Shown: positions 1 through 64,000 of the stretch, piece by piece
How positions within the stretch are numbered: the stretch's first letter is position 1
Layout: every line of letters begins with the position of its first letter
Assembly: GCA_938023075.1 (NCBI GenBank)
Contig: CALHDG010000030.1
Location: 1 to 64,000 of the forward strand
DNA from: an uncultured Chitinophagales bacterium
GTDB lineage: Bacteria; Bacteroidota; Bacteroidia; Chitinophagales; JAHDHT01
Length of the DNA: 64,000 bases
Direction: 5' to 3'
Made by a program: the position numbers and the translations under genes
The notes under the pieces: generated by a model
Databases searched by the model: none
Told to the model about the DNA's origin: nothing
Seen by the model: the letters and a program-made list of their open reading frames with translations, nothing else

Positions 1-3000
1 CCTGGCTGGTCACCATTATCGTTGCCGTCTACGCCATTGTCGGCGGTGTCGGTTGGGGTACTACTTAGGGGGAAATCCATATCGGGTACTGGTATTTGAA
101 CGATGTAATCGCCTGGTAATAAATCTCCAAAGAAATAATCACCGTTCGCATCGGTCATTGTGGTTGCTATTACTGCGCCTGTATCGTCTAATAATTCTAC
201 TGTTACGCCTTCAATTCCGGCTTCGCCTGCATCTTGTGTTCCACTATCATCGGAATCGACGAAGACTGTTGAACCTATGCTCATTAAACAGTCTGTTCTA
301 ATTACTTCTAAAGAATTGGACAGATCGAAACAACCGACTAAATCAGTTGGAGCTGTGTTTCCAACTTCTAAGCCTGTTAAGCCATCTACAAAATTGATAT
401 TCCATATTAAACAAGTACCTACATCTACCCCTTCAAAATTAACATCACTTGGGCTTTGAGGCAAACCTAATATTTCACCAGCGGCATCAGTAACAATCCA
501 TTGGTTGTTTGTAGCTACAGCTCCACTAAATGGAGTTGAAACAATATCTCCTGCAGGTATAAAATCTGGTATACCATCGGTAACACAAAACTCAAATGGT
601 CCGCCATCTAAAGTTACAGCATTAGGAGTGTATCGGATTACCTCAATAGGATCTGACAAATCAAAACATCCTTGCAAATCTGCTGCATTTGCACCTGCTG
701 TTGCGCCGGTTAAACCATCTTCGAAACTTAAATGCCATATTAAACAAGTGCCTGCACCGGCGCCATCAAAATCTACATCAAAGGGTGTTGGTGGCAAACC
801 TAATATATTACCATCAGAATCGGTTACTACCCATTGTGAGTTGGCACCAACATTACCTGCTAAAGTGATGGCTCCTGCCGGAATAAAATCAGCAATACCA
901 TCACCTACACAGAACTCGAATGGACCGCCTGTAATAGTTCCGCTTTCTGGTGTAACACGAATAACTTCTATTGGATCTGACAAATCAAAACATCCTTCTA
1001 AATCGGCTGCATTTGCACCTGCTGTTGCACCGGTTAAACCATCTTCGAAACTTAAATGCCATATTAAACAAGTTCCTGGACCTGCGCCGTCAAAATCTAC
1101 ATCGAAGGGTGTTGCGGGTAAACCTAAAATATTACCATCGGCATCAGTTACTACCCATTGTGAGTTGCCCCCAACATTACCTGCTAAAGTGATGGCTCCT
1201 GCTGGAATAAAATCTGGTATGCCATCGCCTACACAGAATTCGAACGGACCGCCTGTTATTGTTCCGCTTTCTGGAGTAAGCCGAATAACTTCTATTGGAT
1301 CTGACAAATCAAAACATCCATCTAAATCGGCTGCATCAGCACCTACTGTTGCACCGGTTAAACCATCTTCGAAACTTAAATGCCATATTAAACAAGTGCC
1401 TACCCCTGCACCGTCAAAATCTACATCGAAGGGTGTTGCAGGTAAACCTAATATAATACCATTACCATCGGTTACTACATATTGTGAGTTGGTTCCTACT
1501 TCATTTGTTAAAGTTATTTCTCCTGCCGGAATAAAATCAGGTATACCATCGCCTACACAGAATATGAAGGGACCGCCTGCCAATACACCGCCGTCATCAA
1601 TACAGAAGATACCATAATCTATGTGTTGGTCTTCGTCACTATCAGTCATATCAGTGTCGCTTGGGTTATAACAAACTGACACTCCATCATTATTAGGCGA
1701 ATCATCGTCATCTGTTGGACAATCGACCGTGCCATCATTGTTGGCATCGGCATTACCCGTACTGTTGCCGAAACCCGGTGGCAAGTTAGAGATTTGTGTT
1801 TGATAGGTTAGCCCATCATCTAAACAAACGCTTTGTCCTTCTGGAAATTGATTAAATATATAACTACCGTCTGCACCCGTAGTAGTGGTTGCAACTAAAG
1901 TTGTAGAACCATCTGCATTACAAGCCAATAACTCTACCGTAACATTTGGCACACCGGCATCAGTACCTTGACAACCATCGTTATCTAAATCAAAGAAAAC
2001 AACACCGGCTACTTCTTCGCAACATCCATTTAAAGTTGGATCAATCCAAACATCATCGGGTGGTATGAAACAAGTTGGGTCACCATTTAATATAACTAAA
2101 CCGCAAGGATCAACTGCTGCAGCCGGATCGGCAAAGGTAAGGTCATTCACTCCCGGGTTACCGTCGTCACTTCCAGCTTCTTTCGAGTCTGCACAACCAT
2201 CTCCATCACTATCTAAATCTTGAAAATCTGGTATGCCGTCACCGTCTGTATCTTCTGGTGCAGTAGCACAAGCAAAATCTACTAAACCATCTCTACAGCC
2301 ATCTCCATCGGCATCAGGATAAATGGCATTGTTATCATTATCGAGCATACACCTTTCTAAGGTTAGGGTAATATCACCGCATGCCTCTACAGCATCTGGT
2401 ATACCATCGTTATCTGAATCATTATCTAAATGATCAGGAATATTATCGCCGTCGGTATCAATACCAACGCAATCTTCAGCTAAAGTACAGCCTTCGTTAA
2501 ATACTACGGTATATGACCCACCTTCATTATTAGCTGTGGTATTATTATTGAACGTGTAAACTACTTGGTCTACACAATCATCAAATGTTACCGTAAATGC
2601 ATAATCAGCACCTCCCGGACTTTGTAAATTATCATTTTCACTAATTGCAATAGTTGCTCCTGTGTAGACATCATTTAAATTATTAAGTATTTCTGCGCCT
2701 TGATTACTAACTACCATAGTTACCGGTCCAGAAGGTCCGATGGCTGTTATAGTTAGTGAGTCTGTTCTATCTATATCAAAAACATCCATAACTAAATTAC
2801 AAACAGGCTGGCTAAAGCTATAGGTATTTTCTATAAAATTAGCTGCAGTGAGCGAGCCAGTAACACCTTGTCGAATACCTATATCACCGGTGGTTTGAGA
2901 AGTATTAATTTCATCTTCATCTAAGGCTGCTGTACCTCCAAAAATTCGGGTGCCTTGAATAATGGCATTGCCAATGAAAATATTGGCAGCATTAAATTCG

Positions 3001-4628
3001 TTTAAGCCATTAGTAGGTGTATTATTTAAAGCAGTTAAATCTGGTGTTGTACAAAAGTCTGCTTCAACCACACATCCTTCAAGAATATCTGGTATACCAT
3101 CATTATCATCATCAATATCTACCGTATCGGGTACACCATCTCTGTCTTTGTCTGGTCCGTCGGTAATACAACCTTGGCAGTTATCTTGTGTTGGGTCGAT
3201 CCACGAGTTAGATACAGGTACCTGACAAGGCGCAAATGTACCTGCTAAAACCACCCCACAAACATCCACTGCAGGATTTTCAAAAGTATCTTCATTTACA
3301 TTAGGATTAGAGTTTGAAGCCGATTCAATAGCATCTGCACAACCATCATTATCAGAATCCAAATCTAAATAATCTGGAGTTCCATCACCATCAGAATCAA
3401 TGGGTGCTTGTGCGCATACATTTAATAGTAAGCCATTCGGACAACCATCAGCATTTAAGTTATAAGCACCATCACCATCAAAGTCTAATGCGCAATCTTC
3501 TAAAACCAAGGTAATATCACCACATGCTTCAATAGCATCTGGAATACCATCATTATCCGAATCTAAATCTAAAGAGTTTGGTACGCCATCTCCATCAATA
3601 TCAGAATTTGCAACGGGCTGACCACAACCTTCATTAAAAGTAACTGAATAAGAGCCGCCTGTATTATTTGCATCCCCTTCATTATTAAAGGTGTATACAA
3701 CTTCATCAACACATTGATCGAAAACCACTATAAAACCATAGTCTGTTCCGCCTGGATCTTGTAAGTTATCATCTTCATCTGCAGTTATTAAAGTTGTTCC
3801 AGAGCCTGTTACAGAATCTAATAAGGCGCCTGGATTAATGACCGTCATAGTAACTGGTGTGCCACCATTAGAACTTTCAACAGTTAACAAATCTGTTCTA
3901 TCTATATCCCAAACCGTCATTTGTAAATTGCAAACCGGTTGATTGAACGTGTAAGTATTTATCATTTGATCGGCAGCATCAGGCGAATCTAATACCCCTT
4001 GTCGAATACCGAGATCGCCTGTAGTTTGGCTATTGTTGATAATATCTTCATCTTGACCAGCATTACCTGTAAAGGTATTGGTTAAGGTAATAGTTGCCCC
4101 ACCAATGGTTACTCCTGCAAGGGTTGTATTAGCTGCCGGTCCCCCTGCTAAAGCAACAAGATCGGGCGTACTACAGTCGCCGGGTACTAAAGCACCATCT
4201 TCATCGGTATCTAAAATACCATCATTATCAGAGTCTAAATCTCCACCGCCAGCACCGTCTCCGTCAGCTATCCCATCGCTATCTTTGTCGGGTCCATCGG
4301 CACAGCAGATTTCTATTACTTCAATCGGGCAACAAGTTTCAGCAGGGCATCCATTCGGATCGCCTCCTGTATAGGTATAAATACCTGCTGCAGTTACGGT
4401 AATTGAACCATTTGCATCACCTGCGCCAAGGCTCACTCCATTAGCATCTGTCCATTCACCATTTGCTAATACTATGGGAGGGGTAATATCTAAAACTTCC
4501 CCTAAATTGGTACAAAGTTCAATGGGTGGATCGCATTGTGCCTTACTTATAAAAACCTGACAAAGCACAAATGTCCATACTAATATAGCAAGTTGACAAA
4601 AGCGAAAAAGATAGTTATTTTTTTTCAT
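1..4628 (-). CDS. Giant secreted repeat protein (TSP3-like and SdrD B-like domains), C-terminus outside the window
   Basis: The reverse strand is open from an ATG at 4628 to the window edge (at least 1542 codons). Residues 1-31 form a signal peptide (MKKNNYLFRF start, hydrophobic core, then SKAQC). Next come aspartate-rich calcium-binding stretches of the thrombospondin type 3 kind (DxDxDGxxD), for example around 4200-4290, 3540-3600, 3080-3150 and 2200-2250. A block of roughly 250 residues containing NNSQTTGDxGIRQGV and YTFNN motifs occurs twice (about 4200-3600 and 3080-2490). Then comes an SdrD B-like domain (about 2010-1620), four 108-112-residue repeats, and a second SdrD B-like domain running off the left edge. 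The architecture suggests a large cell-surface or secreted adhesin-type protein. The expected C-terminal sorting domain cannot be seen. Function is unknown; family placement is confident. Confidence 0.88.
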   Translation of the reverse strand, partial: MKKNNYLFRFCQLAILVWTFVLCQVFISKAQCDPPIELCTNLGEVLDITPPIVLANGEWTDANGVSLGAGDANGSITVTAAGIYTYTGGDPNGCPAETCCPIEVIEICCADGPDKDSDGIADGDGAGGGDLDSDNDGILDTDEDGALVPGDCSTPDLVALAGGPAANTTLAGVTIGGATITLTNTFTGNAGQDEDIINNSQTTGDLGIRQGVLDSPDAADQMINTYTFNQPVCNLQMTVWDIDRTDLLTVESSNGGTPVTMTVINPGALLDSVTGSGTTLITADEDDNLQDPGGTDYGFIVVFDQCVDEVVYTFNNEGDANNTGGSYSVTFNEGCGQPVANSDIDGDGVPNSLDLDSDNDGIPDAIEACGDITLVLEDCALDFDGDGAYNLNADGCPNGLLLNVCAQAPIDSDGDGTPDYLDLDSDNDGCADAIESASNSNPNVNEDTFENPAVDVCGVVLAGTFAPCQVPVSNSWIDPTQDNCQGCITDGPDKDRDGVPDTVDIDDDNDGIPDILEGCVVEADFCTTPDLTALNNTPTNGLNEFNAANIFIGNAIIQGTRIFGGTAALDEDEINTSQTTGDIGIRQGVTGSLTAANFIENTYSFSQPVCNLVMDVFDIDRTDSLTITAIGPSGPVTMVVSNQGAEILNNLNDVYTGATIAISENDNLQSPGGADYAFTVTFDDCVDQVVYTFNNNTTANNEGGSYTVVFNEGCTLAEDCVGIDTDGDNIPDHLDNDSDNDGIPDAVEACGDITLTLERCMLDNDNNAIYPDADGDGCRDGLVDFACATAPEDTDGDGIPDFQDLDSDGDGCADSKEAGSDDGNPGVNDLTFADPAAAVDPCGLVILNGDPTCFIPPDDVWIDPTLNGCCEEVAGVVFFDLDNDGCQGTDAGVPNVTVELLACNADGSTTLVATTTTGADGSYIFNQFPEGQSVCLDDGLTYQTQISNLPPGFGNSTGNADANNDGTVDCPTDDDDSPNNDGVSVCYNPSDTDMTDSDEDQHIDYGIFCIDDGGVLAGGPFIFCVGDGIPDFIPAGEITLTNEVGTNSQYVVTDGNGIILGLPATPFDVDFDGAGVGTCLIWHLSFEDGLTGATVGADAADLDGCFDLSDPIEVIRLTPESGTITGGPFEFCVGDGIPDFIPAGAITLAGNVGGNSQWVVTDADGNILGLPATPFDVDFDGAGPGTCLIWHLSFEDGLTGATAGANAADLEGCFDLSDPIEVIRVTPESGTITGGPFEFCVGDGIADFIPAGAITLAGNVGANSQWVVTDSDGNILGLPPTPFDVDFDGAGAGTCLIWHLSFEDGLTGATAGANAADLQGCFDLSDPIEVIRYTPNAVTLDGGPFEFCVTDGIPDFIPAGDIVSTPFSGAVATNNQWIVTDAAGEILGLPQSPSDVNFEGVDVGTCLIWNINFVDGLTGLEVGNTAPTDLVGCFDLSNSLEVIRTDCLMSIGSTVFVDSDDSGTQDAGEAGIEGVTVELLDDTGAVIATTMTDANGDYFFGDLLPGDYIVQIPVPDMDFPLSSTPTDTADNGVDGNDNGDQP
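300..1590 (-). repeat. Four tandem 324-336-bp coding repeats
   Basis: Inside the giant secreted protein, a GCFDLS-encoding anchor recurs at 318, 654, 978 and 1302. The spacings are 336, 324 and 324 bp, that is 112, 108 and 108 codons. Each unit starts with a GGPFEFCVGDGIPDFIPAG-like segment and ends at GCFDLS-PIEVIR. Two conserved cysteines per unit suggest an internal disulphide. The three right-hand units are nearly identical at DNA level, which points to recent expansion or homogenisation; the left-most is the most divergent. Confidence 0.9.
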
Positions 4629-4755
4629 ACTATATCTATTTTTCAAGATTTCAATACTTGCTTGTAACAAAGTAGGCAAGTCTAAATACTGAAACTTATA
4701 TAAAATTATTAAATTATTTTTTTCTTTCATATTACGTTCTAATTGATTTAGGCAA

Positions 4756-5442
4756 TCAAGAGATATTTTTAATGATGGCAAATTGACCAAATTGACTAAT
4801 ACAATTTATTGGGTAATCCTCATCTGCAATTATGGGATAAGGCATAGCTCGCAAATTAGTTGGGTAGTATAAATGTTTTATTGTAACTGTATGAGACAGC
4901 CCAATTTTATCCCATCCATCAACAACCGTATTGGCAGGGTTTGGTATACCTTTTAATGTGGATTGTAGAATAACCCCATCGCCTTGGGTTGCCAAATCAA
5001 CAGGGTAGCTTGGTGCTACTCCATTGGTTAAATCTCCATCGTTCCATATTTTTATAGTGGCTTGAATTGGGTTTTCAATATCTGTTTCAAATCCGTCTTC
5101 CCAATGGTTGTAATAATTTACGGTGTTAGTTGCAATTACCCCAATAGAAAAATAGCCATTCATTGGGTAATCTATTGTAGAAATATATCGAGAAGATTCT
5201 ATTGACCGGTGGTTTGGATTTGGGTTAATTTCACTAAATCCAACTTTCTGACAATTTTCGTACCCTGTAAATACGGATGTAAAAAAGTCATGAATTTGAC
5301 CTTCTGCAATAGGCAGATAATGTATTTGAATGGGTGCTACATAATCGCAAGATTGCGCCCAGCCTTGCAAGGTTTGACATACCAGAAAAATACCTAGTAC
5401 AGCAAACTTGTAAAAGATTTTCAAAAAGTCATTTTTTCTCAT
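4756..5442 (-). CDS. Secreted protein of unknown function
   Basis: I do not recognise this 228-residue protein. The start at 5442 gives MRKNDFLKIF followed by a hydrophobic stretch and a cut site near GWAQS, a clear signal peptide. An upstream in-frame ATG at 5499 would add 19 residues in front of it and is less likely. The mature part begins SCDYVAPIQIHYLP and contains several Asn/Tyr-rich stretches and three cysteines, as is common for extracellular Bacteroidota proteins. It lies downstream of the start of the giant repeat protein's divergent-looking upstream region but reads in the same direction, 127 bp before that gene's start, so the two could be co-transcribed. No domain assignment is possible from sequence reading. 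Confidence 0.7.
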   Translation of the reverse strand: MRKNDFLKIFYKFAVLGIFLVCQTLQGWAQSCDYVAPIQIHYLPIAEGQIHDFFTSVFTGYENCQKVGFSEINPNPNHRSIESSRYISTIDYPMNGYFSIGVIATNTVNYYNHWEDGFETDIENPIQATIKIWNDGDLTNGVAPSYPVDLATQGDGVILQSTLKGIPNPANTVVDGWDKIGLSHTVTIKHLYYPTNLRAMPYPIIADEDYPINCISQFGQFAIIKNIS

Positions 5443-6270
5443 ATCTACATATATTTTATTTAAAAAAATGTATTGTGATAGAAAGAATTGCGAAAACATG
5501 CAAAATCCCCTTTTTGAAAGTATTCAAACTTAATTTATTCAAATTTTTCATAATTAAAGGCGATTTTGCCTCCTATTAAAACAATTTATCTATCAATATA
5601 CGATTAATATGAAGGCGGGTTACAGCTTTGTGCATCTAATAAAAAGGTTGTTGGAAAATTAGGGATAATTGTTTGTGAAATGATTTATAGCCTAAGTGGT
5701 TTTGAAGCCTAAGCCATTATTAGCATCACATTATATAATTATATATTAAATATATTATATATAAAGTGAATAGAAAAGACTGCTGGCAATTTAAGACGCA
5801 AACTTAAAAAAAATAACTCTTTGATTATCAGTGAATCTATTAACAATACGTGGCATAATCAAAAACAAAAATTACACCTGTTAGAAAAAATTAATTATTT
5901 AAAAATATTTTAAATAATTGTTATTTGGCTACGAACCAAATATCAAATAAAAAAATTTATTCTTTATTTTGTTGGAAAGACGAAATAGAATTAACAAATT
6001 TTAACGAAGAAATTTGGCTTTCCGTTCTACTTACAACCTTTGTTTTATCATTTTAATTTTCGTCATTAAATCATTTAGTGCAGCTAAATTTTTTTAGATA
6101 AAATATATTTTTCAACAATTGACTTAAATTGCTTATGCCAATCAATATGTAAAGTGTTTCAAGTTTTAGAGGAAAAAGTGAATGTTACCGTTGAATTGTA
6201 GAACAGTAAGATGGCTTACAAAAATACTCTTTTGTAGTTTTGATCAAATTACAATTTTACTTAAGTAATA
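5443..6270. other. AT-rich stretch without a recognisable gene
   Basis: About 830 bp of very AT-rich DNA with runs such as the alternating AT tract at 5730-5765. I see no convincing coding region, RNA gene or terminator. The right end probably holds the eroded 5' part of the alpha/beta hydrolase pseudogene. Confidence 0.5.
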
Positions 6271-6887
6271 GAGTTGGCAAATAGCGGATTTAATGCAGTG
6301 GCTGTAGATTTAAGAGCACACGGTAAAAGTAAAGGAGTCACTGTACATTTGGCGTAAAAGAAAAGAACGATATGACCGCTTTAATCAATTCCATGTTGGA
6401 AGATGAACAACTAAAAAACGCTCCTATAGGTATTTGGGGGCAATCTCTTGGCGGGGCAATTGCCTTGCAATCGATGGAGGTTGATGATCGAATTCAATTT
6501 GGTCTTATTGACAGCACCTTCTGCGATTTTAAAACTATTGTCAATGATTATTTTAACTATTATCTGGGTTTTAGCTTTCGACAGTTGACAAATTATTTGG
6601 TCAATCGAGCAGGTAAAATTGCCGGTTTTGACCCAAATGAGGCTAACCCGTTTATGTACTGTAAACAAATTGACCAAACGGTTTTAATCGTTCACGGAAA
6701 TAAAGACCAACGAATCAATATTAAATACGGTAAAGCCAATTTTGATAATTTGAAAAGTATCAACAAAGAATTGCTCACCATTGAAGGGGCTAATCATGCT
6801 ACAGTTTGGGAAACGGGCGGAGCGGATTATTTTGAGAAAGTGTTTGCTTTTATGGAAGTCAATTTAAAGTTAACCCCATGTGAATAA
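6271..6887 (+). pseudogene. Alpha/beta hydrolase, frameshifted and lacking its 5' end
   Basis: From 6271 the frame reads ELANSGFNAVAVDLRAHGKSKG, typical of the beta4 region of alpha/beta hydrolases, then hits a stop at 6355. The continuation TFGVKEKNDMTALINSML lies in another frame and leads into an open frame that ends at 6887. The C-terminal part keeps the nucleophile elbow GQSLGG, a plausible acid (GNKDQ) and the catalytic histidine (GANHATVW). The family normally has a continuous LRAHGKSxG-xxTFGxxEKxD segment, so one short indel near 6340 separates the halves. No N-terminal signal or oxyanion region could be found upstream. The 171-residue ORF from 6372 is therefore a remnant and not an intact gene. 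Confidence 0.8.
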
Positions 6888-6922
6888 AAACAACAGGTAT
6901 TGAAAATCTAAAAACATACACC

Positions 6923-6930
6923 TATATTTG
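6923..6930 (+). promoter_or_regulatory. Bacteroidota-type -7 element (TATATTTG)
   Basis: TATATTTG matches the TAnnTTTG consensus of the Bacteroidota primary sigma factor and lies 10 bp before the antitoxin-remnant ATG at 6941. No clear -33 TTTG is visible. Confidence 0.5.
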
Positions 6931-6940
6931 TAGTTAAATT

Positions 6941-7152
6941 ATGAATTCGAAATTAACATTAACGATTAAAAAGGAAGTTATTGAAATCGCAAAAGAGTAT
7001 ATTTCAAATTAATCACTACTAATAGAATAGAGAGCAAACCCACTGATCTATCTCCACGAGTACAAAGACTTCGAGGTATAATAAAGACCAACGAAAAAAT
7101 AGATCATAGGAAAATCCTTACAGAAGAATTGTCAAAAAAGTATGACATCTAA
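6941..7152 (+). pseudogene. Degraded DUF6364-like antitoxin
   Basis: The frame opens MNSKLTLTIKKEVIEIAKEY, the typical N-terminus of the DUF6364 antitoxin family (ribbon-helix-helix-like), and stops after ISN. After about 20 bp the C-terminal part reappears in another frame as SPRVQRLRGIIKTNEKIDHR and ends at 7152 with a stop overlapping the next ATG. The central part is deleted or frameshifted. The organisation (antitoxin stop overlapping toxin start) is that of an ordinary type II toxin-antitoxin pair. Confidence 0.72.
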
Positions 7153-7240
7153 ACTATTCATTGATTCAGATGTGGTAAAAGACTTTTTTACAGACAGAGA
7201 ACCACATGTAAATCCTGCAAGTAAGTTATTTGTTCAATAG
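7142..7240 (+). pseudogene. PIN-domain toxin, N-terminal fragment
   Basis: A 32-residue ORF begins MTSKLFIDSDVVKDFFTDRE, the usual first beta strand and first acidic residue region of VapC-like PIN ribonucleases that pair with DUF6364 antitoxins. It stops at 7238-7240. The remaining roughly 100 residues and the other catalytic acids are absent. It overlaps the antitoxin remnant by 11 bp. Both halves of this module are dead. Confidence 0.7.
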
Positions 7241-7338
7241 AATTATTCAGTTAATAAACATAAATATCCTTGTATTTTCTATCCGTTCTTTCCCTAAAGT
7301 TCATTTACTTTGCCACTCAATAAATTGCAAAGTATATT

Positions 7339-8589
7339 ATGATCAACATAAAACCGTTTAAAGGATACAGGCCACCGGCTGACTTAGTAGAAAAAGTAGC
7401 TGCAGTACCTTATGATGTAATTAACTTGCAAGAAGCAAAAGCCATGGCTACCGGTAATCCACAATCGTTTTTACACATTACCCGTTCTGAAATTGATTTG
7501 CCCAATAACGATCAGCTATACAGTCAAGAAGTGTATGATAAAGCTAGAAGCAATTTTTTATATTTTGCAGAAAAAGGGTGGTTGCTTGAAGATGAACAGG
7601 AAAGTATTTATTTATACCGTCAGCAAATGGGCGACCATATACAAACCGGCATTTTAGCATTAAGCAGCACTGCAGATTATTTTAACAATCGAATAAAAAA
7701 GCATGAATTTACCCGGCCGGTTAAAGAGCAAGACCGCATTAACAATATGAAAACATCCGGTATTCATGCGGGTCCGGTTTTTTTAACCTACCAACACGTA
7801 ACCGAAATTAGCACTTGGGTGGCAGATTGGGTGAACAACCATCAGGCAACTTATCATTTCACTGCGGAAGATGGCATTATACATACCTTATGGTGTGTTG
7901 ATAATCCTGAAAAAATAGAAGTGTTGATTGAACTGTTTAAAAGCAAAGTGCCGGCAAGTTATATTGCTGATGGACATCACCGGGCAGCTTCGAGTGCCAA
8001 AGTGGGCAAACTGTTGGCAGAAGCAAACCCCAACGACACAGGTGCAGAACCTTATCACTATTTTTTGTCGGTTTTATTTCCAGATAATGAAATGCAAATT
8101 TTAGATTACAACCGTTTAATTAAAGATTTAAATGGATTAAGCAGCCAATCTTTTTTAGAAGCAATAGAAGCGGATTTTGACATTGAAAAACAAGGTACAG
8201 AAGCCTATAAACCCAATACACCTCGTTATTTTGGCTTGTATTTGGACCAACAATGGTATAGCTTAAAAGCAAAGCCACACACTTACAATGAAAACGATGC
8301 AATAGATACGTTAGACATCAGTACATTATCCACTTATTTATTAGATAAGGTATTGGGTATAAAAGATCAGCGAACTGACGACCGTATTGATTTTGTTGGT
8401 GGAATTAGAGGCTTGTTTGAATTAGAAAAAAGGGTGAATAGCGGTGATTGGAAAATGGCAATTGCCTTGCATCCGGTTAGTATACAACAATTAATTGATA
8501 TTGCCGATAGTGGAGAAGTAATGCCACCTAAAAGTACTTGGTTTGAGCCGAAGTTGCGCAGCGGCTTAGTGGTACACCGGTTTGCTTAA
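7339..8589 (+). CDS. DUF1015 family protein
   Basis: The 416-residue product opens MINIKPFKGYRPP and keeps the family's VAAVPYDVIN motif (residues 21-30) and the strongly conserved ADGHHRA motif (210-216). It also has a C-terminal GGIRGLFELE segment, and its length is normal for the family. DUF1015 proteins are widespread in Bacteroidota and Clostridia, often next to serine biosynthesis genes, but no enzymatic function is established. Here it stands alone: pseudogenes upstream and a divergent lipoprotein downstream. The ATG at 7339 is preceded by TTACTTTG at 7309-7316, one base off a TAnnTTTG promoter element. Family assignment is firm; function unknown. Confidence 0.9.
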   Translation: MINIKPFKGYRPPADLVEKVAAVPYDVINLQEAKAMATGNPQSFLHITRSEIDLPNNDQLYSQEVYDKARSNFLYFAEKGWLLEDEQESIYLYRQQMGDHIQTGILALSSTADYFNNRIKKHEFTRPVKEQDRINNMKTSGIHAGPVFLTYQHVTEISTWVADWVNNHQATYHFTAEDGIIHTLWCVDNPEKIEVLIELFKSKVPASYIADGHHRAASSAKVGKLLAEANPNDTGAEPYHYFLSVLFPDNEMQILDYNRLIKDLNGLSSQSFLEAIEADFDIEKQGTEAYKPNTPRYFGLYLDQQWYSLKAKPHTYNENDAIDTLDISTLSTYLLDKVLGIKDQRTDDRIDFVGGIRGLFELEKRVNSGDWKMAIALHPVSIQQLIDIADSGEVMPPKSTWFEPKLRSGLVVHRFA

Positions 8590-8696
8590 TCTTTCAAAGT
8601 TTACTAATTCATTAAAATATTTTTTTGATGCGAAACAGTTGGAGGATTGTTGAAGATAAGACCCTGCACATTACGCAAATTAATCAAATTGATAAT

Positions 8697-9134
8697 TTAT
8701 ATTTTATTAAAAACATAAGTAATATCGCAGCCTGAACTTTCACTTTTATATTCAAAGGTGAGCATATCTTCTTCATGAACAATATCCCTGCAAAAAGTAT
8801 CAAAACAAATTTTAATTTGATCTTCTCCCCTTATATATGTTCCAACAAAATTGTTATCTTCTAATATGCCATTACGTTTGATTTTCTGCATTTGAGTAAA
8901 GGTGCCATCTTCATCAAATATGAAAGTTAATTCATTGCAATATTCAACATTGACCTCGTTACATTTAAAACCAGATAAAAGTAAAAATATATTTCTTTCA
9001 TTATCATCACAGTTTTCCGCTAAAAAACTTGTTGCTCTCCACTTGCCGATAAAATTATTCTCATCTTTTTTACAAGCGGTAAAAATTAGAGCCATTAAAA
9101 AAATCAGGAGGATTGATGTATATGTGTTTTTCAT
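8697..9134 (-). CDS. Small lipoprotein, lipocalin-like
   Basis: This 145-residue protein has a signal peptide ending in a lipobox (FTAC, Cys21) followed by KKDENN, so it is predicted to be lipid-anchored. The body reads FIGKWRATSF near residue 29 and later TFIFDEDGTFTQ and EDMLTFEYKS, the beta-strand pattern seen in Bacteroidota lipocalin-like lipoproteins. Six cysteines follow the lipobox, which is rather many. No neighbour suggests a role. It is convergent with the DUF1015 gene. Confidence 0.7.
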   Translation of the reverse strand: MKNTYTSILLIFLMALIFTACKKDENNFIGKWRATSFLAENCDDNERNIFLLLSGFKCNEVNVEYCNELTFIFDEDGTFTQMQKIKRNGILEDNNFVGTYIRGEDQIKICFDTFCRDIVHEEDMLTFEYKSESSGCDITYVFNKI

Positions 9135-9187
9135 ATTAAAAATTATTAAGTTAATTTATTGAAATCGCATATAAAGATAAACAATTG

Positions 9188-9430
9188 AACAAGTTTTACA
9201 AAGTGTTAATGCAGTTTTCGAGTGCCGTCCATTTTTCTTTCAACGAAGAACCGAAGTTTTTAAACTAGCCCCGATTGCAGCGGTTATGCCATTTTGCATG
9301 GCTTTTGTAGCGCAGGCAAATGGCATTTGAGCGGAAAGCGGGACTGCCCTATATGAAAAGCCTAATGGTATCGCTTCAAAAAAAATATATACAAAAGTAT
9401 ACACTATTTTTTGGTTTAGATAAACTTGTC
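9188..9430 (+). repeat. Family 1 structured repeat, copy A
   Basis: About 243 bp bounded by short inverted ends (ACAAGTTTTA at 9189, ATAAACTTGT at 9420). The core at 9266-9343 starts TAGCCCCGATTGCAGCGG, has a perfect inverted repeat (ATGCCATTT with AAATGGCAT) and ends GAGCGGAAAGCGGGAC. The outer CCCG and CGGG can pair. A TCGCTTCAAAAAAAA motif follows at 9371. The same element recurs near 11.5, 12.5, 28.1 and 47.7 kb. Confidence 0.8.
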
Positions 9431-9529
9431 AATAATTACTATAAAATTTTGATATACTTTCTGAGGTGTTTTTAAAATATATTAGCTAATTATGTAGTTG
9501 GTTTTTTATATAGAATATAAACCAACAAT

Positions 9530-9769
9530 TTATAATGCTTTATGCGTGCCATCGCAAAGGCAACTATTTTTGGTTTGTTTACAACCGCAAAAATAAACCG
9601 TTTTGGCTTCCTCAAATTTAATTAACACAGGAGAGAACTCGCTGCCTTTATGTTTACCATCACAAAAGGGTTGATTTTCACTTTCTCCACAAGAACACCA
9701 AGCGTAATTTTTATTGGCTTCAACCTCAACGGCAAAGGGTGTTTTACTGGCTACTTTTGCTTTTTGCAT
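9530..9769 (-). CDS. CDGSH iron-sulfur domain protein with two CDGSH motifs
   Basis: This 79-residue protein contains two zinc-finger-like CDGSH motifs. The first is CSCGESENQPFCDGKHKG (about residues 25-42); the second is CGCKQTKNSCLCDGTHK (about 61-77). Each has the three-Cys, one-His set (CxC...CDGxH) that binds a 2Fe-2S cluster in the mitoNEET/Miner2 family. The small tandem form is common in bacteria and has no transmembrane segment, so it should be a cytoplasmic electron- or cluster-transfer protein. It is divergent from the TRAP binding protein; no functional link is evident. Confidence 0.92.
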   Translation of the reverse strand: MQKAKVASKTPFAVEVEANKNYAWCSCGESENQPFCDGKHKGSEFSPVLIKFEEAKTVYFCGCKQTKNSCLCDGTHKAL

Positions 9770-9969
9770 CTGTTAATTTTTTTGTAAGAATAAAATAATT
9801 ATTGGGTAAATCCAACCGAAGTAATTAATACAGAATGGTTCTAAATAAGTGAATTGATTCTTTCTCATTCTTTACTTCAATTTAACAAATAGAAAAGCCG
9901 TTTTATTAGCAATAAAGGAATTGAAGAAGATATTTTGTATCTCTAATTAAATTACTAATTTTAATTTCT

Positions 9970-11082
9970 ATGAACCGGAAAACGTTTATCAAAAAAAGTG
10001 TGGTGGCTGGCTTGGGGGCAAGTTCCATCGCTTCGAGCTGCAACTCAGCTTCAGATAGTAATGCTTCACCGAACATCATTAGCAACAAAAAATACAAATG
10101 GCGTATGGTCACTGCCTGGCCGCCTAACTTTCCAATTTTTGGTGAATTAGCCATTCAGGTTGCTAATTGGATTGAAACAATGTCGAACGGCAGGTTAACT
10201 ATTAAAGTATTTGGTGCCGGTGAATTGGTGCCCGGCTTTGAGGCATTTGAAGCGGTTTCAAGTGGTACGGCAGAAATGTGTAGTTCAACTGCTTATTACT
10301 GGGCAGGCAAAATACCGGCAACTCAATTTTTTACGGGTATTCCTTTTGGGATGAATACGCAACAATTTACCGCTTGGTTATTAGGAGGCGAAGGCTATCA
10401 AATTTGGAAAGATTTGTACGCACCTTTTGATTTGATTCCTTTTTTGGGAGGCAATACGGGTATGCAACCGGCGGGTTGGTTTAACCGAAAAATTAATTCT
10501 ATTGCCGATTTAAAAGGTTTGAAAATGCGTATTGCCGGTTTTGGAGCGAAAGCCTTAGAGAAAGCCGGTGGTGCCGCCGTTTTATTGCCCGGTGCCGAAA
10601 TTTATACTAGTTTAGAACGAGGTGTTATTGATGCTGCAGAATGGGTTGGTCCCTTTCACGACTATAAAATGGGCTTTTACAAAATTGCCAAATACTATTA
10701 TACTTTGGGTTGGCACGAAACTACCGGACAGTTGGAATTTATTGTCAACAAAACACAATTGGAAGCCTTACCCAAAGACCTGCAAGAAATTGTGGCTTGC
10801 GCTACCTACCGTTCGCAAGCCTTAATGCAAAGCTTAGCCGACACTAAAAATTCTATATATATACAAAAGATTAAAGAAGACCCCAATGTAGCGGTTATGG
10901 AATTTGATCAACCGGTTATTGAAACCCTGCGCCAATATGCCTTAGAGGCTTTAGATGAATTGGTTGATACCAATGCCGATGCTAAAAGGGTATTTGATAG
11001 TTATAGAGCCTATCATAAACAAGTAAGCCAATGGACCGGATTAACTGAACAGCCTTATTATAATAAATTACAACGTGTTTAG
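9970..11082 (+). CDS. TRAP transporter substrate-binding protein (DctP family), orphan
   Basis: The 370-residue protein starts MNRKTFIKKSVVAGLGASS and then SSC. This gives a Tat-like NRKTFIKK motif and a possible lipid-attachment cysteine (Cys24). The body has DctP landmarks: FGAGELVPGFEAFEAVSSG (about 80-98), WFNRKINSIADLKGLKMR (about 171-188) with the arginine expected to bind a carboxylate, and ERGVIDAAEWVGPFHD (about 216-231). It belongs to the DctP subgroup often annotated for mannitol/chloroaromatic acids, a label that says little about the real substrate. No DctQ or DctM membrane subunit is present in the window, so its transporter must lie elsewhere. Confidence 0.88.
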   Translation: MNRKTFIKKSVVAGLGASSIASSCNSASDSNASPNIISNKKYKWRMVTAWPPNFPIFGELAIQVANWIETMSNGRLTIKVFGAGELVPGFEAFEAVSSGTAEMCSSTAYYWAGKIPATQFFTGIPFGMNTQQFTAWLLGGEGYQIWKDLYAPFDLIPFLGGNTGMQPAGWFNRKINSIADLKGLKMRIAGFGAKALEKAGGAAVLLPGAEIYTSLERGVIDAAEWVGPFHDYKMGFYKIAKYYYTLGWHETTGQLEFIVNKTQLEALPKDLQEIVACATYRSQALMQSLADTKNSIYIQKIKEDPNVAVMEFDQPVIETLRQYALEALDELVDTNADAKRVFDSYRAYHKQVSQWTGLTEQPYYNKLQRV

Positions 11083-11145
11083 CTTTCGGATGAATAATTA
11101 TTTACTCACGTTTCGCACGTTTAAAAGTATATGCTAAACTTCAGA

Positions 11146-11296
11146 ACAAACGTCATCGCAGAACTTGTGCTGAACTTGATTCAGTATCTCGGAGTGGAGC
11201 GGAGTAGAATATCAGCGATCTCGCCTGTAATGTTTGGGAGCGATCCCTGATAATTTGTTTCGTTAAGGCTACACAAATTTCTGGGATGACGTTTGT
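11146..11296. repeat. 151-bp MITE-like element with 18-bp terminal inverted repeats
   Basis: ACAAACGTCATCGCAGAA at 11146-11163 is the inverse complement, with one mismatch, of the sequence at 11279-11296. The interior has further inverted segments (for example GCGATC at 11215-11220 and GATCCC near 11242). No coding capacity for a transposase is present. It is the only copy in the window. Confidence 0.75.
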
Positions 11297-11420
11297 CTTA
11301 ATTTTTTCCTTCAGTTGCACAATTGAAATTTTTTGCACAATCTTATTATTAAATGTTTATAATCAATATTTATAAACGAGAAATAACATGCGAAACTTGA
11401 GTTATTTAGTTAAGAAGCAA

Positions 11421-11667
11421 TGACAAGTTTACCTAAACAACAAAATTGTGAACCCTTTTGCATTAATTTTTTTTGAAGCGAAGCTGCAAACCACTAAAAA
11501 ACACCCGTCCCGCTTTCCGCTCAAATGCCATTTGCCTGCGCTACAAAAGCTGCGCAAAATGGCATAACCGCTGCAATCGGGGCTAGATTAGAAACGTCAG
11601 TTCTTCGTAGAAACAAAAAACAGGGCACTCGAAAACAGTAAAGTATCAAACAAGTTGATAAACTCAG
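11421..11667 (-). repeat. Family 1 structured repeat, copy B
   Basis: This is the element of copy A in reverse orientation. Reading the minus strand from 11667, it has the GAGTGCCC and TTTCTACGAAGAACTGA leader, TAGCCCCGATTGCAGCGG (11586-11569), the ATGCCATTT/AAATGGCAT stem, and GAGCGGAAAGCGGGAC. It then has TTCGCTTCAAAAAAAA near 11470 and an end reading AAACTTGTCA at 11421. Confidence 0.8.
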
Positions 11668-11679
11668 AGATTCAATCCC

Positions 11680-11841
11680 TAGGAATGATGAGAAAATAAA
11701 TTTCCCAACTTTGACAAAGCCATTTTTTGATAGACGAGTTGAAAAACGCAGGCTTAGTGGGGCTAAGGCGAGGCTTTTCAAGGAAGTATATCGGAAAATG
11801 GTACAGTCAAATGGTCAATTTATTTTTTTCTCATTCCCTAT
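11680..11841. repeat. Family 2 long-palindrome element, copy A
   Basis: About 160 bp with inverted ends: AGGAATGATGAGAAAATAAAT at the left matches the inverse of ATTTATTTTTTTCTCATTCC at the right. Nested arms pair inward: CCATTTT with AAAATGG, GATA with TATC, TTGAAAA with TTTTCAA, and CTTAG with CTAAG around 11753-11765. It shares the AAAAGCCTCG...GCCT...GTTTTTC core with elements near 18.7 and 59.6 kb. Confidence 0.72.
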
Positions 11842-11924
11842 ACCCAAAAATCAATACCTCCAAAAAGATCGTTCGTAAATTAGAATACCAAATTTTTTGC
11901 ATTTTGCATTTTGGAATTTAATAT

Positions 11925-12356
11925 TTATTCCGCAGGATAATCGTAACCGATCATCCAATTGATGCCGAATTGATCGGTGAGTGAGCCAAAGTAAGCATTC
12001 CAAAAGCTATCTGCCATAGGCATGGTTACTTTACCTCCTTCGGATAAGGCTTTGAAAATGTGGTCGGCTTCTTCTTTAGTTTCGGTGCTTGCCGATATGG
12101 AAAAATTGTTTCCGGTTTGTGCTGGTGAACCAAAAGCGGCAAAGGTATCGCTGCCCATTAAAACAGTATCACCCATCGGTAACGACATGTGCATAATTTT
12201 TTGAGCTTGTTCTGCTGGAATTTTAAAGTCATCTGATGGAGGCATACTGTCAAAACGCATCAAACTGCTAAATGCTCCACCAAAAATAGATTGATAAAAA
12301 TTAAAGGCTTCTTCGCAATTGCCGTTAAAGGTTAAATAGGTATTAATGGTTTTCAT
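11925..12356 (-). CDS. VOC superfamily protein, PhnB/YjdN-like
   Basis: The 143-residue protein opens MKTINTYLTFNGNCEEAFNF and keeps the PhnB-like features YQSIFGGAF (about 22-30), KIMHMSLPMGDTVLMGSD (about 53-70) and the C-terminal WNAYFGSLTDQFGINWMIGY (about 117-136). This fold (vicinal oxygen chelate, two beta-alpha-beta-beta-beta modules) includes glyoxalase- and bleomycin-resistance-like proteins. PhnB-like members are small dimeric proteins whose substrate is usually unknown, and the name does not imply phosphonate metabolism. Length is normal. It is flanked by repeat elements on both sides. Confidence 0.88.
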   Translation of the reverse strand: MKTINTYLTFNGNCEEAFNFYQSIFGGAFSSLMRFDSMPPSDDFKIPAEQAQKIMHMSLPMGDTVLMGSDTFAAFGSPAQTGNNFSISASTETKEEADHIFKALSEGGKVTMPMADSFWNAYFGSLTDQFGINWMIGYDYPAE

Positions 12357-12454
12357 ACTAATTAATTTAAAATGTTTATAATTGTGTTTTACAATAGAAT
12401 GTAATATAAAAATAAGATTTAAATTAAGAAAAATGTAGCAGAAAAATAAGCACG

Positions 12455-12606
12455 TTTATGAAGCCGGCTGAGGTTGGAAGTTTAGCCCTGATAGGAGCGG
12501 TTATGCCATTTTGCAGCATGGATTATGCAGCGTGGGCAATGGCATTTGAGCGGATAGCAGGCTGCCCGTTTTTAAATTGTTTATGGTTTCGCTTCAAAAA
12601 AAAATA
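12455..12606 (+). repeat. Family 1 structured repeat, diverged copy
   Basis: TTAGCCCTGATAGGAGCGGTTATGCCATTTTGC begins at about 12481 (first 20 bases shown exceed what is needed; the key part is GCGGTTATGCCATTTTGC). It is followed by GGCAATGGCATTTGAGCGGA (about 12535-12554) and TTTCGCTTCAAAAAAAAA near 12588. The stem is intact, but flanks and ends have drifted. It sits immediately downstream of the L,D-transpeptidase stop codon. Confidence 0.7.
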
Positions 12607-12612
12607 AATTAG

Positions 12613-13362
12613 TTATTCCATTAACATTTTATGCTTTTCAAAATAGTTAAATTGAGGTAGCAAAGTCTCCCAAAAGGTTTGGTGTTGCCGGTATTGAAAA
12701 GTGAATCGCCACCATTTAAAGGTATGATTGAGTTGAAAAGGAAAAAGATGAACGGGTATTTTTTGCTGTCCGGCAGATTTTGCCAAAACGGCTAACCAAT
12801 AGACTTCTTTGATCAAGCTATCTGTGATTGCCACACAACCCATGGAAACGCAATTGCCATGTATAAAAATATCGCCACCCGCATCGTTCGAATGCGCCAA
12901 CTTTTTATCTTCGGCTGTTGGATAATTGATGCCTAAACTTAAATGAAATTTGCTGGCAGGGTTAAAGCGATCAATATAATAAATGCCTTCGGGTACTTGT
13001 AAGTCGCCCTGTTTTCGTTTTGGACCTAACTTACCTGAGGCATAACAAAAGGGATAATTTTTAAACAACTCATATTGATTGTTTTCTTTAACCCACAATT
13101 CCAACGTTTTTTCGTGTTTAAAAATACGCATAAAAATTTGCTGAGGAGGATAACTGAGACCGCAGGCTTCCAATTCTTTTTTTAAGAGCGCCTGTTTTTC
13201 TATTTTGGCTTGCCGTACTCTTTCATATCGGAGTTGGTCTTGTACAAAAGTTTGTGCCATAGCTGTATTTGTAAACCATAAAGTTGTTGTAATTAATCCT
13301 ATTCTTGTTATCCATAAAAAAAGTGATGGTTGCTTTTTATCTATGCGGTAACTCAATTGCAT
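12613..13362 (-). CDS. L,D-transpeptidase (YkuD/YafK-like)
   Basis: The 249-residue protein has an N-terminal hydrophobic segment (about residues 14-36, ending TAMAQT), so it should be exported or membrane-anchored. The YkuD catalytic motif is visible as IFIHGNCVSMGCVAITD: His168, Ser173, Gly175 and the nucleophile Cys176. Upstream, LGPKRKQGDLQVPEGIYYI (about 112-130) is the usual substrate-groove strand of the YafK type. These enzymes form or edit 3-3 crosslinks in peptidoglycan or attach proteins to it. The C-terminal extension after residue 200 (WWRFTFQYRQHQTFWETL) is also found in YafK-like members. There is no operon partner. Confidence 0.88.
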   Translation of the reverse strand: MQLSYRIDKKQPSLFLWITRIGLITTTLWFTNTAMAQTFVQDQLRYERVRQAKIEKQALLKKELEACGLSYPPQQIFMRIFKHEKTLELWVKENNQYELFKNYPFCYASGKLGPKRKQGDLQVPEGIYYIDRFNPASKFHLSLGINYPTAEDKKLAHSNDAGGDIFIHGNCVSMGCVAITDSLIKEVYWLAVLAKSAGQQKIPVHLFPFQLNHTFKWWRFTFQYRQHQTFWETLLPQFNYFEKHKMLME

Positions 13363-13630
13363 ATGCTACAAACTTTAAGTGGTTTAAAATGTTGTTCTAT
13401 ATGTTTTTAAAAAGTTCAAATCCTATCACGGAAAACCATTATTTTTTTAAATCACCAATTTCTGCGATTGACTGGCTTTGTTTATTGCTCTACATTTGTA
13501 CCATAATTAATTGATAACAAAACAAAAATTAATCAACGCTCAAGGTTCACCCCAAAACTTTAATTTACTAAAATGCAAATTACTTTAAATAACAAAAAAT
13601 AAACAAACACTTAAATGGTAAAAAATCCAA

Positions 13631-13822
13631 ATTACAAAACATCCAAAACTAATTAATCATCTAAAACTAAAAAACATTTGAATGGTTGACGGCTCTAAAA
13701 AAAACACTTAATTATTAAATACCCAAGTTACAAAACATCCAAAGCTAATTAATCATCTAAAACTAAAAAACATTTGAATAGTAGATGGCTCTAAAAAAAA
13801 CATTCAATTATTAAATACCCAA
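13631..13822. repeat. Tandem 96-bp direct repeat in A-rich intergenic DNA
   Basis: Two adjacent units of 96 bp (13631-13726 and 13727-13822) share TTACAAAACATCCAAA and AATTAATCATCTAAAACTAA, with only scattered differences. A third partial unit (TTTACTAAACAACATCCAAA) follows at about 13823. The surrounding 13363-14000 stretch is extremely A-rich on this strand and shows no gene. Confidence 0.8.
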
Positions 13823-14013
13823 TTTACTAAACAACATCCAAAATGATGAACTACTAAACTTGAATTCAGAACAAGACTATAAGACACCCAATTTTTTTTA
13901 CCCTAAAGCTATCATTTGCTCAAAACTTAAATGACCCTGAACTATTTAACATCATTAAAACACCCAATAAGCACCCAAATAACACCCAATGAAGCCCCAT
14001 TTAACTAAAAAAA

Positions 14014-14072
14014 GCTCAACGAGCTTTCCACTTTTCCATTAGGCCGGTTGATTTCAATCGGTCTTTTTTATA
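14014..14072. terminator. Two adjacent terminator-like hairpins
   Basis: AAAGCTC-AAC-GAGCTTT (about 14015-14031) has a T-run on the minus strand. CCGGTTGA-TT-TCAATCGG (about 14044-14061) is followed by TCTTTTTT on the plus strand. Together they look like a bidirectional terminator, although no convergent gene pair abuts it: the L,D-transpeptidase reads away and the dioxygenase promoter lies downstream. Confidence 0.55.
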
Positions 14073-14100
14073 AAATATCCTTTTTGTGCTTTTCTTTATT

Positions 14101-14108
14101 TAATTTTG
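14101..14108 (+). promoter_or_regulatory. -7 element TAATTTTG of hppD
   Basis: It matches TAnnTTTG and lies 34 bp before the hppD start codon. It is downstream of the terminator-like hairpins, so the gene probably starts its own transcript here. Confidence 0.55.
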
Positions 14109-14142
14109 TATCGTTTATTAAAATCGAAAAAGAAATTTAACT

Positions 14143-15270
14143 ATGGAAACTATTGATTTAGTAAAACCGATAGAAGATATACAGCAAGATTTTTTGCCTT
14201 TAAAAGGTACTGATCATATTGAGTTTTGGGTTGGTAATGCTAAGCAATCTGCTTATTATTATCAGGCGGCCTTTGGCTTTGAGTTGGTTGCTTATGCTGG
14301 TCCGGAAACCGGTTTAAAAGATAGGGTAAGTTATGTGTTACAGCAAAACAAAGTGCGTTTTGTATTGACTTCTGGTTTGCAGCCTGACCATGAAGTTAGT
14401 CAACACCATGTATTGCATGGAGATGGGGTAAAGGTAATTGCTTTATGGGTAGATGATGCTACTCAATCGTTTAAACAGACCGTTGAAAGAGGCGCGAAGC
14501 CTGCTGTAGAACCCACTACCATTAGTGATGATTTTGGCTCAGTAACCTTTTCTGCCATTCATACTTATGGTGAAACTATTCATAAATTTATAGAGCGCAC
14601 AAACTATACTGGTGTTTTTATGCCGGGCTTTCAAGCTAAAAAAGGTATTGAGGCGAAACCCATTGGTTTGCAATATGTAGACCATGCGGTAGGTAATGTG
14701 GAGCTGGGTGAAATGGATATTTGGGTGAAGTTTTACGAAGAGGTGATGGGATTTAAATTGTTGATTACGTTTGATGATAAGGATATTTCAACAGAATATA
14801 CGGCATTGATGTCGAAGGTAGTTTCTAACGGAAATGGCTATATCAAATTTCCGATTAACGAGCCTGCTGCAGGGAAAAAGAAATCGCAAATTGAAGAGTA
14901 TTTAGATTTTTACAAAACCGGTGGCGTGCAACATATTGCGATTGCTACACACGATATTATTGAAACGGTTGGCGAACTTCGTAAACGCGGTATTGAGTTT
15001 TTGTATGTACCGGATACTTACTACGATGATTTATTAGATCGCGTAGGTGAAATTGAAGAAGATATTCAACCTTTAAAAGATTTAAATATTTTGGTTGACC
15101 GGGATGATGAAGGTTACCTGCTTCAAATTTTTACCAAACCGGTGCAAGACCGCCCAACGGTTTTTTATGAAATTATACAACGACGTGGAGCCAAATCTTT
15201 TGGTAAGGGTAACTTTAAGGCTTTGTTTGAAGCTATTGAACGGGAACAAGCACTTAGAGGTACTTTGTAA
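14143..15270 (+). CDS. hppD: 4-hydroxyphenylpyruvate dioxygenase
   Basis: This 375-residue enzyme converts 4-hydroxyphenylpyruvate to homogentisate in tyrosine catabolism. It has two VOC modules: the N-terminal one begins GTDHIEFWVGN (about 22-32) and the catalytic C-terminal one begins IGLQYVDHAVGNV (about 174-186). The three iron ligands of the family are visible: His181, His264 (GGVQHIAI) and Glu343 (FYEIIQRRG). The C-terminal helix GNFKALFEAIEREQ that closes the active site is present, and the length is standard. No homogentisate dioxygenase gene is nearby. It has its own promoter-like element at 14101. Confidence 0.96.
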   Translation: METIDLVKPIEDIQQDFLPLKGTDHIEFWVGNAKQSAYYYQAAFGFELVAYAGPETGLKDRVSYVLQQNKVRFVLTSGLQPDHEVSQHHVLHGDGVKVIALWVDDATQSFKQTVERGAKPAVEPTTISDDFGSVTFSAIHTYGETIHKFIERTNYTGVFMPGFQAKKGIEAKPIGLQYVDHAVGNVELGEMDIWVKFYEEVMGFKLLITFDDKDISTEYTALMSKVVSNGNGYIKFPINEPAAGKKKSQIEEYLDFYKTGGVQHIAIATHDIIETVGELRKRGIEFLYVPDTYYDDLLDRVGEIEEDIQPLKDLNILVDRDDEGYLLQIFTKPVQDRPTVFYEIIQRRGAKSFGKGNFKALFEAIEREQALRGTL

Positions 15271-15526
15271 CAATTAAAAGGCTTTGTGAGGATGTGTTAT
15301 AATCCGTTATTCAATCATTTATTGGTTTAGAATTTAAGACATCTCTTTTGAATTCGCCGGGATATATTAGATAAACCGGAATTTGAATGGGCAGTATGAA
15401 CATTACTAACTATTAGGCTATAACGTTTTTAATAAATAGTTGTTTTATTGCCAATTAAGTTTGTTGTGTTAACGGAATATGAAAATAATTTTCTATTAAT
15501 TACAAAAATTCTTAAGCTCAAATGAA

Positions 15527-15534
15527 TACCTTTG
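15527..15534 (+). promoter_or_regulatory. -7 element TACCTTTG almost abutting the ferrochelatase start
   Basis: TACCTTTG is a strong match to TAnnTTTG, but it ends only 4 bp before the ATG at 15539. In Bacteroidota, transcription begins a few bases after this element, so the mRNA should be leaderless or nearly so. Confidence 0.6.
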
Positions 15535-15538
15535 CCCT

Positions 15539-16462
15539 ATGAAAAGAGGCATTTTAGTACTGGCTTATGGCGGACCCAACAAACCTGAAGATATAGAACC
15601 TTTTTATACAGACATAAGAAGAGGAAGACCACCAAGCAAAGAGTTGTTGGATGAACTAACAGAACGTTACGCGATGATTGGAGGAAGCTCCCCTTTACTT
15701 CGTATTACCACTGATCAGGCAAACGGAATTGAGCAAGCTTTTGAAGGTGTTTATAAAACCTACATTGGTATGCGCCATTGGGAACCTTGGATACCAGAAG
15801 CCTTGGCAGCGATGCATGCCGATGGTATTGAAGAAGCGGTAGCCATTGTAATGGCACCTCATTACTCCAAAATGAGTATTGGTAAATATTATGGCATTGT
15901 AGATAAATATTTAGAAGAACATCCAGCATGGAAAGTGAACATTAACCGGGTAGAAAGTTGGCATACCCACCCAAAATTTATTGAAGCTTGCGCCAAAAAA
16001 ATAGAAGTTGCTTTTCAACAATTTTCACCAGAAGAACGCAATGAAGTGATGATGATTTTGAGTGCACATAGTTTACCGGTGAGAATTAGGGAATGGAACG
16101 ATCCTTATGAAAGTCAGTTGCAGGAAACCAGTAAACTGATCGCCGAAAAATTGAACCATAAAAAATGGATGTGGGCATTTCAAAGCGAAGGCAGAACTCC
16201 CGAACCATGGTTAGGACCAGATATTTGTAAAGTAATGGAAGACTTACATCAAAAAGGAGAAAACAACATTGTGAGTTACCCTATTGGTTTTATTTGTGAT
16301 CATTTGGAAGTGATTTTTGATATAGATATTGAAGCCGGCGACATTGCCAAAAAAAATGGGATGAAGTTGGTGAGAGCCGCCTCATTAAATGATGATGATA
16401 CGTTAATTGCTGCTTTTAAAGATATTATTTCTGGGGAGTTTGCTAAGTTTGAATCTTTTTAA
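15539..16462 (+). CDS. cpfC: Ferrochelatase of the Bacillus (coproporphyrin) type
   Basis: The 307-residue protein inserts iron into a porphyrin in haem synthesis. The N-terminus MKRGILVLAYGGPNKPEDIE and the block YTDIRRGRPPSKELL resemble Gram-positive HemH/CpfC (AYG motif, HIRRGR) more than the LNLGTP form usual in Gram-negative protoporphyrin ferrochelatases. Tyr10, the catalytic His177 (LSAHSLP) and Glu257 (CDHLEVIFD) are in place, as are FQSEGRTPEPWLGPD (about 214-228) and YPIGF. The length matches the roughly 310-residue Gram-positive enzymes. By these features I favour coproporphyrin ferrochelatase, but the classical function is not excluded. The start is fixed by an abutting promoter element. 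Neighbouring genes are unrelated to haem. Confidence 0.88.
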   Translation: MKRGILVLAYGGPNKPEDIEPFYTDIRRGRPPSKELLDELTERYAMIGGSSPLLRITTDQANGIEQAFEGVYKTYIGMRHWEPWIPEALAAMHADGIEEAVAIVMAPHYSKMSIGKYYGIVDKYLEEHPAWKVNINRVESWHTHPKFIEACAKKIEVAFQQFSPEERNEVMMILSAHSLPVRIREWNDPYESQLQETSKLIAEKLNHKKWMWAFQSEGRTPEPWLGPDICKVMEDLHQKGENNIVSYPIGFICDHLEVIFDIDIEAGDIAKKNGMKLVRAASLNDDDTLIAAFKDIISGEFAKFESF

Positions 16463-16623
16463 ACCGGTTCCATTTCAACCTAATCATCAACTTTTCCTGT
16501 TTAAATGAAACTTGTTTTTCGAATGTTTTCATTTAATATCCATTCATTTAATCATGCATCCGAATTTAATAAGTTTCGTAAACACCCCAAAGGTTAATGT
16601 CGTTTTCTCCTCGTGTACTTTAG

Positions 16624-16713
16624 CCCATTATGATATTCGTACTTGGTATTGAATGCTCGTTATTAGGCAACATATTCATCTACCGTTAATTTTTTAATGC
16701 GTTGTGCCGTCAT
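16624..16713 (-). pseudogene. Decayed N-terminal fragment of a fourth Uma2 copy
   Basis: From an ATG at 16713 the frame reads MTAQRIKKLTVDEYVA then two stops, and continues as RAFNTKYEYHNG to about 16624, exactly the N-terminus of the three intact Uma2 paralogues upstream. It lies 10 bp after the third copy's stop, matching the tight spacing of the array. The remaining roughly 170 codons are missing. Confidence 0.85.
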
Positions 16714-16723
16714 ATCAATTGAA

Positions 16724-17320
16724 TTATTTTTTATCCTCCATTTTAAAAACCACTCTTTCGTACAGGGCTTTCATTGCAATATCAATTTGTAGCGATTGTA
16801 AATGAAAGGTTTTGTCCAAGCCTTCATAATAATTAATTTGCCATAGGTTATTTGCATCTTTCCGGTAGTATATCTCTACCGAAGGTTTATCTTGTTCAAT
16901 CAATATATATTCTCTAAAACTATCAATGCTACGGTATTTAGCAAATTTATCTCCCCTGTCGTAATTGGCAGTTTTTGCCGAAAGCACCTCAACAATTACA
17001 AGCGGATTGATAATAGCGTCTTTAAAGTTTTCGGGACGCTTAAAATCACCACAAACCACCATAGCATCCGGATAAAAACATTTGTCAAATGCTTCAATAT
17101 GTAGCTTCATCTCGCTGGTTAAGGTTTCGCACTTTTTTTTGTTTAGTTCCAACTGTTTATTTAATTGAATATGTATTCGAGAACATAATATACTATGATT
17201 AAACGTTCCACCCGACATAGCAAACACTTCCCCATTATGGTACTCGTGTTTAATTCCGGTACTTTGTTCTAAGGCTACATATTCTTCTACTGTTAATTTT
17301 TTGATGCGCTGTGCCGTCAT
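16724..17320 (-). CDS. Uma2 family endonuclease-like protein, array copy 3
   Basis: This 198-residue member of the Uma2/DUF820 family has a predicted PD-(D/E)XK restriction-like fold. It starts MTAQRIKKLTVEEYVALEQ and has IKHEYHNGEVFAMSGGTFNH (about 24-43). The catalytic-like set is CFYPDAMVVCGDF (about 76-88) followed by PLVIVEVLSAKTANYDRGDK (about 106-125), giving an Asp and a Glu as expected. It is the most divergent of the three intact paralogues and follows copy 2 with a 2-bp gap. The biological role of Uma2 proteins is not established; they often occur in expanded families in Bacteroidota and cyanobacteria. Confidence 0.88.
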   Translation of the reverse strand: MTAQRIKKLTVEEYVALEQSTGIKHEYHNGEVFAMSGGTFNHSILCSRIHIQLNKQLELNKKKCETLTSEMKLHIEAFDKCFYPDAMVVCGDFKRPENFKDAIINPLVIVEVLSAKTANYDRGDKFAKYRSIDSFREYILIEQDKPSVEIYYRKDANNLWQINYYEGLDKTFHLQSLQIDIAMKALYERVVFKMEDKK

Positions 17321-17322
17321 AA

Positions 17323-17928
17323 CTATATATTTATTTTATCAGAATATGTTTTAAAAACTACTCTTTCGTAAATGGCTTTCATCTCAATATCAATTTGTAG
17401 CGATTGTAAATGAACTATTTTATCCAAACCTTCATAATAATTAATTTGCCAGTTATTGATATTTTCCGCTCTGTAAAACACTTCTACTTTGGGTTGGTTT
17501 TGAGCTATCAATACATATTCAGTAAAACTTTGTATGCTTTGGTATTTTTGAAATTTTTCTCCTCTATCGTAAGATTCGGTGCTATCCGACAATACTTCAA
17601 CAATTAAAATGGGGTTGGTAATGGCATCTTCAAAATCGACAGGCTGTTTGAAATCGCCGCAAACTACCATAGCATCAGGATATACGTAACTATTGTAGTC
17701 ATCCAGATTCAATTTCATTTCGCTCGTAAACGCCTCGCAGTCTTTATTTATAGAAAGAAGTCTATCACGCAATTCACCAAATATTCGACCGCATAATATA
17801 CTATGGTTAAATGTACCCCCTGCCATGGCAAATACTTCCCCATTATGATACTCGTGTTTAATTCCTGTAGTTCGTTCTAACTCCACATATTCTTCAACCG
17901 TTAATTTTTTGATGCGTTGTGCCGTCAT
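17323..17928 (-). CDS. Uma2 family endonuclease-like protein, array copy 2
   Basis: The 201-residue protein shares the MTAQRIKKLTVEEYV start and the YVYPDAMVVCGDFKQPVDFE and NPILIVEVLSDSTESYDRGE blocks with copy 1, nearly without change. The middle segment (about residues 44-70) is clearly different between the two. That pattern suggests duplication followed by local gene conversion, or selection in the variable part. It is separated from copy 1 by 6 bp and from copy 3 by 2 bp, so all are probably one transcript. The PD-(D/E)XK-like residues are conserved. Confidence 0.88.
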   Translation of the reverse strand: MTAQRIKKLTVEEYVELERTTGIKHEYHNGEVFAMAGGTFNHSILCGRIFGELRDRLLSINKDCEAFTSEMKLNLDDYNSYVYPDAMVVCGDFKQPVDFEDAITNPILIVEVLSDSTESYDRGEKFQKYQSIQSFTEYVLIAQNQPKVEVFYRAENINNWQINYYEGLDKIVHLQSLQIDIEMKAIYERVVFKTYSDKINI

Positions 17929-17934
17929 ATCTGC

Positions 17935-18537
17935 TTATTTATTTTTTTTGGAATCTTCTTTAAAAACCACTCTTTCGTACAAAGCTTTCATATCAATATC
18001 AATTTGGAGGGATTGTAAATGAACTATGTTATCCAAGCCTTCATAATAATTAATTTGCCAGTTATTGGTATTTTCCGCTCTGTAAAACACTTCTACTTTC
18101 GGTTGGTTTTGAGCAATTAATACATATTCAGAAAAACTTTGTATGCTTTGATATTTTTGAAATTTTTCTCCTCTATCGTAAGATTCGGTGCTGTCCGACA
18201 ATACTTCAACAATTAAAATGGGGTTGGTAATGGCATCTTCAAAATCGACAGGCTGCTTGAAATCGCCGCAAACTACCATAGCATCAGGATATACGTAACT
18301 ATTGTAGTCATCCAGATTCAATTTCATTTCGCTGTTAAAGGTGTAACAATTTTTATTAACTGCTTTTATTTGGTTAGTTAATTGAACGTGTATATTTCCA
18401 CATAAAACACTATGGTTAAATGTACCCCCTGCCATGGCAAATACTTCCCCATTGTGATATTCATATTTAGTATCAGTAGTGCGTTCTAACTTTACATATT
18501 CTTCTACTGTTAATTTTTTGATGCGTTGTGCCGTCAT
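17935..18537 (-). CDS. Uma2 family endonuclease-like protein, array copy 1
   Basis: This 200-residue protein is the first of the array. It has the same N-terminal MTAQRIKKLTVEEYVKLERT and the conserved PD-(D/E)XK-like blocks (YVYPDAMVVCGDF about 77-89, LIVEVLSDSTESYDRGEKF about 109-127). Its segment from about residue 44 to 70 (SVLCGNIHVQLTNQIKAVNK) resembles copy 3 more than copy 2, although the rest is closest to copy 2, so the paralogues are mosaic. A TAGATTTG promoter element lies 20 bp upstream, making this the probable start of a three-gene operon ending in a decayed fourth copy. Confidence 0.88.
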   Translation of the reverse strand: MTAQRIKKLTVEEYVKLERTTDTKYEYHNGEVFAMAGGTFNHSVLCGNIHVQLTNQIKAVNKNCYTFNSEMKLNLDDYNSYVYPDAMVVCGDFKQPVDFEDAITNPILIVEVLSDSTESYDRGEKFQKYQSIQSFSEYVLIAQNQPKVEVFYRAENTNNWQINYYEGLDNIVHLQSLQIDIDMKALYERVVFKEDSKKNK

Positions 18538-18556
18538 TACAATTTATATTACTTAT

Positions 18557-18564
18557 CAAATCTA
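18557..18564 (-). promoter_or_regulatory. -7 element TAGATTTG of the Uma2 array
   Basis: On the minus strand this matches TAnnTTTG and ends 19 bp before the first Uma2 start codon. It is the only such match upstream of the array. Confidence 0.5.
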
Positions 18565-18665
18565 AATATAACTGAAATTAAATAGATTTACAAACGCATG
18601 TTTATTTTGGGTATGATTTCTTTTTGTCTTAAATCCAAAATGATATGAACATCATTTTTTATGTA

Positions 18666-18823
18666 AGTAATGCTACAAAAATAAATCTATATTTCTGACT
18701 TTGCCATTTTTCGATATACTTCGTTGAAAAGCCTCGTCTTAGCCCACTATGCCTACGTTTTTCGCCACGTCTATCAAAAAATGACTTTGACTTAAAAAGT
18801 AGATTTTTTTTCTCCGCATTACT
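18666..18823. repeat. Family 2 long-palindrome element, copy B
   Basis: About 158 bp whose ends are inverted: AGTAATGC...TCTA at the left, TAGA...GCATTACT at the right. Inner arms pair (CATTTTT with AAAAATG; GATA with TATC). The core TTGAAAAGCCTCGTCTTAGC...GCCTACGTTTTTCG is shared with the copies at 11.7 and 59.6 kb. Confidence 0.72.
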
Positions 18824-19062
18824 AAGAAAACAATTAAGGCTCTTAAAGAAAAAGAAATGAAATAAAGCATCGATTTTTAATGACATTCAGGTTGCCGTAA
18901 AAGAGTAATCAATAACCGGAAAATATTAGGTTTTAATCAAATTCAGCACAAACACAAGGTCAATTTTTGCGTAACCGTCAAAAAAGTTCCCTAAAACCCC
19001 GAAAAAGGATATTTTCATAAAATAAAACCTTCGTAAAATCTGAAAAGAAGATGACAAAACCG

Positions 19063-19070
19063 TACCTTTG
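19063..19070 (+). promoter_or_regulatory. -7 element TACCTTTG of rpsA
   Basis: A strong TAnnTTTG match 44 bp before the TTG start of rpsA. The implied leader is about 40 nt and AT-rich. Confidence 0.6.
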
Positions 19071-19114
19071 TATCCATTTTTTAATTTAAATTTTTAACAA
19101 AAACAGACACAATT

Positions 19115-21322
19115 TTGACAGAAAACGATTTAACTAACCAAAAAAACCTCGACAGTGTAGTTGAAGATGCACAACAAGTTGTAGAGGCGCCGGTAGAAAA
19201 TCCGGTCAATGAGCCTGCTGAGCAAGCAATAGCAGAGGCAGGGGAGATAAACAACGAAACCACAGTAGCATCAACAGAAACTGCAACAGCTGCCGCTGTT
19301 GAAGAAAGCACCGATACTGGTGTGTTTAGTACCGATTTTGCGTCCTCGCCAGTTTTCGACAATGGTCCTCACGATGATTTCGATTGGGAAATCGACAAAC
19401 GGGAAAATACTTTTGCCGAAGATGATGCAGCGATGATTAAAGAGTATGAATCAACGTTTAAAGAAATTACCGAAGACGAAATTATTAAAGGCAATGTTGT
19501 TGCTGTTAGCGATAGCGAAGTAGTTTTAAACATTGGGCATAAATCTGATGGATTGGTATCTCGCTCTGAATTTAGAGATATGGAAGACCTGAAAGCCGGC
19601 GATGAAGTAGAAGTATATGTAGTATCGCAGGAAGATGAAAGAGGGCAATTAGTATTAAGCCGGAAAAAGGCGAAACTTCTTCAAGCTTGGAATAACATTA
19701 AAAAGGCGCACGAAGAAGATACTATTGTTGAAGGAACCATTATATCAAAAACAAAAGGTGGTTTAATTGCCGATGTTTTTGGTTTGGAAACTTTTTTACC
19801 AGGCTCGCAAATTGATGTGAAACCTATTGTAGATTATGATATTTATGTGGGGCAAACCATGGAGTTTAAAATAGTGAAGGTGAACGACATTATTAAAAAC
19901 GCCGTAGTTTCTCATAAAGCATTAATTGAAAGTGACTTAGAAGAACAACGTCAAAAAATTATTGGCGGCTTAGAGAAAGGACAAGTATTAGAAGGTATTA
20001 TTAAAAATATTACTGACTTTGGTGCTTTTATCGATTTAGGCGGCGTTGACGGATTATTATATATAACCGATATTTCTTGGGGTAGAATTAATCATCCGAA
20101 TGAAGTATTGGAATTAAACCAGAAATTAAACGTAGTTGTTTTAGAATATGATGACAACAAAAAACGGATTTCACTTGGTTTAAAGCAATTGAAACCTCAT
20201 CCGTGGGATATTTTTGATGATTCTGTAAAAGAAGGTTCAATTGTTAAAGGTAAAATTGTAAACATTGAAGATTACGGAGCATTCTTAGAAATTGAATCGG
20301 GCGTTGAAGGTTTAATTCACGTTTCGGAAGTTAGTTGGTCTAATCAACCAATCAATTCAAGAGATTACTTTAAATTGAATGATGAGTTTGAAGCCAAAGT
20401 AGTGACCATTGATAGAGAAACACGCAAAATGTCATTATCTGTTAAGCAGTTAAGTAACGATCCTTGGCAAGATATCGCCTCTAAATTTCCTGTGGGTAGC
20501 AAGCATAGCGGTTTAGTTAAAAACATTACGCCTTATGGGGTGTTTGTTGAGTTAAATGATGGTATTGGTGGTATGATTCATATTTCTGATCTTTCGTGGA
20601 CTAAGCGTTTCAACCATCCTAACGAATACACTAAGGTGAATGACAACTTAGAAGTAGTAGTACTTGAAATTGATTCGGATAACCGAAAACTGTCGCTCGG
20701 TCATAAACAAGTGGAGGAAGATCCGTGGGATACGTTTGAAAATATTTTCCCTATTGGAAGTATTCACGATGGTACCGTTATTAAAAAAGATGATAAAGGT
20801 GGTATTGTTTCTTTACCATATGGTGTAGAAGCTTTTGCGCCTAACCGTCATTTAAAGAAAGAAGACGGAACCCTTGCCGGTGCTGATGAAACCATGCAAT
20901 TTAAGGTGATTGAATTTAACCGAGATGACAAACGTATTGTAATTTCTCATACGCGCATTATTGATGATGTAAAATATGAAGAGAAACAAAGCGAACGTAA
21001 AGAAAGAGACAATCAACGTAAAAAATCAAGAAGTCAGGTACAAAACCTTAATAAAAATGTAGAAAAAACAACTTTAGGAGACTTAGGTGTTTTAGCTCAG
21101 TTAAAGCAGAAGATGGAGCAAGATCAAGGTGCTGCTGACTCAACCGCCGCACCTGCCCCTGAAAAGCCGGCAGAAGTTAAAGCAGAAACTCCTGTGGAAG
21201 TTGAAACGGCAAAAGAGGAAAAAGTGGAGAATGAAGTGCTTAATGAAACAGAAGCTCCAGTAGAAGCTGCAGCCTCACCGGAAACTTCAGCCTCACCGGA
21301 AGCCTCTACAGAAGAAGAATAA
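19115..21322 (+). CDS. rpsA: 30S ribosomal protein S1
   Basis: The 735-residue protein binds mRNA on the small ribosomal subunit through S1-type OB folds. An acidic, alanine-rich N-terminal extension (about 1-110) precedes six S1 repeats; landmarks are GNVVAVSDSEVVLNIGHKSDG (about 129-149), GIIKNITDFGAFIDLGGVDG, GKIVNIEDYGAFLEIESG and GLVKNITPYGVFVELNDG. A disordered Glu/Ala/Pro tail ends in EASTEEE. This long acidic form is usual in Bacteroidota. The start is TTG at 19115: the frame is open upstream only briefly, contains no ATG, and the first downstream ATG would remove more than 100 residues. A promoter lies at 19063 and a strong terminator follows the stop. Confidence 0.96.
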   Translation: MTENDLTNQKNLDSVVEDAQQVVEAPVENPVNEPAEQAIAEAGEINNETTVASTETATAAAVEESTDTGVFSTDFASSPVFDNGPHDDFDWEIDKRENTFAEDDAAMIKEYESTFKEITEDEIIKGNVVAVSDSEVVLNIGHKSDGLVSRSEFRDMEDLKAGDEVEVYVVSQEDERGQLVLSRKKAKLLQAWNNIKKAHEEDTIVEGTIISKTKGGLIADVFGLETFLPGSQIDVKPIVDYDIYVGQTMEFKIVKVNDIIKNAVVSHKALIESDLEEQRQKIIGGLEKGQVLEGIIKNITDFGAFIDLGGVDGLLYITDISWGRINHPNEVLELNQKLNVVVLEYDDNKKRISLGLKQLKPHPWDIFDDSVKEGSIVKGKIVNIEDYGAFLEIESGVEGLIHVSEVSWSNQPINSRDYFKLNDEFEAKVVTIDRETRKMSLSVKQLSNDPWQDIASKFPVGSKHSGLVKNITPYGVFVELNDGIGGMIHISDLSWTKRFNHPNEYTKVNDNLEVVVLEIDSDNRKLSLGHKQVEEDPWDTFENIFPIGSIHDGTVIKKDDKGGIVSLPYGVEAFAPNRHLKKEDGTLAGADETMQFKVIEFNRDDKRIVISHTRIIDDVKYEEKQSERKERDNQRKKSRSQVQNLNKNVEKTTLGDLGVLAQLKQKMEQDQGAADSTAAPAPEKPAEVKAETPVEVETAKEEKVENEVLNETEAPVEAAASPETSASPEASTEEE

Positions 21323-21344
21323 GTTGATTATTTTAAATAATATG

Positions 21345-21376
21345 AAAAGGTCTCTCAAATTGGGAGACCTTTTTTA
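21345..21376 (+). terminator. Rho-independent terminator of rpsA
   Basis: AAAAGGTCTC, a short loop and GGGAGACCTTTTTT form a perfect 8-bp GC-rich stem followed by a T-run, 22 bp after the rpsA stop. Confidence 0.9.
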
Positions 21377-21392
21377 TTGGAGCTAATAATTT

Positions 21393-22445
21393 ATGAAGAT
21401 ATTAATTTCTGCTTATACTGGTTTAGGTAATATGGTTATGAAAACGCCAATGATCAGAACTTTGAAAGCACTTTATCCATTTGCTCAAATAGATTTAATT
21501 GCCGGCAATTCATATAAAGCTGAAAATATTTTACAAGATAGTAATTACATCGATCAAACAATATTACTAAAGCCTCAAGATACCCACGTACACAAAAGTG
21601 TTGCTCAACAATGGAATTACGATTATGGTATCATCCCATTTGATGCCGCACCTGATTTTTTGCCTAAGTTGCTTAGAAAAAGTGCTGTAAAACAATTGGT
21701 ACGGCATTATCATCCAAAAGAAAACCCTTTAAAAAAAATTAAACGAAAAGCCCAACGCAAAACCATATGGGTTCCATTACAAGCTAACCGCCACGAAATT
21801 GATTTAAATTTAGATTTAGTTGAAGCCATCTACAAAAAACCTTTTCAACGCAACCGGCAAACTTTTATCAGCTTTAAAAAAGATACGCATATTTTAACGA
21901 AGTACGAGATTCAGCAATCGTATTGCATTATTCAACCGGGGGCAGCTCATGGAACAGATCCTACCAAAATTTGGGCTCCTGAATTATTTATTGAGTTAAT
22001 GCATCATTTATTAAAAAGCTATGGACATCCTTTGGTAATTGTTGGAGAAGAAAGAGATTATGAAAAAAGCATCAAACCTATTATGCAAGTTTTTGAGAAG
22101 GATGAACGGGTAATTAATACTGCCGGAAGAACCTCTATTGACGAGATGAAAAATCTATTATACCATGCCCAACTAATCATTTGTCATGATTCTGGCATTA
22201 TGCACATAGCAGACGCCTTAGAAAAAAAACTCATTGCCCTTTTCGGACCGAGTGATTATAATAGAGTAAAACCTTTACGTAAAACTTCGTATTGTTTATT
22301 TTCGAAAACTAAATATTTAAACGCCAAACATTTTTTCAAACCTTTTTCAGTTAAAAACTTAAGTAAAGATGAAGCCGAAAATTATCCAATGAGTGGCTTA
22401 AGTGTGGAAGAGGTCATGAATTTAGTTAAACGTATTTATCATTAA
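21393..22445 (+). CDS. Glycosyltransferase family 9 (heptosyltransferase-like)
   Basis: The 350-residue enzyme has the GT-B fold of ADP-heptose:LPS heptosyltransferases. The N-terminal domain starts MKILISAYTGLGNMVMKTP, the usual acceptor-side loop. The C-terminal donor domain has the characteristic QPGAAHGTDPTKIWAPELF (about 178-196) and LIICHDSGIMHIADALEKKL with LFGPSDYNR (about 260-290), where the His-Asp-Ser-Gly motif contacts the sugar nucleotide. It probably adds a sugar to lipopolysaccharide or another surface glycan at the cytoplasmic face of the membrane. It starts 17 bp after the rpsA terminator, with no clear promoter of its own. The flippase and sulfotransferase genes 0.8 kb further on fit a surface-polysaccharide theme. 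Confidence 0.88.
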   Translation: MKILISAYTGLGNMVMKTPMIRTLKALYPFAQIDLIAGNSYKAENILQDSNYIDQTILLKPQDTHVHKSVAQQWNYDYGIIPFDAAPDFLPKLLRKSAVKQLVRHYHPKENPLKKIKRKAQRKTIWVPLQANRHEIDLNLDLVEAIYKKPFQRNRQTFISFKKDTHILTKYEIQQSYCIIQPGAAHGTDPTKIWAPELFIELMHHLLKSYGHPLVIVGEERDYEKSIKPIMQVFEKDERVINTAGRTSIDEMKNLLYHAQLIICHDSGIMHIADALEKKLIALFGPSDYNRVKPLRKTSYCLFSKTKYLNAKHFFKPFSVKNLSKDEAENYPMSGLSVEEVMNLVKRIYH

Positions 22446-22466
22446 TGATTTCAACAATAGAAGGAA

Positions 22467-22672
22467 CTTAAGCTTCGGTAGTAAAATAATTGCTGTTCCA
22501 ATGGAACCTGTTCCATTGTGTCAACAAAAGCATGGCAACTTTACTACAACAAGTGAACAGGTTCACTTGGATGATTTTATATTTTGAATTAACTTAACCT
22601 TATTGAGCTTCAATTTCCATAAATAATTTATATTCAAGTTATTATGAAATAAATACTACTACCGAAACTTAG
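22467..22672. repeat. 206-bp element with terminal inverted repeats and two 20-bp palindromes
   Basis: CTTAAGCTTCGGTAGTA (22467-22483) is inverted at 22657-22672 (TACTACCGAAACTTAG), imperfect at two positions. Inside lie two palindromes: CAATGGAAC-CT-GTTCCATTG (22499-22518) and CAAGTGAAC-AG-GTTCACTTG (22550-22569), each with perfect 9-bp arms. There is no coding capacity. Directly right of it, 22671-22705 carries family 2 end sequences (AGTAATGCGGAGAAAA and CTACAAAAATAA) without the family 2 core. Confidence 0.75.
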
Positions 22673-22762
22673 TAATGCGGAGAAAATAGATCGGTTCTAC
22701 AAAAATAATTGTGGTTCCTTTAGATAATTGCCAATCTAAGTAATTCTTGCTATATTTACAAT

Positions 22763-23023
22763 ATGGTTATTTCATTAGATAAAGACATAGAAAACTTTAT
22801 TAAAGACAAGAATGTCAGTGGCATTTACAGCAATTCTAGCGAGGTGGTCAATGAAGCGCTTTTGCTCTTAAAAGAACGTGATGAGAAAAAACAAGTTCTA
22901 CTGTGCGAAATACAAAAGGGAATTGATGATATCGAAACAGGTCGTATTTCTACCCAAACGCCCAAAGAAATATTTAATGAAGTAGTAGCAAAGCGCAGAG
23001 CTACACAACAAAATAGTGAATGA
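22763..23023 (+). CDS. ParD-like antitoxin
   Basis: The 86-residue protein opens MVISLDKDIENFIKDKNVSG and continues IYSNSSEVVNEALLLLKERD, the ribbon-helix-helix DNA-binding region of ParD/CopG antitoxins. The C-terminal half (IQKGIDDIETGRISTQTPKE) is the usual toxin-binding tail. It should repress its own promoter and neutralise a ParE toxin. Its stop overlaps the next start as ATGA, the normal coupling for such pairs, but the following toxin is only a fragment, so this antitoxin appears orphaned. A second, intact pair lies at 41.0-41.5 kb. Confidence 0.85.
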   Translation: MVISLDKDIENFIKDKNVSGIYSNSSEVVNEALLLLKERDEKKQVLLCEIQKGIDDIETGRISTQTPKEIFNEVVAKRRATQQNSE

Positions 23024-23130
23024 ATATCGTCATTACGCTTGGAGCCGGACAAGATGTTATTGATATCACAACTATTGAAATACTTAGAATACTGCACTTG
23101 TCAATAGATTTTAAAAGGCATATTCGATGA
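23020..23130 (+). pseudogene. Collapsed ParE toxin remnant
   Basis: A 36-residue ORF overlaps the antitoxin stop by 4 bp and reads MNIVITLGAGQDVIDITTIE then ILRILHLSIDFKRHI. The last part is the C-terminus of RelE/ParE toxins (the ILRILHxxxDxxxHI motif). The N-terminal helical hairpin and the central beta strands are missing, and the first residues do not align, so a large internal deletion has removed most of the toxin. Confidence 0.78.
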
Positions 23131-23190
23131 TAAAATGCAATTTCATTTCAAGAAAAAGTAGTATTTATACCACCAATCATACTAACTAAT

Positions 23191-24528
23191 TTGTTCAATC
23201 AACTTTACAAAATTCTCGGTTTAAATAAAGAAAGTAGCCTAGTCCAATATTTGGTTAAAGGGTCTTCTGCGGGGTTTATAATATTAGTGTATAATGTTGG
23301 GCTAACTTTTTTAAATAGCATTGTTGTCGCTAATCTTGCAGGCGATACTGTGTACGGCAGGTATACTTATATAATGGCGTGGCTCAATATATTTTGTGTT
23401 TTATCCCTTTTCGGTTTTCATACTTTAGCAGTTAGAGAAATTCCAAAACTCAAAACCAGCAACAATTTGGAAGGCATCAAACATTATTGGCAACATACCT
23501 TATGGTGGGTATTATTAAGTTCGCTACTAGTTGCTATTTTAGGTTGGCTTGGTTTGAGCATAACCGGAAAAATTGGAGCACATAATCAATTAGCTTTTAA
23601 GTTTGCCTTAGTTGCATTACCCTTCTGGACCTTATCGTTGCTTTTATCGGGCATTTTAAGGGGAGCTAAACATATTGTAGATAGTCAACTACCCTTAAAA
23701 GTGTTGTTGCCTACATTTTATATAGCACTTATTGGTGTTTTTGCTGTTTGCTTTGATTCTTTTAATGTAGGTATCATACTTGCTGCGCTCTTAATTGCGC
23801 TCATTTTGGTGTTCATCAGTTCCTTGTTTTTTTTAAGAAAAGATGAAGCATGGATACTCAAAAAACCAACCCAAATTAACTATAACAATACCTGGACTAA
23901 AGTCGCTTTTCTGTTCTTCTTTCAGGGGATAATTGCCAGTTTAAACAGCCGTTTTGATATATTAGTATTAGAAAATTATTGCAGTGAAGCAGAACTCGCT
24001 TATTACGATATTGCCATCAAAATATCTTCTTTAATGGGTATTATATTATTAACAGTAAATTTGGTTATCGCACCAGAAATTGCCAGATTATACGCCAATA
24101 AACAAATTAAAAAATTAGAGATGTTGGTGCAACGGTCCATCAAAATAGCTTTTTTGGCTACTTTGCCCATTGCCCTATTTTTAATTATACTTGGTCCCAT
24201 AGTGCTAAAGTTGTATGGTAAATCATTTGAAGCTGGATATCCGGTTTTAATCATTTTTACATTTGTTCAAATTGTAAATGTTGGAGCAGGTTCAGTAGGC
24301 AATATTTTAAATATGACAGGTTATGAAAAAGAAGTAATTTATGGCATTTTAGTCAGTCTGGTTTTTAATATAGGCTTAAATTTGAGCTTAGTTCCTTATT
24401 TTGGAATGATAGGGGCGGCTGTAGCATCTGGCATTTCTATTGTTATATGTAATGTAATTTTGTGGGTAATAGTAAAACAAAAAGTTGGGATTAACGCTTC
24501 TGTATTTAACCTTAGTAAAATGCGATAA
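23191..24528 (+). CDS. Polysaccharide flippase (Wzx/MATE-like)
   Basis: This 445-residue protein is hydrophobic throughout, with about twelve to fourteen predicted membrane helices. It opens FNQLYKILGLNKESSLVQYLVKG and has VVANLAGDTVYGRYTYIMAWLN (about 48-70), the pattern of oligosaccharide flippases of the MVF/Wzx group that move lipid-linked glycans across the inner membrane. The only plausible start is TTG at 23191; the first in-frame ATG would delete the first two helices. The stop overlaps the ATG of the sulfotransferase gene by one base, so the two are translationally coupled, suggesting export and sulfation of one surface glycan. Confidence 0.88.
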   Translation: MFNQLYKILGLNKESSLVQYLVKGSSAGFIILVYNVGLTFLNSIVVANLAGDTVYGRYTYIMAWLNIFCVLSLFGFHTLAVREIPKLKTSNNLEGIKHYWQHTLWWVLLSSLLVAILGWLGLSITGKIGAHNQLAFKFALVALPFWTLSLLLSGILRGAKHIVDSQLPLKVLLPTFYIALIGVFAVCFDSFNVGIILAALLIALILVFISSLFFLRKDEAWILKKPTQINYNNTWTKVAFLFFFQGIIASLNSRFDILVLENYCSEAELAYYDIAIKISSLMGIILLTVNLVIAPEIARLYANKQIKKLEMLVQRSIKIAFLATLPIALFLIILGPIVLKLYGKSFEAGYPVLIIFTFVQIVNVGAGSVGNILNMTGYEKEVIYGILVSLVFNIGLNLSLVPYFGMIGAAVASGISIVICNVILWVIVKQKVGINASVFNLSKMR

Positions 24529-25439
24529 TGGCGGTAATTAATGGCGCAAACCAACCCGATTTTTTTATTGTAGGGGCACCAAAGTGTGGTACTACTTCCT
24601 TACATTATTATTTGCACCAGCATCCACAAGTTTATATGGCTGCTAAAGAATTGCATTTTTTTGGTCAAGATTTTACTTATGTAGATGCACCTACACCATT
24701 AACTTATTATTTATCTTTTTTTAAAGATGCTTTAGCTACCCAACTCATTGGTGAGGCTTCTGTTTGGTATTTATACTCAAAACGTGCTGCTGAAGAAATT
24801 AAACAAATGAACCCGGAGGCAAAGATTATTGTTATGCTGCGTAATCCAACAGATATGATTTACAGCTTACATGCTGAACAATGTTACAATGGCAATGAAG
24901 ATATCAACTCATTTGAAGCAGCTTTAAAGGCAGAAACTACACGGTTAAAAGGCAAACTAATTCCACCAAACATTGGCTGCCCATTGCAAGCCTTGCAATA
25001 CCGTCAAGTTGGTTTATATTATGAGCAAGTTAACCGTTATATTGAAGTGTTTGGTAAGCCAAAGGTTCATTGTATTTTTTTATCTGATTTAAAAAATGAT
25101 ATTGAACAATGTTTTAAAAAGGTTTTACACTTTTTGCAACTTAATGAAGATGTGAAAATTGACTATCGCATCCAAAACAAACATAAAATTGCCCGAAATA
25201 AGGCATTTACAACTTTGCTTAGAAATCGCTCAAAAAAATGGATACAAATGGTGAAATTTATCATACCCAACAGAAAATGGCGATTGGCTTTACAAGACAA
25301 ATTATGGAAACTAAATGCCAAAACAACTGAACAACCAGAAATGTCAGCTTCATTAAGAAATGAATTGAAAGATTGGTTTCTACCAGATATTGAAAAGTTG
25401 GAGGTATTGTTAGATAGAGATTTGGCAGATTGGAAGTAG
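24528..25439 (+). CDS. PAPS-dependent sulfotransferase
   Basis: The 303-residue enzyme should transfer sulfate from PAPS to a carbohydrate or lipid-linked acceptor. The 5'-phosphosulfate loop FFIVGAPKCGTTSLHYYLHQ (residues 12-31, Lys19) and the 3'-phosphate motif VMLRNPTDMIYSLHAEQ (about 103-119, with Arg and Ser) are both intact. The C-terminal basic region (KHKIARNKAFTTLLRNRSKK) is shared with heparan-sulfate-like bacterial sulfotransferases. The start overlaps the flippase stop (TAATG). Together they suggest a sulfated exopolysaccharide. Confidence 0.92.
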   Translation: MAVINGANQPDFFIVGAPKCGTTSLHYYLHQHPQVYMAAKELHFFGQDFTYVDAPTPLTYYLSFFKDALATQLIGEASVWYLYSKRAAEEIKQMNPEAKIIVMLRNPTDMIYSLHAEQCYNGNEDINSFEAALKAETTRLKGKLIPPNIGCPLQALQYRQVGLYYEQVNRYIEVFGKPKVHCIFLSDLKNDIEQCFKKVLHFLQLNEDVKIDYRIQNKHKIARNKAFTTLLRNRSKKWIQMVKFIIPNRKWRLALQDKLWKLNAKTTEQPEMSASLRNELKDWFLPDIEKLEVLLDRDLADWK

Positions 25440-25472
25440 TTTTTGTAATTTCCGTAATTAAAAAATTTTGAT

Positions 25473-25958
25473 ATGGATATTAAGCTTTTAGTGCTCTTGT
25501 TGGTTATTCTCTCAGGTTCAATAAGTTGTAATCCAAATCATTCAAACTCAAAAACCAACGTCAAAAAAGGTATAATAACAAAAGTAAGCGATGGAGATTC
25601 GGTAGATTTTTATGATGGCAAAGACACCTTGAAAATTCGTTTACAACATATTGATGCGCCCGAAAGACGTCAGCCTTACAGCTCAGAAAGTTGGCAGTAT
25701 TTAAGAAACCGTATTTATAAAAAAGAAGTAACCTTACAATACGAAAATACTACAGACCGGTATGGACGAATAATTGGCACCTTGTTTTTAAACAAACAAA
25801 ACATAAACAAACTGTTGGTTGAAAAAGGCTATGCTTGGCATTTTAAACGATATTCTTCTGATTCAAGCTATGCCGATTTAGAAAGGCTTGCCCGCAAACA
25901 CAACAAAGGCTTGTGGAAGGATAAAAACCCAATTCCACCGTGGGAGTGGAGAAAATAA
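25473..25958 (+). CDS. Thermonuclease-like (SNase) lipoprotein
   Basis: The 161-residue protein has a lipobox (SGSISC, Cys19), so it should be an exported lipoprotein. The staphylococcal-nuclease domain covers about residues 34-160: VSDGDSVDFYDGKDTLKIRL, then HIDAPERRQPY with the catalytic-type Asp, Glu and Arg, and YGRIIGTLF with the second Arg. The C-terminal KHNKGLWKDKNPIPPWEWRK motif is typical. It probably degrades extracellular or periplasmic nucleic acids. It lies 33 bp after the sulfotransferase stop in the same direction, without an obvious functional link. Confidence 0.93.
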   Translation: MDIKLLVLLLVILSGSISCNPNHSNSKTNVKKGIITKVSDGDSVDFYDGKDTLKIRLQHIDAPERRQPYSSESWQYLRNRIYKKEVTLQYENTTDRYGRIIGTLFLNKQNINKLLVEKGYAWHFKRYSSDSSYADLERLARKHNKGLWKDKNPIPPWEWRK

Positions 25959-25992
25959 TAGAACCATATTCGCATTTAAAGAAGCGAATCCG

Positions 25993-26000
25993 TACTTTTG
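25993..26000 (+). promoter_or_regulatory. -7 element TACTTTTG of yidC
   Basis: It matches TAnnTTTG and lies 83 bp before the yidC ATG, giving a fairly long leader for this window. Confidence 0.5.
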
Positions 26001-26083
26001 CGGCACTTTTTTGCAATTTAATTGTTTATGCAAGTGTGTAACGGCATTATAACAGCCGATTTACTTTCATTTTAATATAATCA

Positions 26084-27979
26084 ATGGATAGAAATTCGTT
26101 AACGGGTTTTATACTAATATGTTTACTATCATTAGTGTATTTTTGGTATACAATGCCCACTGAAGAGCAAATTGAAGCGGCTCGCCAGAAGCAAGACAGT
26201 ATTGCTTTGCTTAAAAAGAATAATACGGCTCCTTCGGTAAGCTCCAATGATAATTCTAACGTCAATCAAAACGATGGTGTGGCTTCTACTAATGGTAATG
26301 TTGAAGGAACTAACAATGAAGTTGCTCAAAATAACTACGGCACTTTTTTTAAGGAAGCAAGTAGCGGAACGGTTCAACAACATGCCTTAGAAAACGATTT
26401 AATCAAAATTGATTTTAGCAATATAGGTGGACGAGTTGATAAAGTAGAACTGAAAAATTTTAAAACCTATGATAAAAAACCCCTCGTTTTATTAGATAGC
26501 GAATATGATGAGTTTGGCTATGAATTTTTTGTAAATAACTATCTGGTAAAAACCAATAATTTATTTTTTAAGGTAGATGAACAAACCGCCAATTCAATTA
26601 CCTACAAAGCCCATGCAGATGAGGAGAGTTACATCTTACAAAAATACACCTTACGAGATGGCGAATATATGATGGATTATGATGTGCAGTTTGTGGGTAT
26701 GGATAATATTATTCCATCAAACAACAGCTACATCAATTTAAAGTGGAAAGCCTTGTTACGTAAGCAAGAAAAATTGCGAGATGGTTATGGCGAAATGTAT
26801 ATGACTTCTGTTTTTTATAAAGACAGTGAAGACGAAGTGGAGTATTGCGATTGTAACAAAACTGATGATGAAACACTACAAAGTAATTTAAAATGGGTTG
26901 GTTTTAAGCAGCAATTTTTTAACCAAACCCTTATAGCTAAAGATAATTTTACCGGTGGTAAATTAGAGGTTGTAGTACCAGAAAATGAAGAGATTGTAGA
27001 TACCCTAAAATATGCACACGCTGACTTAACCATCCCCTACCGGCAAGAATCGCAATTAAATTTCCCAATGCAAATGTATTACGGACCCAACGACTTTTCA
27101 ATTTTGAAGAGTTACGATTTGGGCATGCAAGATATGATACCTCTAGGCGGTTCAATTTTCCGGTGGTTCAATCAGTGGATGATTATTCCGCTTTTCAATT
27201 TTTTGAATAAATATATTACGAGCTACGGAATTATTATTTTAATTCTTACCCTAATGATTAAAGCCTTATTGTTTCCGCTTACTTATAAAACCTATCAATC
27301 GGCGGCTAAAATGAATGTGCTGAAACCCGATATTGCTGCCATTAACGCCAAATACAAAGATAAAGATAAGCAGAAAGCCCAAATGGAAACGATGCAATTG
27401 TATCGAAAGGCAGGCGTAAATCCAGCAGGTGGATGTTTACCAACCATCTTACAAATGCCCATCCTCTTTGCGATGTACCGCTTTTTTCCGGCATCTATTG
27501 AGTTGCGGCAACAACCATTTTTATGGGCAGATGATTTGTCTACTTATGATTCCATTTTAGAGTTACCCTTCAATATTCCGCTGTATGGAGACCACGTTAG
27601 TTTGTTTACCATTTTAATGGCTTTGTCCAGCTTTTTATATATGCGTGTAAATAGCCAAATGACGCCTTCTACTAATGAAGCGATGGCAGCGCAAATGAAA
27701 ATTATGCAAAATTTTATGCCGATTATGTTTTTGGGTATCTTCAACAGTTTTGCAGCCGGTTTAACTTATTATTTTTTCTTATCTAACCTAATTACATATT
27801 TGCAGCAATTTGTCATTAAAAAATTCTTCATCAACGAAGATAAATTGAAAGCGCAAATTGCCAGCAACAAAACCAAGGTTCGTAAAAAATCGAAGTTTCA
27901 AAAACGCTTAGAAGATTTGCAAAAGCAAAGTGAACAAATGCAACGCGAACGACAGAAAGGAAAGAAACGGCGACGGTAA
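26084..27979 (+). CDS. yidC: Membrane protein insertase YidC
   Basis: The 631-residue inner-membrane insertase has the Gram-negative layout. An N-terminal membrane helix (MDRNSLTGFILICLLSLVYF) is followed by a Ser/Asn-rich linker, then a large periplasmic beta-sandwich domain (about 95-350). The conserved five-helix core begins at NKYITSYGIIILILTLMIKALLFPL (about 374-398) and includes KPDIAAINAKYKDKDKQK (the cytoplasmic coiled-coil loop), GGCLPTILQMPILFAMY and GLTYYFFLSNLITYLQQ. The C-terminal basic tail (RERQKGKKRRR) probably touches the ribosome. A promoter element lies at 25993. In many bacteria yidC lies next to rnpA/rpmH, but not here. Confidence 0.96.
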   Translation: MDRNSLTGFILICLLSLVYFWYTMPTEEQIEAARQKQDSIALLKKNNTAPSVSSNDNSNVNQNDGVASTNGNVEGTNNEVAQNNYGTFFKEASSGTVQQHALENDLIKIDFSNIGGRVDKVELKNFKTYDKKPLVLLDSEYDEFGYEFFVNNYLVKTNNLFFKVDEQTANSITYKAHADEESYILQKYTLRDGEYMMDYDVQFVGMDNIIPSNNSYINLKWKALLRKQEKLRDGYGEMYMTSVFYKDSEDEVEYCDCNKTDDETLQSNLKWVGFKQQFFNQTLIAKDNFTGGKLEVVVPENEEIVDTLKYAHADLTIPYRQESQLNFPMQMYYGPNDFSILKSYDLGMQDMIPLGGSIFRWFNQWMIIPLFNFLNKYITSYGIIILILTLMIKALLFPLTYKTYQSAAKMNVLKPDIAAINAKYKDKDKQKAQMETMQLYRKAGVNPAGGCLPTILQMPILFAMYRFFPASIELRQQPFLWADDLSTYDSILELPFNIPLYGDHVSLFTILMALSSFLYMRVNSQMTPSTNEAMAAQMKIMQNFMPIMFLGIFNSFAAGLTYYFFLSNLITYLQQFVIKKFFINEDKLKAQIASNKTKVRKKSKFQKRLEDLQKQSEQMQRERQKGKKRRR

Positions 27980-28203
27980 TACTAACTAAAACTCTTTTGC
28001 CTTAATTTTTTTTGAAGCGAAACTTGCTAACATTACAATAACATATGTCCCGCTTTCCGCTCAAATGCTATTGCTTTGCTGCATATGCTGCGCGGCAAAA
28101 TAGCATAACCGCTGCAATCGGGGCTAGTTTGCAAACTTCAGTGCTTCGTAGAAAGAAAAAAATGAGCGCTGTCTAAAACAGGAAAGTATCATAAATTATT
28201 CAA
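27980..28203 (-). repeat. Family 1 structured repeat, copy C
   Basis: The element is in reverse orientation, directly after the yidC stop. On the minus strand it reads TTTCTACGAAGCACTGAAG, TAGCCCCGATTGCAGCGG, a stem ATGCTATT/AATAGCAT, GAGCGGAAAGCGGGAC and finally TTCGCTTCAAAAAAAA (about 28019-28004). The stem carries a C-to-T and the matching G-to-A change relative to copies A and B, keeping the pairing. Confidence 0.8.
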
Positions 28204-28329
28204 CAATCAATATTCGTTAATCGATTTTCGTTATTCATTAATATAAACATCCAATAAATTTCGAATATCAAAAACCAAACACCCAATTTTGAATGACGAA
28301 TTTTTACATTTGAAAAACAACACTTGGAG

Positions 28330-28482
28330 GTAATCTACCAAAAGCGTTTTAGTACTGTTGGCTTGTAAATCGGAGCTAGCTTATAAACTTCGGTTCTTCG
28401 TTGATTAAAAAACAATAACAATCCAAAACAAGAAAATTTCAAACACTTTAATAAACTTGTCGAACAATCAGTACAGCTATAA
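28330..28482 (-). repeat. Degenerate family 1 copy
   Basis: AATCGGAGCTAGCTTATAAACTTCGGTTCTTCG (key part: CGGAGCTAG at about 28371 and CGGTTCTTCG at about 28391) matches the leader half of family 1. The right end reads AATAAACTTGTCGAAC at about 28450-28465, like the family's terminal repeat. The stem-loop half is unrecognisable. The rest of 28204-28501 holds no gene. Confidence 0.5.
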
Positions 28483-28501
28483 ATTTAATTTGTGCTCACT
28501 A

Positions 28502-30811
28502 CTAAAACGAAAATGAAACACCAATACTTGGTAGAATAGGCAATTGATCTACTCGTTCATTGGTAATTCTATCAAAGTAAAAAATGTTAGCTCTATCGTA
28601 AACATTAGTTACACTAAAAATAGCTTCGAGATTGGCATTTTCACCAATAGCAAAATTCTTTTTCAAACTGGCATCTAAACGATGATAATCTGGTAAACGA
28701 CCTGTATTAATGTTTTCATCAAACAGAATACCAAGGTTGCCATTTTGAGTTAAGACATCAGAAAAAATACCATCATTTAAAGTCAATATTTCGTAAAACC
28801 CCTGTGTTTTGGTAAAGGGGAAACCGGTTCCTAAATTCCATCGAAGGCTTACTTCCCAATCCATATTGTTACCCATTTTGTACGATCCGGTAAAGTTCAT
28901 ATTATGTCGCCGGTCGTAATGTGGGTTATAACGAACCGGGTTTTCAGGGCTTGGGGTTCTACCATCAAATCGATCGGTATAAGCCAACGAGTAAACGCCC
29001 CAAACAAACCATCGTTTATATTCATATTTAGCCAAAAAATCGATGCCATAAGCATCCCCTTCCTCTAAAATATAATCAGAATCAGCAGGAAATTGTTTCT
29101 CTCTGTTTAAGTTAATCAATTGATTAAATTTTTTGTAATAACCTTCTACATTTAAACTAATATTTTTAGCTAAATCAAATTCAAAACCAGTTACCAAATG
29201 AGTGGCTTGTTGTATATTATCACTTGCTTCATTGCCATTAGGCAAGGTTAATCGATCATCGGGACCAGAAATAAAACCAGTAAATAAATTCACCACATCT
29301 CTGTCTGATTTTGTGCTGATGAAGTTTTGTGTATAAATACCGGCAGCTGCTTTAAACCGTATTCTATCGCTAATGTTATATTTTAAACCAATACGAGGTT
29401 CAGGCTGCACCGCACCCAATGAAGGATATAAACTTAACCGGATGCTGGGTTCCAATACTAACTTAGTGCCAAAAATGGCACGGTATTTAAAATAGGCAGA
29501 CATTTCGGTGGTATAATTCGTTTGCTCAAACTTTTCATTAAACAAATTGAAAAATTTAAAATTTGTGCTAAAGCCACCAACGGTTATTCCATATTTAATT
29601 TGCTGACTGTTTTGCAAAAAATACGTAAAGTTCAACTTGGCTTCAAAGCCACCAATATCGCTAAAGCGTTCACCGCTTTTTTCTTCTCCTTCGGTCAGTT
29701 CTAATTTGTAATCAGAAAAAGCAAACGTTCCATCCATAATGGTTTTAGACTGACTTGGAACAATTACAAAACTACCACCTAAACCAAATGCATTCCATCC
29801 AAAATCAGAAATACCGGCAAAGCGAACATCATCGGTATAATTATAGCCGAATAAATTGAGCTTGCTACCGTTGTTGGTATTTAATGATATTTTACCGTAA
29901 ATATCTCTGAAACGATAAGGTAAACCATCTTCATCAATGTAGTTATATAAAATTTTAGAAGATTCATTTAAATAAGAATATTTAGAAGTGAGCAGATAAG
30001 AGATGCTGCTTCCACTGTTTTCTTCCTCTAATTTTTTTATGGGACCTTCTAAGGTAAGCTTTGCCAAAAAGGGGCTGGCACTCACTTTGCCGGCTAGCCG
30101 TTTTTTGTTACCGTCTTTGGTGGCAATATCAATTACTGCCGAAATTCTGCCACCATATTCAGCATCAAAACCTCCCGTCATTACTTCAACATTTCTAATT
30201 AAATCAGTTTCAAATACCGAAAAGAAACCAATGGAATGAAAGGGATTATAAACCGTGATGCCATCTAACATTACCTTGGTTTGTATAGCCGAGCCACCCC
30301 TAATATACAACTGACCGCCTTGGTCGCCGGTAAATATTACTCCTGGCACAATTTGCAAATATTGAACTACATCAGCCTCCCCTCCAACACTTGGTATGCT
30401 TTCTATTTGCTTGGGTGTAATTTTTATAACGGAGGTTTTTACTTCGGTTTTAGCTTCTTCTTTCTCCGCTGAAATTTCAACTACCCCTAAAGTTCTCGCT
30501 GCCGGACTTAAATATAATTGTTCGTTTAAAATTTTATTGGGTTGTATGGTAATTGCTAACCGGGCAGTATCATAACCTAAGTAGGTGCTGATTAAGGTAT
30601 AATCTCCCGCTTGAACTTTGTTGATAGAGAAAAAACCGTTGACATCGGTTGATGCCCCAGTAGTGGTGCCTTCTAAATACACACTCCCATAAATAATAGG
30701 TTCGCCATCTGATTTATCGTAAACAAAACCCCGAACATCGCCGGTTTGTGCCATTGTTAATTGAAGACAAAAAAATAGGATGCTAATGGTAAAAATTGTT
30801 TGAAGTCTCAT
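28502..30811 (-). CDS. TonB-dependent outer-membrane receptor
   Basis: The 769-residue protein has a signal peptide (about 1-21, ending TMAQ) and a carboxypeptidase-regulatory-like beta-sandwich (GDVRGFVYDKSDGEPIIYGS, about 24-100). A plug domain follows, with IPSVGGEADVVQYLQIVPGV and GGSAIQTKVMLDGITVYNP (about 138-190), then a 22-stranded barrel ending in an aromatic residue (SIGVSFSF). There is no SusD partner, so it is more likely a siderophore, metal-complex or small-molecule receptor than a polysaccharide-utilisation SusC. The absence of a neighbouring synthesis or transport gene leaves the ligand open. A TATATTCG promoter-like element is about 55 bp upstream. Confidence 0.92.
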   Translation of the reverse strand: MRLQTIFTISILFFCLQLTMAQTGDVRGFVYDKSDGEPIIYGSVYLEGTTTGASTDVNGFFSINKVQAGDYTLISTYLGYDTARLAITIQPNKILNEQLYLSPAARTLGVVEISAEKEEAKTEVKTSVIKITPKQIESIPSVGGEADVVQYLQIVPGVIFTGDQGGQLYIRGGSAIQTKVMLDGITVYNPFHSIGFFSVFETDLIRNVEVMTGGFDAEYGGRISAVIDIATKDGNKKRLAGKVSASPFLAKLTLEGPIKKLEEENSGSSISYLLTSKYSYLNESSKILYNYIDEDGLPYRFRDIYGKISLNTNNGSKLNLFGYNYTDDVRFAGISDFGWNAFGLGGSFVIVPSQSKTIMDGTFAFSDYKLELTEGEEKSGERFSDIGGFEAKLNFTYFLQNSQQIKYGITVGGFSTNFKFFNLFNEKFEQTNYTTEMSAYFKYRAIFGTKLVLEPSIRLSLYPSLGAVQPEPRIGLKYNISDRIRFKAAAGIYTQNFISTKSDRDVVNLFTGFISGPDDRLTLPNGNEASDNIQQATHLVTGFEFDLAKNISLNVEGYYKKFNQLINLNREKQFPADSDYILEEGDAYGIDFLAKYEYKRWFVWGVYSLAYTDRFDGRTPSPENPVRYNPHYDRRHNMNFTGSYKMGNNMDWEVSLRWNLGTGFPFTKTQGFYEILTLNDGIFSDVLTQNGNLGILFDENINTGRLPDYHRLDASLKKNFAIGENANLEAIFSVTNVYDRANIFYFDRITNERVDQLPILPSIGVSFSF

Positions 30812-30946
30812 GCTTTAGTTAATAATTAACGACTATGTTTTTATTCTTAATTGCTGTGTGCGAATATACGTTTTTTTTGAAGCGAAAGAAATTTGTATTT
30901 TGGAATGTGCTGAACCCTTTTATTATTAATAATTTACCAAAATCGA

Positions 30947-31667
30947 TTAGCTTAACTCTTTAATATAATACTCAATAATCCATTGAAAAATACCTAATAC
31001 ATTTTCAATTTCACTTAGAAAATAAACTTTTGTATTTATTTTTAAGAAGTTTTCTTCTAAAACCATAAATAGCCATTCATTGCCTGTGGTCACGCAACCG
31101 TATACTTTATCTAAATGAACATCTTTTTTTTCATTGTACACTTTTGCTCCAATTAATTGAGCAGCACATTGTGGCACACCTAACTCAACATCATTTTTTT
31201 TTGCCTCAACAATTTGTATAATCGGAAAGTTGATATCAAAAGTACCAATGTCTTTTGCAAGAATGAAATCACATTCACCTTTAAGTCCCTTTTCTTCATC
31301 TGCAATTAGTACATCACCGGAATAGATCGTGAAAAATTTATCATTTCTTTTTCTAAGTTCTTTTAAGATGGGTACCACAATCCATTCAGATTTAGCTTTT
31401 TCACTTCGTATAGGCAGTTCTTCCACTTCCTTAAGTTCATTTGAAAAATTTATCATTTCTTTTTCTGAGTTCTTTTAAGATGGGTACCACAATCCATTCA
31501 GATTTAGCTTTTTCACTTCGTATAGGCAGTTCTTCCACTTCCTTAAGTTCATTGACTAAGTTGTTGCTTGGCAGGACAGGTTTAAATTCCGTTAATATAC
31601 TTGTCCTTCTATTGTCTACATTCAGTTTTTCTCCTATTATATCTAAAGTAAAATCACTGTAAGCCAT
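30947..31667 (-). pseudogene. PD-(D/E)XK-like nuclease protein broken by a 112-bp tandem duplication
   Basis: Reading from ATG 31667, the frame gives MAYSDFTLDIIGEKLNVDNR through ELPIRSEKAKSEWIVVPIL to RNDKFF, then stops at 31437. After one copy of the duplicated block the same protein continues: FTIYSGDVLIADEEKGLKGE, CDFILAK, FPIIQIVEAKKNDVELG and YGCVTTGNEWLF to the stop at 30947. Removing either copy restores one frame of about 203 codons. The Asp in ECDF and the Glu-x-Lys in VEAKK fit a PD-(D/E)XK-type fold. Similar unnamed proteins in cyanobacteria and Bacteroidota share the KxRSExIxxPIL and IVEAK motifs. It is the last gene of the defence operon, 36 bp after ptuB. Function unknown; a nuclease role is inferred. 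Confidence 0.8.
31331..31553. repeat. 112-bp near-perfect tandem duplication
   Basis: Positions 31331-31441 recur at 31443-31553 with a single mismatch (A31355 versus G31467) and one spacer base. The unit of 112 bp is not a multiple of three, so it shifts the reading frame of the gene it lies in. Near-identity indicates a recent event. Confidence 0.95.
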
Positions 31668-31703
31668 AGTTGATTGAATTATTGAATTTTGGTATAAAAA
31701 TGG

Positions 31704-32609
31704 TTAATTCAAATTCTTCTTTCTTCGGCGCAAATAAAATATTTTAACCATACACATCGGTTCATATTTCCCTTCCTGATTAGGCACATCAAAGAATTGC
31801 GTTTTAGAATCTATAAATTGCTTTTTTTGTTCACTTAAAAAGTGTGGTTTGTTAAACTTGTATGATACTTCACTTTCAATATCCTTCCACTTTGCAGCTC
31901 TTTGATTTTTAAGCTTGGTTGTATTAAGATTTAAAGTAAATTCTATATCGTATTGGATAGCAATATTTAACTCCTCTTCGGTTAAATATTCGGCTTTTAA
32001 AAAATATCCTATTTCCCCATTCTTGTATTGCATTGGGGTTGCTTTACTATTTTTAATTTTGTCATACTCAGATTTTAACGTTGCTTTATCATCATAATCA
32101 AAACAATAGATTTGACCGTTGTTAGTATATTTTAATTTGTTGATGTGATTTCTCTCTCTTGGGTCTAAAGTAATAAAGGATTCACCTTTTGCAGTATCGC
32201 AATAATGATTTTCCTGATTATTATCCCCCAAACTGTTACTCTCACCACCCATACAACAGATAAACATATTCTGGTAGTCAGTATCTAATTGATTATTATC
32301 TGAAAATTTTGAAGATTGAGGATGCCAATGTTCTACTTTGGTTTTGCAGTATTTCTTACTTTTCACTTTTTTGAATTCTGGAATTCTATCGTTGCAGTAA
32401 GCACATAAATACCCTTGTTCCTTTAAAAGCTGGGTTTGAAACTCACCAATTTCTGGATTTAGTTTTGTTCCTTCACATCTACAATATTTTTCTCCACTAT
32501 TATCTATCAATTTTCTCAATTCTTCATAATTAACATTGATTTCACTTTGCATACGAAATTCTAAAAGAAAATTTGGTTGGTTATCATTCATTTTATCAAT
32601 GTGCCTCAT
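31704..32609 (-). CDS. ptuB: Septu PtuB-like HNH nuclease
   Basis: The 301-residue protein carries the HNH core typical of PtuB (TIGR02646-like): LLKEQGYLCAYCNDRI with Cys69 and Cys72, then KVEHWHPQSS with His94 and His96, then DYQNMFICCMGG with Asn114 and further cysteines, and YCDTAKG near 137. The two CxxC-type pairs should bind zinc, and the His/Asn residues should form the nuclease centre. In Septu defence, PtuA ATPase controls PtuB, which degrades DNA during phage infection. The ATG overlaps the PtuA stop by 4 bp, so they are co-translated. The Septu assignment rests on the ATPase-HNH pair and motif match. Confidence 0.85.
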   Translation of the reverse strand: MRHIDKMNDNQPNFLLEFRMQSEINVNYEELRKLIDNSGEKYCRCEGTKLNPEIGEFQTQLLKEQGYLCAYCNDRIPEFKKVKSKKYCKTKVEHWHPQSSKFSDNNQLDTDYQNMFICCMGGESNSLGDNNQENHYCDTAKGESFITLDPRERNHINKLKYTNNGQIYCFDYDDKATLKSEYDKIKNSKATPMQYKNGEIGYFLKAEYLTEEELNIAIQYDIEFTLNLNTTKLKNQRAAKWKDIESEVSYKFNKPHFLSEQKKQFIDSKTQFFDVPNQEGKYEPMCMVKIFYLRRRKKNLN

Positions 32610-34078
32610 AATCCCTTGGTATTGTTAAGTTCAGATTTTTTATAATCTAATTCTGATTTTGCCCTTTGTAATAATAAATCTTCTTCACCTTCACCAATTT
32701 CCTCAAGTAAATTTTCGTAAAACTTATTTGACCTAGCTAAGCTATCTTCTGAATCTATTTCACCTATCAATCTAAATAATCTATCTATTTTTTCTTCAAT
32801 TACTTTTGGTCTTAATTCAATATTGCCTTCACCCATTTCAATTAGAATTTCATTTATCGTTCGACCATAATATCTTGCAGTATTTTGAACCTGACCATTC
32901 TTAAAAAAATGTACTTCTTCGCCTTCATAATGGGAAAGTAAAAATGGGGAATGCGTTGAAATGATATAGTGTGATGAATTGCTGACCTGAAGTTGTTGAA
33001 TAAATTTCCCTTGCCATGATGGATGAAGAAATACATCAGGTTCATCCATTAAAACCAATAAATCTTCATTTGCAAACAACTCGAAAAAAGCATTGGTGAT
33101 AAGCAGTTGTTGTTGTCCATCACTTAAATCTCCGATTTCAATATCAACTCCATTATCAATTGATGTAACCAGAATCTTTATATGATTTAACATATTGGTA
33201 GATTGTAACATATCCAAAAGATAGAATAATACCTTTTCTTCAACGTACTCTTCTCGCAAGGCATACCAATCTTCTAAATTAAAAATAATACGAATATTTT
33301 TTTCCACTATAGTTGCATTGCCGTTTTTTTTCAGTAGTTCTAAAAGTCGGAGTAGTTGACCTGTCAATCCCCAAAAATTTTCAGGATTTCCAGTTTTTAT
33401 AAACGAAGGACGGCTAATATGTAATTCCAAAAAGCCTTTTTCCTTCTTCTTTACACCAAGAGAATTTTCTAGAAAATCATTTGCTTGAGTACTGAATTGT
33501 AGTGATAAATAGGCAGCTGATAAAATTTTAAGATGTTTACGAACATCAAAGTAAATTAGCTCTCTATTGGTTATTCGAGACTTTTTGTCAAAATCTAATT
33601 GCTTTTTTGAATTGGGTTTAAATTCATTAGTATAAAGTTTTTCATGAACGTTTCCAATATTTTCTAATCTTCTTGAAAATCCTGAATAATAAATCATTAG
33701 ATTGGGTAAGATGAAATATATATCTCCAAAAATTTCTTCAATTTGAGTTTTGGAATGATTTTCACCATTTATGGATATGTTGAATGGATGATTTGATGCT
33801 TGATTTTCTGTTATGACGATTTCCAATTTTTCTTCTTCACTTAAATTACTTTTTGAACTTGCATTGATAGGGGTATTAATTTCGTATTTTAGTTTAAAAT
33901 TGAAATTAGAAACAGCTACCCATCTGTGCAAAGCACTAAAAATATGGGTAATTATCTCGTAAAATGTTGTCTTACCTGCACCGTTTTTGCCAATAATGAT
34001 AGATAAGTTATCTGTGAAATCTACTGAAAAATCTTTTAAAATCTTGTACTGCTTAACTTGTAAGTCTAATAGTTTCAT
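32606..34078 (-). CDS. ptuA: Septu PtuA-like ATPase
   Basis: The 490-residue protein begins MKLLDLQVKQYKILKDFSVD with Walker A GKNGAGKTT (residues 30-38). It has an ABC-type signature (DLSDGQQQLL, about 335-344) and Walker B LLVLMDEPDVFLHPSW, followed by the switch histidine in YIISTHSPFLLSH. This is the SMC/OLD-like ATPase type found in PtuA. I take the ATG at 34078, where the conserved domain begins; a more distal ATG at 34111 would add a lysine-rich 11-residue leader. It overlaps the hsdS end by 26 bp and the ptuB start by 4 bp. OLD-family ATPases are the main alternative, but no TOPRIM domain is present. Confidence 0.85.
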   Translation of the reverse strand: MKLLDLQVKQYKILKDFSVDFTDNLSIIIGKNGAGKTTFYEIITHIFSALHRWVAVSNFNFKLKYEINTPINASSKSNLSEEEKLEIVITENQASNHPFNISINGENHSKTQIEEIFGDIYFILPNLMIYYSGFSRRLENIGNVHEKLYTNEFKPNSKKQLDFDKKSRITNRELIYFDVRKHLKILSAAYLSLQFSTQANDFLENSLGVKKKEKGFLELHISRPSFIKTGNPENFWGLTGQLLRLLELLKKNGNATIVEKNIRIIFNLEDWYALREEYVEEKVLFYLLDMLQSTNMLNHIKILVTSIDNGVDIEIGDLSDGQQQLLITNAFFELFANEDLLVLMDEPDVFLHPSWQGKFIQQLQVSNSSHYIISTHSPFLLSHYEGEEVHFFKNGQVQNTARYYGRTINEILIEMGEGNIELRPKVIEEKIDRLFRLIGEIDSEDSLARSNKFYENLLEEIGEGEEDLLLQRAKSELDYKKSELNNTKGL

Positions 34079-35462
34079 TTTTTTCTTTTGTTTTAAAAAT
34101 AGCTTTTTCAAAATTTACTTGAGCACTGATAATTAGTTTAGTCGATTTATTTTTTAGCTTATTGATTTCATTATTACTTTTCCGAAATCTACAAACCAAA
34201 TCATATTGAACTTCCATAGGAGGAATCGGAAAAGATATTTTTAATAGATTTTGTATCCCAAGTTCAGTTTGCTTAGTAGACTTGGCAGATTTTAAATTTG
34301 CTATTTGGCTTTGCCCAAAGTAACTGTTAAACAGATATGTAAAATATTCAGGATTAATTTTGTCAGTATTTAACCTTAAAAGTAAAATATGGCTATCATA
34401 TAGCCAACCACTGTATACTGATTTAATGTAAGTAGCTCTACCTATGGTGCCTTCGCCGGTAGAATTAACAATAACATCTCCAACTTTTGTAAGATATTTT
34501 TTATTTATATTATTATACCAATTATCATTAACTTTCTTAGCAAATCTGAAATCAATTTTATTCCAACGATTACATTTTTGATTAAGAATAAATTTTGTGC
34601 CTTCAGAATCATACTTGGGACTTTTACCCCTAAATGTCTCAATATATAAATGCGGGTTATTTTCAAAGTTCATTATATCAAATTTATAAGAAATATAGCT
34701 TATTGAATTGGTTAAATTATCAACCCCCCAATTGTAAATTGAATTAAAATCAATTAATTGAAATATTTTTTTTTCAAAACTATTTACATCTCTTTTTATT
34801 CCTAATAGGGATTTCGTATAATTTTTAATATCTACTTTTATTTGTTCTACTTCTTTGTATATTTTTTCTACCAAGTTTAATTTTCTTAAATATGACTTAA
34901 CCAATACTTTCTGTTCTTCCAGAGGAGGAAGCGGAATTTTAAAATTCAGAAAAGTCAGTAGATTTATTCTTTGCCTGCCTGTTGTTCCAGAACTAGCTAA
35001 TTGACATAGTTCTCTGAAACTACTTAAGTTAGTTAGCAGTGTAAAAAAATAGGGAAGTATTTTATCTAAATTAATATCAAATGCTAAAAAATCTTGCGTA
35101 ACTACTGCTCCTTCTAAATCCGTAGGGATGATTCCGAAAGCTCCATTTCTTGCATCAATTTTAGACATAATGAACTGCCCAGATCTAACATAATATTGTG
35201 TTTTTGTTCCTATATCTTTACCTAAAACTTCATCCCTTTGGATAACTCCTTTATTGTATAACCTTATAGTTACTCTCTTATATAAAACATCACTTTTTAT
35301 TTGCGTTTTTTCTTTAACTCTTTGAATTAAGTTTCCTATACTTTCTAACGGAATACCTTTTTGAAAAATGAAATCACTTTGCTGTATGGATCCTACGCTC
35401 CAATTCAACATTGTATGGAAAGGAAAAATATTAATACGTTCATATGTAATTTTACTAACCAT
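34053..35462 (-). CDS. hsdS: Type I-like restriction specificity subunit
   Basis: The 469-residue protein has two target-recognition domains, each followed by a long helix. The first half ends IPLPPLEEQKVLVKSYLRKL (about 180-200) and the second ISFPIPPMEVQYDLVCRF (about 415-435), the usual conserved-helix starts of HsdS. Such subunits read a bipartite DNA sequence. I prefer the ATG at 35462: it lies in the ATGGTTAG overlap with the end of the methylase gene and gives the usual N-terminus, whereas the ORF could extend to 35489. Two domains imply an asymmetric target. It overlaps the PtuA gene downstream. Confidence 0.88.
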   Translation of the reverse strand: MVSKITYERINIFPFHTMLNWSVGSIQQSDFIFQKGIPLESIGNLIQRVKEKTQIKSDVLYKRVTIRLYNKGVIQRDEVLGKDIGTKTQYYVRSGQFIMSKIDARNGAFGIIPTDLEGAVVTQDFLAFDINLDKILPYFFTLLTNLSSFRELCQLASSGTTGRQRINLLTFLNFKIPLPPLEEQKVLVKSYLRKLNLVEKIYKEVEQIKVDIKNYTKSLLGIKRDVNSFEKKIFQLIDFNSIYNWGVDNLTNSISYISYKFDIMNFENNPHLYIETFRGKSPKYDSEGTKFILNQKCNRWNKIDFRFAKKVNDNWYNNINKKYLTKVGDVIVNSTGEGTIGRATYIKSVYSGWLYDSHILLLRLNTDKINPEYFTYLFNSYFGQSQIANLKSAKSTKQTELGIQNLLKISFPIPPMEVQYDLVCRFRKSNNEINKLKNKSTKLIISAQVNFEKAIFKTKEKNETIRLTS

Positions 35463-37764
35463 AAAAAGAAAGTGGTTTACCATTACCAACTACTCGCATT
35501 ATTTTTTCACTACCATTTAAATGATAACTAATTTCATCTTTTGAATACTCCCATAGTTTTACTTCTTTTCGATAACTCCCAAATTCTTTGGCAACCTCTA
35601 TTAGCTCATTTTCACACGATGCCCCAGTGCTGCTAATTCCTGCTTTTTCAACCTTTATTATCGGAATAGGGTAATCAAATTCCCTTTTGAAAAAAGATTT
35701 AATTTCTGATTCAATTCGATTGTTTATTAATTTTAAATCAAACTTGTATTTCTGTCTCAACTTCTTAAGTCCTTCTTTGTCTTTATTATATTTAAAATGA
35801 TCTCTCTGCTTTTCGAACCCGTTGTTTAGTTCATCAAGTTCTGTTTGAAATTTTTCATTGGCGGTTACGGTAGCTTTCTCCATAATTTTATGATATAGTT
35901 TTTTTTCATCCGCAGTAAATTTTTTAAAGAATATAATGCTTGGCTTCACATTAGCACCGGAAGCTATAAAAACGTCTTTTGGTATAGAGGTAATATTGAT
36001 TATTTTTGCTTTACTTTCTACATAATCTCTTACTTTTTCTAATTGGATACCACTCAATACACCATCAGGAAGTACAATACCCATCCTACCACCAGGTTTC
36101 AATAGGTTTAAACAACGTTCAATAAATAAAATTTCGGATAACCCTCTTCCCATTTTACCTGTATCAAATAAGTCAATTATTGGTTTACCCTTGTTGCCTT
36201 TTGTATCTGTGAACTCAATCCATTCTTTTAAAGGTTTAACCACTTTTTCTTCATACTGTGGATATTTATTTTTGTAAATTTCAATTTTACCTTCATTAGG
36301 AATATCTGCTAATGATACTCTAAGATTTCTGCTAATACGAGAACCAAAAGGGGGATTGGTTAAGATTACATCAAATCTTTCTTCAAAAATTCCATTAATA
36401 TTCAAGAGTCCGTCATTATGATGTACACCACCATGACCATCGCCGTGCATAATCATATTCATCTTTGCAGTACGTGCCATTCGAGGATTTGCATCCGTAC
36501 CATAAATGCATTTGTGAGATAAGTTATATAATCTTCCTTTTTTGTTTTGTAAATCAAATTCTTTATCTAATTGTATAAATAATTTATTTTCTTTTTGTTT
36601 AATTTTATTTTGCTCATCCGAAGTTTTTTTATCAAAAGTCTTACCTCTTATTATTTTTCTGACTTTTGTTTTTTCTTTTTTAATAGAAAGTTCAATTTTT
36701 TCTCTTATATAGTCAAAAACCTTAATTAAAAATCCCCCGCTACCGCAACATGGGTCGCATATTAATTCGTTTTCCTGAGGATCCAGCACTTCAACCATAT
36801 AATCTACAAGGGTACGTGGTGTAAAAAATTGCCCTAACTCTCCTCTAAAAGTTTTACCTAAAAATTCTTCAAAAGCAAGCCCTTTAATATCGTCAGAGGT
36901 TGCTGATAAATTAAACTTTTCAAGTTCAGTTACAATTGATTCGAAGCTCATTCTTTTCAATTTTATTTGATCAGTAGCTTCAAATAATTCATCCTGTTGA
37001 TATTCCCTTTTGGTCTCATCAAAAAGATATTGCATATAATCTTTTGCAGCGTGAGGTGCGCTTATTTCAAGGCTTGGTCTAATTGTCTTTTCATATTTCT
37101 GCTCATCTCTTAAAAAAACATCTTTTGAAAACAACATTTCAGTATTATTATTTCTTTCGTGCAAAATTTTCATAAAAAGAATTTTGCTTATTTCATCAAA
37201 TGCTGCTTCGGGAGATAGTTTGTCGTTATTCCGAATTATATTATGACATTTAAATAATAATTTACTGAATTCGTCTCTGGTGAATTTTTTAGTCTCATTT
37301 ATGAATTTTTTTATTTGGGAATTACTTTTAATTATTGAAGCTTTTGGAATATCTTTTAAATAGTCTAATTGTGGTGTTTCTGACGAAAACTCTGGAATAT
37401 GGAATACTTTAGTCTGTTTCAAATTCTTAGCAATAAAAAAATCTGCTTCTACCGCCTCGGCAAATTTTAAGCCTGTTAGATAATCTTCTTTTTTAATGGT
37501 GATATGTTCTGCTTTACATTCAACTGCTACAATAATTGAAGGCTTCTTTTTTTTATTTTTTTCGTCTGCATTTTTCCATATTGCTACATCGGCTTTAAAC
37601 CTTCGTTTGATTTGTATGTCTTGTCCCAACTGATTTAGACTGTAGCCGTATTTTTCAACAAGTTCTAAAATGAATTTTTGCTTCAATTCCTCTTCCTGAG
37701 TACACAAGACCCATTTTCCTAAAAGTGGAGCATATATGTTACCATCTTTTATTTTAATTTTCAT
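35455..37764 (-). CDS. hsdM: Fused restriction nuclease-N6-adenine methyltransferase
   Basis: The 769-residue protein joins two activities. Residues about 20-110 form an HSDR_N-like PD-(D/E)XK domain: RRFKADVAIWKN with Asp59 and VAVECKAE with Glu82 and Lys84. Residues about 190-560 form an N6-adenine methylase with a helical N-terminal part, AdoMet-binding motif DPCCGSGGF (337-345) and catalytic NPPF (470-473). The ATG at 37764 is chosen because the usual domain start (MKIKIKDGNIYAPLLGKW) follows; an upstream ATG at 37797 adds an unlikely leader. With HsdS and no helicase-type HsdR, this resembles BcgI-like enzymes in which one chain cuts and methylates. It starts the operon. Confidence 0.88.
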   Translation of the reverse strand: MKIKIKDGNIYAPLLGKWVLCTQEEELKQKFILELVEKYGYSLNQLGQDIQIKRRFKADVAIWKNADEKNKKKKPSIIVAVECKAEHITIKKEDYLTGLKFAEAVEADFFIAKNLKQTKVFHIPEFSSETPQLDYLKDIPKASIIKSNSQIKKFINETKKFTRDEFSKLLFKCHNIIRNNDKLSPEAAFDEISKILFMKILHERNNNTEMLFSKDVFLRDEQKYEKTIRPSLEISAPHAAKDYMQYLFDETKREYQQDELFEATDQIKLKRMSFESIVTELEKFNLSATSDDIKGLAFEEFLGKTFRGELGQFFTPRTLVDYMVEVLDPQENELICDPCCGSGGFLIKVFDYIREKIELSIKKEKTKVRKIIRGKTFDKKTSDEQNKIKQKENKLFIQLDKEFDLQNKKGRLYNLSHKCIYGTDANPRMARTAKMNMIMHGDGHGGVHHNDGLLNINGIFEERFDVILTNPPFGSRISRNLRVSLADIPNEGKIEIYKNKYPQYEEKVVKPLKEWIEFTDTKGNKGKPIIDLFDTGKMGRGLSEILFIERCLNLLKPGGRMGIVLPDGVLSGIQLEKVRDYVESKAKIINITSIPKDVFIASGANVKPSIIFFKKFTADEKKLYHKIMEKATVTANEKFQTELDELNNGFEKQRDHFKYNKDKEGLKKLRQKYKFDLKLINNRIESEIKSFFKREFDYPIPIIKVEKAGISSTGASCENELIEVAKEFGSYRKEVKLWEYSKDEISYHLNGSEKIMRVVGNGKPLSFYG

Positions 37765-37855
37765 ATTTTTATAACTACAAATAACTATCAACTTCAAGCT
37801 GATATAATACTAAATTAAATTATTAATGTTACAAATCATAATATCATGTTTATCT

Positions 37856-39697
37856 TTAATTCAATTCTGACTCCAAAAACATATTAGACCTCCTCAAAGC
37901 AAAACGCAAGCCTAAAAACCCAACAATGGCAACAACAGCCCAAATACCAGCCGATGTCCATTCCATAAAAATAAATTTACCCATAAAAAATAAAATGGAA
38001 TACACCATAACAATGGCACTTAACCAACTCATAATGGTAAACAATAAATTTTGTTTAGCCGTTTCTTGTTCAAAAGGTTTCCACCAGCCGGTAGGTTTTA
38101 CTTTTTGGTAGAAGGCTTTTAAATGTTCGGTTGGTTCTGGTTGAGTTAAAAAAGTGATGACTATCCAGCCTATAGTAGTAATAGAAATGGTAAAAAAGAA
38201 GGAGCGTGGATCATCTAACATGCCTTTTCCCCAAGCAGGATCGAACTTTACTAAAACTAATTTGGTAAAACCATAAGCTACAAAAGGAATAATAGTTGCG
38301 GCAATTTCGCTCCACACATTAACGCGCCACCAAAGCCATCTTAAAATTAAAACTAAGCCTAAACCAGCACCGCACTCAATAATAAAACTCCAAACACCGG
38401 ATATACTATTCATTTGTGTAGTAGCCAATAAACCAATCAACATAATACCTAAAGTGGCTAATCTTGAAACGCTCACCAGTTTTTTATCGCTGGCAGTGGG
38501 GTTAATAAAACGTTTGTAAAAATCGTTGACTACATAGCTGGCTCCCCAATTGAGTTGAGTAGAAATGGTACTCATATAAGCGGCAAAAAATGCGGCTAAC
38601 ATTAAGCCTTTTAAGCCTGGTGGTAAAAAGTCGCGCATGGCTAAAACATAACCCATTTTCGGGTCGGTTTCGGCTAATTGCGGATAGAGCAACAACGCAC
38701 ATAAAGCAACAATTATCCAGGGCCAAGGACGCAAACAATAATGGGCAATCTGAAAAAACAAGGTTGCATTAACGGCATCTTTTTCTGATCGGGCACTCAT
38801 CATACGCTGTGCAATATAACCACCGCCGCCCGGCTCTGCACCCGGATACCAACAAGCCCACCATTGCATACCTGCCATTGCCAAAAAACTGCCCAAACCA
38901 ATTGCCAAAGCCGAGCCATCGCCAACATCACTGATAGAAGGGAAATAATTTAAACTCCAATCGGGTAAATTACTTTTTAAATTGGCAATGCCCCCAATTT
39001 GTTCTGAATTTAAAACCAACACTGCCAAAATAATACTGCCAGTCATTGCTAATATAAATTGAATAAAGTCAGTAATAGCTACACCCAGCAAACCCGACAA
39101 AGACGCATACACTGCCACCAATAACATTATACCGGCAGTTATTAAATAAGCATTGCTCCACTCTACCGAAATTATTTTAAAATTTATCCAATCAATATTA
39201 AAACCTGTAAATGTACCTAAATCAAAAAAACCATCTAACAAAGTAACTAATGCTAAATTTACAAAGCCAATCACCAAACAATTCATAAATACTCCGAGGT
39301 ATAGTGACTTTAAGCCTCTTAAAAAAGCTGCCGGTTTGCCGGCATAACGTAACTCAATTAATTCTACTTCGGTTAGCACGCCCGATCTTCTCCATAAATG
39401 CGAAAAAAAGAAAGTGGTTAATAAACCGCCGGCTAACATATTCCACCAAAGCCAGTTACCTGATATCCCGTTTTTGTAAACCAGCTCAGTTACCGCCAAT
39501 GGCGTATCAGCCGCAAAGGTGGTGGCAACCATGGAAACACCGGCAATATACCAGGGCAAGTTTCTACCACCAAGAAAAAAATTGGTGATATTACCACTTG
39601 ATTTTGAGGTAAAGGATAAGCCAATCACGACAATAATCATCAAGAAAGCAATTAGGATAATCCAATCGATAGTGGCTAAAGCCATTAAAAGCATCAT
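37856..39697 (-). CDS. Sodium:solute symporter family protein
   Basis: The 613-residue protein has thirteen to fourteen predicted membrane helices of the SSS family. The first helix contains DWIILIAFLMIIVVIGLSF, followed by FFLGGRNLPWYIAGVSMVATTFAADTP (about 41-67, shown in part), the conserved core of helix 2. The GGGGYIAQRMMSARSEKDA stretch (about 291-309) is the family signature loop. It imports a small organic solute with sodium. Several SSS members from Bacteroidota accept sugars, sialic acid or amino acids; the substrate here cannot be read. The start could also be Met5. No metabolic neighbour helps; the defence operon lies just downstream. Confidence 0.9.
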   Translation of the reverse strand: MMLLMALATIDWIILIAFLMIIVVIGLSFTSKSSGNITNFFLGGRNLPWYIAGVSMVATTFAADTPLAVTELVYKNGISGNWLWWNMLAGGLLTTFFFSHLWRRSGVLTEVELIELRYAGKPAAFLRGLKSLYLGVFMNCLVIGFVNLALVTLLDGFFDLGTFTGFNIDWINFKIISVEWSNAYLITAGIMLLVAVYASLSGLLGVAITDFIQFILAMTGSIILAVLVLNSEQIGGIANLKSNLPDWSLNYFPSISDVGDGSALAIGLGSFLAMAGMQWWACWYPGAEPGGGGYIAQRMMSARSEKDAVNATLFFQIAHYCLRPWPWIIVALCALLLYPQLAETDPKMGYVLAMRDFLPPGLKGLMLAAFFAAYMSTISTQLNWGASYVVNDFYKRFINPTASDKKLVSVSRLATLGIMLIGLLATTQMNSISGVWSFIIECGAGLGLVLILRWLWWRVNVWSEIAATIIPFVAYGFTKLVLVKFDPAWGKGMLDDPRSFFFTISITTIGWIVITFLTQPEPTEHLKAFYQKVKPTGWWKPFEQETAKQNLLFTIMSWLSAIVMVYSILFFMGKFIFMEWTSAGIWAVVAIVGFLGLRFALRRSNMFLESELN

Positions 39698-39799
39698 TTA
39701 AAATTCTATTGATTTAAATATTTTTATTTAAAAGGTTGAATTTCTTATAAAATACTTACAATTTCACATTTTTAAGATAAAACTTATTGTATTAACAAT

Positions 39800-40774
39800 A
39801 TGGCAATACAAAAAATTGGTGTTTTTACCTCAGGTGGTGATGCACCAGGTATGAATGCAGCTTTGCGGTCGGTAGTTAGAAGTGCAATACATTCGGGCTT
39901 ACAAGTAGCGGGCATTATGCGCGGTTACGAAGGGATGATTGATGGTGAAATTAAAGATTTGGATGCCCGTTCTGTAGGAAACATTATTCAACGGGGCGGC
40001 ACTATTTTAAAATCTGCGCGTAGTGAGCAGTTTAAAACTGTTGAAGGCAGAGTAAAAGCATTGGAGCAACTTAAAAAAAATAACATTGATGCCTTAGTAG
40101 CAATAGGTGGAGATGGAACGTTTACTGGTTCCAAAATCTTCTATGAGGAACATCAATTTTCAGTTCTTGGCGTACCAGGCACTATTGACAACGATTTATA
40201 TGGAACGGATTATACCATCGGTTTTGACACGGCTATTAACACGGCAGTTAGTGCCATTGATAAAATAAGAGATACGGCTATGGCTCACGACCGTTTATTT
40301 ATTATTGAAGTGATGGGCAGAGACTCTGGCTTAATTGCTATAGAAACCGGCATTGCCAGTGGGGCGGGTTCTATTTTAATACCAGAAATTGAATCGGACA
40401 CCCAAGCGATGTTAGATAATTTACAAAAGAGTCTTGCGGCGAAAAAGCTATTTCGCATTATTGTAGTTGCCGAAGGAGATGATTCTGGTGGGGCTTATAA
40501 AATTAGAGAATTGATTGAGCAGCAGTTTCATCATTTTGATATTAAAGTAACCATTTTGGGGCATATTCAACGGGGCGGAAACCCAACTTGCCATGATAGA
40601 GTATTGGCAACCCGGTTAGGTCATGCAGCGGTACAAGCTTTGAAAGCCGGTAAACATAGTATGATGGTTGGAACCATTAATCATCAAGTAGTTTATACTC
40701 CTTTTGAAGAGGCGATTAGTAAAACCAAAACGATACCCTTAGATTGGGCTGAGTTAGCTACGGTGTTGTCGTAG
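39800..40774 (+). CDS. pfkA: ATP-dependent 6-phosphofructokinase
   Basis: The 324-residue enzyme phosphorylates fructose 6-phosphate, the committed step of glycolysis. Typical motifs are TSGGDAPGMNAALRSVVR (about 10-27), the nucleotide loop GGDGTFTGSK (about 101-110), and the catalytic GTIDNDLYGTDYTIGFDTA with Asp-Asn-Asp. The product-binding MGRDSGLIA (about 170-178) is also present. Gly at the residue after GGDG (GGDGT rather than GGDGS) still fits ATP-dependent PfkA. Length is normal. It is divergent from the symporter gene, with about 100 bp between starts. Confidence 0.95.
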   Translation: MAIQKIGVFTSGGDAPGMNAALRSVVRSAIHSGLQVAGIMRGYEGMIDGEIKDLDARSVGNIIQRGGTILKSARSEQFKTVEGRVKALEQLKKNNIDALVAIGGDGTFTGSKIFYEEHQFSVLGVPGTIDNDLYGTDYTIGFDTAINTAVSAIDKIRDTAMAHDRLFIIEVMGRDSGLIAIETGIASGAGSILIPEIESDTQAMLDNLQKSLAAKKLFRIIVVAEGDDSGGAYKIRELIEQQFHHFDIKVTILGHIQRGGNPTCHDRVLATRLGHAAVQALKAGKHSMMVGTINHQVVYTPFEEAISKTKTIPLDWAELATVLS

Positions 40775-40992
40775 GAAGTTACATTTTTGTCGGTCTTTTA
40801 AAAATTAATTGCTTTAAAATTTTATTATGCACGTCATAATTTTATATAATTTACATCATAAATATCAACACACTAAAACAAGAATTACTTTGAATTTCAA
40901 GAAAATCACTTTGCTTGAAATCAATTATTTTTACACAAACTCACATCCAAACTTGAAATTGATGCACTATTGATGCATATTTACATCATTAT

Positions 40993-41223
40993 ATGATAAC
41001 ACAAAGCATTTCTTTTACGGAGCCGAATAATGAATGGTTAAAAGCTCAGGTAAGCAGCAAAGAATATTCCAGCAAAAGTGAGTTAGTGAATGATTTAATT
41101 AGACAAGCCCGCAATCAACAAGTTGAAATTGAATGGCTAAGCGTAAAATTGGATATGGCTGAAAACAGTGGGTTTACTAAAGATAGCAAAAAAGAAATAT
41201 TGGTATACAGGCTAAGGCTATGA
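40993..41223 (+). CDS. parD: ParD-like antitoxin with an altered C-terminus
   Basis: The 76-residue antitoxin starts MITQSISFTEPNNEWLKAQV and continues SSKEYSSKSELVNDLIRQAR, the DNA-binding ribbon-helix-helix region. Then comes LDMAENSGFTKDSKKEIL, the usual ParE-binding segment. The last residues VYRLRL are unlike the family. In the next frame, from 41205, the sequence reads IQAKAMTNG and stops at 41232-41234, overlapping the toxin ATG, which is the typical ending. A small indel near 41203 probably changed the tail and shortened the overlap. The binding segment is retained, so it may still work. Confidence 0.85.
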   Translation: MITQSISFTEPNNEWLKAQVSSKEYSSKSELVNDLIRQARNQQVEIEWLSVKLDMAENSGFTKDSKKEILVYRLRL

Positions 41224-41226
41224 CGA

Positions 41227-41514
41227 ATGGCTAAGTACAGACTTAGCAATGCTGCTAAAGAAGATTTAATAAGAAAACATCAATTTGGAGTTAGCCAATT
41301 TGGATTGAAGCAAGCCGATAAATATTTCAATACACTTTTTGATTACTTTGAAACTATAGCGAAAAACTCATTTGCTTTTCAGTCTGTAAATCATATTAAA
41401 ACAGGTTATAGAAGATGTGTTTGCCGAGTACATAGTATTTATTACAAAGTTAATGGTGATATAGTTGACATTATGACCATAATTGGCAGACGAGATTTAA
41501 CCAATAAGCTCTAA
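41227..41514 (+). CDS. parE: ParE-like toxin
   Basis: The 95-residue protein belongs to the RelE/ParE superfamily. It reads MAKYRLSNAAKEDLIRKHQF, then FGLKQADKYFNTLFDYFETI (helical hairpin), and ends YRRCVCRVHSIYYKVNGDIV with IMTIIGRRDL. ParE toxins of this kind inhibit DNA gyrase. The GYRRCVC and DIMxIIGRxD motifs are characteristic of the Bacteroidota subgroup. All parts are intact, in contrast to the collapsed toxin at 23.0 kb. It follows its antitoxin by 3 bp. Confidence 0.88.
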   Translation: MAKYRLSNAAKEDLIRKHQFGVSQFGLKQADKYFNTLFDYFETIAKNSFAFQSVNHIKTGYRRCVCRVHSIYYKVNGDIVDIMTIIGRRDLTNKL

Positions 41515-41610
41515 TAAATTTCGTTCTACTACGAATTTAATGAAAAGTATCGAAAAGTCCTTTATAAGTTTTTAAACTACCCCGACCTTTTTCTTTCGAA
41601 AAAGCCCACC

Positions 41611-41631
41611 CCTTCAACATTTGAAGGGGAA
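41611..41631. repeat. Perfect 9-bp hairpin between parE and dnaN
   Basis: CCCCTTCAA-CAT-TTGAAGGGG lies in the convergent gap between the toxin gene and dnaN. No T-run follows on either strand, so it is not a standard terminator. A second short palindrome (CTTTTTC...GAAAAAG) lies just before it at about 41587-41604. Confidence 0.6.
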
Positions 41632-41710
41632 TTAGTCCGGCTTACCTTGTTGTATATTTACATAATTACTGTTCCCATTAAATTGGAAGTAGTACCATAA
41701 ATTTAAATAA

Positions 41711-42829
41711 CTACGTATTCAACATAACCGGCATAATCAACATTAAAATATCTGTGTTTTCATCATCAGTTTCTGGTAAAATTAAACCTGCTCTTGAAGG
41801 AGTAGACAATTCCATATTGATGTTTTCGCTATCAATTACGGTTAGCAATTCTAACAAAAAACGGGCATTAAAACCAATTTCCAAATCTTCACCAGAATAA
41901 CTACAAGTTAAGCGTTCTCTCCCTTCATTGCTAAAATCTAAATCTTCGGCAGACACATGCATTTCATTGCCATTGAGTTTAAGTTTTACTTGGTAGGTTG
42001 ATTTATTGGCAAAATTGGTAATCCTTCGAAGGGTGCTTGTAAATGATTTAGTATCTATATTTAACTGATAAGGATTATCTAAAGGAATAACCGGATTAAT
42101 ATCAGGATATTTCGCATCTATTAAGCGGCAAATTAAGTTAATGTTTCCAAAACTGAAAAAAGCATTGGAACTGTTAAACGAAATATCTACCTGAGTTTCT
42201 GCATTGGCTAAAGCTCCTTTTAATAATTGTAAAGCTTTTTTGGGTATGATGAAATTGTTATGATCATCTAATTTAGTTTCTTTATGTTTATACCGCACCA
42301 AACGATGGGCATCGGTTGCTACAAAGGTTGCTCCATCTTTATCAAAATTGCAGTATAAGCCCGTCATAGCCGGACGTAACTCATCATTACTCACCGCAAA
42401 CAATGATTTTGAAATTACATCACTCAACACCAACGAATTAATGCTCAAACCTTTCACCTCTTCAGGAACCGGAATTTTTGGAAAATCTTCCCCATTTTCA
42501 CCGTTCATTTTATACTTACCATTTTGCGTGGTAATCTCAACGGAAAAAGTGTTTTCGTCAATATCAAAAGTTAAGGGTTGGTCGGGCAGTGCGGTTAAAG
42601 TATCGGTTAAAATACGCGCCGGTATGGCAACCAAACCACTTTCTTGCGATTCTATTTCTAACTCTGTAGACATAGAGGTTTCCAAATCTGTCGCGAAAAT
42701 TGTTAATTTCCCTTTGTCTACTTTAAACAAAAAATCTTCTAAAATGGGTAGTACAGTATTGGTGCTAATTACACCATTCACCAACTTCAATTGCTTTAAA
42801 AGATTATCAGAAGATACTATAAATTTCAT
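41711..42829 (-). CDS. dnaN: DNA polymerase III sliding clamp (beta subunit)
   Basis: The 372-residue clamp tethers replicative polymerase to DNA. It begins MKFIVSSDNLLKQLKLVNGV and shows three similar domains of about 120 residues. The central VATDAHRLVRYKHKET (about 170-185) and the C-terminal IMPVMLNT (usual MPMRL variant) belong to the peptide-binding groove used by clamp partners. The family's usual ending is MPM(R/L)L; here it is MPVML, a mild variant. dnaN is not next to dnaA or gyrB in this window. A TACTTTTG promoter element on the minus strand lies 18 bp upstream of the ATG. Confidence 0.96.
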   Translation of the reverse strand: MKFIVSSDNLLKQLKLVNGVISTNTVLPILEDFLFKVDKGKLTIFATDLETSMSTELEIESQESGLVAIPARILTDTLTALPDQPLTFDIDENTFSVEITTQNGKYKMNGENGEDFPKIPVPEEVKGLSINSLVLSDVISKSLFAVSNDELRPAMTGLYCNFDKDGATFVATDAHRLVRYKHKETKLDDHNNFIIPKKALQLLKGALANAETQVDISFNSSNAFFSFGNINLICRLIDAKYPDINPVIPLDNPYQLNIDTKSFTSTLRRITNFANKSTYQVKLKLNGNEMHVSAEDLDFSNEGRERLTCSYSGEDLEIGFNARFLLELLTVIDSENINMELSTPSRAGLILPETDDENTDILMLIMPVMLNT

Positions 42830-42847
42830 AACTAATTACTCAAAAAC

Positions 42848-42855
42848 CAAAAGTA
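42848..42855 (-). promoter_or_regulatory. -7 element TACTTTTG of dnaN
   Basis: On the minus strand it matches TAnnTTTG, with its G end 18 bp before the dnaN start codon. Confidence 0.55.
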
Positions 42856-42995
42856 ACAATTTAAGTAGTTTTATTATGCTTATCATCTAAATAATTTTTG
42901 AGGAAAGTTTGGTCGTTAAATGCTATATTCTTTACAAATTAATTTTTGTTGATGAAATTTTGAATACCTTGCCGTTAATGCAGTATTTGAATTTA

Positions 42996-44708
42996 ATGAA
43001 ACCAATACAACGAATTAGTTCAATTGCTATCAAACTCTTTTTTTTTACCATATGTATTCAAGCGCAAATTATTCAACCATCTAATAGTAGTGATTGGCAT
43101 TTGAGTGGCTTAAGCGAAGTAGTGCATCCTACCAAAATACAAAATGTAGCCGAAGTATATAACCTGGCAGGCGATGGAATTACGGATGATGCCGTAAAAA
43201 TTCAAAATGCTTTAAATTTGGCTAAGCCGGGTACTGTACTATTTTTTCCTGCTGGTAATTATTTGTTAGAAAATTATTTAATTGTACCCTCTAACATTGT
43301 ATTAAGGGGAGAAAATGCCAACCTGACCAAATTTAAATTTCGCTTAGCCGGGTTAGCTAATCCTGATGTGAATTGTATAAACATCACCAATTATCAATAT
43401 GGCAATTTTGTGCCGGCAATTAGCGGTTACACTAAAGGAAGTAGCAGCATTGAGGTTGAGGATGCCAGCGGATTTTCGATTGGGTCGTATGGAGAAATTC
43501 AACAAGAAAACGATGCAGCAGTAATGTACACCCAACAAAGTTGGAATGTAAGTTGGGCAGACAATGCGGTTGGGCAGCTATTTAAAATTGTAGATATACA
43601 AGCCAATACGCTTTTCATCAGCCCGCCGTTAAATATTAGTTTTCAAAATATGCTTAATCCGGTAATAAGACCGACTCAACTAAAAGAAAATGTTGGGATT
43701 GAAAATTTAGCGATAGAACGCTTAGATATTGGTGAAGGAAACCATATTATTTTTACCAATACTGCCAATTGTTGGGTTTGGAACATTGAAAGTAAAAAAA
43801 CAGTTAAAAGCCATATTTGGGCATTCAATTCGCTTCATCTGCAAATTCAAGATAGTTACTTTCATCAATCTTATAATTATGGCGGTGGCGGACATGGTTA
43901 TGGAGTTACCCTTGGTGCTCACGTAACCCATTGTTTGGTTGAAAATAATATATTTAAAACATTACGGCATGCTATGATGGTAAAAGAAGGGGCTAACGGA
44001 AATGTATTTGCCTACAATTATAGTATTGACCCAACCTGGACTAACTTTTTTTCTATTCCAGCAGATATTTCTGTTCATGGGCATTATCCTTATATGAATT
44101 TGTTTGAAGGAAATATTGTACAAAAAATTTCGTGTACTGATTTTTGGGGACCTGCCGGACCTGGGAATACTTTTTTTAGAAACCGTATTGAAACGCTTAA
44201 TTTGTCTATTGAAGATTACTCGCATGAACAAAACTTGATTGGCAATGAAATGACTAATTTTATAAACGGAGTGTTTATTGAATTTACCGTTAACAATACT
44301 TTAGTACATGGTAATAATGAAAATGGAAACATCTCATGGTCCACAGATATCAATAGCCAAATGCTGCCTAATTCGTATTATTTAAATCAATTTTGGATGG
44401 ACTATGATTTTCCGTCTATTGGACCGGAGTTTGCTTTAAATGAAGGAAGTAATCCGGCAAAAGACCGGTATGATAATCAAGCCATTAATTCTTGTTATAC
44501 TGGCAGATCAAAAAAATATGAGGATTATGTTTTTCCCGACGACTTTGCTGAAATGGTGGATAATCAAATTTTAACTAGCTCATCTGTTTCGGTACTCAAC
44601 AATAGCTCGGTACAACTAAAAGCAGCTAAGCGGCTGCAATTTAATAGTGGTTTTAAAGTTGAAGAAGGCGCTACTTTTAAGGCAGCCATTGCCACTTGTA
44701 CCAATTAG
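42996..44708 (+). CDS. Secreted right-handed beta-helix protein (pectate-lyase-3-like)
   Basis: The 570-residue protein starts at the ATG at 42996, directly before a signal peptide (MKPIQRISSIAIKLFFFTIC, cut near IQAQ). The longer upstream frame lacks one. The N-terminal region NLAGDGITDDAVKIQNALNL and FFPAGNYLLENYLIVPSNIV (about 55-105) is the classic start of pectate-lyase-3/GH28-like beta-helices. The middle is rich in Asn ladders with GGGGHGYGVTLGAHVTHCLV (about 295-315). The C-terminal SGFKVEEGATFKAAIATC segment is a small motif common at the end of Bacteroidota extracellular proteins. No catalytic triad of a known lyase could be identified, so the sugar target is open. Confidence 0.8.
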   Translation: MKPIQRISSIAIKLFFFTICIQAQIIQPSNSSDWHLSGLSEVVHPTKIQNVAEVYNLAGDGITDDAVKIQNALNLAKPGTVLFFPAGNYLLENYLIVPSNIVLRGENANLTKFKFRLAGLANPDVNCINITNYQYGNFVPAISGYTKGSSSIEVEDASGFSIGSYGEIQQENDAAVMYTQQSWNVSWADNAVGQLFKIVDIQANTLFISPPLNISFQNMLNPVIRPTQLKENVGIENLAIERLDIGEGNHIIFTNTANCWVWNIESKKTVKSHIWAFNSLHLQIQDSYFHQSYNYGGGGHGYGVTLGAHVTHCLVENNIFKTLRHAMMVKEGANGNVFAYNYSIDPTWTNFFSIPADISVHGHYPYMNLFEGNIVQKISCTDFWGPAGPGNTFFRNRIETLNLSIEDYSHEQNLIGNEMTNFINGVFIEFTVNNTLVHGNNENGNISWSTDINSQMLPNSYYLNQFWMDYDFPSIGPEFALNEGSNPAKDRYDNQAINSCYTGRSKKYEDYVFPDDFAEMVDNQILTSSSVSVLNNSSVQLKAAKRLQFNSGFKVEEGATFKAAIATCTN

Positions 44709-44771
44709 AATTTTCCAACTGTAAGTGTTTTTTAAGAATGATGCCAGATAAGCTATTCCGAAAAATCCGAC

Positions 44772-46319
44772 CTAGCTTTTCCTCAACTCCTTCTTCAAAA
44801 TCTTTCCGGTAGCACTCATGGGTAAAGCATCCACCAATTCAATAATTCTTGGATACTTATAAGCAGCTATCTGATTTTTAGTCCATGCAATCATTTCATC
44901 TGGAGAAACGCTTACACCATCTTTCAATACTACAAAGGCTTTTATTTCTTCCCCCATTTCTTCGTGCGGTACACCAATTACAGCACATAACGAAACGGCT
45001 GCATGTTTCAAAATTGCCTCTTCCACTTCTCGCGGATATACATTTAAACCGCCTCTAATGATCATGTCTTTAGTACGGTCTACAATGTAGTAAAAGCCAT
45101 CTTCATCTTTAGTAGCTACATCGCCTGAATGCATCCAACCGCCTTTTAAAACTTCCTTGTTCACTTCTGGTCGTTTATAATACCCTTTCATTACATTGTG
45201 TCCTTTGTACAACAATTCCCCTTTTTCCCCAACTGGAACTTCATTGCCTTCTTCATCAACAACCTTCACTTCAACACCCCAAACCGGTGTGCCAATGCTG
45301 CCGGGTTTTCTGCCAACATCTAAATGATTAAAGGTAACTACCGGCGAACCTTCTGACATTCCATAGCCTTCAATAATGTCAACTTCAAACTTCGCTTCAA
45401 AATCTTCTAATACTTTTAAAGGTAAAGATGCTCCACCACTGGCGCAAATTCTTAGGTTAGATTTAATAGCCTCTAAATCAAATTTTTCGTTTTGATAACT
45501 ATTTAAGCCCCAATACATGGTGGGTACGCCCGCAAAAACGCTTACTTCATGTTTTTGCATTAAACCTAACACCGCTTCTGCCTCAAAACGAGGTAATAAT
45601 ATATTGCTAACACCACGGTAAATTCCAGCATTCATCAAAACCGTCATGGCAAAAATATGAAACAAGGGTAATACGATCAAGGCGGTATCATTGGTGTTAA
45701 ACTGAATTAAATCTGCCGAGAGTACGGCATTCAACATAAGGTTAGCATGGCTAAGTTCGGCACCTTTAGGTTTGCCGGTTGTACCCGAAGTATAGATAAT
45801 TACAGCAGTATCTTCAGCACTACTTGGGTGAGTTTCAAATTGTGGAGATTGTCCATTCATTAAACTACCAAGGGTTTCGGTATCTTCAACCGAAGAAGGC
45901 ATATCTGGCTTGGGCATTATCATAAAAAAGTGTTCGCAATTCGCCGCTTCGTTAAAACCGGCATGTCCCATTTGCCCCATCGGCAGTTCACCGGTACCGG
46001 TAAAACAAAAATAGGCTTTAGCATCACTATCGTTTAAATGATAGGCAATTTCATCTTTTTTTAACAATACACTTAAGGGCACAACCGCTGCCCCTGCTTT
46101 TAATATGCCAAAATAAATAATAGGAAAATATGGAAGATTAAAACAACTTAAAGCTACCTTATCGCCCGGTTTGATACCTTTTGCTACCAAACCATTAGCC
46201 ACTTGATTAGCTGCTCCATTCATCTGCGCATAAGTTAAGCTAATATCCATAAAGGTAAAAGCATTTTTTTGGGCATATCGTTTAGCACTGTCTTCAATTA
46301 ATACCGAAAGGTTAAGCAT
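44772..46319 (-). CDS. Acyl-CoA synthetase (AMP-binding), long-chain fatty-acid type
   Basis: The 515-residue enzyme activates a carboxylic acid as acyl-AMP and then acyl-CoA. It has the AMP-binding P-loop VIIYTSGTTGKPKGAELSHA (about 169-188), the YGMSEGSPVV motif (about 320), the hinge YYIVDRTKDMIIRGGLNVYP (about 410-430) and the C-terminal lysine motif MSATGKILKKELRK. Subfamily: similar proteins are labelled long-chain-fatty-acid-CoA ligase, but chain length is not readable. There is no fatty-acid operon around it. It is divergent from recA, whose promoter lies within the shared 190-bp gap. Confidence 0.92.
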   Translation of the reverse strand: MLNLSVLIEDSAKRYAQKNAFTFMDISLTYAQMNGAANQVANGLVAKGIKPGDKVALSCFNLPYFPIIYFGILKAGAAVVPLSVLLKKDEIAYHLNDSDAKAYFCFTGTGELPMGQMGHAGFNEAANCEHFFMIMPKPDMPSSVEDTETLGSLMNGQSPQFETHPSSAEDTAVIIYTSGTTGKPKGAELSHANLMLNAVLSADLIQFNTNDTALIVLPLFHIFAMTVLMNAGIYRGVSNILLPRFEAEAVLGLMQKHEVSVFAGVPTMYWGLNSYQNEKFDLEAIKSNLRICASGGASLPLKVLEDFEAKFEVDIIEGYGMSEGSPVVTFNHLDVGRKPGSIGTPVWGVEVKVVDEEGNEVPVGEKGELLYKGHNVMKGYYKRPEVNKEVLKGGWMHSGDVATKDEDGFYYIVDRTKDMIIRGGLNVYPREVEEAILKHAAVSLCAVIGVPHEEMGEEIKAFVVLKDGVSVSPDEMIAWTKNQIAAYKYPRIIELVDALPMSATGKILKKELRKS

Positions 46320-46480
46320 ACTATAATTAAATTTTTGGTAAGATAATCAATGAATGGATAAAATACCAAATTTGTAGCGTTCTTCAATTTATATTTTTAA
46401 TATGATTTTTAATTTTTAACAGTTTATTGTAATTCTAAAAAATGTGGACAATTAACCGCAAATTCTATCAACTAATATCC

Positions 46481-46488
46481 TATTTTTG
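46481..46488 (+). promoter_or_regulatory. -7 element TATTTTTG of recA
   Basis: It matches TAnnTTTG and ends 23 bp before the recA ATG at 46512. It overlaps the GTG at 46488, which rules that codon out as the start. Confidence 0.55.
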
Positions 46489-46511
46489 TGTTTTCAAATC
46501 AGCAAATTATT

Positions 46512-47576
46512 ATGGCCGATAGTAAAGTAAAAGAACAAAATCTTAAAAATTTAGAGCTTACCATAAGTAAGTTAGATAAAGTATATGGTAAGGGCACCGT
46601 AATGAAGTTGGGCGATTCAACTGTAGTTCCGTTAGAGTCTATTTCTACCGGATCATTAGGTTTAGATATTGCCTTAGGTATAGGCGGTTTACCACAGGGA
46701 AGGGTAGTTGAAATTTATGGACCAGAATCATCCGGTAAAACCACCTTGGCTATCCATGCGATTGCCGAAGTACACAAAAAAGGAGGCATAGCTGCTTTTA
46801 TTGATGCTGAACATGCCTTTGATAAAAACTATGCACAAAATTTAGGGGTTGATATTGATAACTTATTGATTTCGCAACCCGATAATGGAGAACAGGCATT
46901 AGAAATTGCCGATCATTTAATTCGTTCGGGTGCTTTAAATATTGTGGTGATAGATTCTGTAGCTGCCTTAGTACCCAAAGGTGAAATTGAGGGTGAAATG
47001 GGCGACTCGAAAATGGGTTTGCAAGCTCGCTTAATGTCGCAGGCATTACGTAAATTGACTGGTTCAATTAACAAAACCGGCTGTTGCTGTATTTTTATAA
47101 ATCAGTTGCGCGAAAAAATTGGGGTTATGTTTGGTAACCCAGAAACTACTACCGGTGGTAATGCGTTAAAATTTTATGCTTCGGTTCGTTTAGATATTAG
47201 AAGAAGTACACAAATAAAAGACCGTGAAAATAATGTAATGGGTAACCGCACCCGAGTTAAAGTGGTTAAAAACAAAGTGGCGCCGCCGTTCCGTCAAACA
47301 GAGTTTGATATTATGTACGGTAAAGGCATTTCGAAAATTGGTGAAATTGTTGATATTGGTGTAGAATGCGATTTGATTGAAAAAAGTGGCTCTTGGTATT
47401 CATATGATGGCAACAAAATAGGGCAGGGCAGAGAAAACGTAAAGCAATTTTTATTAGATAATCCGGAAGTGGCAGAAATTGTAGAAGCAAAAATTAGAGA
47501 GCAATTGATGCCAAAAGCTGAACCTGTGGAAGAAACAGTAGCCACCGAAATACCGGTAGAAGCAAACAAAGAATAA
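46512..47576 (+). CDS. recA: Recombinase A
   Basis: The 354-residue protein catalyses strand exchange and stimulates LexA cleavage. It has Walker [10 protein letters not shown] (about 68-76), Walker [10 protein letters not shown], the L1/L2 loops ([20 protein letters not shown] and [20 protein letters not shown]) and an acidic C-terminal tail ([19 protein letters not shown]). The true start is the ATG at 46512 ([10 protein letters not shown]). A longer open frame from a GTG at 46488 would place the start inside the promoter element at 46481. No SOS-box-like site is visible in the short leader, so regulation is unclear. Confidence 0.97.
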
Positions 47577-47593
47577 GGGTTTGTAAAAAAGAT

Positions 47594-47846
47594 TTGACAA
47601 GTTTATTAAAGTGGTTGATACTCTCTTTTGTTTCGGATTGTCATTGTTTTTATCTTTCTACGAATAACTAAAGTTGTTATACTAGCCCCGATTGCAGCGG
47701 TTATGATATTTTGACGCTTAGCAAATGAAGCGAGGCAATAGCATTTGAGCGGAAAGCGGGACAGGTGTTATTATAAAGCAAAATAGTTTCGCTTCAAAAA
47801 TTATTAAAAAGTGTCAAGCACCTTATTTGATTAGATAAACTTGTTG
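47594..47846 (+). repeat. Family 1 structured repeat, copy D
   Basis: TTGACAAGTTTATT at the left and ATAAACTTGTT at the right form the terminal inverted repeat. TTTCTACGAATAACTAAAG and TAGCCCCGATTGCAGCGG (about 47683-47702) lead into a shortened stem (ATGATATTTTGACGC with AATAGCAT), then GAGCGGAAAGCGGGAC and TTCGCTTCAAAAA at about 47788. It fills nearly the whole gap between recA and the sensor kinase. Confidence 0.8.
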
Positions 47847-47868
47847 AAGAGTTCTTCGAAAATTGTAG

Positions 47869-50800
47869 TTAAAGGGCTACCCCATTTTCCAAAATTAGTT
47901 GAGCATTTTTTATAGATTTAAGAGGAGGTAAAAGATCTTTTTTAATGGTAAAGAAAAAAGTGGTTCCTTCACCAAACTTAGATTTTAACCAAATATTGCC
48001 TTGATGTTGTTGAACTATTTTCATGCAAACAGATAAGCCTATGCCGGTTCCTTCATAATCTTGCTTGTTATGCAGGCGTTTAAATATTCCAAATATCTGT
48101 TCTTGATATTGTGGTTCAATACCAATACCATTGTCTTTTATAGAAAACTTCCAATAATGAGCGTCTCCTAATTCTTCACTAACTAAAACAATTGGCTGGT
48201 TCTGCTTATTAAATTTTAAGGCATTGTTAATAAGGTTGTAGAACACCATTCCAATTTGTTGTTGATGACCAATAATTTCGGGAAGTTCACCAATTTTGAC
48301 TATAGCATTCTTATCTTTTATTAATTGTGATAAATCGGAAACTTTACCTTCAATAAGTGTATTCAAATCAATAGTTTCGTAGGCAGTATCTTTTTGGCCA
48401 ACAATTGAATAGGTTAATAAGCTATCTACCAATTTAGACATTCTTTTCACACCTTCATCAATAAATTTTATATACTTCAACCCTTTTTCATCTAGTTGAT
48501 TAACATAGCTGCGAGATAACAAACTGGAAAAACTCGAAATTACACGAATGGGTTCTTTTAAATCGTGAGAAGTAATGTAGGCAAATTGTTCTAAGTCTTT
48601 ATTAGATCGCTTTAACTCTTCATTAAATTCCTGCAGTTTTTGCTCAACTCTTTTTCTATTAACAATTTCTTCATTTAAAGTTTCATTGTATATCTTTAAT
48701 TTTTGATTGTGTCTTCTGATATTAATAGTGTACCAGATAAAAAATAAATATAAGATAGCCCCAACAAATACCAATGCTAATAAACGAAACCACCATGTTT
48801 TCCAATAAGGCGAATGTTGAATTATTTGAATTGTACTTCCTTTGTTGTTCCAAACACCATCGTTATTAGAAGCCTTAATTTCCAATCTATACTCTTTGGG
48901 TTTCAAATTGGTATAAACTAATGGTGTACCAAATTTAGCTTTAGTCCACTTATCATCTAAGCCAATTAACCTATAAGCGTATTGATTTTTGTCGGCTCGG
49001 TTATAATTTAGGGCAGCAAAATTAAATGATATTCGATAATCATCATGGTTAAGTTCTATCTTGTTTTCATACAATCCGTCAATATGCTGTATACCTTTTC
49101 TATTCATTATTTCAACATCAGTAATATACACCGGAGGAGGAACATCATTACTTAAAAAAGATTTTGGAGAAAAAAAAGTAAATCCATTTGTATGTAAAAA
49201 ATAAATATTATTATTAACATCTTTATAGCTGCAACCATGGCTGTAGGAAGTATTTTTCAATCCATCCAATTTATTATAAATTTTAAAAATTTCTTGTCGA
49301 TAATTGTAGTTAAAAATTCCTTCGCTGGTACTTACCCAAACATCATGGTCCGTGCCTTCTTCTATACTTCTTACCCAAAAGTTGTAATCAGAAGAATTGA
49401 AAGTCTCAAACGTATTAGAAGAGAGATTATATCTGCAAATGCCTCCTTTAGTTCCAATATATATGCAATTGTTTACTTCTTTCAAATGAGTAATTTGGTT
49501 ATTTATGGGTCCTTTTTCAGGGTGCTTTTTGTTATAGTAAAACACTTCAAATATGGGTTGATTAGAAGTTGGATTAGCTATTCTATTTAATCCTTTGTAA
49601 GTTCCAATCCAAATGCTTCCCTTACTATCTTTTATAATATGAGTAACTGCAGGATCACTTATAGAATTCGGATTAGCTTTGTCTGGTTCGAATAAGGTAT
49701 AGCTTTTAGTCTCTATATCTATTCTAAATAAACCAACGCTTGAGCCAAACCAAATAAATCCTCTTTGATCGGTTAAAATAGTTTGAATTAAAAGATCTTG
49801 AATGTTTGATTTTACCCAAAAAGGAGTGGGGTATTGAATCGTTTCTCTGGTAATTAAGTCTATCGAAGTTATGCCTAATTCAGTTCCTATATAAAGCCAT
49901 CTCTCATCTGGACTATAGATGGTAGACACTCGTTTTCCTAAAATCAAATTATTTATAGGGTCTTCTTTCTTATTAAGTATTTCTTTTTCAATTTGAAATT
50001 TTTGTAGCCCTTTTCCTAGCATACCAATCCATATATTTTTATTTGTATCAACTACAAAGCTGGGAGCAAAGGGAACAGAATGCTTTTCATCTAAAAAATT
50101 AAAATTTTTAAATTGATTGGCATATCCACAAAACTGACTTAAGCCGTCGCTTGTTCCAATCCAAATTATTCCTAGCTCATCTTCAAAAATATCTAAAATA
50201 TTTCCACCTACTATTGTCATCTGATTATCAATTGATGGTAAAAATGTATCATAAATCAATTTTGATGATCTCTTTTGCTTTGTTAAGGTAGCGAGAAATT
50301 TATGATCGATTTTAGATAATCCATATGCACTTCCTACCCAAAGATTGTTAAATTGATCTTGGTGAATTGCTTGAATAATATTATGTCCAAAGTTTGCAAT
50401 TATACCAGTTTCTAATTTATATGTGTGAAAATCTGCCTGCCAATTTTGCTCTGCAACTTTGTTTGATGCATTATCAGGAATAGCCATTTGCAAAAGACCA
50501 CCTCCATGCAAACCAATCCAATAGCTGCCCGCTTTGTCTTGACACAAAGCCCAAACATTGTTTGTGGCTTTATAAATTGAAGTTTGGAAATATCGGATAT
50601 GTTGAGGATCATAATTTCCCTCGTTATTTTTTAATAATAAGTGTAAACCACCCGCCCAAGTACCAACCCAAATCCATCCTTTATCATCTTCCATAATAGA
50701 TAAGATAGCTCTCGCAGATTGTGTTGTTTCGCCGGTATTGTATAATGTAAACTGGGTAAAGGTTTCAGTTTCTTTGTCAAAAAGATTCAATCCATCTTCT

Positions 50801-51276
50801 GTGCCTACCCAAATGTAGCCTTCAGAGTCTTCTGTGATAGCCAAAACTTCATCATTACTCAAGCTATTTTTGTTATTGGGGTTGTGTTGAAAAGTTTTCC
50901 ATTCGTTGCTGGAGGGATTAAATCTCGAAAGTCCACCATATCGTGTACCTATCCACAACAATCCCTCACTATCACAATAAAGAGAACGAATATGATTAGA
51001 CTGTAAACTATTTGTTGAAGGTTCATTATTTTCAGATTGCCGATAAACTTTTATTGAATTAGGTCCATCATATCTACATAAGCCATCGTTTGTTGCTAAC
51101 CATAAAAAACCTAATTTGTCTTTTTCTACAGCGTTTATTAGATTACTAGGTAGCCCATCTTGTTTTTGCCAGTTAAAAAAATTGACACTATTTTTAGATT
51201 GTCCAAATATAAAAAATGGACTTAATGTGAGTATAAAGAAAAGTAACTTAACTACAGTATTTTTATATATGAACAT
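47869..51276 (-). CDS. Two-component-propeller sensor histidine kinase
   Basis: The 1135-residue sensor has a signal sequence (MFIYKNTVVKLLFFILTLSP). About fourteen propeller-type repeats follow, each with a WIGTxxGLxRF-like motif (about 25-720; for example WLATNDGLCRY, WIGTRYGGLSRF). Then come a YYY-type domain (about 730-800, ending WTKAKFGTPLVYTNLKPKEY), one membrane helix (WFRLLALVFVGAILYLFFIW), a coiled coil, a HisKA domain with the phospho-acceptor ITSHDLKEPIRVISSF, and a HATPase domain (NNALKFN, DNGIGIE, GTGIGLS). Unlike many Bacteroidota hybrids there is no receiver or AraC domain at the C-terminus, so a separate response regulator, not present nearby, is needed. Ligand unknown. Confidence 0.92.
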   Translation of the reverse strand: MFIYKNTVVKLLFFILTLSPFFIFGQSKNSVNFFNWQKQDGLPSNLINAVEKDKLGFLWLATNDGLCRYDGPNSIKVYRQSENNEPSTNSLQSNHIRSLYCDSEGLLWIGTRYGGLSRFNPSSNEWKTFQHNPNNKNSLSNDEVLAITEDSEGYIWVGTEDGLNLFDKETETFTQFTLYNTGETTQSARAILSIMEDDKGWIWVGTWAGGLHLLLKNNEGNYDPQHIRYFQTSIYKATNNVWALCQDKAGSYWIGLHGGGLLQMAIPDNASNKVAEQNWQADFHTYKLETGIIANFGHNIIQAIHQDQFNNLWVGSAYGLSKIDHKFLATLTKQKRSSKLIYDTFLPSIDNQMTIVGGNILDIFEDELGIIWIGTSDGLSQFCGYANQFKNFNFLDEKHSVPFAPSFVVDTNKNIWIGMLGKGLQKFQIEKEILNKKEDPINNLILGKRVSTIYSPDERWLYIGTELGITSIDLITRETIQYPTPFWVKSNIQDLLIQTILTDQRGFIWFGSSVGLFRIDIETKSYTLFEPDKANPNSISDPAVTHIIKDSKGSIWIGTYKGLNRIANPTSNQPIFEVFYYNKKHPEKGPINNQITHLKEVNNCIYIGTKGGICRYNLSSNTFETFNSSDYNFWVRSIEEGTDHDVWVSTSEGIFNYNYRQEIFKIYNKLDGLKNTSYSHGCSYKDVNNNIYFLHTNGFTFFSPKSFLSNDVPPPVYITDVEIMNRKGIQHIDGLYENKIELNHDDYRISFNFAALNYNRADKNQYAYRLIGLDDKWTKAKFGTPLVYTNLKPKEYRLEIKASNNDGVWNNKGSTIQIIQHSPYWKTWWFRLLALVFVGAILYLFFIWYTINIRRHNQKLKIYNETLNEEIVNRKRVEQKLQEFNEELKRSNKDLEQFAYITSHDLKEPIRVISSFSSLLSRSYVNQLDEKGLKYIKFIDEGVKRMSKLVDSLLTYSIVGQKDTAYETIDLNTLIEGKVSDLSQLIKDKNAIVKIGELPEIIGHQQQIGMVFYNLINNALKFNKQNQPIVLVSEELGDAHYWKFSIKDNGIGIEPQYQEQIFGIFKRLHNKQDYEGTGIGLSVCMKIVQQHQGNIWLKSKFGEGTTFFFTIKKDLLPPLKSIKNAQLILENGVAL

Positions 51277-51279
51277 CAA

Positions 51280-51678
51280 TTTAGTTGAACTACTTTGTTA
51301 ACCATTAAGAAATATTATAAATATTTTAATACTAAAAGTAACACTAAAATTTTGATTTTATTTTGGTAAGATTTAAAGGCTGGCATAGCCAATGCCCGTG
51401 GCAATTATTATTACCGAAATACATGTGCTGTATTTAAGTACAATATCACCAATAATAAAACGAAATTTGTGTTACATATTATGGTCAATTTGGTATTACT
51501 TGTGTTGATAAAAATTGCTAGTAAAATAAAATATTGTAGCGTACTCTTTAAGTAAATTCAGATATTCGCTAGTGTTTTTTAATTACCTTAAAACTTGCAC
51601 ACTTATCAATTACCCCCCCAAACATGAAATACGTGATTTTTACAAAGATGTTACTATCATTTTGTAAATAGCTTGTTT
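51280..51678. other. Intergenic stretch between two reverse-strand genes
   Basis: About 400 bp of AT-rich sequence with no gene. I see no clear terminator for the radical SAM gene's upstream side or for the kinase promoter, apart from short A/T runs near 51310-51360. Confidence 0.5.
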
Positions 51679-52746
51679 TCACAGCAAACTTAACTGACCA
51701 TGTTTATTAGGGCGTTTAAATAAATTTAGATTATAAACAGGCTTTACTTTATTGCTAAAGTACTTTTTTTTTGATATTTCGAACAATTGCCTTACTTGTT
51801 CAGCAATGGGTCCTTCACCAACCATACGTCTGCCAAATTTTGCATCATTAAGTTTTCCACCATGCACTGCTTTAATTTTGTTGAGCACTTTATCTGCCCT
51901 TTCTGGAAAATGTCTTCTAATCCAATCTTCAAAAATAATGGGTAAAGCACCGTTTAGCCTAACCATTGTATACCCTGCATTTAAGGCACCAGCATCAGAA
52001 GCTGCCTTTAACAATTGGGGCAACTCAAAATCGTTAATAGCAGGTATTATTGGGGCAGTCATCACAGTTACCGGAATGTTATTGTTACTTAAGGTATCTA
52101 TAACTTTTAAGCGTTGTTTGCCGGTTGCCGTTCTGGGCTCCATTACGCTTCTAAGTTTCTCATCTAAAGTAGTTAACGAAATGGCTACGTGCACTAAGTT
52201 GTTTTTTGCTAATTCGGTTAACACATCCAAATCTCTTAAAATGAGTGCATTTTTTGTGATGATGCTTACCGGATGTAAGCACTCTAACATAACTTCTAAA
52301 AGTTGTCGGGTTAAGCGATGCTTTTTTTCTAATGGTTGATAACAATCGGTATTACCCGATAATACTACCGGCACTGGTTTCCAGCTTTTTTTCGCCAATT
52401 CGTTACGGAGCAGGCTAGGGGCATTTGGTTTTACAATAAGTTTAGTTTCAAAATCTAAGCCGGCACTTAAGCCCCAATAAAAGTGTGCATTGCGGGCATA
52501 ACAATAGGCACACCCATGCTCGCACCCTTGATATGGATTGGCAGAATAAGCCATACCAATATCAGGCGAAGTAACTTTGTTAATTAGTTTTTTAGGATAA
52601 TCATAAATAACCGTTGTTCTAACCTTTTCTCGTTCAAACTCATCAATACCTTCTTGATGAACATCAGCTACATGTTGTGTATGATATGGGTTGTCAGGAT
52701 TTATCTGAGCGCCCCGCCCTTTTATAGTTTCTTTTGAACTCAACAA
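51679..52746 (-). CDS. PA0069-like radical SAM protein
   Basis: The roughly 355-residue protein has the radical SAM cluster motif CEHGCAYCYA (CxxxCxxC) and the flanking KGRGAQINPDNPY and YQGC segments of the PA0069/Rv2578c family, sometimes likened to spore photoproduct lyase. SPVSIITKNALILRDLDVL and VAISLTTLDEKLRSVMEPRT are further family marks. The chemical reaction is unknown; a DNA or nucleotide repair role has been suggested for relatives. The open frame extends to 52854, but the N-terminal part before SSKETIKGRG is unlike the family. The best start is a TTG at 52746 or 52743, although this choice is not certain. Confidence 0.82.
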   Translation of the reverse strand: MLSSKETIKGRGAQINPDNPYHTQHVADVHQEGIDEFEREKVRTTVIYDYPKKLINKVTSPDIGMAYSANPYQGCEHGCAYCYARNAHFYWGLSAGLDFETKLIVKPNAPSLLRNELAKKSWKPVPVVLSGNTDCYQPLEKKHRLTRQLLEVMLECLHPVSIITKNALILRDLDVLTELAKNNLVHVAISLTTLDEKLRSVMEPRTATGKQRLKVIDTLSNNNIPVTVMTAPIIPAINDFELPQLLKAASDAGALNAGYTMVRLNGALPIIFEDWIRRHFPERADKVLNKIKAVHGGKLNDAKFGRRMVGEGPIAEQVRQLFEISKKKYFSNKVKPVYNLNLFKRPNKHGQLSLL

Positions 52747-52854
52747 TATTGTTCTATATATATAAGAACAATGATAAGTTAATTTTGAACAAAATGCAAA
52801 TTTTTGATTCGGTTTTACATAAATAAATACCAAGTTAACCATAAAATGCAACAC

Positions 52855-53352
52855 ATATATCGTTTTATTGTGGGGAGTTACTGAATGAAGTTCAGCACAT
52901 GCTTTTAGTTAAAATTCTCGCCCTCAATGCCGGAGTAGCGGTGTTAAATTTTAATGAATAAACCAATACATTTTGCCAATGAGGTATCGCTCCGCTGGAG
53001 CTTAACTGTTTTAATTTTTTTTGCTACCAAGGTTTTACTCCGCTAAAGTAAGGCAATCGTAAAAATTAAAGTTATCATCCAATCATTTAAATTTTAACAC
53101 AATTAAACAAATATAATAATCAGTGTTGCGTTTTTCATACAATTGCTATAGGGGATACCTTAAGAGAGATTGTAGATAAATGTTCCGTTGCTTTACACAT
53201 TTTCTGGTATAACGGCAATGGGTATTACAAGTTTTGGGGGGTCAAAGAATTAACTACTTTATTGTTTGGATAACCTTGTTCCATTTCACCAAACCTCAAA
53301 ACTATTTCATAAAAAATTATTTCGCATGCAAAATATCTGTTTGGCTTACTTG
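52855..53352. other. Repeat-rich gap with short GC hairpins, no gene
   Basis: The gap contains short inverted pairs such as GCTCC-GCT-GGAGC (about 52990-53002) and TTACTCCGCTAAAGTAA (about 53036-53052) around an AATTTTTTTTGCTACCA stretch. This resembles degenerate copies of dispersed hairpin elements common in Bacteroidota intergenic DNA (recognised by pattern only). A GGGGGG run lies at 53235. No terminator for the adjacent giant gene is evident. Confidence 0.4.
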
Positions 53353-56300
53353 CTAATAAACTTGCAATTTACTGGTTTGGTTGGTTTCACCATTACTAAA
53401 TTCGATCAAATACAATCCTTTCGCAAGGTCACTAGTATCATAAATATTATGATGATTCGATATTTTGCTTCTGCTGATTAACTCACCATTTAAATGATAA
53501 ACACTTATAAAGGCATTGTCTACTTCAAAATGATCAGATATACTGATATTCAAAATGTTTTTTGTTGGATTGGGGTAAAGTTTGATATATTGATCATTTC
53601 GTAAAGAGGTTTCTGGTGCCGGATTTTCAGAACTGATTATTTTATTACAATATGTATTAAATGTATTGGTATTTGAAGAACTTACCAAGTTGTTTGGACA
53701 GGTTACATCCACATACCATTCGTAGTCGCTGCAATTATCTAAACTAAATAAAATAGCAAAATGAAAATTAGTTTGGTAGCTAAACCATTGAGCAGCTCCC
53801 ACTTTTCTATAAAAAAGTTCATAAGTTGAATTTGGATTAATATCCCAAACCAAAAATGCTGAAGTTGGCGTTGAATTATGGCTATATCCATTGGTGTTAT
53901 TTGCAACACATATGTTTTGTGCGCAATTGGTACTAACTGTATTTACAGGTGAAACATTTGAAATTACTCCGTTAGGACAAACGCCCGATACTTCATATTC
54001 ATATAATGAACAATCTTGCAGATTTGAAAGTAGTAAATGCGAATTGGTGGAGTATTCTGAAGACCAGAGGGAAGTGTTAGCTTTTTTCCAATTAATTGCT
54101 GTTCCATTAGTTAGATCATCTGCATCCCAGCTTAAAATAATATTGTTATCTCCTAAAGCACTAGCTACTACATTAACAGGTATTGGGCAAGCACTACCCA
54201 CCTGAATATCGAAAGATTTGGTTTGGCTGCAACCTGCTCCATTGTTAACCGTTACCGTATATGAACCTACTAGTAAATTATTTAAACTATGAACTCCGGT
54301 AACTCCATTTGACCAGTTTACGCTATATGAAGAATAAGCTGGATTCAAATTAATAATTACTTGCCCATCAGCCAAATTTGGTGTTGAGGCTGGTTGAACT
54401 GACAAATTAGCTATCAATGGATCTGGGTCTGTTATAGTTACCGATTTACTGGTTGTACATCCTTGAGAATCGGTCAAATCAACATAATATGTACCACTGG
54501 TAATATTAAATATTCCCGCACTTGTTTGTCCTGTATTCCATAGAAAGGTAAATGGACCACCGGCACCACTGGGTGAAAGATGTATAAAGCCATCGTTATA
54601 TCCATTACAAGAAGGCTCTGCTACCGCTTCATTTATTGATACTGGTGTGCAAAAAACATTTTCTCTTCGAGGTGTAGGTCCACCAACTGATCTTCTCCAG
54701 CTAGTTGGGTTATCATTATCTATTCTTGGATTAGAAACAAAATCTAAACTCAAAGATTCTCCGCGACCATCTGGTATGGTGTCCCAAGGAACATAGTCAT
54801 CGTAAACAACTTTATCAATTAAATTACCATCTGGTTTGTTTAATATTAGTGCTTCACCTCCATTGCTGAGTTTACCCATAAACTCTCCGTCGGCAAGTAC
54901 TGTATAATTAGAATTAAAAGCAACCGTATCCCTTGCTAAAACAACAAAGCCATTAGGTTCTATTAATGTATTTACAGGGAAACTATACTCAATACCGGTA
55001 TTAAAAAAAGTATTACACAAGTTTACCATAGTGCTACCGTTATTTTTCAACTCAATAAATTCATACAAGCTGCCTTTTGTGGCTCCTATATCTGCTGGAT
55101 TGTAATGTATTTCATTAATTACAATATTGTCATAGTATCCTTTTGCGTAAAAATCACGCGGGCACATAGCCGACCAATGATTAAATAAAGTATCTCTGTT
55201 AGCTATTCCATAAGCAAAAGTATCAATAAAAGCTCTGGCACTAACTCTTGCATAATCATTAATGGTAATAGGCCCAGTATATAGTTTTTTGGCTGTATTG
55301 CCTGGTGTTAATGGATCGCTACCATCTAAAGTATAATATATATCACCAAAACTATTTGGGTTGTTCATTACCAATTGGTAGCCTACCTCTACTTGTCCTC
55401 CCAGGCTACTTAATTCTGGTGCTGAAATAAATTTAGGGAAGTAATTTTCTTTGCCATATCGTAAATAAAACAATAATCCTTTTTCTCCATCAAAAAGATC
55501 AGGAATTATTTCATTCATATATTTAGCTGTTTCTCCTGCCACATTGATATTATAATCTACTGGGGTATTTCTTATATCGCCCCAACGCGCTAGTTCTAAC
55601 AAACTAGCTTTATCAATAGAATTTCCTAACGTTTCATATGAGTCTAAGAGATTATCCACATAAAGTGCTCCATCTTTTTCTATGCAATGACATTGTACTC
55701 TGTCTCCAAAAGCCCTTCTATATCTTTCCACCTGTCTTAGTTTTTTATCTAATTCGTTAGGATGAAAAAAATCTGATCCATGGAAAATTCTACTGGTATA
55801 AATAGGAGAATCATTTAAAACAAATTCGGCATCCCATACAAAATAGCACCATCCGGCACCGGCTTCTCGTTTTCTACCTGCCCACCAATTGTTTGCGCCC
55901 CAATCTGTATTAACCAACAGTGCATTCAGCAAAAAGTAATCAATAAACGCGTTTACATTTAAATAATTAACAATGCTGTCATACATTCTGTTTACATTAA
56001 CTTCATTAGGCACTAAAACAGGGTTCCACGCCGTATGAATGGTATCAGGAACGGGGCTATTCGCAATTTCAAACATTTTATAATAGGCAATCGAATCTCC
56101 GTCTTTAATTTCTAAAATTTTAACGGTATCATAGTCTGTTTCACCGCCTCCCAAATAGGTAGACAAAAAGTCGGCATCCGGTCGTTCTGTTAGATCATAT
56201 AAACCCCAATATAAGCCGTTTAAATATAAATGCACAAACCTGCTTCTTGGTGAAAGATTACCCATTTCGCGGTGTAAGTTTCTTGCCCATTGATCTTTGT

Positions 56301-57216
56301 GGAATTGAGTTTTCATTCTTCTGCCGTGGTCCCAATCGTGTGGTGAACAGTGCCCAATCATACGAAGTTGTAAAGTATTAAATTCATCAGCTGCTTCAGG
56401 TCCATAAATAGGATACCTAAGTTTGGTATCTCCATATTTACTCTTAAACACTAAGCGGAAACTATGTTTATAAAAGTCGTACTTACGGGTTGAAGCACCA
56501 CTTATTTTCAATCCGGCCTCTACCTGAAATTCGGAGGTGCCGTCACCGTTAAACATTTCAATAGAAACCGGAACTTCCCATGCATCTCCACTTTCTAGGG
56601 TATGGTTGTAAATACCTCTAGTCGAATTAAAAAGGTTATCTTTAGCTGTAGAAATGGATAAGGTTGGAATTTGTTTTAAGCCCTCAATCATATTAGAAGC
56701 ATACTGTGGATCTTGCACTACTGTTTGATCCATCTCATAATCTGCATTTTGAGTAATTGTTAAATACTGAGGTTCATTATGTGGAGAATTAGGATTTAGT
56801 ATATTAGTTAAACCAGTACCCCATATTGAAGGATAACCTAAATCCTGAATAGTATTAATGGTATTTTGTTCGAGTACATCATTTAAAAACAGATAAGTAT
56901 GGGCAGTTCGTAAAGTGTCTAAGCCATCAATTGCAATAACTCGAACTACCGTTGTACCATCAATACTAATGGAATTATTTGCAACCGTTGATAACATCAT
57001 TCTTGTTGAAGAATTATATGGGTCCGAACCATCTACTGTATATGTGGCAGTTGGGTTGTACCCTTCAATGTCAACATTCAAACTAAATGGAGTATCATAA
57101 AAACCTCTTTGCCTATCAAAATTTACCTCTAATAAAGATTGAGAGAAACTCTGATAACAAAAAGAGCATATTAGAGCACTACATACAATTAAAATTTGTA
57201 AATTATTTTTTTTCAT
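53353..57216 (-). CDS. Giant CotH-kinase-like secreted protein with T9SS sorting domain
   Basis: The 1287-residue protein begins at ATG 57216 (MKKNNLQILIVCSALICSFC signal peptide). It contains a chitobiase-like C-terminal-domain repeat (YTVDGSDPYNSSTRM, about 48-60), a long CotH region (FRLVFKSKYGDTKLRYPIYG, RMKTQFHKDQWARNLHREMG, WDAEFVL) and a second YYTLDGSDPLTPG repeat. A lamin-tail domain follows (IVINEIHYNPADIG, EFIELKNNGSTMVNL), then a SprB-type repeat (CNGYNDGFIHLSPSGAGGPF), two Fn3-like segments and a T9SS type A C-terminal domain (KLYPNPTKNILNIS, KGLYLIEFSNGE). CotH kinases phosphorylate spore-coat proteins in Bacillus; such multidomain forms are secreted by the Por system. Role unknown. 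Confidence 0.9.
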   Translation of the reverse strand: MKKNNLQILIVCSALICSFCYQSFSQSLLEVNFDRQRGFYDTPFSLNVDIEGYNPTATYTVDGSDPYNSSTRMMLSTVANNSISIDGTTVVRVIAIDGLDTLRTAHTYLFLNDVLEQNTINTIQDLGYPSIWGTGLTNILNPNSPHNEPQYLTITQNADYEMDQTVVQDPQYASNMIEGLKQIPTLSISTAKDNLFNSTRGIYNHTLESGDAWEVPVSIEMFNGDGTSEFQVEAGLKISGASTRKYDFYKHSFRLVFKSKYGDTKLRYPIYGPEAADEFNTLQLRMIGHCSPHDWDHGRRMKTQFHKDQWARNLHREMGNLSPRSRFVHLYLNGLYWGLYDLTERPDADFLSTYLGGGETDYDTVKILEIKDGDSIAYYKMFEIANSPVPDTIHTAWNPVLVPNEVNVNRMYDSIVNYLNVNAFIDYFLLNALLVNTDWGANNWWAGRKREAGAGWCYFVWDAEFVLNDSPIYTSRIFHGSDFFHPNELDKKLRQVERYRRAFGDRVQCHCIEKDGALYVDNLLDSYETLGNSIDKASLLELARWGDIRNTPVDYNINVAGETAKYMNEIIPDLFDGEKGLLFYLRYGKENYFPKFISAPELSSLGGQVEVGYQLVMNNPNSFGDIYYTLDGSDPLTPGNTAKKLYTGPITINDYARVSARAFIDTFAYGIANRDTLFNHWSAMCPRDFYAKGYYDNIVINEIHYNPADIGATKGSLYEFIELKNNGSTMVNLCNTFFNTGIEYSFPVNTLIEPNGFVVLARDTVAFNSNYTVLADGEFMGKLSNGGEALILNKPDGNLIDKVVYDDYVPWDTIPDGRGESLSLDFVSNPRIDNDNPTSWRRSVGGPTPRRENVFCTPVSINEAVAEPSCNGYNDGFIHLSPSGAGGPFTFLWNTGQTSAGIFNITSGTYYVDLTDSQGCTTSKSVTITDPDPLIANLSVQPASTPNLADGQVIINLNPAYSSYSVNWSNGVTGVHSLNNLLVGSYTVTVNNGAGCSQTKSFDIQVGSACPIPVNVVASALGDNNIILSWDADDLTNGTAINWKKANTSLWSSEYSTNSHLLLSNLQDCSLYEYEVSGVCPNGVISNVSPVNTVSTNCAQNICVANNTNGYSHNSTPTSAFLVWDINPNSTYELFYRKVGAAQWFSYQTNFHFAILFSLDNCSDYEWYVDVTCPNNLVSSSNTNTFNTYCNKIISSENPAPETSLRNDQYIKLYPNPTKNILNISISDHFEVDNAFISVYHLNGELISRSKISNHHNIYDTSDLAKGLYLIEFSNGETNQTSKLQVY

Positions 57217-57474
57217 TATATGTATTTTTGTAGATTGTTGCATGAATAAATTAGTTGACTAATATAATGAGCGTTTAAAGTAATATTATCTAAATTTATA
57301 CCTACAGGGTTAAACATTACATATTATTTAAGTTTTTCATTTGTTGAGCTATACTTATGCTACAGTATAAATTAAAAAGTCAATTCATAAACTATAGTTA
57401 TTAAAAATAATTTTTATTATGTATACCTGTTTTGATATAAAAAGTTGCAAAATTGCATTAATATTATGGTTATT

Positions 57475-58149
57475 ATGCTTAAGCCATTAATTTTATATGA
57501 GGATAATCATCTTTTGATTTTAAACAAAGAACCATGCCAATTGGTACAAAGTGATAAAACCGGGGATATCTGTTTAATAGACATTGCTAAACATTATATT
57601 AAAAATGAATACAACAAGCCTGGAAATGTTTTTATAGGTTCGCCACATCGCCTAGACCGGCCAACTAGCGGCGTAATTATTTTTACCAAAACCAGTAAGG
57701 CTTTAACACGAATGATTGAAATTTTTAGAGAAAGAAAAATACATAAGACCTATTGGGCAATTGTTGATAAATGTCCTGAAAAAGAAACAGACACCTTGAA
57801 AGACCATTTATGGAAACACGAAGGAAAAAACAAGAGTTTCGTAAAGCAAAAAGGTACTACTGGGGCAAGATATGCTGAATTATCATATCATTTAATTAAA
57901 AGTTATGACAATTATTTTAAACTGGCAGTTAAACTTCATACCGGGCGGCATCATCAAATTCGAGTTCAATTAGCCAGCAGAGGTATGCGCATTAAAGGTG
58001 ATATAAAATATGGTGCAAGACGACCAAACAAAGACAAGTCTATTTTATTACACGCTCGTGAAATATCGTTTATTCATCCTATAAAAAAAGAACCCTTGCA
58101 AATTGTAGCCGAAGTGCCTTACAATGAAACTTGGCTTCCTTTTAAATAA
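57475..58149 (+). CDS. RluA-family pseudouridine synthase
   Basis: The 224-residue enzyme isomerises uridine to pseudouridine in rRNA or tRNA. The catalytic motif HRLDRPTSGVIIFTKTSKA (about 59-77) includes the essential Asp of the RluA group. The N-terminal LILYEDNHLLILNKEPCQLV and the C-terminal YFKLAVKLHTGRHHQIRVQLAS with the Arg-His-Gln-Ile-Arg pattern are conserved. There is no S4 domain, and the single-domain length matches the smaller RluA/TruC-like members. I take the ATG at 57475 (MLKPLILYEDN); other ATGs at 57466 and upstream are possible. It is convergent with rocD. Confidence 0.9.
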   Translation: MLKPLILYEDNHLLILNKEPCQLVQSDKTGDICLIDIAKHYIKNEYNKPGNVFIGSPHRLDRPTSGVIIFTKTSKALTRMIEIFRERKIHKTYWAIVDKCPEKETDTLKDHLWKHEGKNKSFVKQKGTTGARYAELSYHLIKSYDNYFKLAVKLHTGRHHQIRVQLASRGMRIKGDIKYGARRPNKDKSILLHAREISFIHPIKKEPLQIVAEVPYNETWLPFK

Positions 58150-58166
58150 AATTAGCAATAAAATCG

Positions 58167-58248
58167 AAAAAAGCGTCCCCACTGATTTTATGGGCACTAC
58201 TCCTAATGAAATGAGGTAAAAAGATCTCATTTCAACCTGTGAGGACGC
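58167..58248 (-). terminator. Structured terminator between rocD and the pseudouridine synthase gene
   Basis: On the minus strand, GCGTCCTCAC and GTGGGGACGC form a 10-bp stem with one mismatch, followed by six T. A nested perfect hairpin TGAAATGAG/CTCATTTCA sits inside (58207-58234). It lies just past the rocD stop and probably ends that transcript. The size and nested stem are larger than a plain terminator. Confidence 0.65.
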
Positions 58249-58268
58249 AATTACTTGTTTTAGTAATA

Positions 58269-59492
58269 TTACTTAAAATTTTTAACTGTTTTGTCAATAA
58301 TACCTACGCAGGTTATTAATTGCTCTTCCGTAATTACTAATGGTGGCGCAAATCTAATCTTATCTCCGTGTGTAGGTTTTGCTAATAAACCATTTTCTTT
58401 TAATTGTAAACATAGTCGCCAAGCAGCGTCTTTATCTTCATGATTGATTATGATAGCATTCAACAAACCCTTTCCTCTAACTTTTTCAATCAAAGGCGAA
58501 TCTATTCTTCGCAATTCTGCTCTAAGCAACTCCCCCAATTGCTGTGCATTTTCTGATAAATTTTCTTCTTTCACCACCTCTAGGGCAGCCATAGCTACTT
58601 TACATGCTAAGGGGTTACCTCCAAAAGTTGATCCGTGTTCACCCGGTTTAATACATAGCATAATATCATCATCAGCTAATACTGCCGAAACTGGGAAAAC
58701 CCCACCCGATAAAGCTTTACCCAAAATTAAAATATCAGGCTTTATATTTTCATGTTCACAACAAATTAATTTGCCGGTACGGGCAATACCCGTTTGCACT
58801 TCATCGGCAATAAATAATACATTTTTTTCTTTGCAACGTTTATAGGCTCCACTTAAATAACCTTCATCAGGCACCACAACCCCTGCTTCACCTTGTATAG
58901 GTTCAACCATAAAACCTGCCACATTAGGGTCTTCCAATGCTTTTTCTAAAGCCTCTAAATCGTTATAAGGTATCCGCTCAAAACCCGGCATATAAGGTCC
59001 AAATCCGCCATAACTATCCGGGTCATCAGAGGTTGAAATGGCTGCTAAGGTTCTACCCCAAAAATTACCATGAACAAAAATAATTTTGGCTTTGTTTTCT
59101 TCAATTCCCTTTTTGGTATATGCCCATTTTCTACAAAGTTTAACCGCCGTTTCTCCGCCTTCTACACCTGTATTCATCGGTAACACTTTATCATACCCAA
59201 AATAATCCGTTACATATTTTTCGTATTCACCTAATACATCATTATAAAATGCTCTTGAAGTTAAGGTTAATGTTTCCGCTTGATTTTTTAAGGCAGCTAC
59301 TATTTTTGGATGGCAATGACCTTGATTTACAGCAGAATATGCAGACAGAAAATCGAAATATTGTTTTCCTTCAACATCCCATACAAAAACACCTTCGCCA
59401 CGTGCTAACACAACAGGCAGTGGATGATAGTTATGGGCACCGTGTTTAGATTCTAAATCGATAAAATATTGTGAAGAAGTTAGTGTCTGCAT
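58269..59492 (-). CDS. rocD: Ornithine aminotransferase
   Basis: This 407-residue PLP enzyme moves the delta-amino group of ornithine to 2-oxoglutarate in arginine/proline metabolism. The fold-type I class III motif [15 protein letters not shown] (about 227-241) and the PLP lysine [20 protein letters not shown] (Lys259) are present. [20 protein letters not shown] (about 109-128) and the [15 protein letters not shown] loop (about 284-298) are characteristic of ornithine aminotransferases. A TACTTTTG promoter element lies 18 bp upstream (59510-59517) and a structured terminator follows the stop. It stands alone here; no arginase gene is near. Confidence 0.95.
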
Positions 59493-59509
59493 TTGTTTAT
59501 ATTTATAGC

Positions 59510-59517
59510 CAAAAGTA
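59510..59517 (-). promoter_or_regulatory. -7 element TACTTTTG of rocD
   Basis: On the minus strand it matches TAnnTTTG, with its G end 18 bp before the rocD start codon, the same spacing as at dnaN. Confidence 0.55.
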
Positions 59518-59567
59518 CAAATTTAGGCATAGTTTTACTAATACCGAAAGTAGATTTAATTATTAAA

Positions 59568-59724
59568 AAATGCTACAAAAAAAAATTTACCATCTGTACG
59601 GTTTCTTTTTCTCCTTCACTTCGTTGAAAAGCCTCGTTTTAGCTTAGGTTAAGCCTATGTTTTTCGCCTCGACATGTAAAAAAATAATCTATCCTAAATT
59701 GGTAAATTTATTTTCTCCGCATTT
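59568..59724. repeat. Family 2 long-palindrome element, copy C
   Basis: About 157 bp: AAATGCTAC...TTTACCA at the left pairs with TGGTAAATTT...GCATTT at the right. The core TTCGTTGAAAAGCCTCGTTT, then GCTTAGGTTAAGC and GTTTTTCGCC, is shared with the copies at 11.7 and 18.7 kb. The terminal TTTACCA/TGGTAAA pair differs from copy B (TCTA/TAGA) but still pairs. Confidence 0.75.
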
Positions 59725-59806
59725 CTAATGATTGAATAAATTACTGCACCCTTAATTAATTTATTTAAAAGTTACTTAGCTTGCGCTGAAAATAATTTAA
59801 AAGAGT

Positions 59807-60436
59807 ATGCCTATTTTGACATATGCGATAATGGCGATAACCGTTATTACATCTTATCTGGCTTTTAACAATCCAAATCTAAAGAATAAGCTATTATTTC
59901 ATCCCTATACCATAAAAAGAGAAAATGAATGGTATCGCTTTATTGGACACGGTTTTATTCATGCCAATTGGATGCATCTTATTTTCAATATGATTACAAT
60001 GTTCTATTTTGGACAAAATGTTGAACTGGCATTTAAATCATATTTTGGTGAAATAATGGGTTCTATACATTTTCTACTGCTCTATTTTTTAGGTATGATT
60101 TTGGCATCTGCCTATACTTATTTTAAACATCAAGATGATTCTTATTATGCAGCTTTAGGAGCTTCTGGTGCAGTTTCTGCGGCACTTTTTGCCAGTATAC
60201 TTTTAAGCCCAACCAGTAGTTTATATATATTTCCTTTACCTATTCCTATTCCTGCTATCATTTTTGGTCCTCTGTATTTGGCTTATTGCATTTATATGGG
60301 TAGAGCAGGCAGAGACAATGTTGGACATGATGCGCACTTTTTTGGAGCTGTGTTTGGCTTAGTATATACACTAGCTATTAACCCAGCATTTGGTGCTCGT
60401 TTTTTAGATATCATTAAAACTACTTATTTAAGCTAA
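59807..60436 (+). CDS. Rhomboid intramembrane serine protease
   Basis: The 209-residue protein has six predicted membrane helices. The [18 protein letters not shown] loop-helix segment (about 52-69) is the rhomboid HxxxN signature. The nucleophile is in [11 protein letters not shown] (Ser120), and the catalytic histidine in [13 protein letters not shown] (His177). All parts of the Ser-His dyad are present, so it should be active, cutting membrane proteins within the bilayer. The stop codon directly abuts the start of the threonine aldolase gene, so both are co-transcribed, although no functional link is known. Confidence 0.92.
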
Positions 60437-61459
60437 ATGATGATTGATTTACGCTCAGATACAGTAACCAAACCAACACCGGCAATGTTAGATGCTATGC
60501 TTAAAGCCCCATTAGGTGATGATGTGTTTAATGAAGATCCTACGGTAAATCAGTTAGAAGAAACCATTGCCCAAATATTCGGTAAAGAAGCGGCGTTGTT
60601 TTGTCCGTCGGGTACTATGACTAACCAAATTGCCATTAAAACCCATACGCAACCTTTAGATGAAGTGATTTGCGACAAATACTCGCACATTTATAAATAC
60701 GAAACTGGCGGATGGGCACATCATAGTGGTGTTTCTATAAAGTTAGTTGAAGGAGACCGCGGAAGGTTAAGTACTAAGCACATTATCGACAATATACAAC
60801 CTGATTTTGATTGGCTGCCTCGCACTCAATTGGTTGTTGCAGAAAACACGGTGAATGCAGCCGGAGGAAGTGTGTATTCATTGGAGCAATTACAGCAGTT
60901 AAGTAAAACGTGTAAAGCACATCAACTTAAATTTCATATTGATGGTGCTCGTATTTTCAATGCGATTGCAGAAGGTGATTATAATACAAAAGACATTGGT
61001 GATGTAGCAGATAGTATTTCGGTATGTTTCTCGAAAGGCTTAGGTGCTCCGGTGGGTTCTGCTCTATTAGGTGACACTGCTTTTATTAAACAAGCGCGAC
61101 GTATCCGTAAGGTAATGGGTGGTGGCATGCGACAAGCCGGTATTTTAGCTGCGGCAGCTTTATTTGCCTTAGAAAATAATGTGGAACGATTAAAAGAAGA
61201 TCATACCAAAGCCCAAAAATTAGGCGCGATTTTACAACAGTGTACTTATGTAAATGAAGTGTATCCGCCAGATACCAATATTTTAATTTTCACTTTAAAA
61301 GATACCATTACGGGAAATCAATTTTTACAATACTTAGCAGAGCATCACATCAAAGCCATAGCTTTTGGTCCACAACAAATTCGTTTTGTTACGCATTTAG
61401 ATTTTACGGATGAGATGTGTAATCAAGTGATTGAGGTATTGAGGAAATTAGATGGTTGA
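60437..61459 (+). CDS. ltaE: Low-specificity L-threonine aldolase
   Basis: The 340-residue PLP enzyme splits L-threonine or allo-threonine to glycine and acetaldehyde. [20 protein letters not shown] and [16 protein letters not shown] (about 27-42) are the conserved N-terminal motifs. [16 protein letters not shown] (about 55-70) binds PLP phosphate, and the PLP lysine is in [12 protein letters not shown] (Lys200). Length is normal. It begins immediately after the rhomboid stop. Confidence 0.95.
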
Positions 61460-61541
61460 TTAGTTAAGTACTTCAACGCTTTGTTCCTTGTCTTCTCGTT
61501 TCACTTTTAAAAATATCATTTTATTAATGGAGAATTATTTT

Positions 61542-61549
61542 TATATTTG
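61542..61549 (+). promoter_or_regulatory. -7 element TATATTTG of speH
   Basis: It matches TAnnTTTG and lies 33 bp before the speH ATG. Confidence 0.5.
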
Positions 61550-61582
61550 CTTAAGTAGAGAAAACGTAATAAACGCAATTTT

Positions 61583-61981
61583 ATGAAAGAAATACTTGGC
61601 AAACAAACAATGCTCGAATTATACGGATGCAAAAAGACCCTGTTAAACAACAAAGCTTTTATTGAAGACACCATGCTACAAGCCGCCAAAGCAGCAAAGG
61701 CTACCATTATTGAACATTATTTTCATCAATTTTCTCCTTATGGCATTTCAGGAACGGTAGTTATTGCTGAAAGTCATATTAACATTCATACTTGGCCCGA
61801 GTATGATTTTGCAGCCATTGATATTTTTACATGTAGCCAACAAATGGACGATGAAAAAGCATGTACGTTTTTAAAAGAAGCCTTTGAGGCAGCAGAATCG
61901 ATTAGCCAAACTTACAAAAGGGGAAGTATGGCTCATATTAAAAAAGTACGTGACTCACAAATTCTGCATCATCATCAATAA
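61583..61981 (+). CDS. speH: S-adenosylmethionine decarboxylase proenzyme (class 1B)
   Basis: The 132-residue proenzyme should self-cleave at AESHINIHTWPE, between Glu63 and Ser64, creating the pyruvoyl group on Ser64. His69 and Cys84 (DIFTCSQ) correspond to residues that aid processing and catalysis in this class. The product, decarboxylated AdoMet, donates aminopropyl groups for spermidine. The 3' end overlaps the convergent ATP-grasp gene by 44 bp. With that gene and the membrane spermidine-synthase-like gene at 63.8 kb it forms a polyamine cluster. Confidence 0.94.
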   Translation: MKEILGKQTMLELYGCKKTLLNNKAFIEDTMLQAAKAAKATIIEHYFHQFSPYGISGTVVIAESHINIHTWPEYDFAAIDIFTCSQQMDDEKACTFLKEAFEAAESISQTYKRGSMAHIKKVRDSQILHHHQ

Positions 61982-63107
61982 TTAAGGCATCGCGCCGCCT
62001 GAAGGATAAACAACTTGCCTTGCCGCCGCACAAATACATGCCGGCTTGGTAGATGTCGCCATCTTCATCTTGATACATATAAGCGTATTCTTGATATACT
62101 TTTGAAAATTTTTCATAAGACCCACCGGTTTTTTCTAAAACCTTTCTGTTTTCATCCAATATAGTAATGTTTTCTCCTAACCTGCCAAAATTTGATTTGC
62201 TAACATAAGCCGAACCGGATAAACTAAATTCATTATCGTAAGCCTTCAAAATATTCGGATGATTAGGATATAGTTCATACAAGATACTTAACATTTTTTT
62301 AGTTTGCCAAGCTATGCTGTACTATGGGTTTAAAACAATTAAATCGTGTTTAACCGAAAGTTCAGTAATAATTTTCAGCAATTCTGGTTCTTCAAACATT
62401 ATGAACTCCCAAGGCACTAATTTATACACATAAAAATATTGGGTATAGCCATCTGCAGATTCTAAAAAAACACCGTCTTCAGCAAAAACCACGTCTTTTA
62501 AATCGGCATAATCCACCTCAAAACCCGCTTCAATAGCAGCATTTTGTATTACTTGCAAATTGAGCTGATCTTCAATATAACCCAAGGAGCAAAGCAATAA
62601 AGTTGGTAACTTATCTGGATATGTTGTCCGGAGTTCTTGAAAAGCCATTTTTAAATGTAGCTGTAATATATTAAACTGACCTTTATACTCTTGCCGAACA
62701 GGTTCATACATCCAATTTTGGAAATAGGCAGATTCGGGTAAACTGGTACAAGTATCTGCATTAAACTCAATTAACTTAACATCTATATCGTCAATTCCGC
62801 CGGCAAAATCAAAGCGTCCGCAAATATGCGGTAAGCCTCTTGCTAAGTCGTGCTTAATTAATGGAATGATGGCATCGGGCAAATCCAATTTAGACCACAA
62901 GTTGTTTTGGTTTACATAATTTAAAGCAGCCTGATAAATTTCATAACAATCTTCCGCTGCCTTTTTGTACGCGTCTAATTCGGTTTGACTCACAAGCATG
63001 CCATCTGACGAAATATATTCGTCATTATCTCCATCTAAAAACCAATTGTACCCTTCTTGCCTTATACGAGTTGCTGCGCGACCCGGTAGTGGCACAATTC
63101 TATCCAC
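61938..63107 (-). pseudogene. Glutathionylspermidine-synthase-like ATP-grasp protein with an in-frame amber codon
   Basis: The first part (from GTG 63107: VDRIVPLPGRAATRIRQEGY) continues to FMFEEPELLKII and HDLIVLNP, then TAG at 62322-62324. Without any frame change the next codons read YSIAWQTKKM, LSILYELYPNHPNILKAYDN, SGSAYVSKSNFGRLGENITI and YQAGMYLCGGKASCLSFRRR to 61938. This is a whole GspS/YgiC-like protein of about 388 residues, cut by one stop just before the ATP-grasp core. Relatives have one ordinary residue at this point. The GTG start overlaps the stop of the upstream lipoprotein gene (GTGGATAG). It could be a genuine nonsense mutation, a base-calling error or read-through. Confidence 0.85.
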
Positions 63108-63642
63108 CAGAAGATTTAGTTGACTTTGAAGAACCGAAACCGGTTTTAGCTTTTGATACAGTTTTACGGCTTGCCGTTGAACGGAATTTACTGTTAGCCG
63201 AATTGCTCTTGTTGTAAGCTGCATCATTGGCATAAGCCGACCGGCTTAGTGGCTGACTCATGTTTCTACCCATCATATAGCCCATCATACCGCCTAATAA
63301 AACACCACTTACTCTGTTTCTTCTTGGATTATCGGCATCTACTAATCGAGCTTCATCTAAGGTAAACGTATCAATTTTACCATCAAGGTAGCTTGCAATA
63401 ATTCTTGAATCTTCCTTTCTGTTTACAATTTCTTCATCTGTAATTTTAAACAATTCTTCTTGCATTTCTTTAACCTTGGTAACAATACCTTGCGTTGGGC
63501 TAAGTATTTCTTCGGTAGTTTGCGTAGAGCTATCACCACAAGAAACAAATGCAAAAAGTAAAATTAATGTAGTTAGGAAAATACAAGATTGTCTTGCACA
63601 TTTGCCGGTGTTTTTTAAAGTGGGAAATTTAAATGGTTTCAT
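63100..63642 (-). CDS. YgiB-like lipoprotein
   Basis: The 180-residue protein has a signal peptide and lipobox (FAFVSC, Cys35), then an acidic linker, a glycine-rich hydrophobic segment VSGVLLGGMMGYMMGRNM (about 112-129) and a Ser/Lys-rich tail ending SSKSTKSSGG. Outer-membrane lipoproteins of this type (UPF0323 / DUF1190-like) precede ATP-grasp genes in E. coli (ygiB-ygiC) and other bacteria. The gene overlaps the GspS-like gene by 8 bp, confirming coupling. The glycine-zipper-like segment may insert in a membrane. Exact family is inferred mainly from context. Confidence 0.75.
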   Translation of the reverse strand: MKPFKFPTLKNTGKCARQSCIFLTTLILLFAFVSCGDSSTQTTEEILSPTQGIVTKVKEMQEELFKITDEEIVNRKEDSRIIASYLDGKIDTFTLDEARLVDADNPRRNRVSGVLLGGMMGYMMGRNMSQPLSRSAYANDAAYNKSNSANSKFRSTASRKTVSKAKTGFGSSKSTKSSGG

Positions 63643-63788
63643 AAATAGTATTTTCTATTCGTTAAATAATAATTTCCTTTGCAATATAACAATTTTTTTA
63701 TTTAAAAAAAATATGCATTTTAGCAATTTACTTAATTGTTTCAATTAGTTGAAGCAAACTCAACTTTCATATATTATTAAAAAATAGG

Positions 63789-64000
63789 ATGAACAAAAAA
63801 AACTTTCTAATATTAACGACTTTTATAGTTGGCACTTGTTCCATTATTTACGAGTTACTTATTTCAACAGCAAGTTCTTATTTTCTTGGAAATAGTGTAA
63901 AACAATTCTCGCTCATTATCGGTTTTTACATGGCATCTATGGGTGTGGGAGCTTTCTTATCTAAATTATATAAAAAAAATTTACTCTATCATTTTATTAT
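63789..64000 (+). CDS. Membrane-fused spermidine-synthase-like protein, N-terminal part
   Basis: The gene begins at ATG 63789 and runs off the right edge after 70 codons. The visible part reads MNKKNFLILTTFIVGTCSII, then YELLISTASSYFLGNSVKQF and IIGFYMASMGVGAFLSKLYK: two membrane helices around the YELL...YFLG motif. This is the N-terminus of the large spermine/spermidine synthase family members with a membrane domain ahead of the aminopropyltransferase domain. It fits the neighbouring AdoMet decarboxylase and GspS-like genes, which are convergent and divergent to it. The catalytic domain is not visible. Confidence 0.78.
   Translation, partial: MNKKNFLILTTFIVGTCSIIYELLISTASSYFLGNSVKQFSLIIGFYMASMGVGAFLSKLYKKNLLYHFI

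Follow-up and report, generated by a model that had tools for sequence, protein, structure and literature searches.

A restriction-methylation operon coupled to a PtuA/PtuB pair in an uncultured Chitinophagales bacterium

Organization of the operon

The window considered here, i.e., the whole stretch of DNA that was analyzed, comprises 64,000 nucleotides from an uncultured Chitinophagales bacterium. Across positions 31704-37764 it carries four consecutive reverse-strand genes in the order M-S-PtuA-PtuB. The first of these, M (35455..37764, reverse strand, read from an ATG), encodes a single protein in which a PD-(D/E)XK nuclease is fused to an N6-adenine methylase (Pfam HSDR_N_2, 2.1e-15, and N6_Mtase, 3e-36), the HSDR_N nuclease domain occupying 37345..37698 (reverse strand; residues 34-151 of a 780-aa frame, Pfam match). 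The open frame extends to a TTG at 37797, but relatives start at the same methionine as the M called from the ATG. Among 77 relatives the nuclease residues are kept almost throughout (D70 in 77, E93 in 72, and K95 in 76), and the NPPF motif of the methylase is present in all 77. Profile comparison with solved structures places M with the Type I M subunits (best 2okc, 2e-28) and with RM.BsaXI (8w0p, 1.7e-21). The second gene, S (34053..35462, reverse strand), encodes an HsdS-like specificity subunit with two recognition domains (Pfam Methylase_S, 5e-20, in two stretches; PADLOC Specificity_I, 2e-46). The list of open reading frames and the Pfam matches reveal neither a translocase gene in the window's cluster nor an HsdR motor subunit in its operon. 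Judged from these domains and residues, M and S together are a Type IIB/BcgI-like restriction-methylation (RM) core in which the motifs of both nuclease and methylase are intact. The initial annotation had already recognized the nuclease-methylase fusion, the two-domain HsdS, and the lack of a translocase, all of which are borne out; its term “BcgI-like” holds for the architecture, whereas by sequence the nearest curated family among the matches listed is MAD2 of MADS, which it did not name.

Behind S lie A (32606..34078, reverse strand), coding for a PtuA-like ABC ATPase of an RM-linked lineage (see below), and B (31704..32609, reverse strand), coding for a PtuB-like HNH nuclease. PADLOC recovers them as PtuA1 (1e-45) and PtuB (1e-38), in agreement with the Walker-motif ATPase and PtuB-like HNH protein noted earlier. 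The GxNGxGK motif, the SxG signature, the DEP motif, and the H-loop are invariant in 22 RM-linked PtuA proteins, as are H94 and N114 in 21 RM-linked PtuB sequences. The nearest solved relatives in profile searches of the PDB are PtuA 8ee4 (2.6e-35) and PtuB 8ee7 (1.1e-24), respectively. An AlphaFold model of PtuA (mean pLDDT 82.6) finds retron/Septu PtuA at the top and AriA of PARIS next, at moderate TM-scores of 0.3-0.5. On this evidence of motifs and profiles, A and B are a PtuA/PtuB pair with intact motifs.

The four reading frames are tightly joined. M and S overlap by 8 bp (ATGGTTAG), the start codon of S (ATG, 35462-35460) overlapping the stop codon of M; S and A overlap by 26 bp, A and B by 4 bp, and 36 bp separate the stop codon of PtuB from the next ATG, that of a PD-(D/E)XK gene. 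All four distances agree exactly with those given in the initial annotation. The four-gene core M-S-PtuA-PtuB is real. Its G+C content is 27-32%, compared with 34-41% outside, and a search of 60 relatives found no M beyond one partial match (43%); the operon is, therefore, probably an acquired island. When an empty insertion site was looked for, the two genes flanking the operon were not adjacent to each other in the relatives recovered. A ParD/ParE-like toxin-antitoxin pair lies nearby (40993-41514, forward strand). As to mobile elements, three plasmids carry relatives of M, and so do five contigs of uncultivated viruses, two of which possess M-S-A-B. Searches with PtuA gave no matches in plasmids (threshold 1e-25) or phages (1e-20), and M gave none in phages, the query in the latter case being the M of locus L028.

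Some relatives of M differ from that of the window in their surroundings or length. A small HTH_3 regulator resembling RM controllers is encoded just upstream of M in seven loci (L024, L025, L029, L030, L059, L099, and L210), and none is found there in the window's operon. In L072 and L074 the M frames, 879-950 aa long, extend into the S region and no separate HsdS was found, so that these frames are possibly M-S fusions.

The adjacent PD-(D/E)XK gene

A fifth gene had originally been counted as part of the coupled unit, as a PD-(D/E)XK-like gene. The coupling of the first four stands, but the fifth proves to be broken by a tandem duplication that had been overlooked (31330..31553, reverse strand; copies 31330-31441 and 31442-31553, spaced by 112 bp and 99% identical with one mismatch). 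The duplication shifts the frame and thereby splits the gene into two overlapping open reading frames: an N-terminal fragment of 76 aa (31437..31667, reverse strand), matching the start of intact relatives (MAYSDFTL...), and a C-terminal one of 169 aa (30947..31456, reverse strand) that keeps the catalytic core with the conserved GECDF...VEAK (PADLOC PD_DExK, 2.5e-41). Both lie next to the system without belonging to it. The duplication itself may represent decay, a reversible length switch, or an assembly error.

Intact members of this family measure about 200-215 aa and share an invariant D and E(A/S)K-type residues. No Pfam family matches them, and the matches from a fold search with a paralogue were all weak, with no value under 0.001. 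The family is dispersed and often tandem, with 24 copies in the relative G648, 27 in the genome of L024, the closest operon, and 12 in that of L055. Arrays of up to 7 in a row, including many broken copies, occur in Saprospiraceae-type genomes (G653:C248:6160-10722, C192, and C78; G648). We regard it as extremely improbable that the operon is a five-gene system to which the PD-(D/E)XK gene contributes a function, perhaps with the 112-bp duplication acting as a switch. Its position on the same strand at 36 bp, the preservation of the motifs in the 169-aa frame, and the homologue that precedes M by about 10 bp in L055 would fit such a role. However, the gene is multicopy and tandem elsewhere, it is broken here, and the L024 operon contains no homologue despite the 27 copies in that genome; on these grounds the gene was rejected as a fifth member.

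Recurrence of the gene order

Searching 84,980 species genomes with M yielded 233 relatives, the best 80 of which were kept as loci, a sample that is skewed to close relatives of M and consists mostly of Bacteroidota, with cases from Ignavibacteriota, Campylobacterota, and Psychrobacter also among them. S adjoins M in 75 of these best 80 loci. Where at least 3 kb of sequence is available beyond S (57 loci), a PtuA/SMC-like ATPase follows in 47 and is missing in 10, and the ATPase is accompanied by PtuB in 19. At most junctions the neighboring genes overlap or lie a few bases apart, a 4-bp overlap being the commonest arrangement between S and A. The closest operon, L024 of a member of the Saprospiraceae, possesses the same four genes (identities of 74% for M, 41% for S, 74% for A, and 63% for B). 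A protein of 144-150 aa with a weak AAA/STAND-like match is encoded between HsdS and PtuA in the M-S-A-B operons of L025 (8872-9306), L027, L092, and L099.

A chance juxtaposition of RM and PtuAB within a defense island might be imagined for a low-G+C insertion that is essentially absent from 60 relatives, save for the partial match mentioned above, and that has PD-(D/E)XK and ParDE genes nearby. Yet 21 of the 80 loci (again the best 80 of 233), distributed over several families and phyla, have PtuB following M-S-ATPase in the same order, which makes chance very improbable; this explanation was rejected on the basis of the recurrence, the trees, and the ATPase-anchored search described below.

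The distances between A proteins correlate strongly with those between B proteins (Mantel r 0.79), whereas those of M and A are only weakly correlated (r 0.21-0.32, p about 0.01 or less). This contrast indicates that the RM and PtuAB halves swap partners within a dedicated pool. The weak M-A correlation thus fits partly reshuffled halves, and it fits loose as well as tight coupling.

Phylogeny of the ATPase

In a tree of 95 rows, the RM-linked ATPases are separated from the PtuA proteins of stand-alone Septu systems by a branch with 97% SH-aLRT support, and a mixture-model tree of 52 rows reproduces the split with 100/100 support, the PtuA of the window falling outside the stand-alone branch (100/100). 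The sole exception is L161, where a PtuAB pair next to RM genes falls inside the stand-alone branch, which implies that some adjacency of RM and PtuAB arises by other routes. The two true members of TIGR04435 that were placed (L196 and L201), which are encoded by viral contigs in operons of the M-S-ATPase type, cluster with the RM-linked proteins at moderate support.

The converse searches started from the PtuAB half. A PtuB profile gave matches in 40 of 346 genomes of the phylum. Among the PtuAB pairs examined, 37 have no RM genes in the retrieved stretch, a few of these lying near contig ends, and RM-adjacent pairs were obtained, besides that of the window, in L155, L161, and L192. The window's own genome contains four stand-alone PtuAB pairs (L019, L020, L022, and L173), all with a PtuA of the other branch. 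A profile of the RM-linked ATPase alone, run against 396 genomes at 1e-50, retrieved ten matches, one of them at a contig edge; all nine that could be judged, the window's included, lie directly behind HsdS. By tree position and gene neighborhood, the ATPase of the window is a member of a lineage found next to HsdS.

These data bear on the question whether RM and Septu are independent defenses on one transcript, the operon merely coordinating their dosage. Such independence would be in line with the fact that PtuAB works without RM where it stands alone, that most PtuAB loci are of this kind, and that the M-A correlation is weak. We nevertheless consider it quite unlikely, since the RM-linked ATPases form their own lineage, the judgeable ATPase-anchored matches are without exception located behind HsdS, and overlaps of the 4-bp type recur. 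The pairing recurs across the phylum with a private branch of PtuA ATPases and, therefore, RM and PtuAB are probably one working system rather than two defenses side by side. The initial annotation had stated that independent occurrence of the two halves without recurrent linkage would mark the coupling as a chance insertion. The opposite was found, and the recurrent order, the conserved overlaps, and the RM-only ATPase lineage lend strong support to its suggestion that RM and Septu form one composite system.

Comparison with known defense systems

The operon resembles several known systems without coinciding with any of them. MADS, a methylation-associated defense system of eight genes (MAD1-MAD8), likewise combines a methylase carrying an N-terminal HSDR_N-like region with S and an ABC ATPase, and each of the 22 M proteins examined is recognized by the MAD2 profile. 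However, the operon of the window has four genes, and its matches fall far below the curated cut-offs (274 bits against 720 for M with MAD2, 48 against 420 for A with MAD3, and 33 against 400 for S with MAD5), so that membership of MADS was rejected; among the matches listed, no other MAD model was hit by the proteins of the operon, and none is listed for PtuB. With Septu and the PtuAB of retron I-A the window shares PtuA and PtuB with all key motifs, and the best solved relatives of both proteins come from these systems. It differs from Septu in that its PtuA belongs to a separate, RM-only branch and that ptuAB is translationally coupled to HsdS, and from retron I-A in that neither a reverse transcriptase nor msDNA was found beside ptuAB, whose neighbors are HsdS upstream and the PD-(D/E)XK gene downstream. 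TIGR04435, the “restriction system-associated AAA family ATPase,” is named for a restriction context and its true members occur in M-S-ATPase operons, but the ATPase of the window reaches only 76.8 bits against a cut-off of 300 and has PtuB behind it. The Type IIB enzymes BcgI and BsaXI possess the nuclease-methylase fusion, a separate two-domain S, and no motor; an ATPase-effector pair is not known from BcgI-type enzymes.

PrrC/EcoprrI and PARIS (AriAB) would be comparable at the level of function, as effectors that guard restriction and are triggered by inhibition of RM, a role that for the window is proposed by analogy. Both PrrC and PARIS respond to restriction (RM) inhibition (PMC12707154, PMC12839542). 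Their effectors have other folds (an ACNase in PrrC, TOPRIM in AriB) than the HNH nuclease PtuB, and PARIS does not form part of an RM operon. The PADLOC models would label the locus of the window as RM plus Septu. A search of the open-access literature found no published RM-PtuAB operon, although an earlier description may exist elsewhere. Within that literature, the operon is a previously undescribed variant of RM-coupled ABC-ATPase defense, with MADS, Septu, and TIGR04435 as its closest kinds.

Possible mode of action

Characterized PtuAB pairs indicate what an unrestrained effector might do. PtuAB is toxic unless neutralized by the retron RT-msDNA, and that of Eco7 depletes tRNA-Tyr (PMC11555353). 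In Septu EcB88 both the Walker motif of PtuA and the HNH motif of PtuB are required, and tRNA-Tyr is cleaved (PMC13096335). We infer that PtuAB is controlled by M-S, and consider it on balance probable that a BcgI-like, MADS-related RM core gates the PtuAB effector as a guard in the manner of PrrC, PARIS, and the retron. In such a system an M2S enzyme would methylate its own bipartite sites and could cut unmodified DNA, while PtuA would dock on the DNA-bound M-S assembly and keep PtuB inactive, much as the reverse transcriptase and msDNA hold PtuAB in retron I-A. A phage that inhibits or titrates the RM enzyme, or that floods M-S with unmethylated sites, would act as the trigger. Freed or activated in this way, PtuAB would cleave an essential nucleic acid (tRNA or DNA) through its HNH nuclease and abort the infection. 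The pair would thus form a second line of defense that, like PrrC/EcoprrI or PARIS, responds to the state of the restriction enzyme.

In the main rival to this guard model, M-S would guide PtuAB to unmethylated DNA: it would find unmethylated sites and recruit PtuA and PtuB as ATP-dependent restriction subunits, with PtuB cutting the invading DNA and nothing being guarded, a division of labor like that of MADS. The lack of HsdR in the M-S-A-B operon of the window speaks for it, as does the likeness of all 22 M proteins to MAD2 of a system that is methylation-associated by name, and, according to a statement in PMC11555353, Septu PtuAB degrades DNA in one characterized case. However, M has its own conserved nuclease, and several relatives of the RM-branch ATPase occur in Type I loci, two of which, L242 and L244, clearly encode HsdR (E about 1e-170) upstream. 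The presence of the same ATPase branch in loci that keep HsdR implies that the ATPase adds a function instead of merely substituting for a lost motor, and, given also the nuclease of M, an additional DNA-cutting subunit is not obviously needed. We hold recruitment of PtuAB for restriction to be rather unlikely. The two models make different predictions on the target of PtuB and on the effect of anti-restriction proteins.

The occurrence of a PtuA-like ATPase lineage beside HsdS, in motor-less as well as Type I loci, suggests that sensing is done by the restriction enzyme itself, an idea that is testable by simple gene removals and anti-restriction proteins. It bears on how PtuAB and related ABC-ATPase/nuclease effectors are restrained outside retrons. 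It also means that pipelines reporting “RM” and “Septu” as two systems may split one system.

Varying partners of the ATPase

The position behind M-S-ATPase is not reserved for PtuB. It may also be taken by a GIY-YIG/DUF4357 protein, by a GmrSD-like enzyme with a 130-aa partner, or by FokI-like nucleases, and Argonaute-like genes occur further down. A single sensor serving interchangeable effectors would be expected to show such a varying slot behind a constant core. Extending the guard model, we tentatively suggest, as a possibility that falls short of an even chance, that PtuAB is gated by the DNA-bound methylase-HsdS assembly where the retron uses RT-msDNA, and that the operon would represent a widespread restriction-gated class of Septu, distinguished by an ATPase lineage of its own and by effectors that can be exchanged (HNH, GIY-YIG, GmrSD, FokI-like, and Argonaute).

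The GIY-YIG/DUF4357 protein, about 275 aa long (PADLOC PDC-S14), is encoded in the M-S operons of eleven loci (L035, L037, L041, L044, L047, L057, L060, L071, L075, L088, and L095) and is probably another effector. In L093, L094, L096, and L098 the gene after the RM-linked ATPase encodes a conserved protein of about 130 aa without a match to known families, and in three of these four loci a GmrSD-like enzyme of 693 aa comes next. Argonaute-like genes (Piwi, PADLOC pAgo) are located in the same run of genes behind M-S-ATPase in L035 (16290-18332) and L027 (17254-19353).

What the first reader, a model, noticed from the sequence alone, without database searches (positions are those of the whole stretch)
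31331..31553. 112-bp tandem duplication that could switch a defence gene on and off
Two 111-bp blocks one base apart differ at a single position and cause a frameshift; excising one unit restores a full reading frame of about 203 codons. Long near-perfect direct repeats are prone to deletion by slippage or recombination, so the gene may be phase-variable. It is the last gene of a defence operon, where such switches are often found.
Basis: partly seen in the sequence, partly recalled or inferred. Interest (0 to 1): 0.72.

Follow-up and report, generated by a model that had tools for sequence, protein, structure and literature searches.

The report
Duplicated stretch splits a nuclease gene
A 112-base stretch inside a bacterial nuclease-like gene has been copied twice in a row and splits the reading frame in two; it is a real but probably one-off mutation that could reverse by chance, with no sign of an evolved on/off switch and no sign that the gene belongs to the defence operon beside it.

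Summary
A 112-bp unit occurs twice head to tail (31330-31441, 31442-31553) with one mismatch. It lies in a minus-strand gene (ATG 31667, stop at 30947) and shifts the frame: a 76-aa ORF (31667-31437) overlaps by 20 nt a 169-aa ORF (31456-30947). One copy fewer would give 202 aa, the usual length of 40 full-length homologues. None of those has the duplication, so the single copy is ancestral.

Deletion between the copies could restore the frame, as known for pneumococcal capsule genes, but nothing shows it happens here or was selected. No strain of the same genus is held and no reads are available.

"Last gene of a defence operon" does not hold. The HsdM-HsdS-PtuA-PtuB operon occurs in a relative followed directly by valS, with no nuclease gene. 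No homologue of the nuclease found here has those genes nearby. It is a scattered, often multi-copy PD-(D/E)XK family that decays by varied lesions.

"Off" is also uncertain: the 169-aa ORF keeps the whole predicted nuclease core and lacks only a conserved N-terminal segment of about 34 aa.

Verdict: an ordinary intragenic tandem duplication; low interest.

The parts
31330..31441 (-). Second (downstream in gene sense) copy of the 112-bp unit
   Evidence: 111/112 identical to the other copy
31442..31553 (-). First (upstream in gene sense) copy of the 112-bp unit; the mismatch G31467 (gene strand CTC against CTT) is synonymous in the original frame
31437..31667 (-). ORF1, 76 aa: conserved N-terminus MAYSDFTL..., first copy, then TGA just past the junction
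30947..31456 (-). ORF2, 169 aa: PD-(D/E)XK nuclease core, PADLOC PD_DExK PDLC01472 E 2.5e-41; starts 20 nt before the end of ORF1
31704..32609 (-). PtuB-like HNH nuclease, last gene of the neighbouring defence operon, 36 bp upstream of ORF1
32606..34111 (-). PtuA-like AAA ATPase
34053..35489 (-). HsdS-like specificity subunit
35455..37797 (-). HsdM-like N6-adenine methyltransferase with an N-terminal HSDR_N_2 domain

Best explanation
A single 112-bp tandem duplication arose in a stand-alone PD-(D/E)XK nuclease-family gene that lies next to, but does not belong to, an HsdM-HsdS-PtuA-PtuB operon. It splits the 202-codon gene into ORF1 (N-terminal segment, 76 aa) and an overlapping ORF2 (nuclease core, 169 aa). 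The full-length protein is lost, though a truncated one may still be made. Homologous deletion or replication slippage between the copies could undo it at low frequency, as for any tandem repeat of this size. It is best read as a recent, accidentally reversible loss or truncation in a gene family that often decays, not an evolved switch. Shown: the duplication, the frames, the ancestral single copy, the lack of operon linkage. Inferred: recency, reversibility, loss of function.
For: Repeat and frames. Homologues: 40 full-length proteins of 199-207 aa, all single-copy, with the conserved N-terminus M-x-Y-S-D-F-T-L; no tandem duplication inside any homologue gene. An intact 202-aa paralogue lies in the same genome at C265. 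Operon membership is contradicted by L159 (PtuB followed by valS) and by the lack of PtuA/PtuB/HsdS/HsdM near the homologues. Other homologues are broken by different lesions: a nonsense codon in L022, frameshifts in L026 and L027, a remnant in L024. ORF2 keeps the catalytic motifs. Reversible capsule-gene duplications in pneumococcus are reported in PMC4243769 and deletions between direct repeats in PMC4627823.
Against: The two copies differ at one base, which hints that the duplication has lasted some time despite the expected instability (or that the base change came with the duplication). No other damage is visible downstream, which would also fit a gene that is regularly switched back on. 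No close strain or read data could be examined.
Confidence: 0.68

Rival explanations
1. Phase-variable switch: the repeat expands and contracts often enough that the population holds one-copy (full-length, on) and two-copy (split, off) cells, and this is selected for.
For: 112-bp near-perfect tandem repeat, frame-breaking; loss of one unit gives the ancestral length. Reversible intragenic duplications switching a gene are known in pneumococcal capsule loci (Waite 2001, 2003, cited in PMC4243769). The rest of the gene is undamaged.
Against: Duplication absent from 40 full-length homologues. No direct microhomology at the junction to recreate it, so on-to-off switching would be rare. A nuclease core remains encoded in the supposed off state. 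The gene is not part of the defence operon.
Confidence: 0.09
2. Truncated but working gene: ORF2 is translated from ATG 31456 by termination-reinitiation at the overlapping end of ORF1, giving an active nuclease without the N-terminal segment.
For: 20-nt overlap of ORF1 stop and ORF2 start; 70% A in the 20 nt before the ATG. Predicted fold of ORF2 is confident, pLDDT 91.5. In VIA alignments the restriction nucleases BpuSI (Z 12.7, model residues 34-201) and DrdV (30-197) match only from about where ORF2 begins.
Against: The lost segment is conserved (M1, Y3 nearly invariant) and predicted at pLDDT 95-98 in the full-length homologue, so it probably matters. The first 10 residues of ORF2 have pLDDT 63. 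No expression data.
Confidence: 0.12
3. Assembly artefact: the true genome has one copy.
For: The genome is a draft of 288 contigs; short tandem repeats are a known source of error in short-read drafts (own knowledge).
Against: The copies differ at one base and are shorter than usual short reads; among 1.05 Mb of the same assembly this is the only such repeat in a coding gene, so there is no general tendency to it.
Confidence: 0.11

Closest known systems
Spontaneous intragenic tandem duplications in pneumococcal capsule genes (cap3A, cap8E, tts; Waite et al. 2001, 2003, as cited in PMC4243769 and PMC4022640)
   Same: Frame-breaking tandem duplication of unique coding sequence that can in principle revert exactly
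   Different: There switching and reversion were observed in culture; here only one assembled sequence exists, and the gene is a nuclease-family gene
PD-(D/E)XK family PADLOC PDLC01472 (PD_DExK, listed as CRISPR-associated accessory)
   Same: ORF2 matches 140 of 146 model positions, E 2.5e-41
   Different: The window copy is split by the duplication; no Septu or HsdM/HsdS linkage was seen for its homologues in the flanks examined
Septu (PtuA/PtuB) and type I restriction-modification, with resemblance to MADS
   Same: The neighbouring operon encodes HsdM, HsdS, PtuA-like and PtuB-like proteins
   Different: The nuclease gene is not part of it: the relative in L159 lacks it

Membership tests
Phase variation by reversible intragenic tandem duplication | Near-perfect tandem repeat breaking a reading frame, one-copy allele in frame | tested here: met
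Phase variation by reversible intragenic tandem duplication | Both alleles observed in one population or strain lineage, with measurable switching | not testable with these tools
   no reads and no genome of the same genus held; the one other family genome has no match
Phase variation by reversible intragenic tandem duplication | Repeat kept or recurring in related copies of the gene (expected of an evolved switch) | tested here: not met
   40 full-length homologues single-copy
PD-(D/E)XK nuclease family PDLC01472 | Profile match over the domain with the D...E-x-K motif (GECDF, VEAKK) | tested here: met
PD-(D/E)XK nuclease family PDLC01472 | Nuclease activity | not testable with these tools
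   no assay possible; fold comparison only
Member of the HsdM-HsdS-PtuA-PtuB defence operon | Gene present with the operon in relatives | tested here: not met
   L159: PtuB followed by valS, no nuclease; no operon genes near nuclease homologues

The most novel reading that the evidence does not exclude
The population of this bacterium holds one-copy and two-copy cells, and the 112-bp repeat acts as a selected contingency switch between a full-length nuclease and a split or truncated one.
Probability: 0.07. Interest if true: 0.5.

Novelty: new member of a known kind. Interest (0 to 1): 0.15.

Why it matters
If a switch were shown, it would add a phage-defence-type nuclease to the few genes turned on and off by long tandem duplications. 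As it stands it is a useful caution: a frame-breaking repeat beside a defence operon is not by itself a switch, and adjacency is not membership.

Tried and rejected
Relatives: the only other genome of the family has no match, and viral contigs gave no relative, so no allele comparison within the species was possible. Plasmid hits are distant cyanobacterial homologues, under 41% identity. PDB sequence search, Pfam and NCBIfam found nothing significant for ORF2. An 83-bp repeat in L109 (positions 5190-5355) is a minisatellite-like array with no clear coding gene. Considered: a 111-bp in-frame duplication at a shared TGA plus one extra T at the junction (X, J and Y) instead of one blunt 112-bp event; the two cannot be told apart. 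Ribosomal frameshifting from ORF1 to ORF2 was considered and no known signal was seen by eye. The promoter scan gave 7 sites against 4.5 expected, uninformative. A paper search for an HsdS-Septu-HNH system returned nothing.

Full report
Observation. The window holds two head-to-tail copies of a 112-bp unit at 31330-31441 and 31442-31553, 111 of 112 bases identical. The periodicity ends exactly at 224 bp. In 20 simulated windows of the same dinucleotide make-up the longest same-lag run was 12-16 bp, against 86 bp here. The repeat is therefore not a chance match. In about 1.05 Mb of the same draft genome it is the only long near-perfect tandem repeat found to break a coding gene; the other long ones are an 83-bp array in a stretch without a clear gene and repeats of a length divisible by three.

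Effect on the gene. The gene is on the minus strand, ATG at 31667, last stop at 30947. Because 112 is not a multiple of three, the frame is split: ORF1 (76 aa) ends at TGA 31439-31437, just past the junction; ORF2 (169 aa) begins at ATG 31456 and overlaps ORF1 by 20 nt. The span less one unit is 609 nt, or 202 aa plus stop. This was settled by arithmetic. The single mismatch is synonymous in the original frame.

Ancestral state. Homologues were gathered from genome contigs and from the order. The 40 full-length ones are 199-207 aa, most often about 202, begin with the conserved M-x-Y-S-D-F-T-L, and are single-copy. No tandem duplication lies inside any homologue gene. The same genome has an intact paralogue at C265. 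The duplication is therefore derived and so far unique.

What the gene is. ORF2 matches PADLOC PD_DExK with E 2.5e-41 and keeps the motifs GECDF and VEAKK. A model of the full-length homologue in L007 has mean pLDDT 94.7. VIA alignment places restriction nucleases (BpuSI, Z 12.7; DrdV, Z 11.8) on residues from about 30-34 onward, which is about where ORF2 starts. ORF2 alone is predicted at pLDDT 91.5. The core is thus still encoded; the missing N-terminal segment is conserved and confidently folded, so its loss probably matters, but this is inference.

Operon. Upstream lie PtuB-like, PtuA-like, HsdS and HsdM genes. In G733 the same four genes (63, 73, 41 and 75% identity) are followed directly by valS (named by reading the translation), with no nuclease gene. 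None of the homologue loci carries these four genes in the flanks examined, up to 6 kb in one set and about 1.5 kb in the other. The family is scattered, with up to 12 matches reported per genome, and other members are broken by nonsense, frameshift or truncation.

Mechanism. Deletion between direct repeats by slippage or recombination is established in bacteria (PMC4627823), and reversible capsule-gene duplications are reported in pneumococcus (PMC4243769; PMC4022640). Reversion here is thus plausible. The forward step is not programmed: the junction shows no direct microhomology, although a shared TGA plus one extra T is possible. No population evidence could be obtained. The best reading is a recent, accidentally reversible split of a dispensable-looking gene.

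Noticed in passing
window 31704-37797; L159 5831-11916: Four-gene HsdM(with HSDR_N_2)-HsdS-PtuA-PtuB system without an HsdR gene, conserved in a second genome; HsdS is far less conserved (41%) than the other three (63-75%). It may be a methylation-linked Septu variant.
   Followed up: partly
model of the L007 homologue (L007:5881-6486): The full-length fold, N-terminus included, aligns best with two mitochondrial ribosomal chains (entry chains 5 and s, Z about 14-15, 190-197 residues aligned), above the restriction nucleases. A paper search was not read further.
   Followed up: partly
L023 4367-7133: Four tandem paralogues of the nuclease family in one locus.
   Followed up: no
L022, L026, L027, L024: Nuclease homologues broken by nonsense, frameshift or truncation.
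   Followed up: partly
window 548-1579: 324-bp tandem repeat, 3.2 copies, 86% matches.
   Followed up: no
window 13601-13843: 96-bp tandem repeat, 2.5 copies.
   Followed up: no
L109 5190-5355: 83-bp repeat within a minisatellite-like array.
   Followed up: partly
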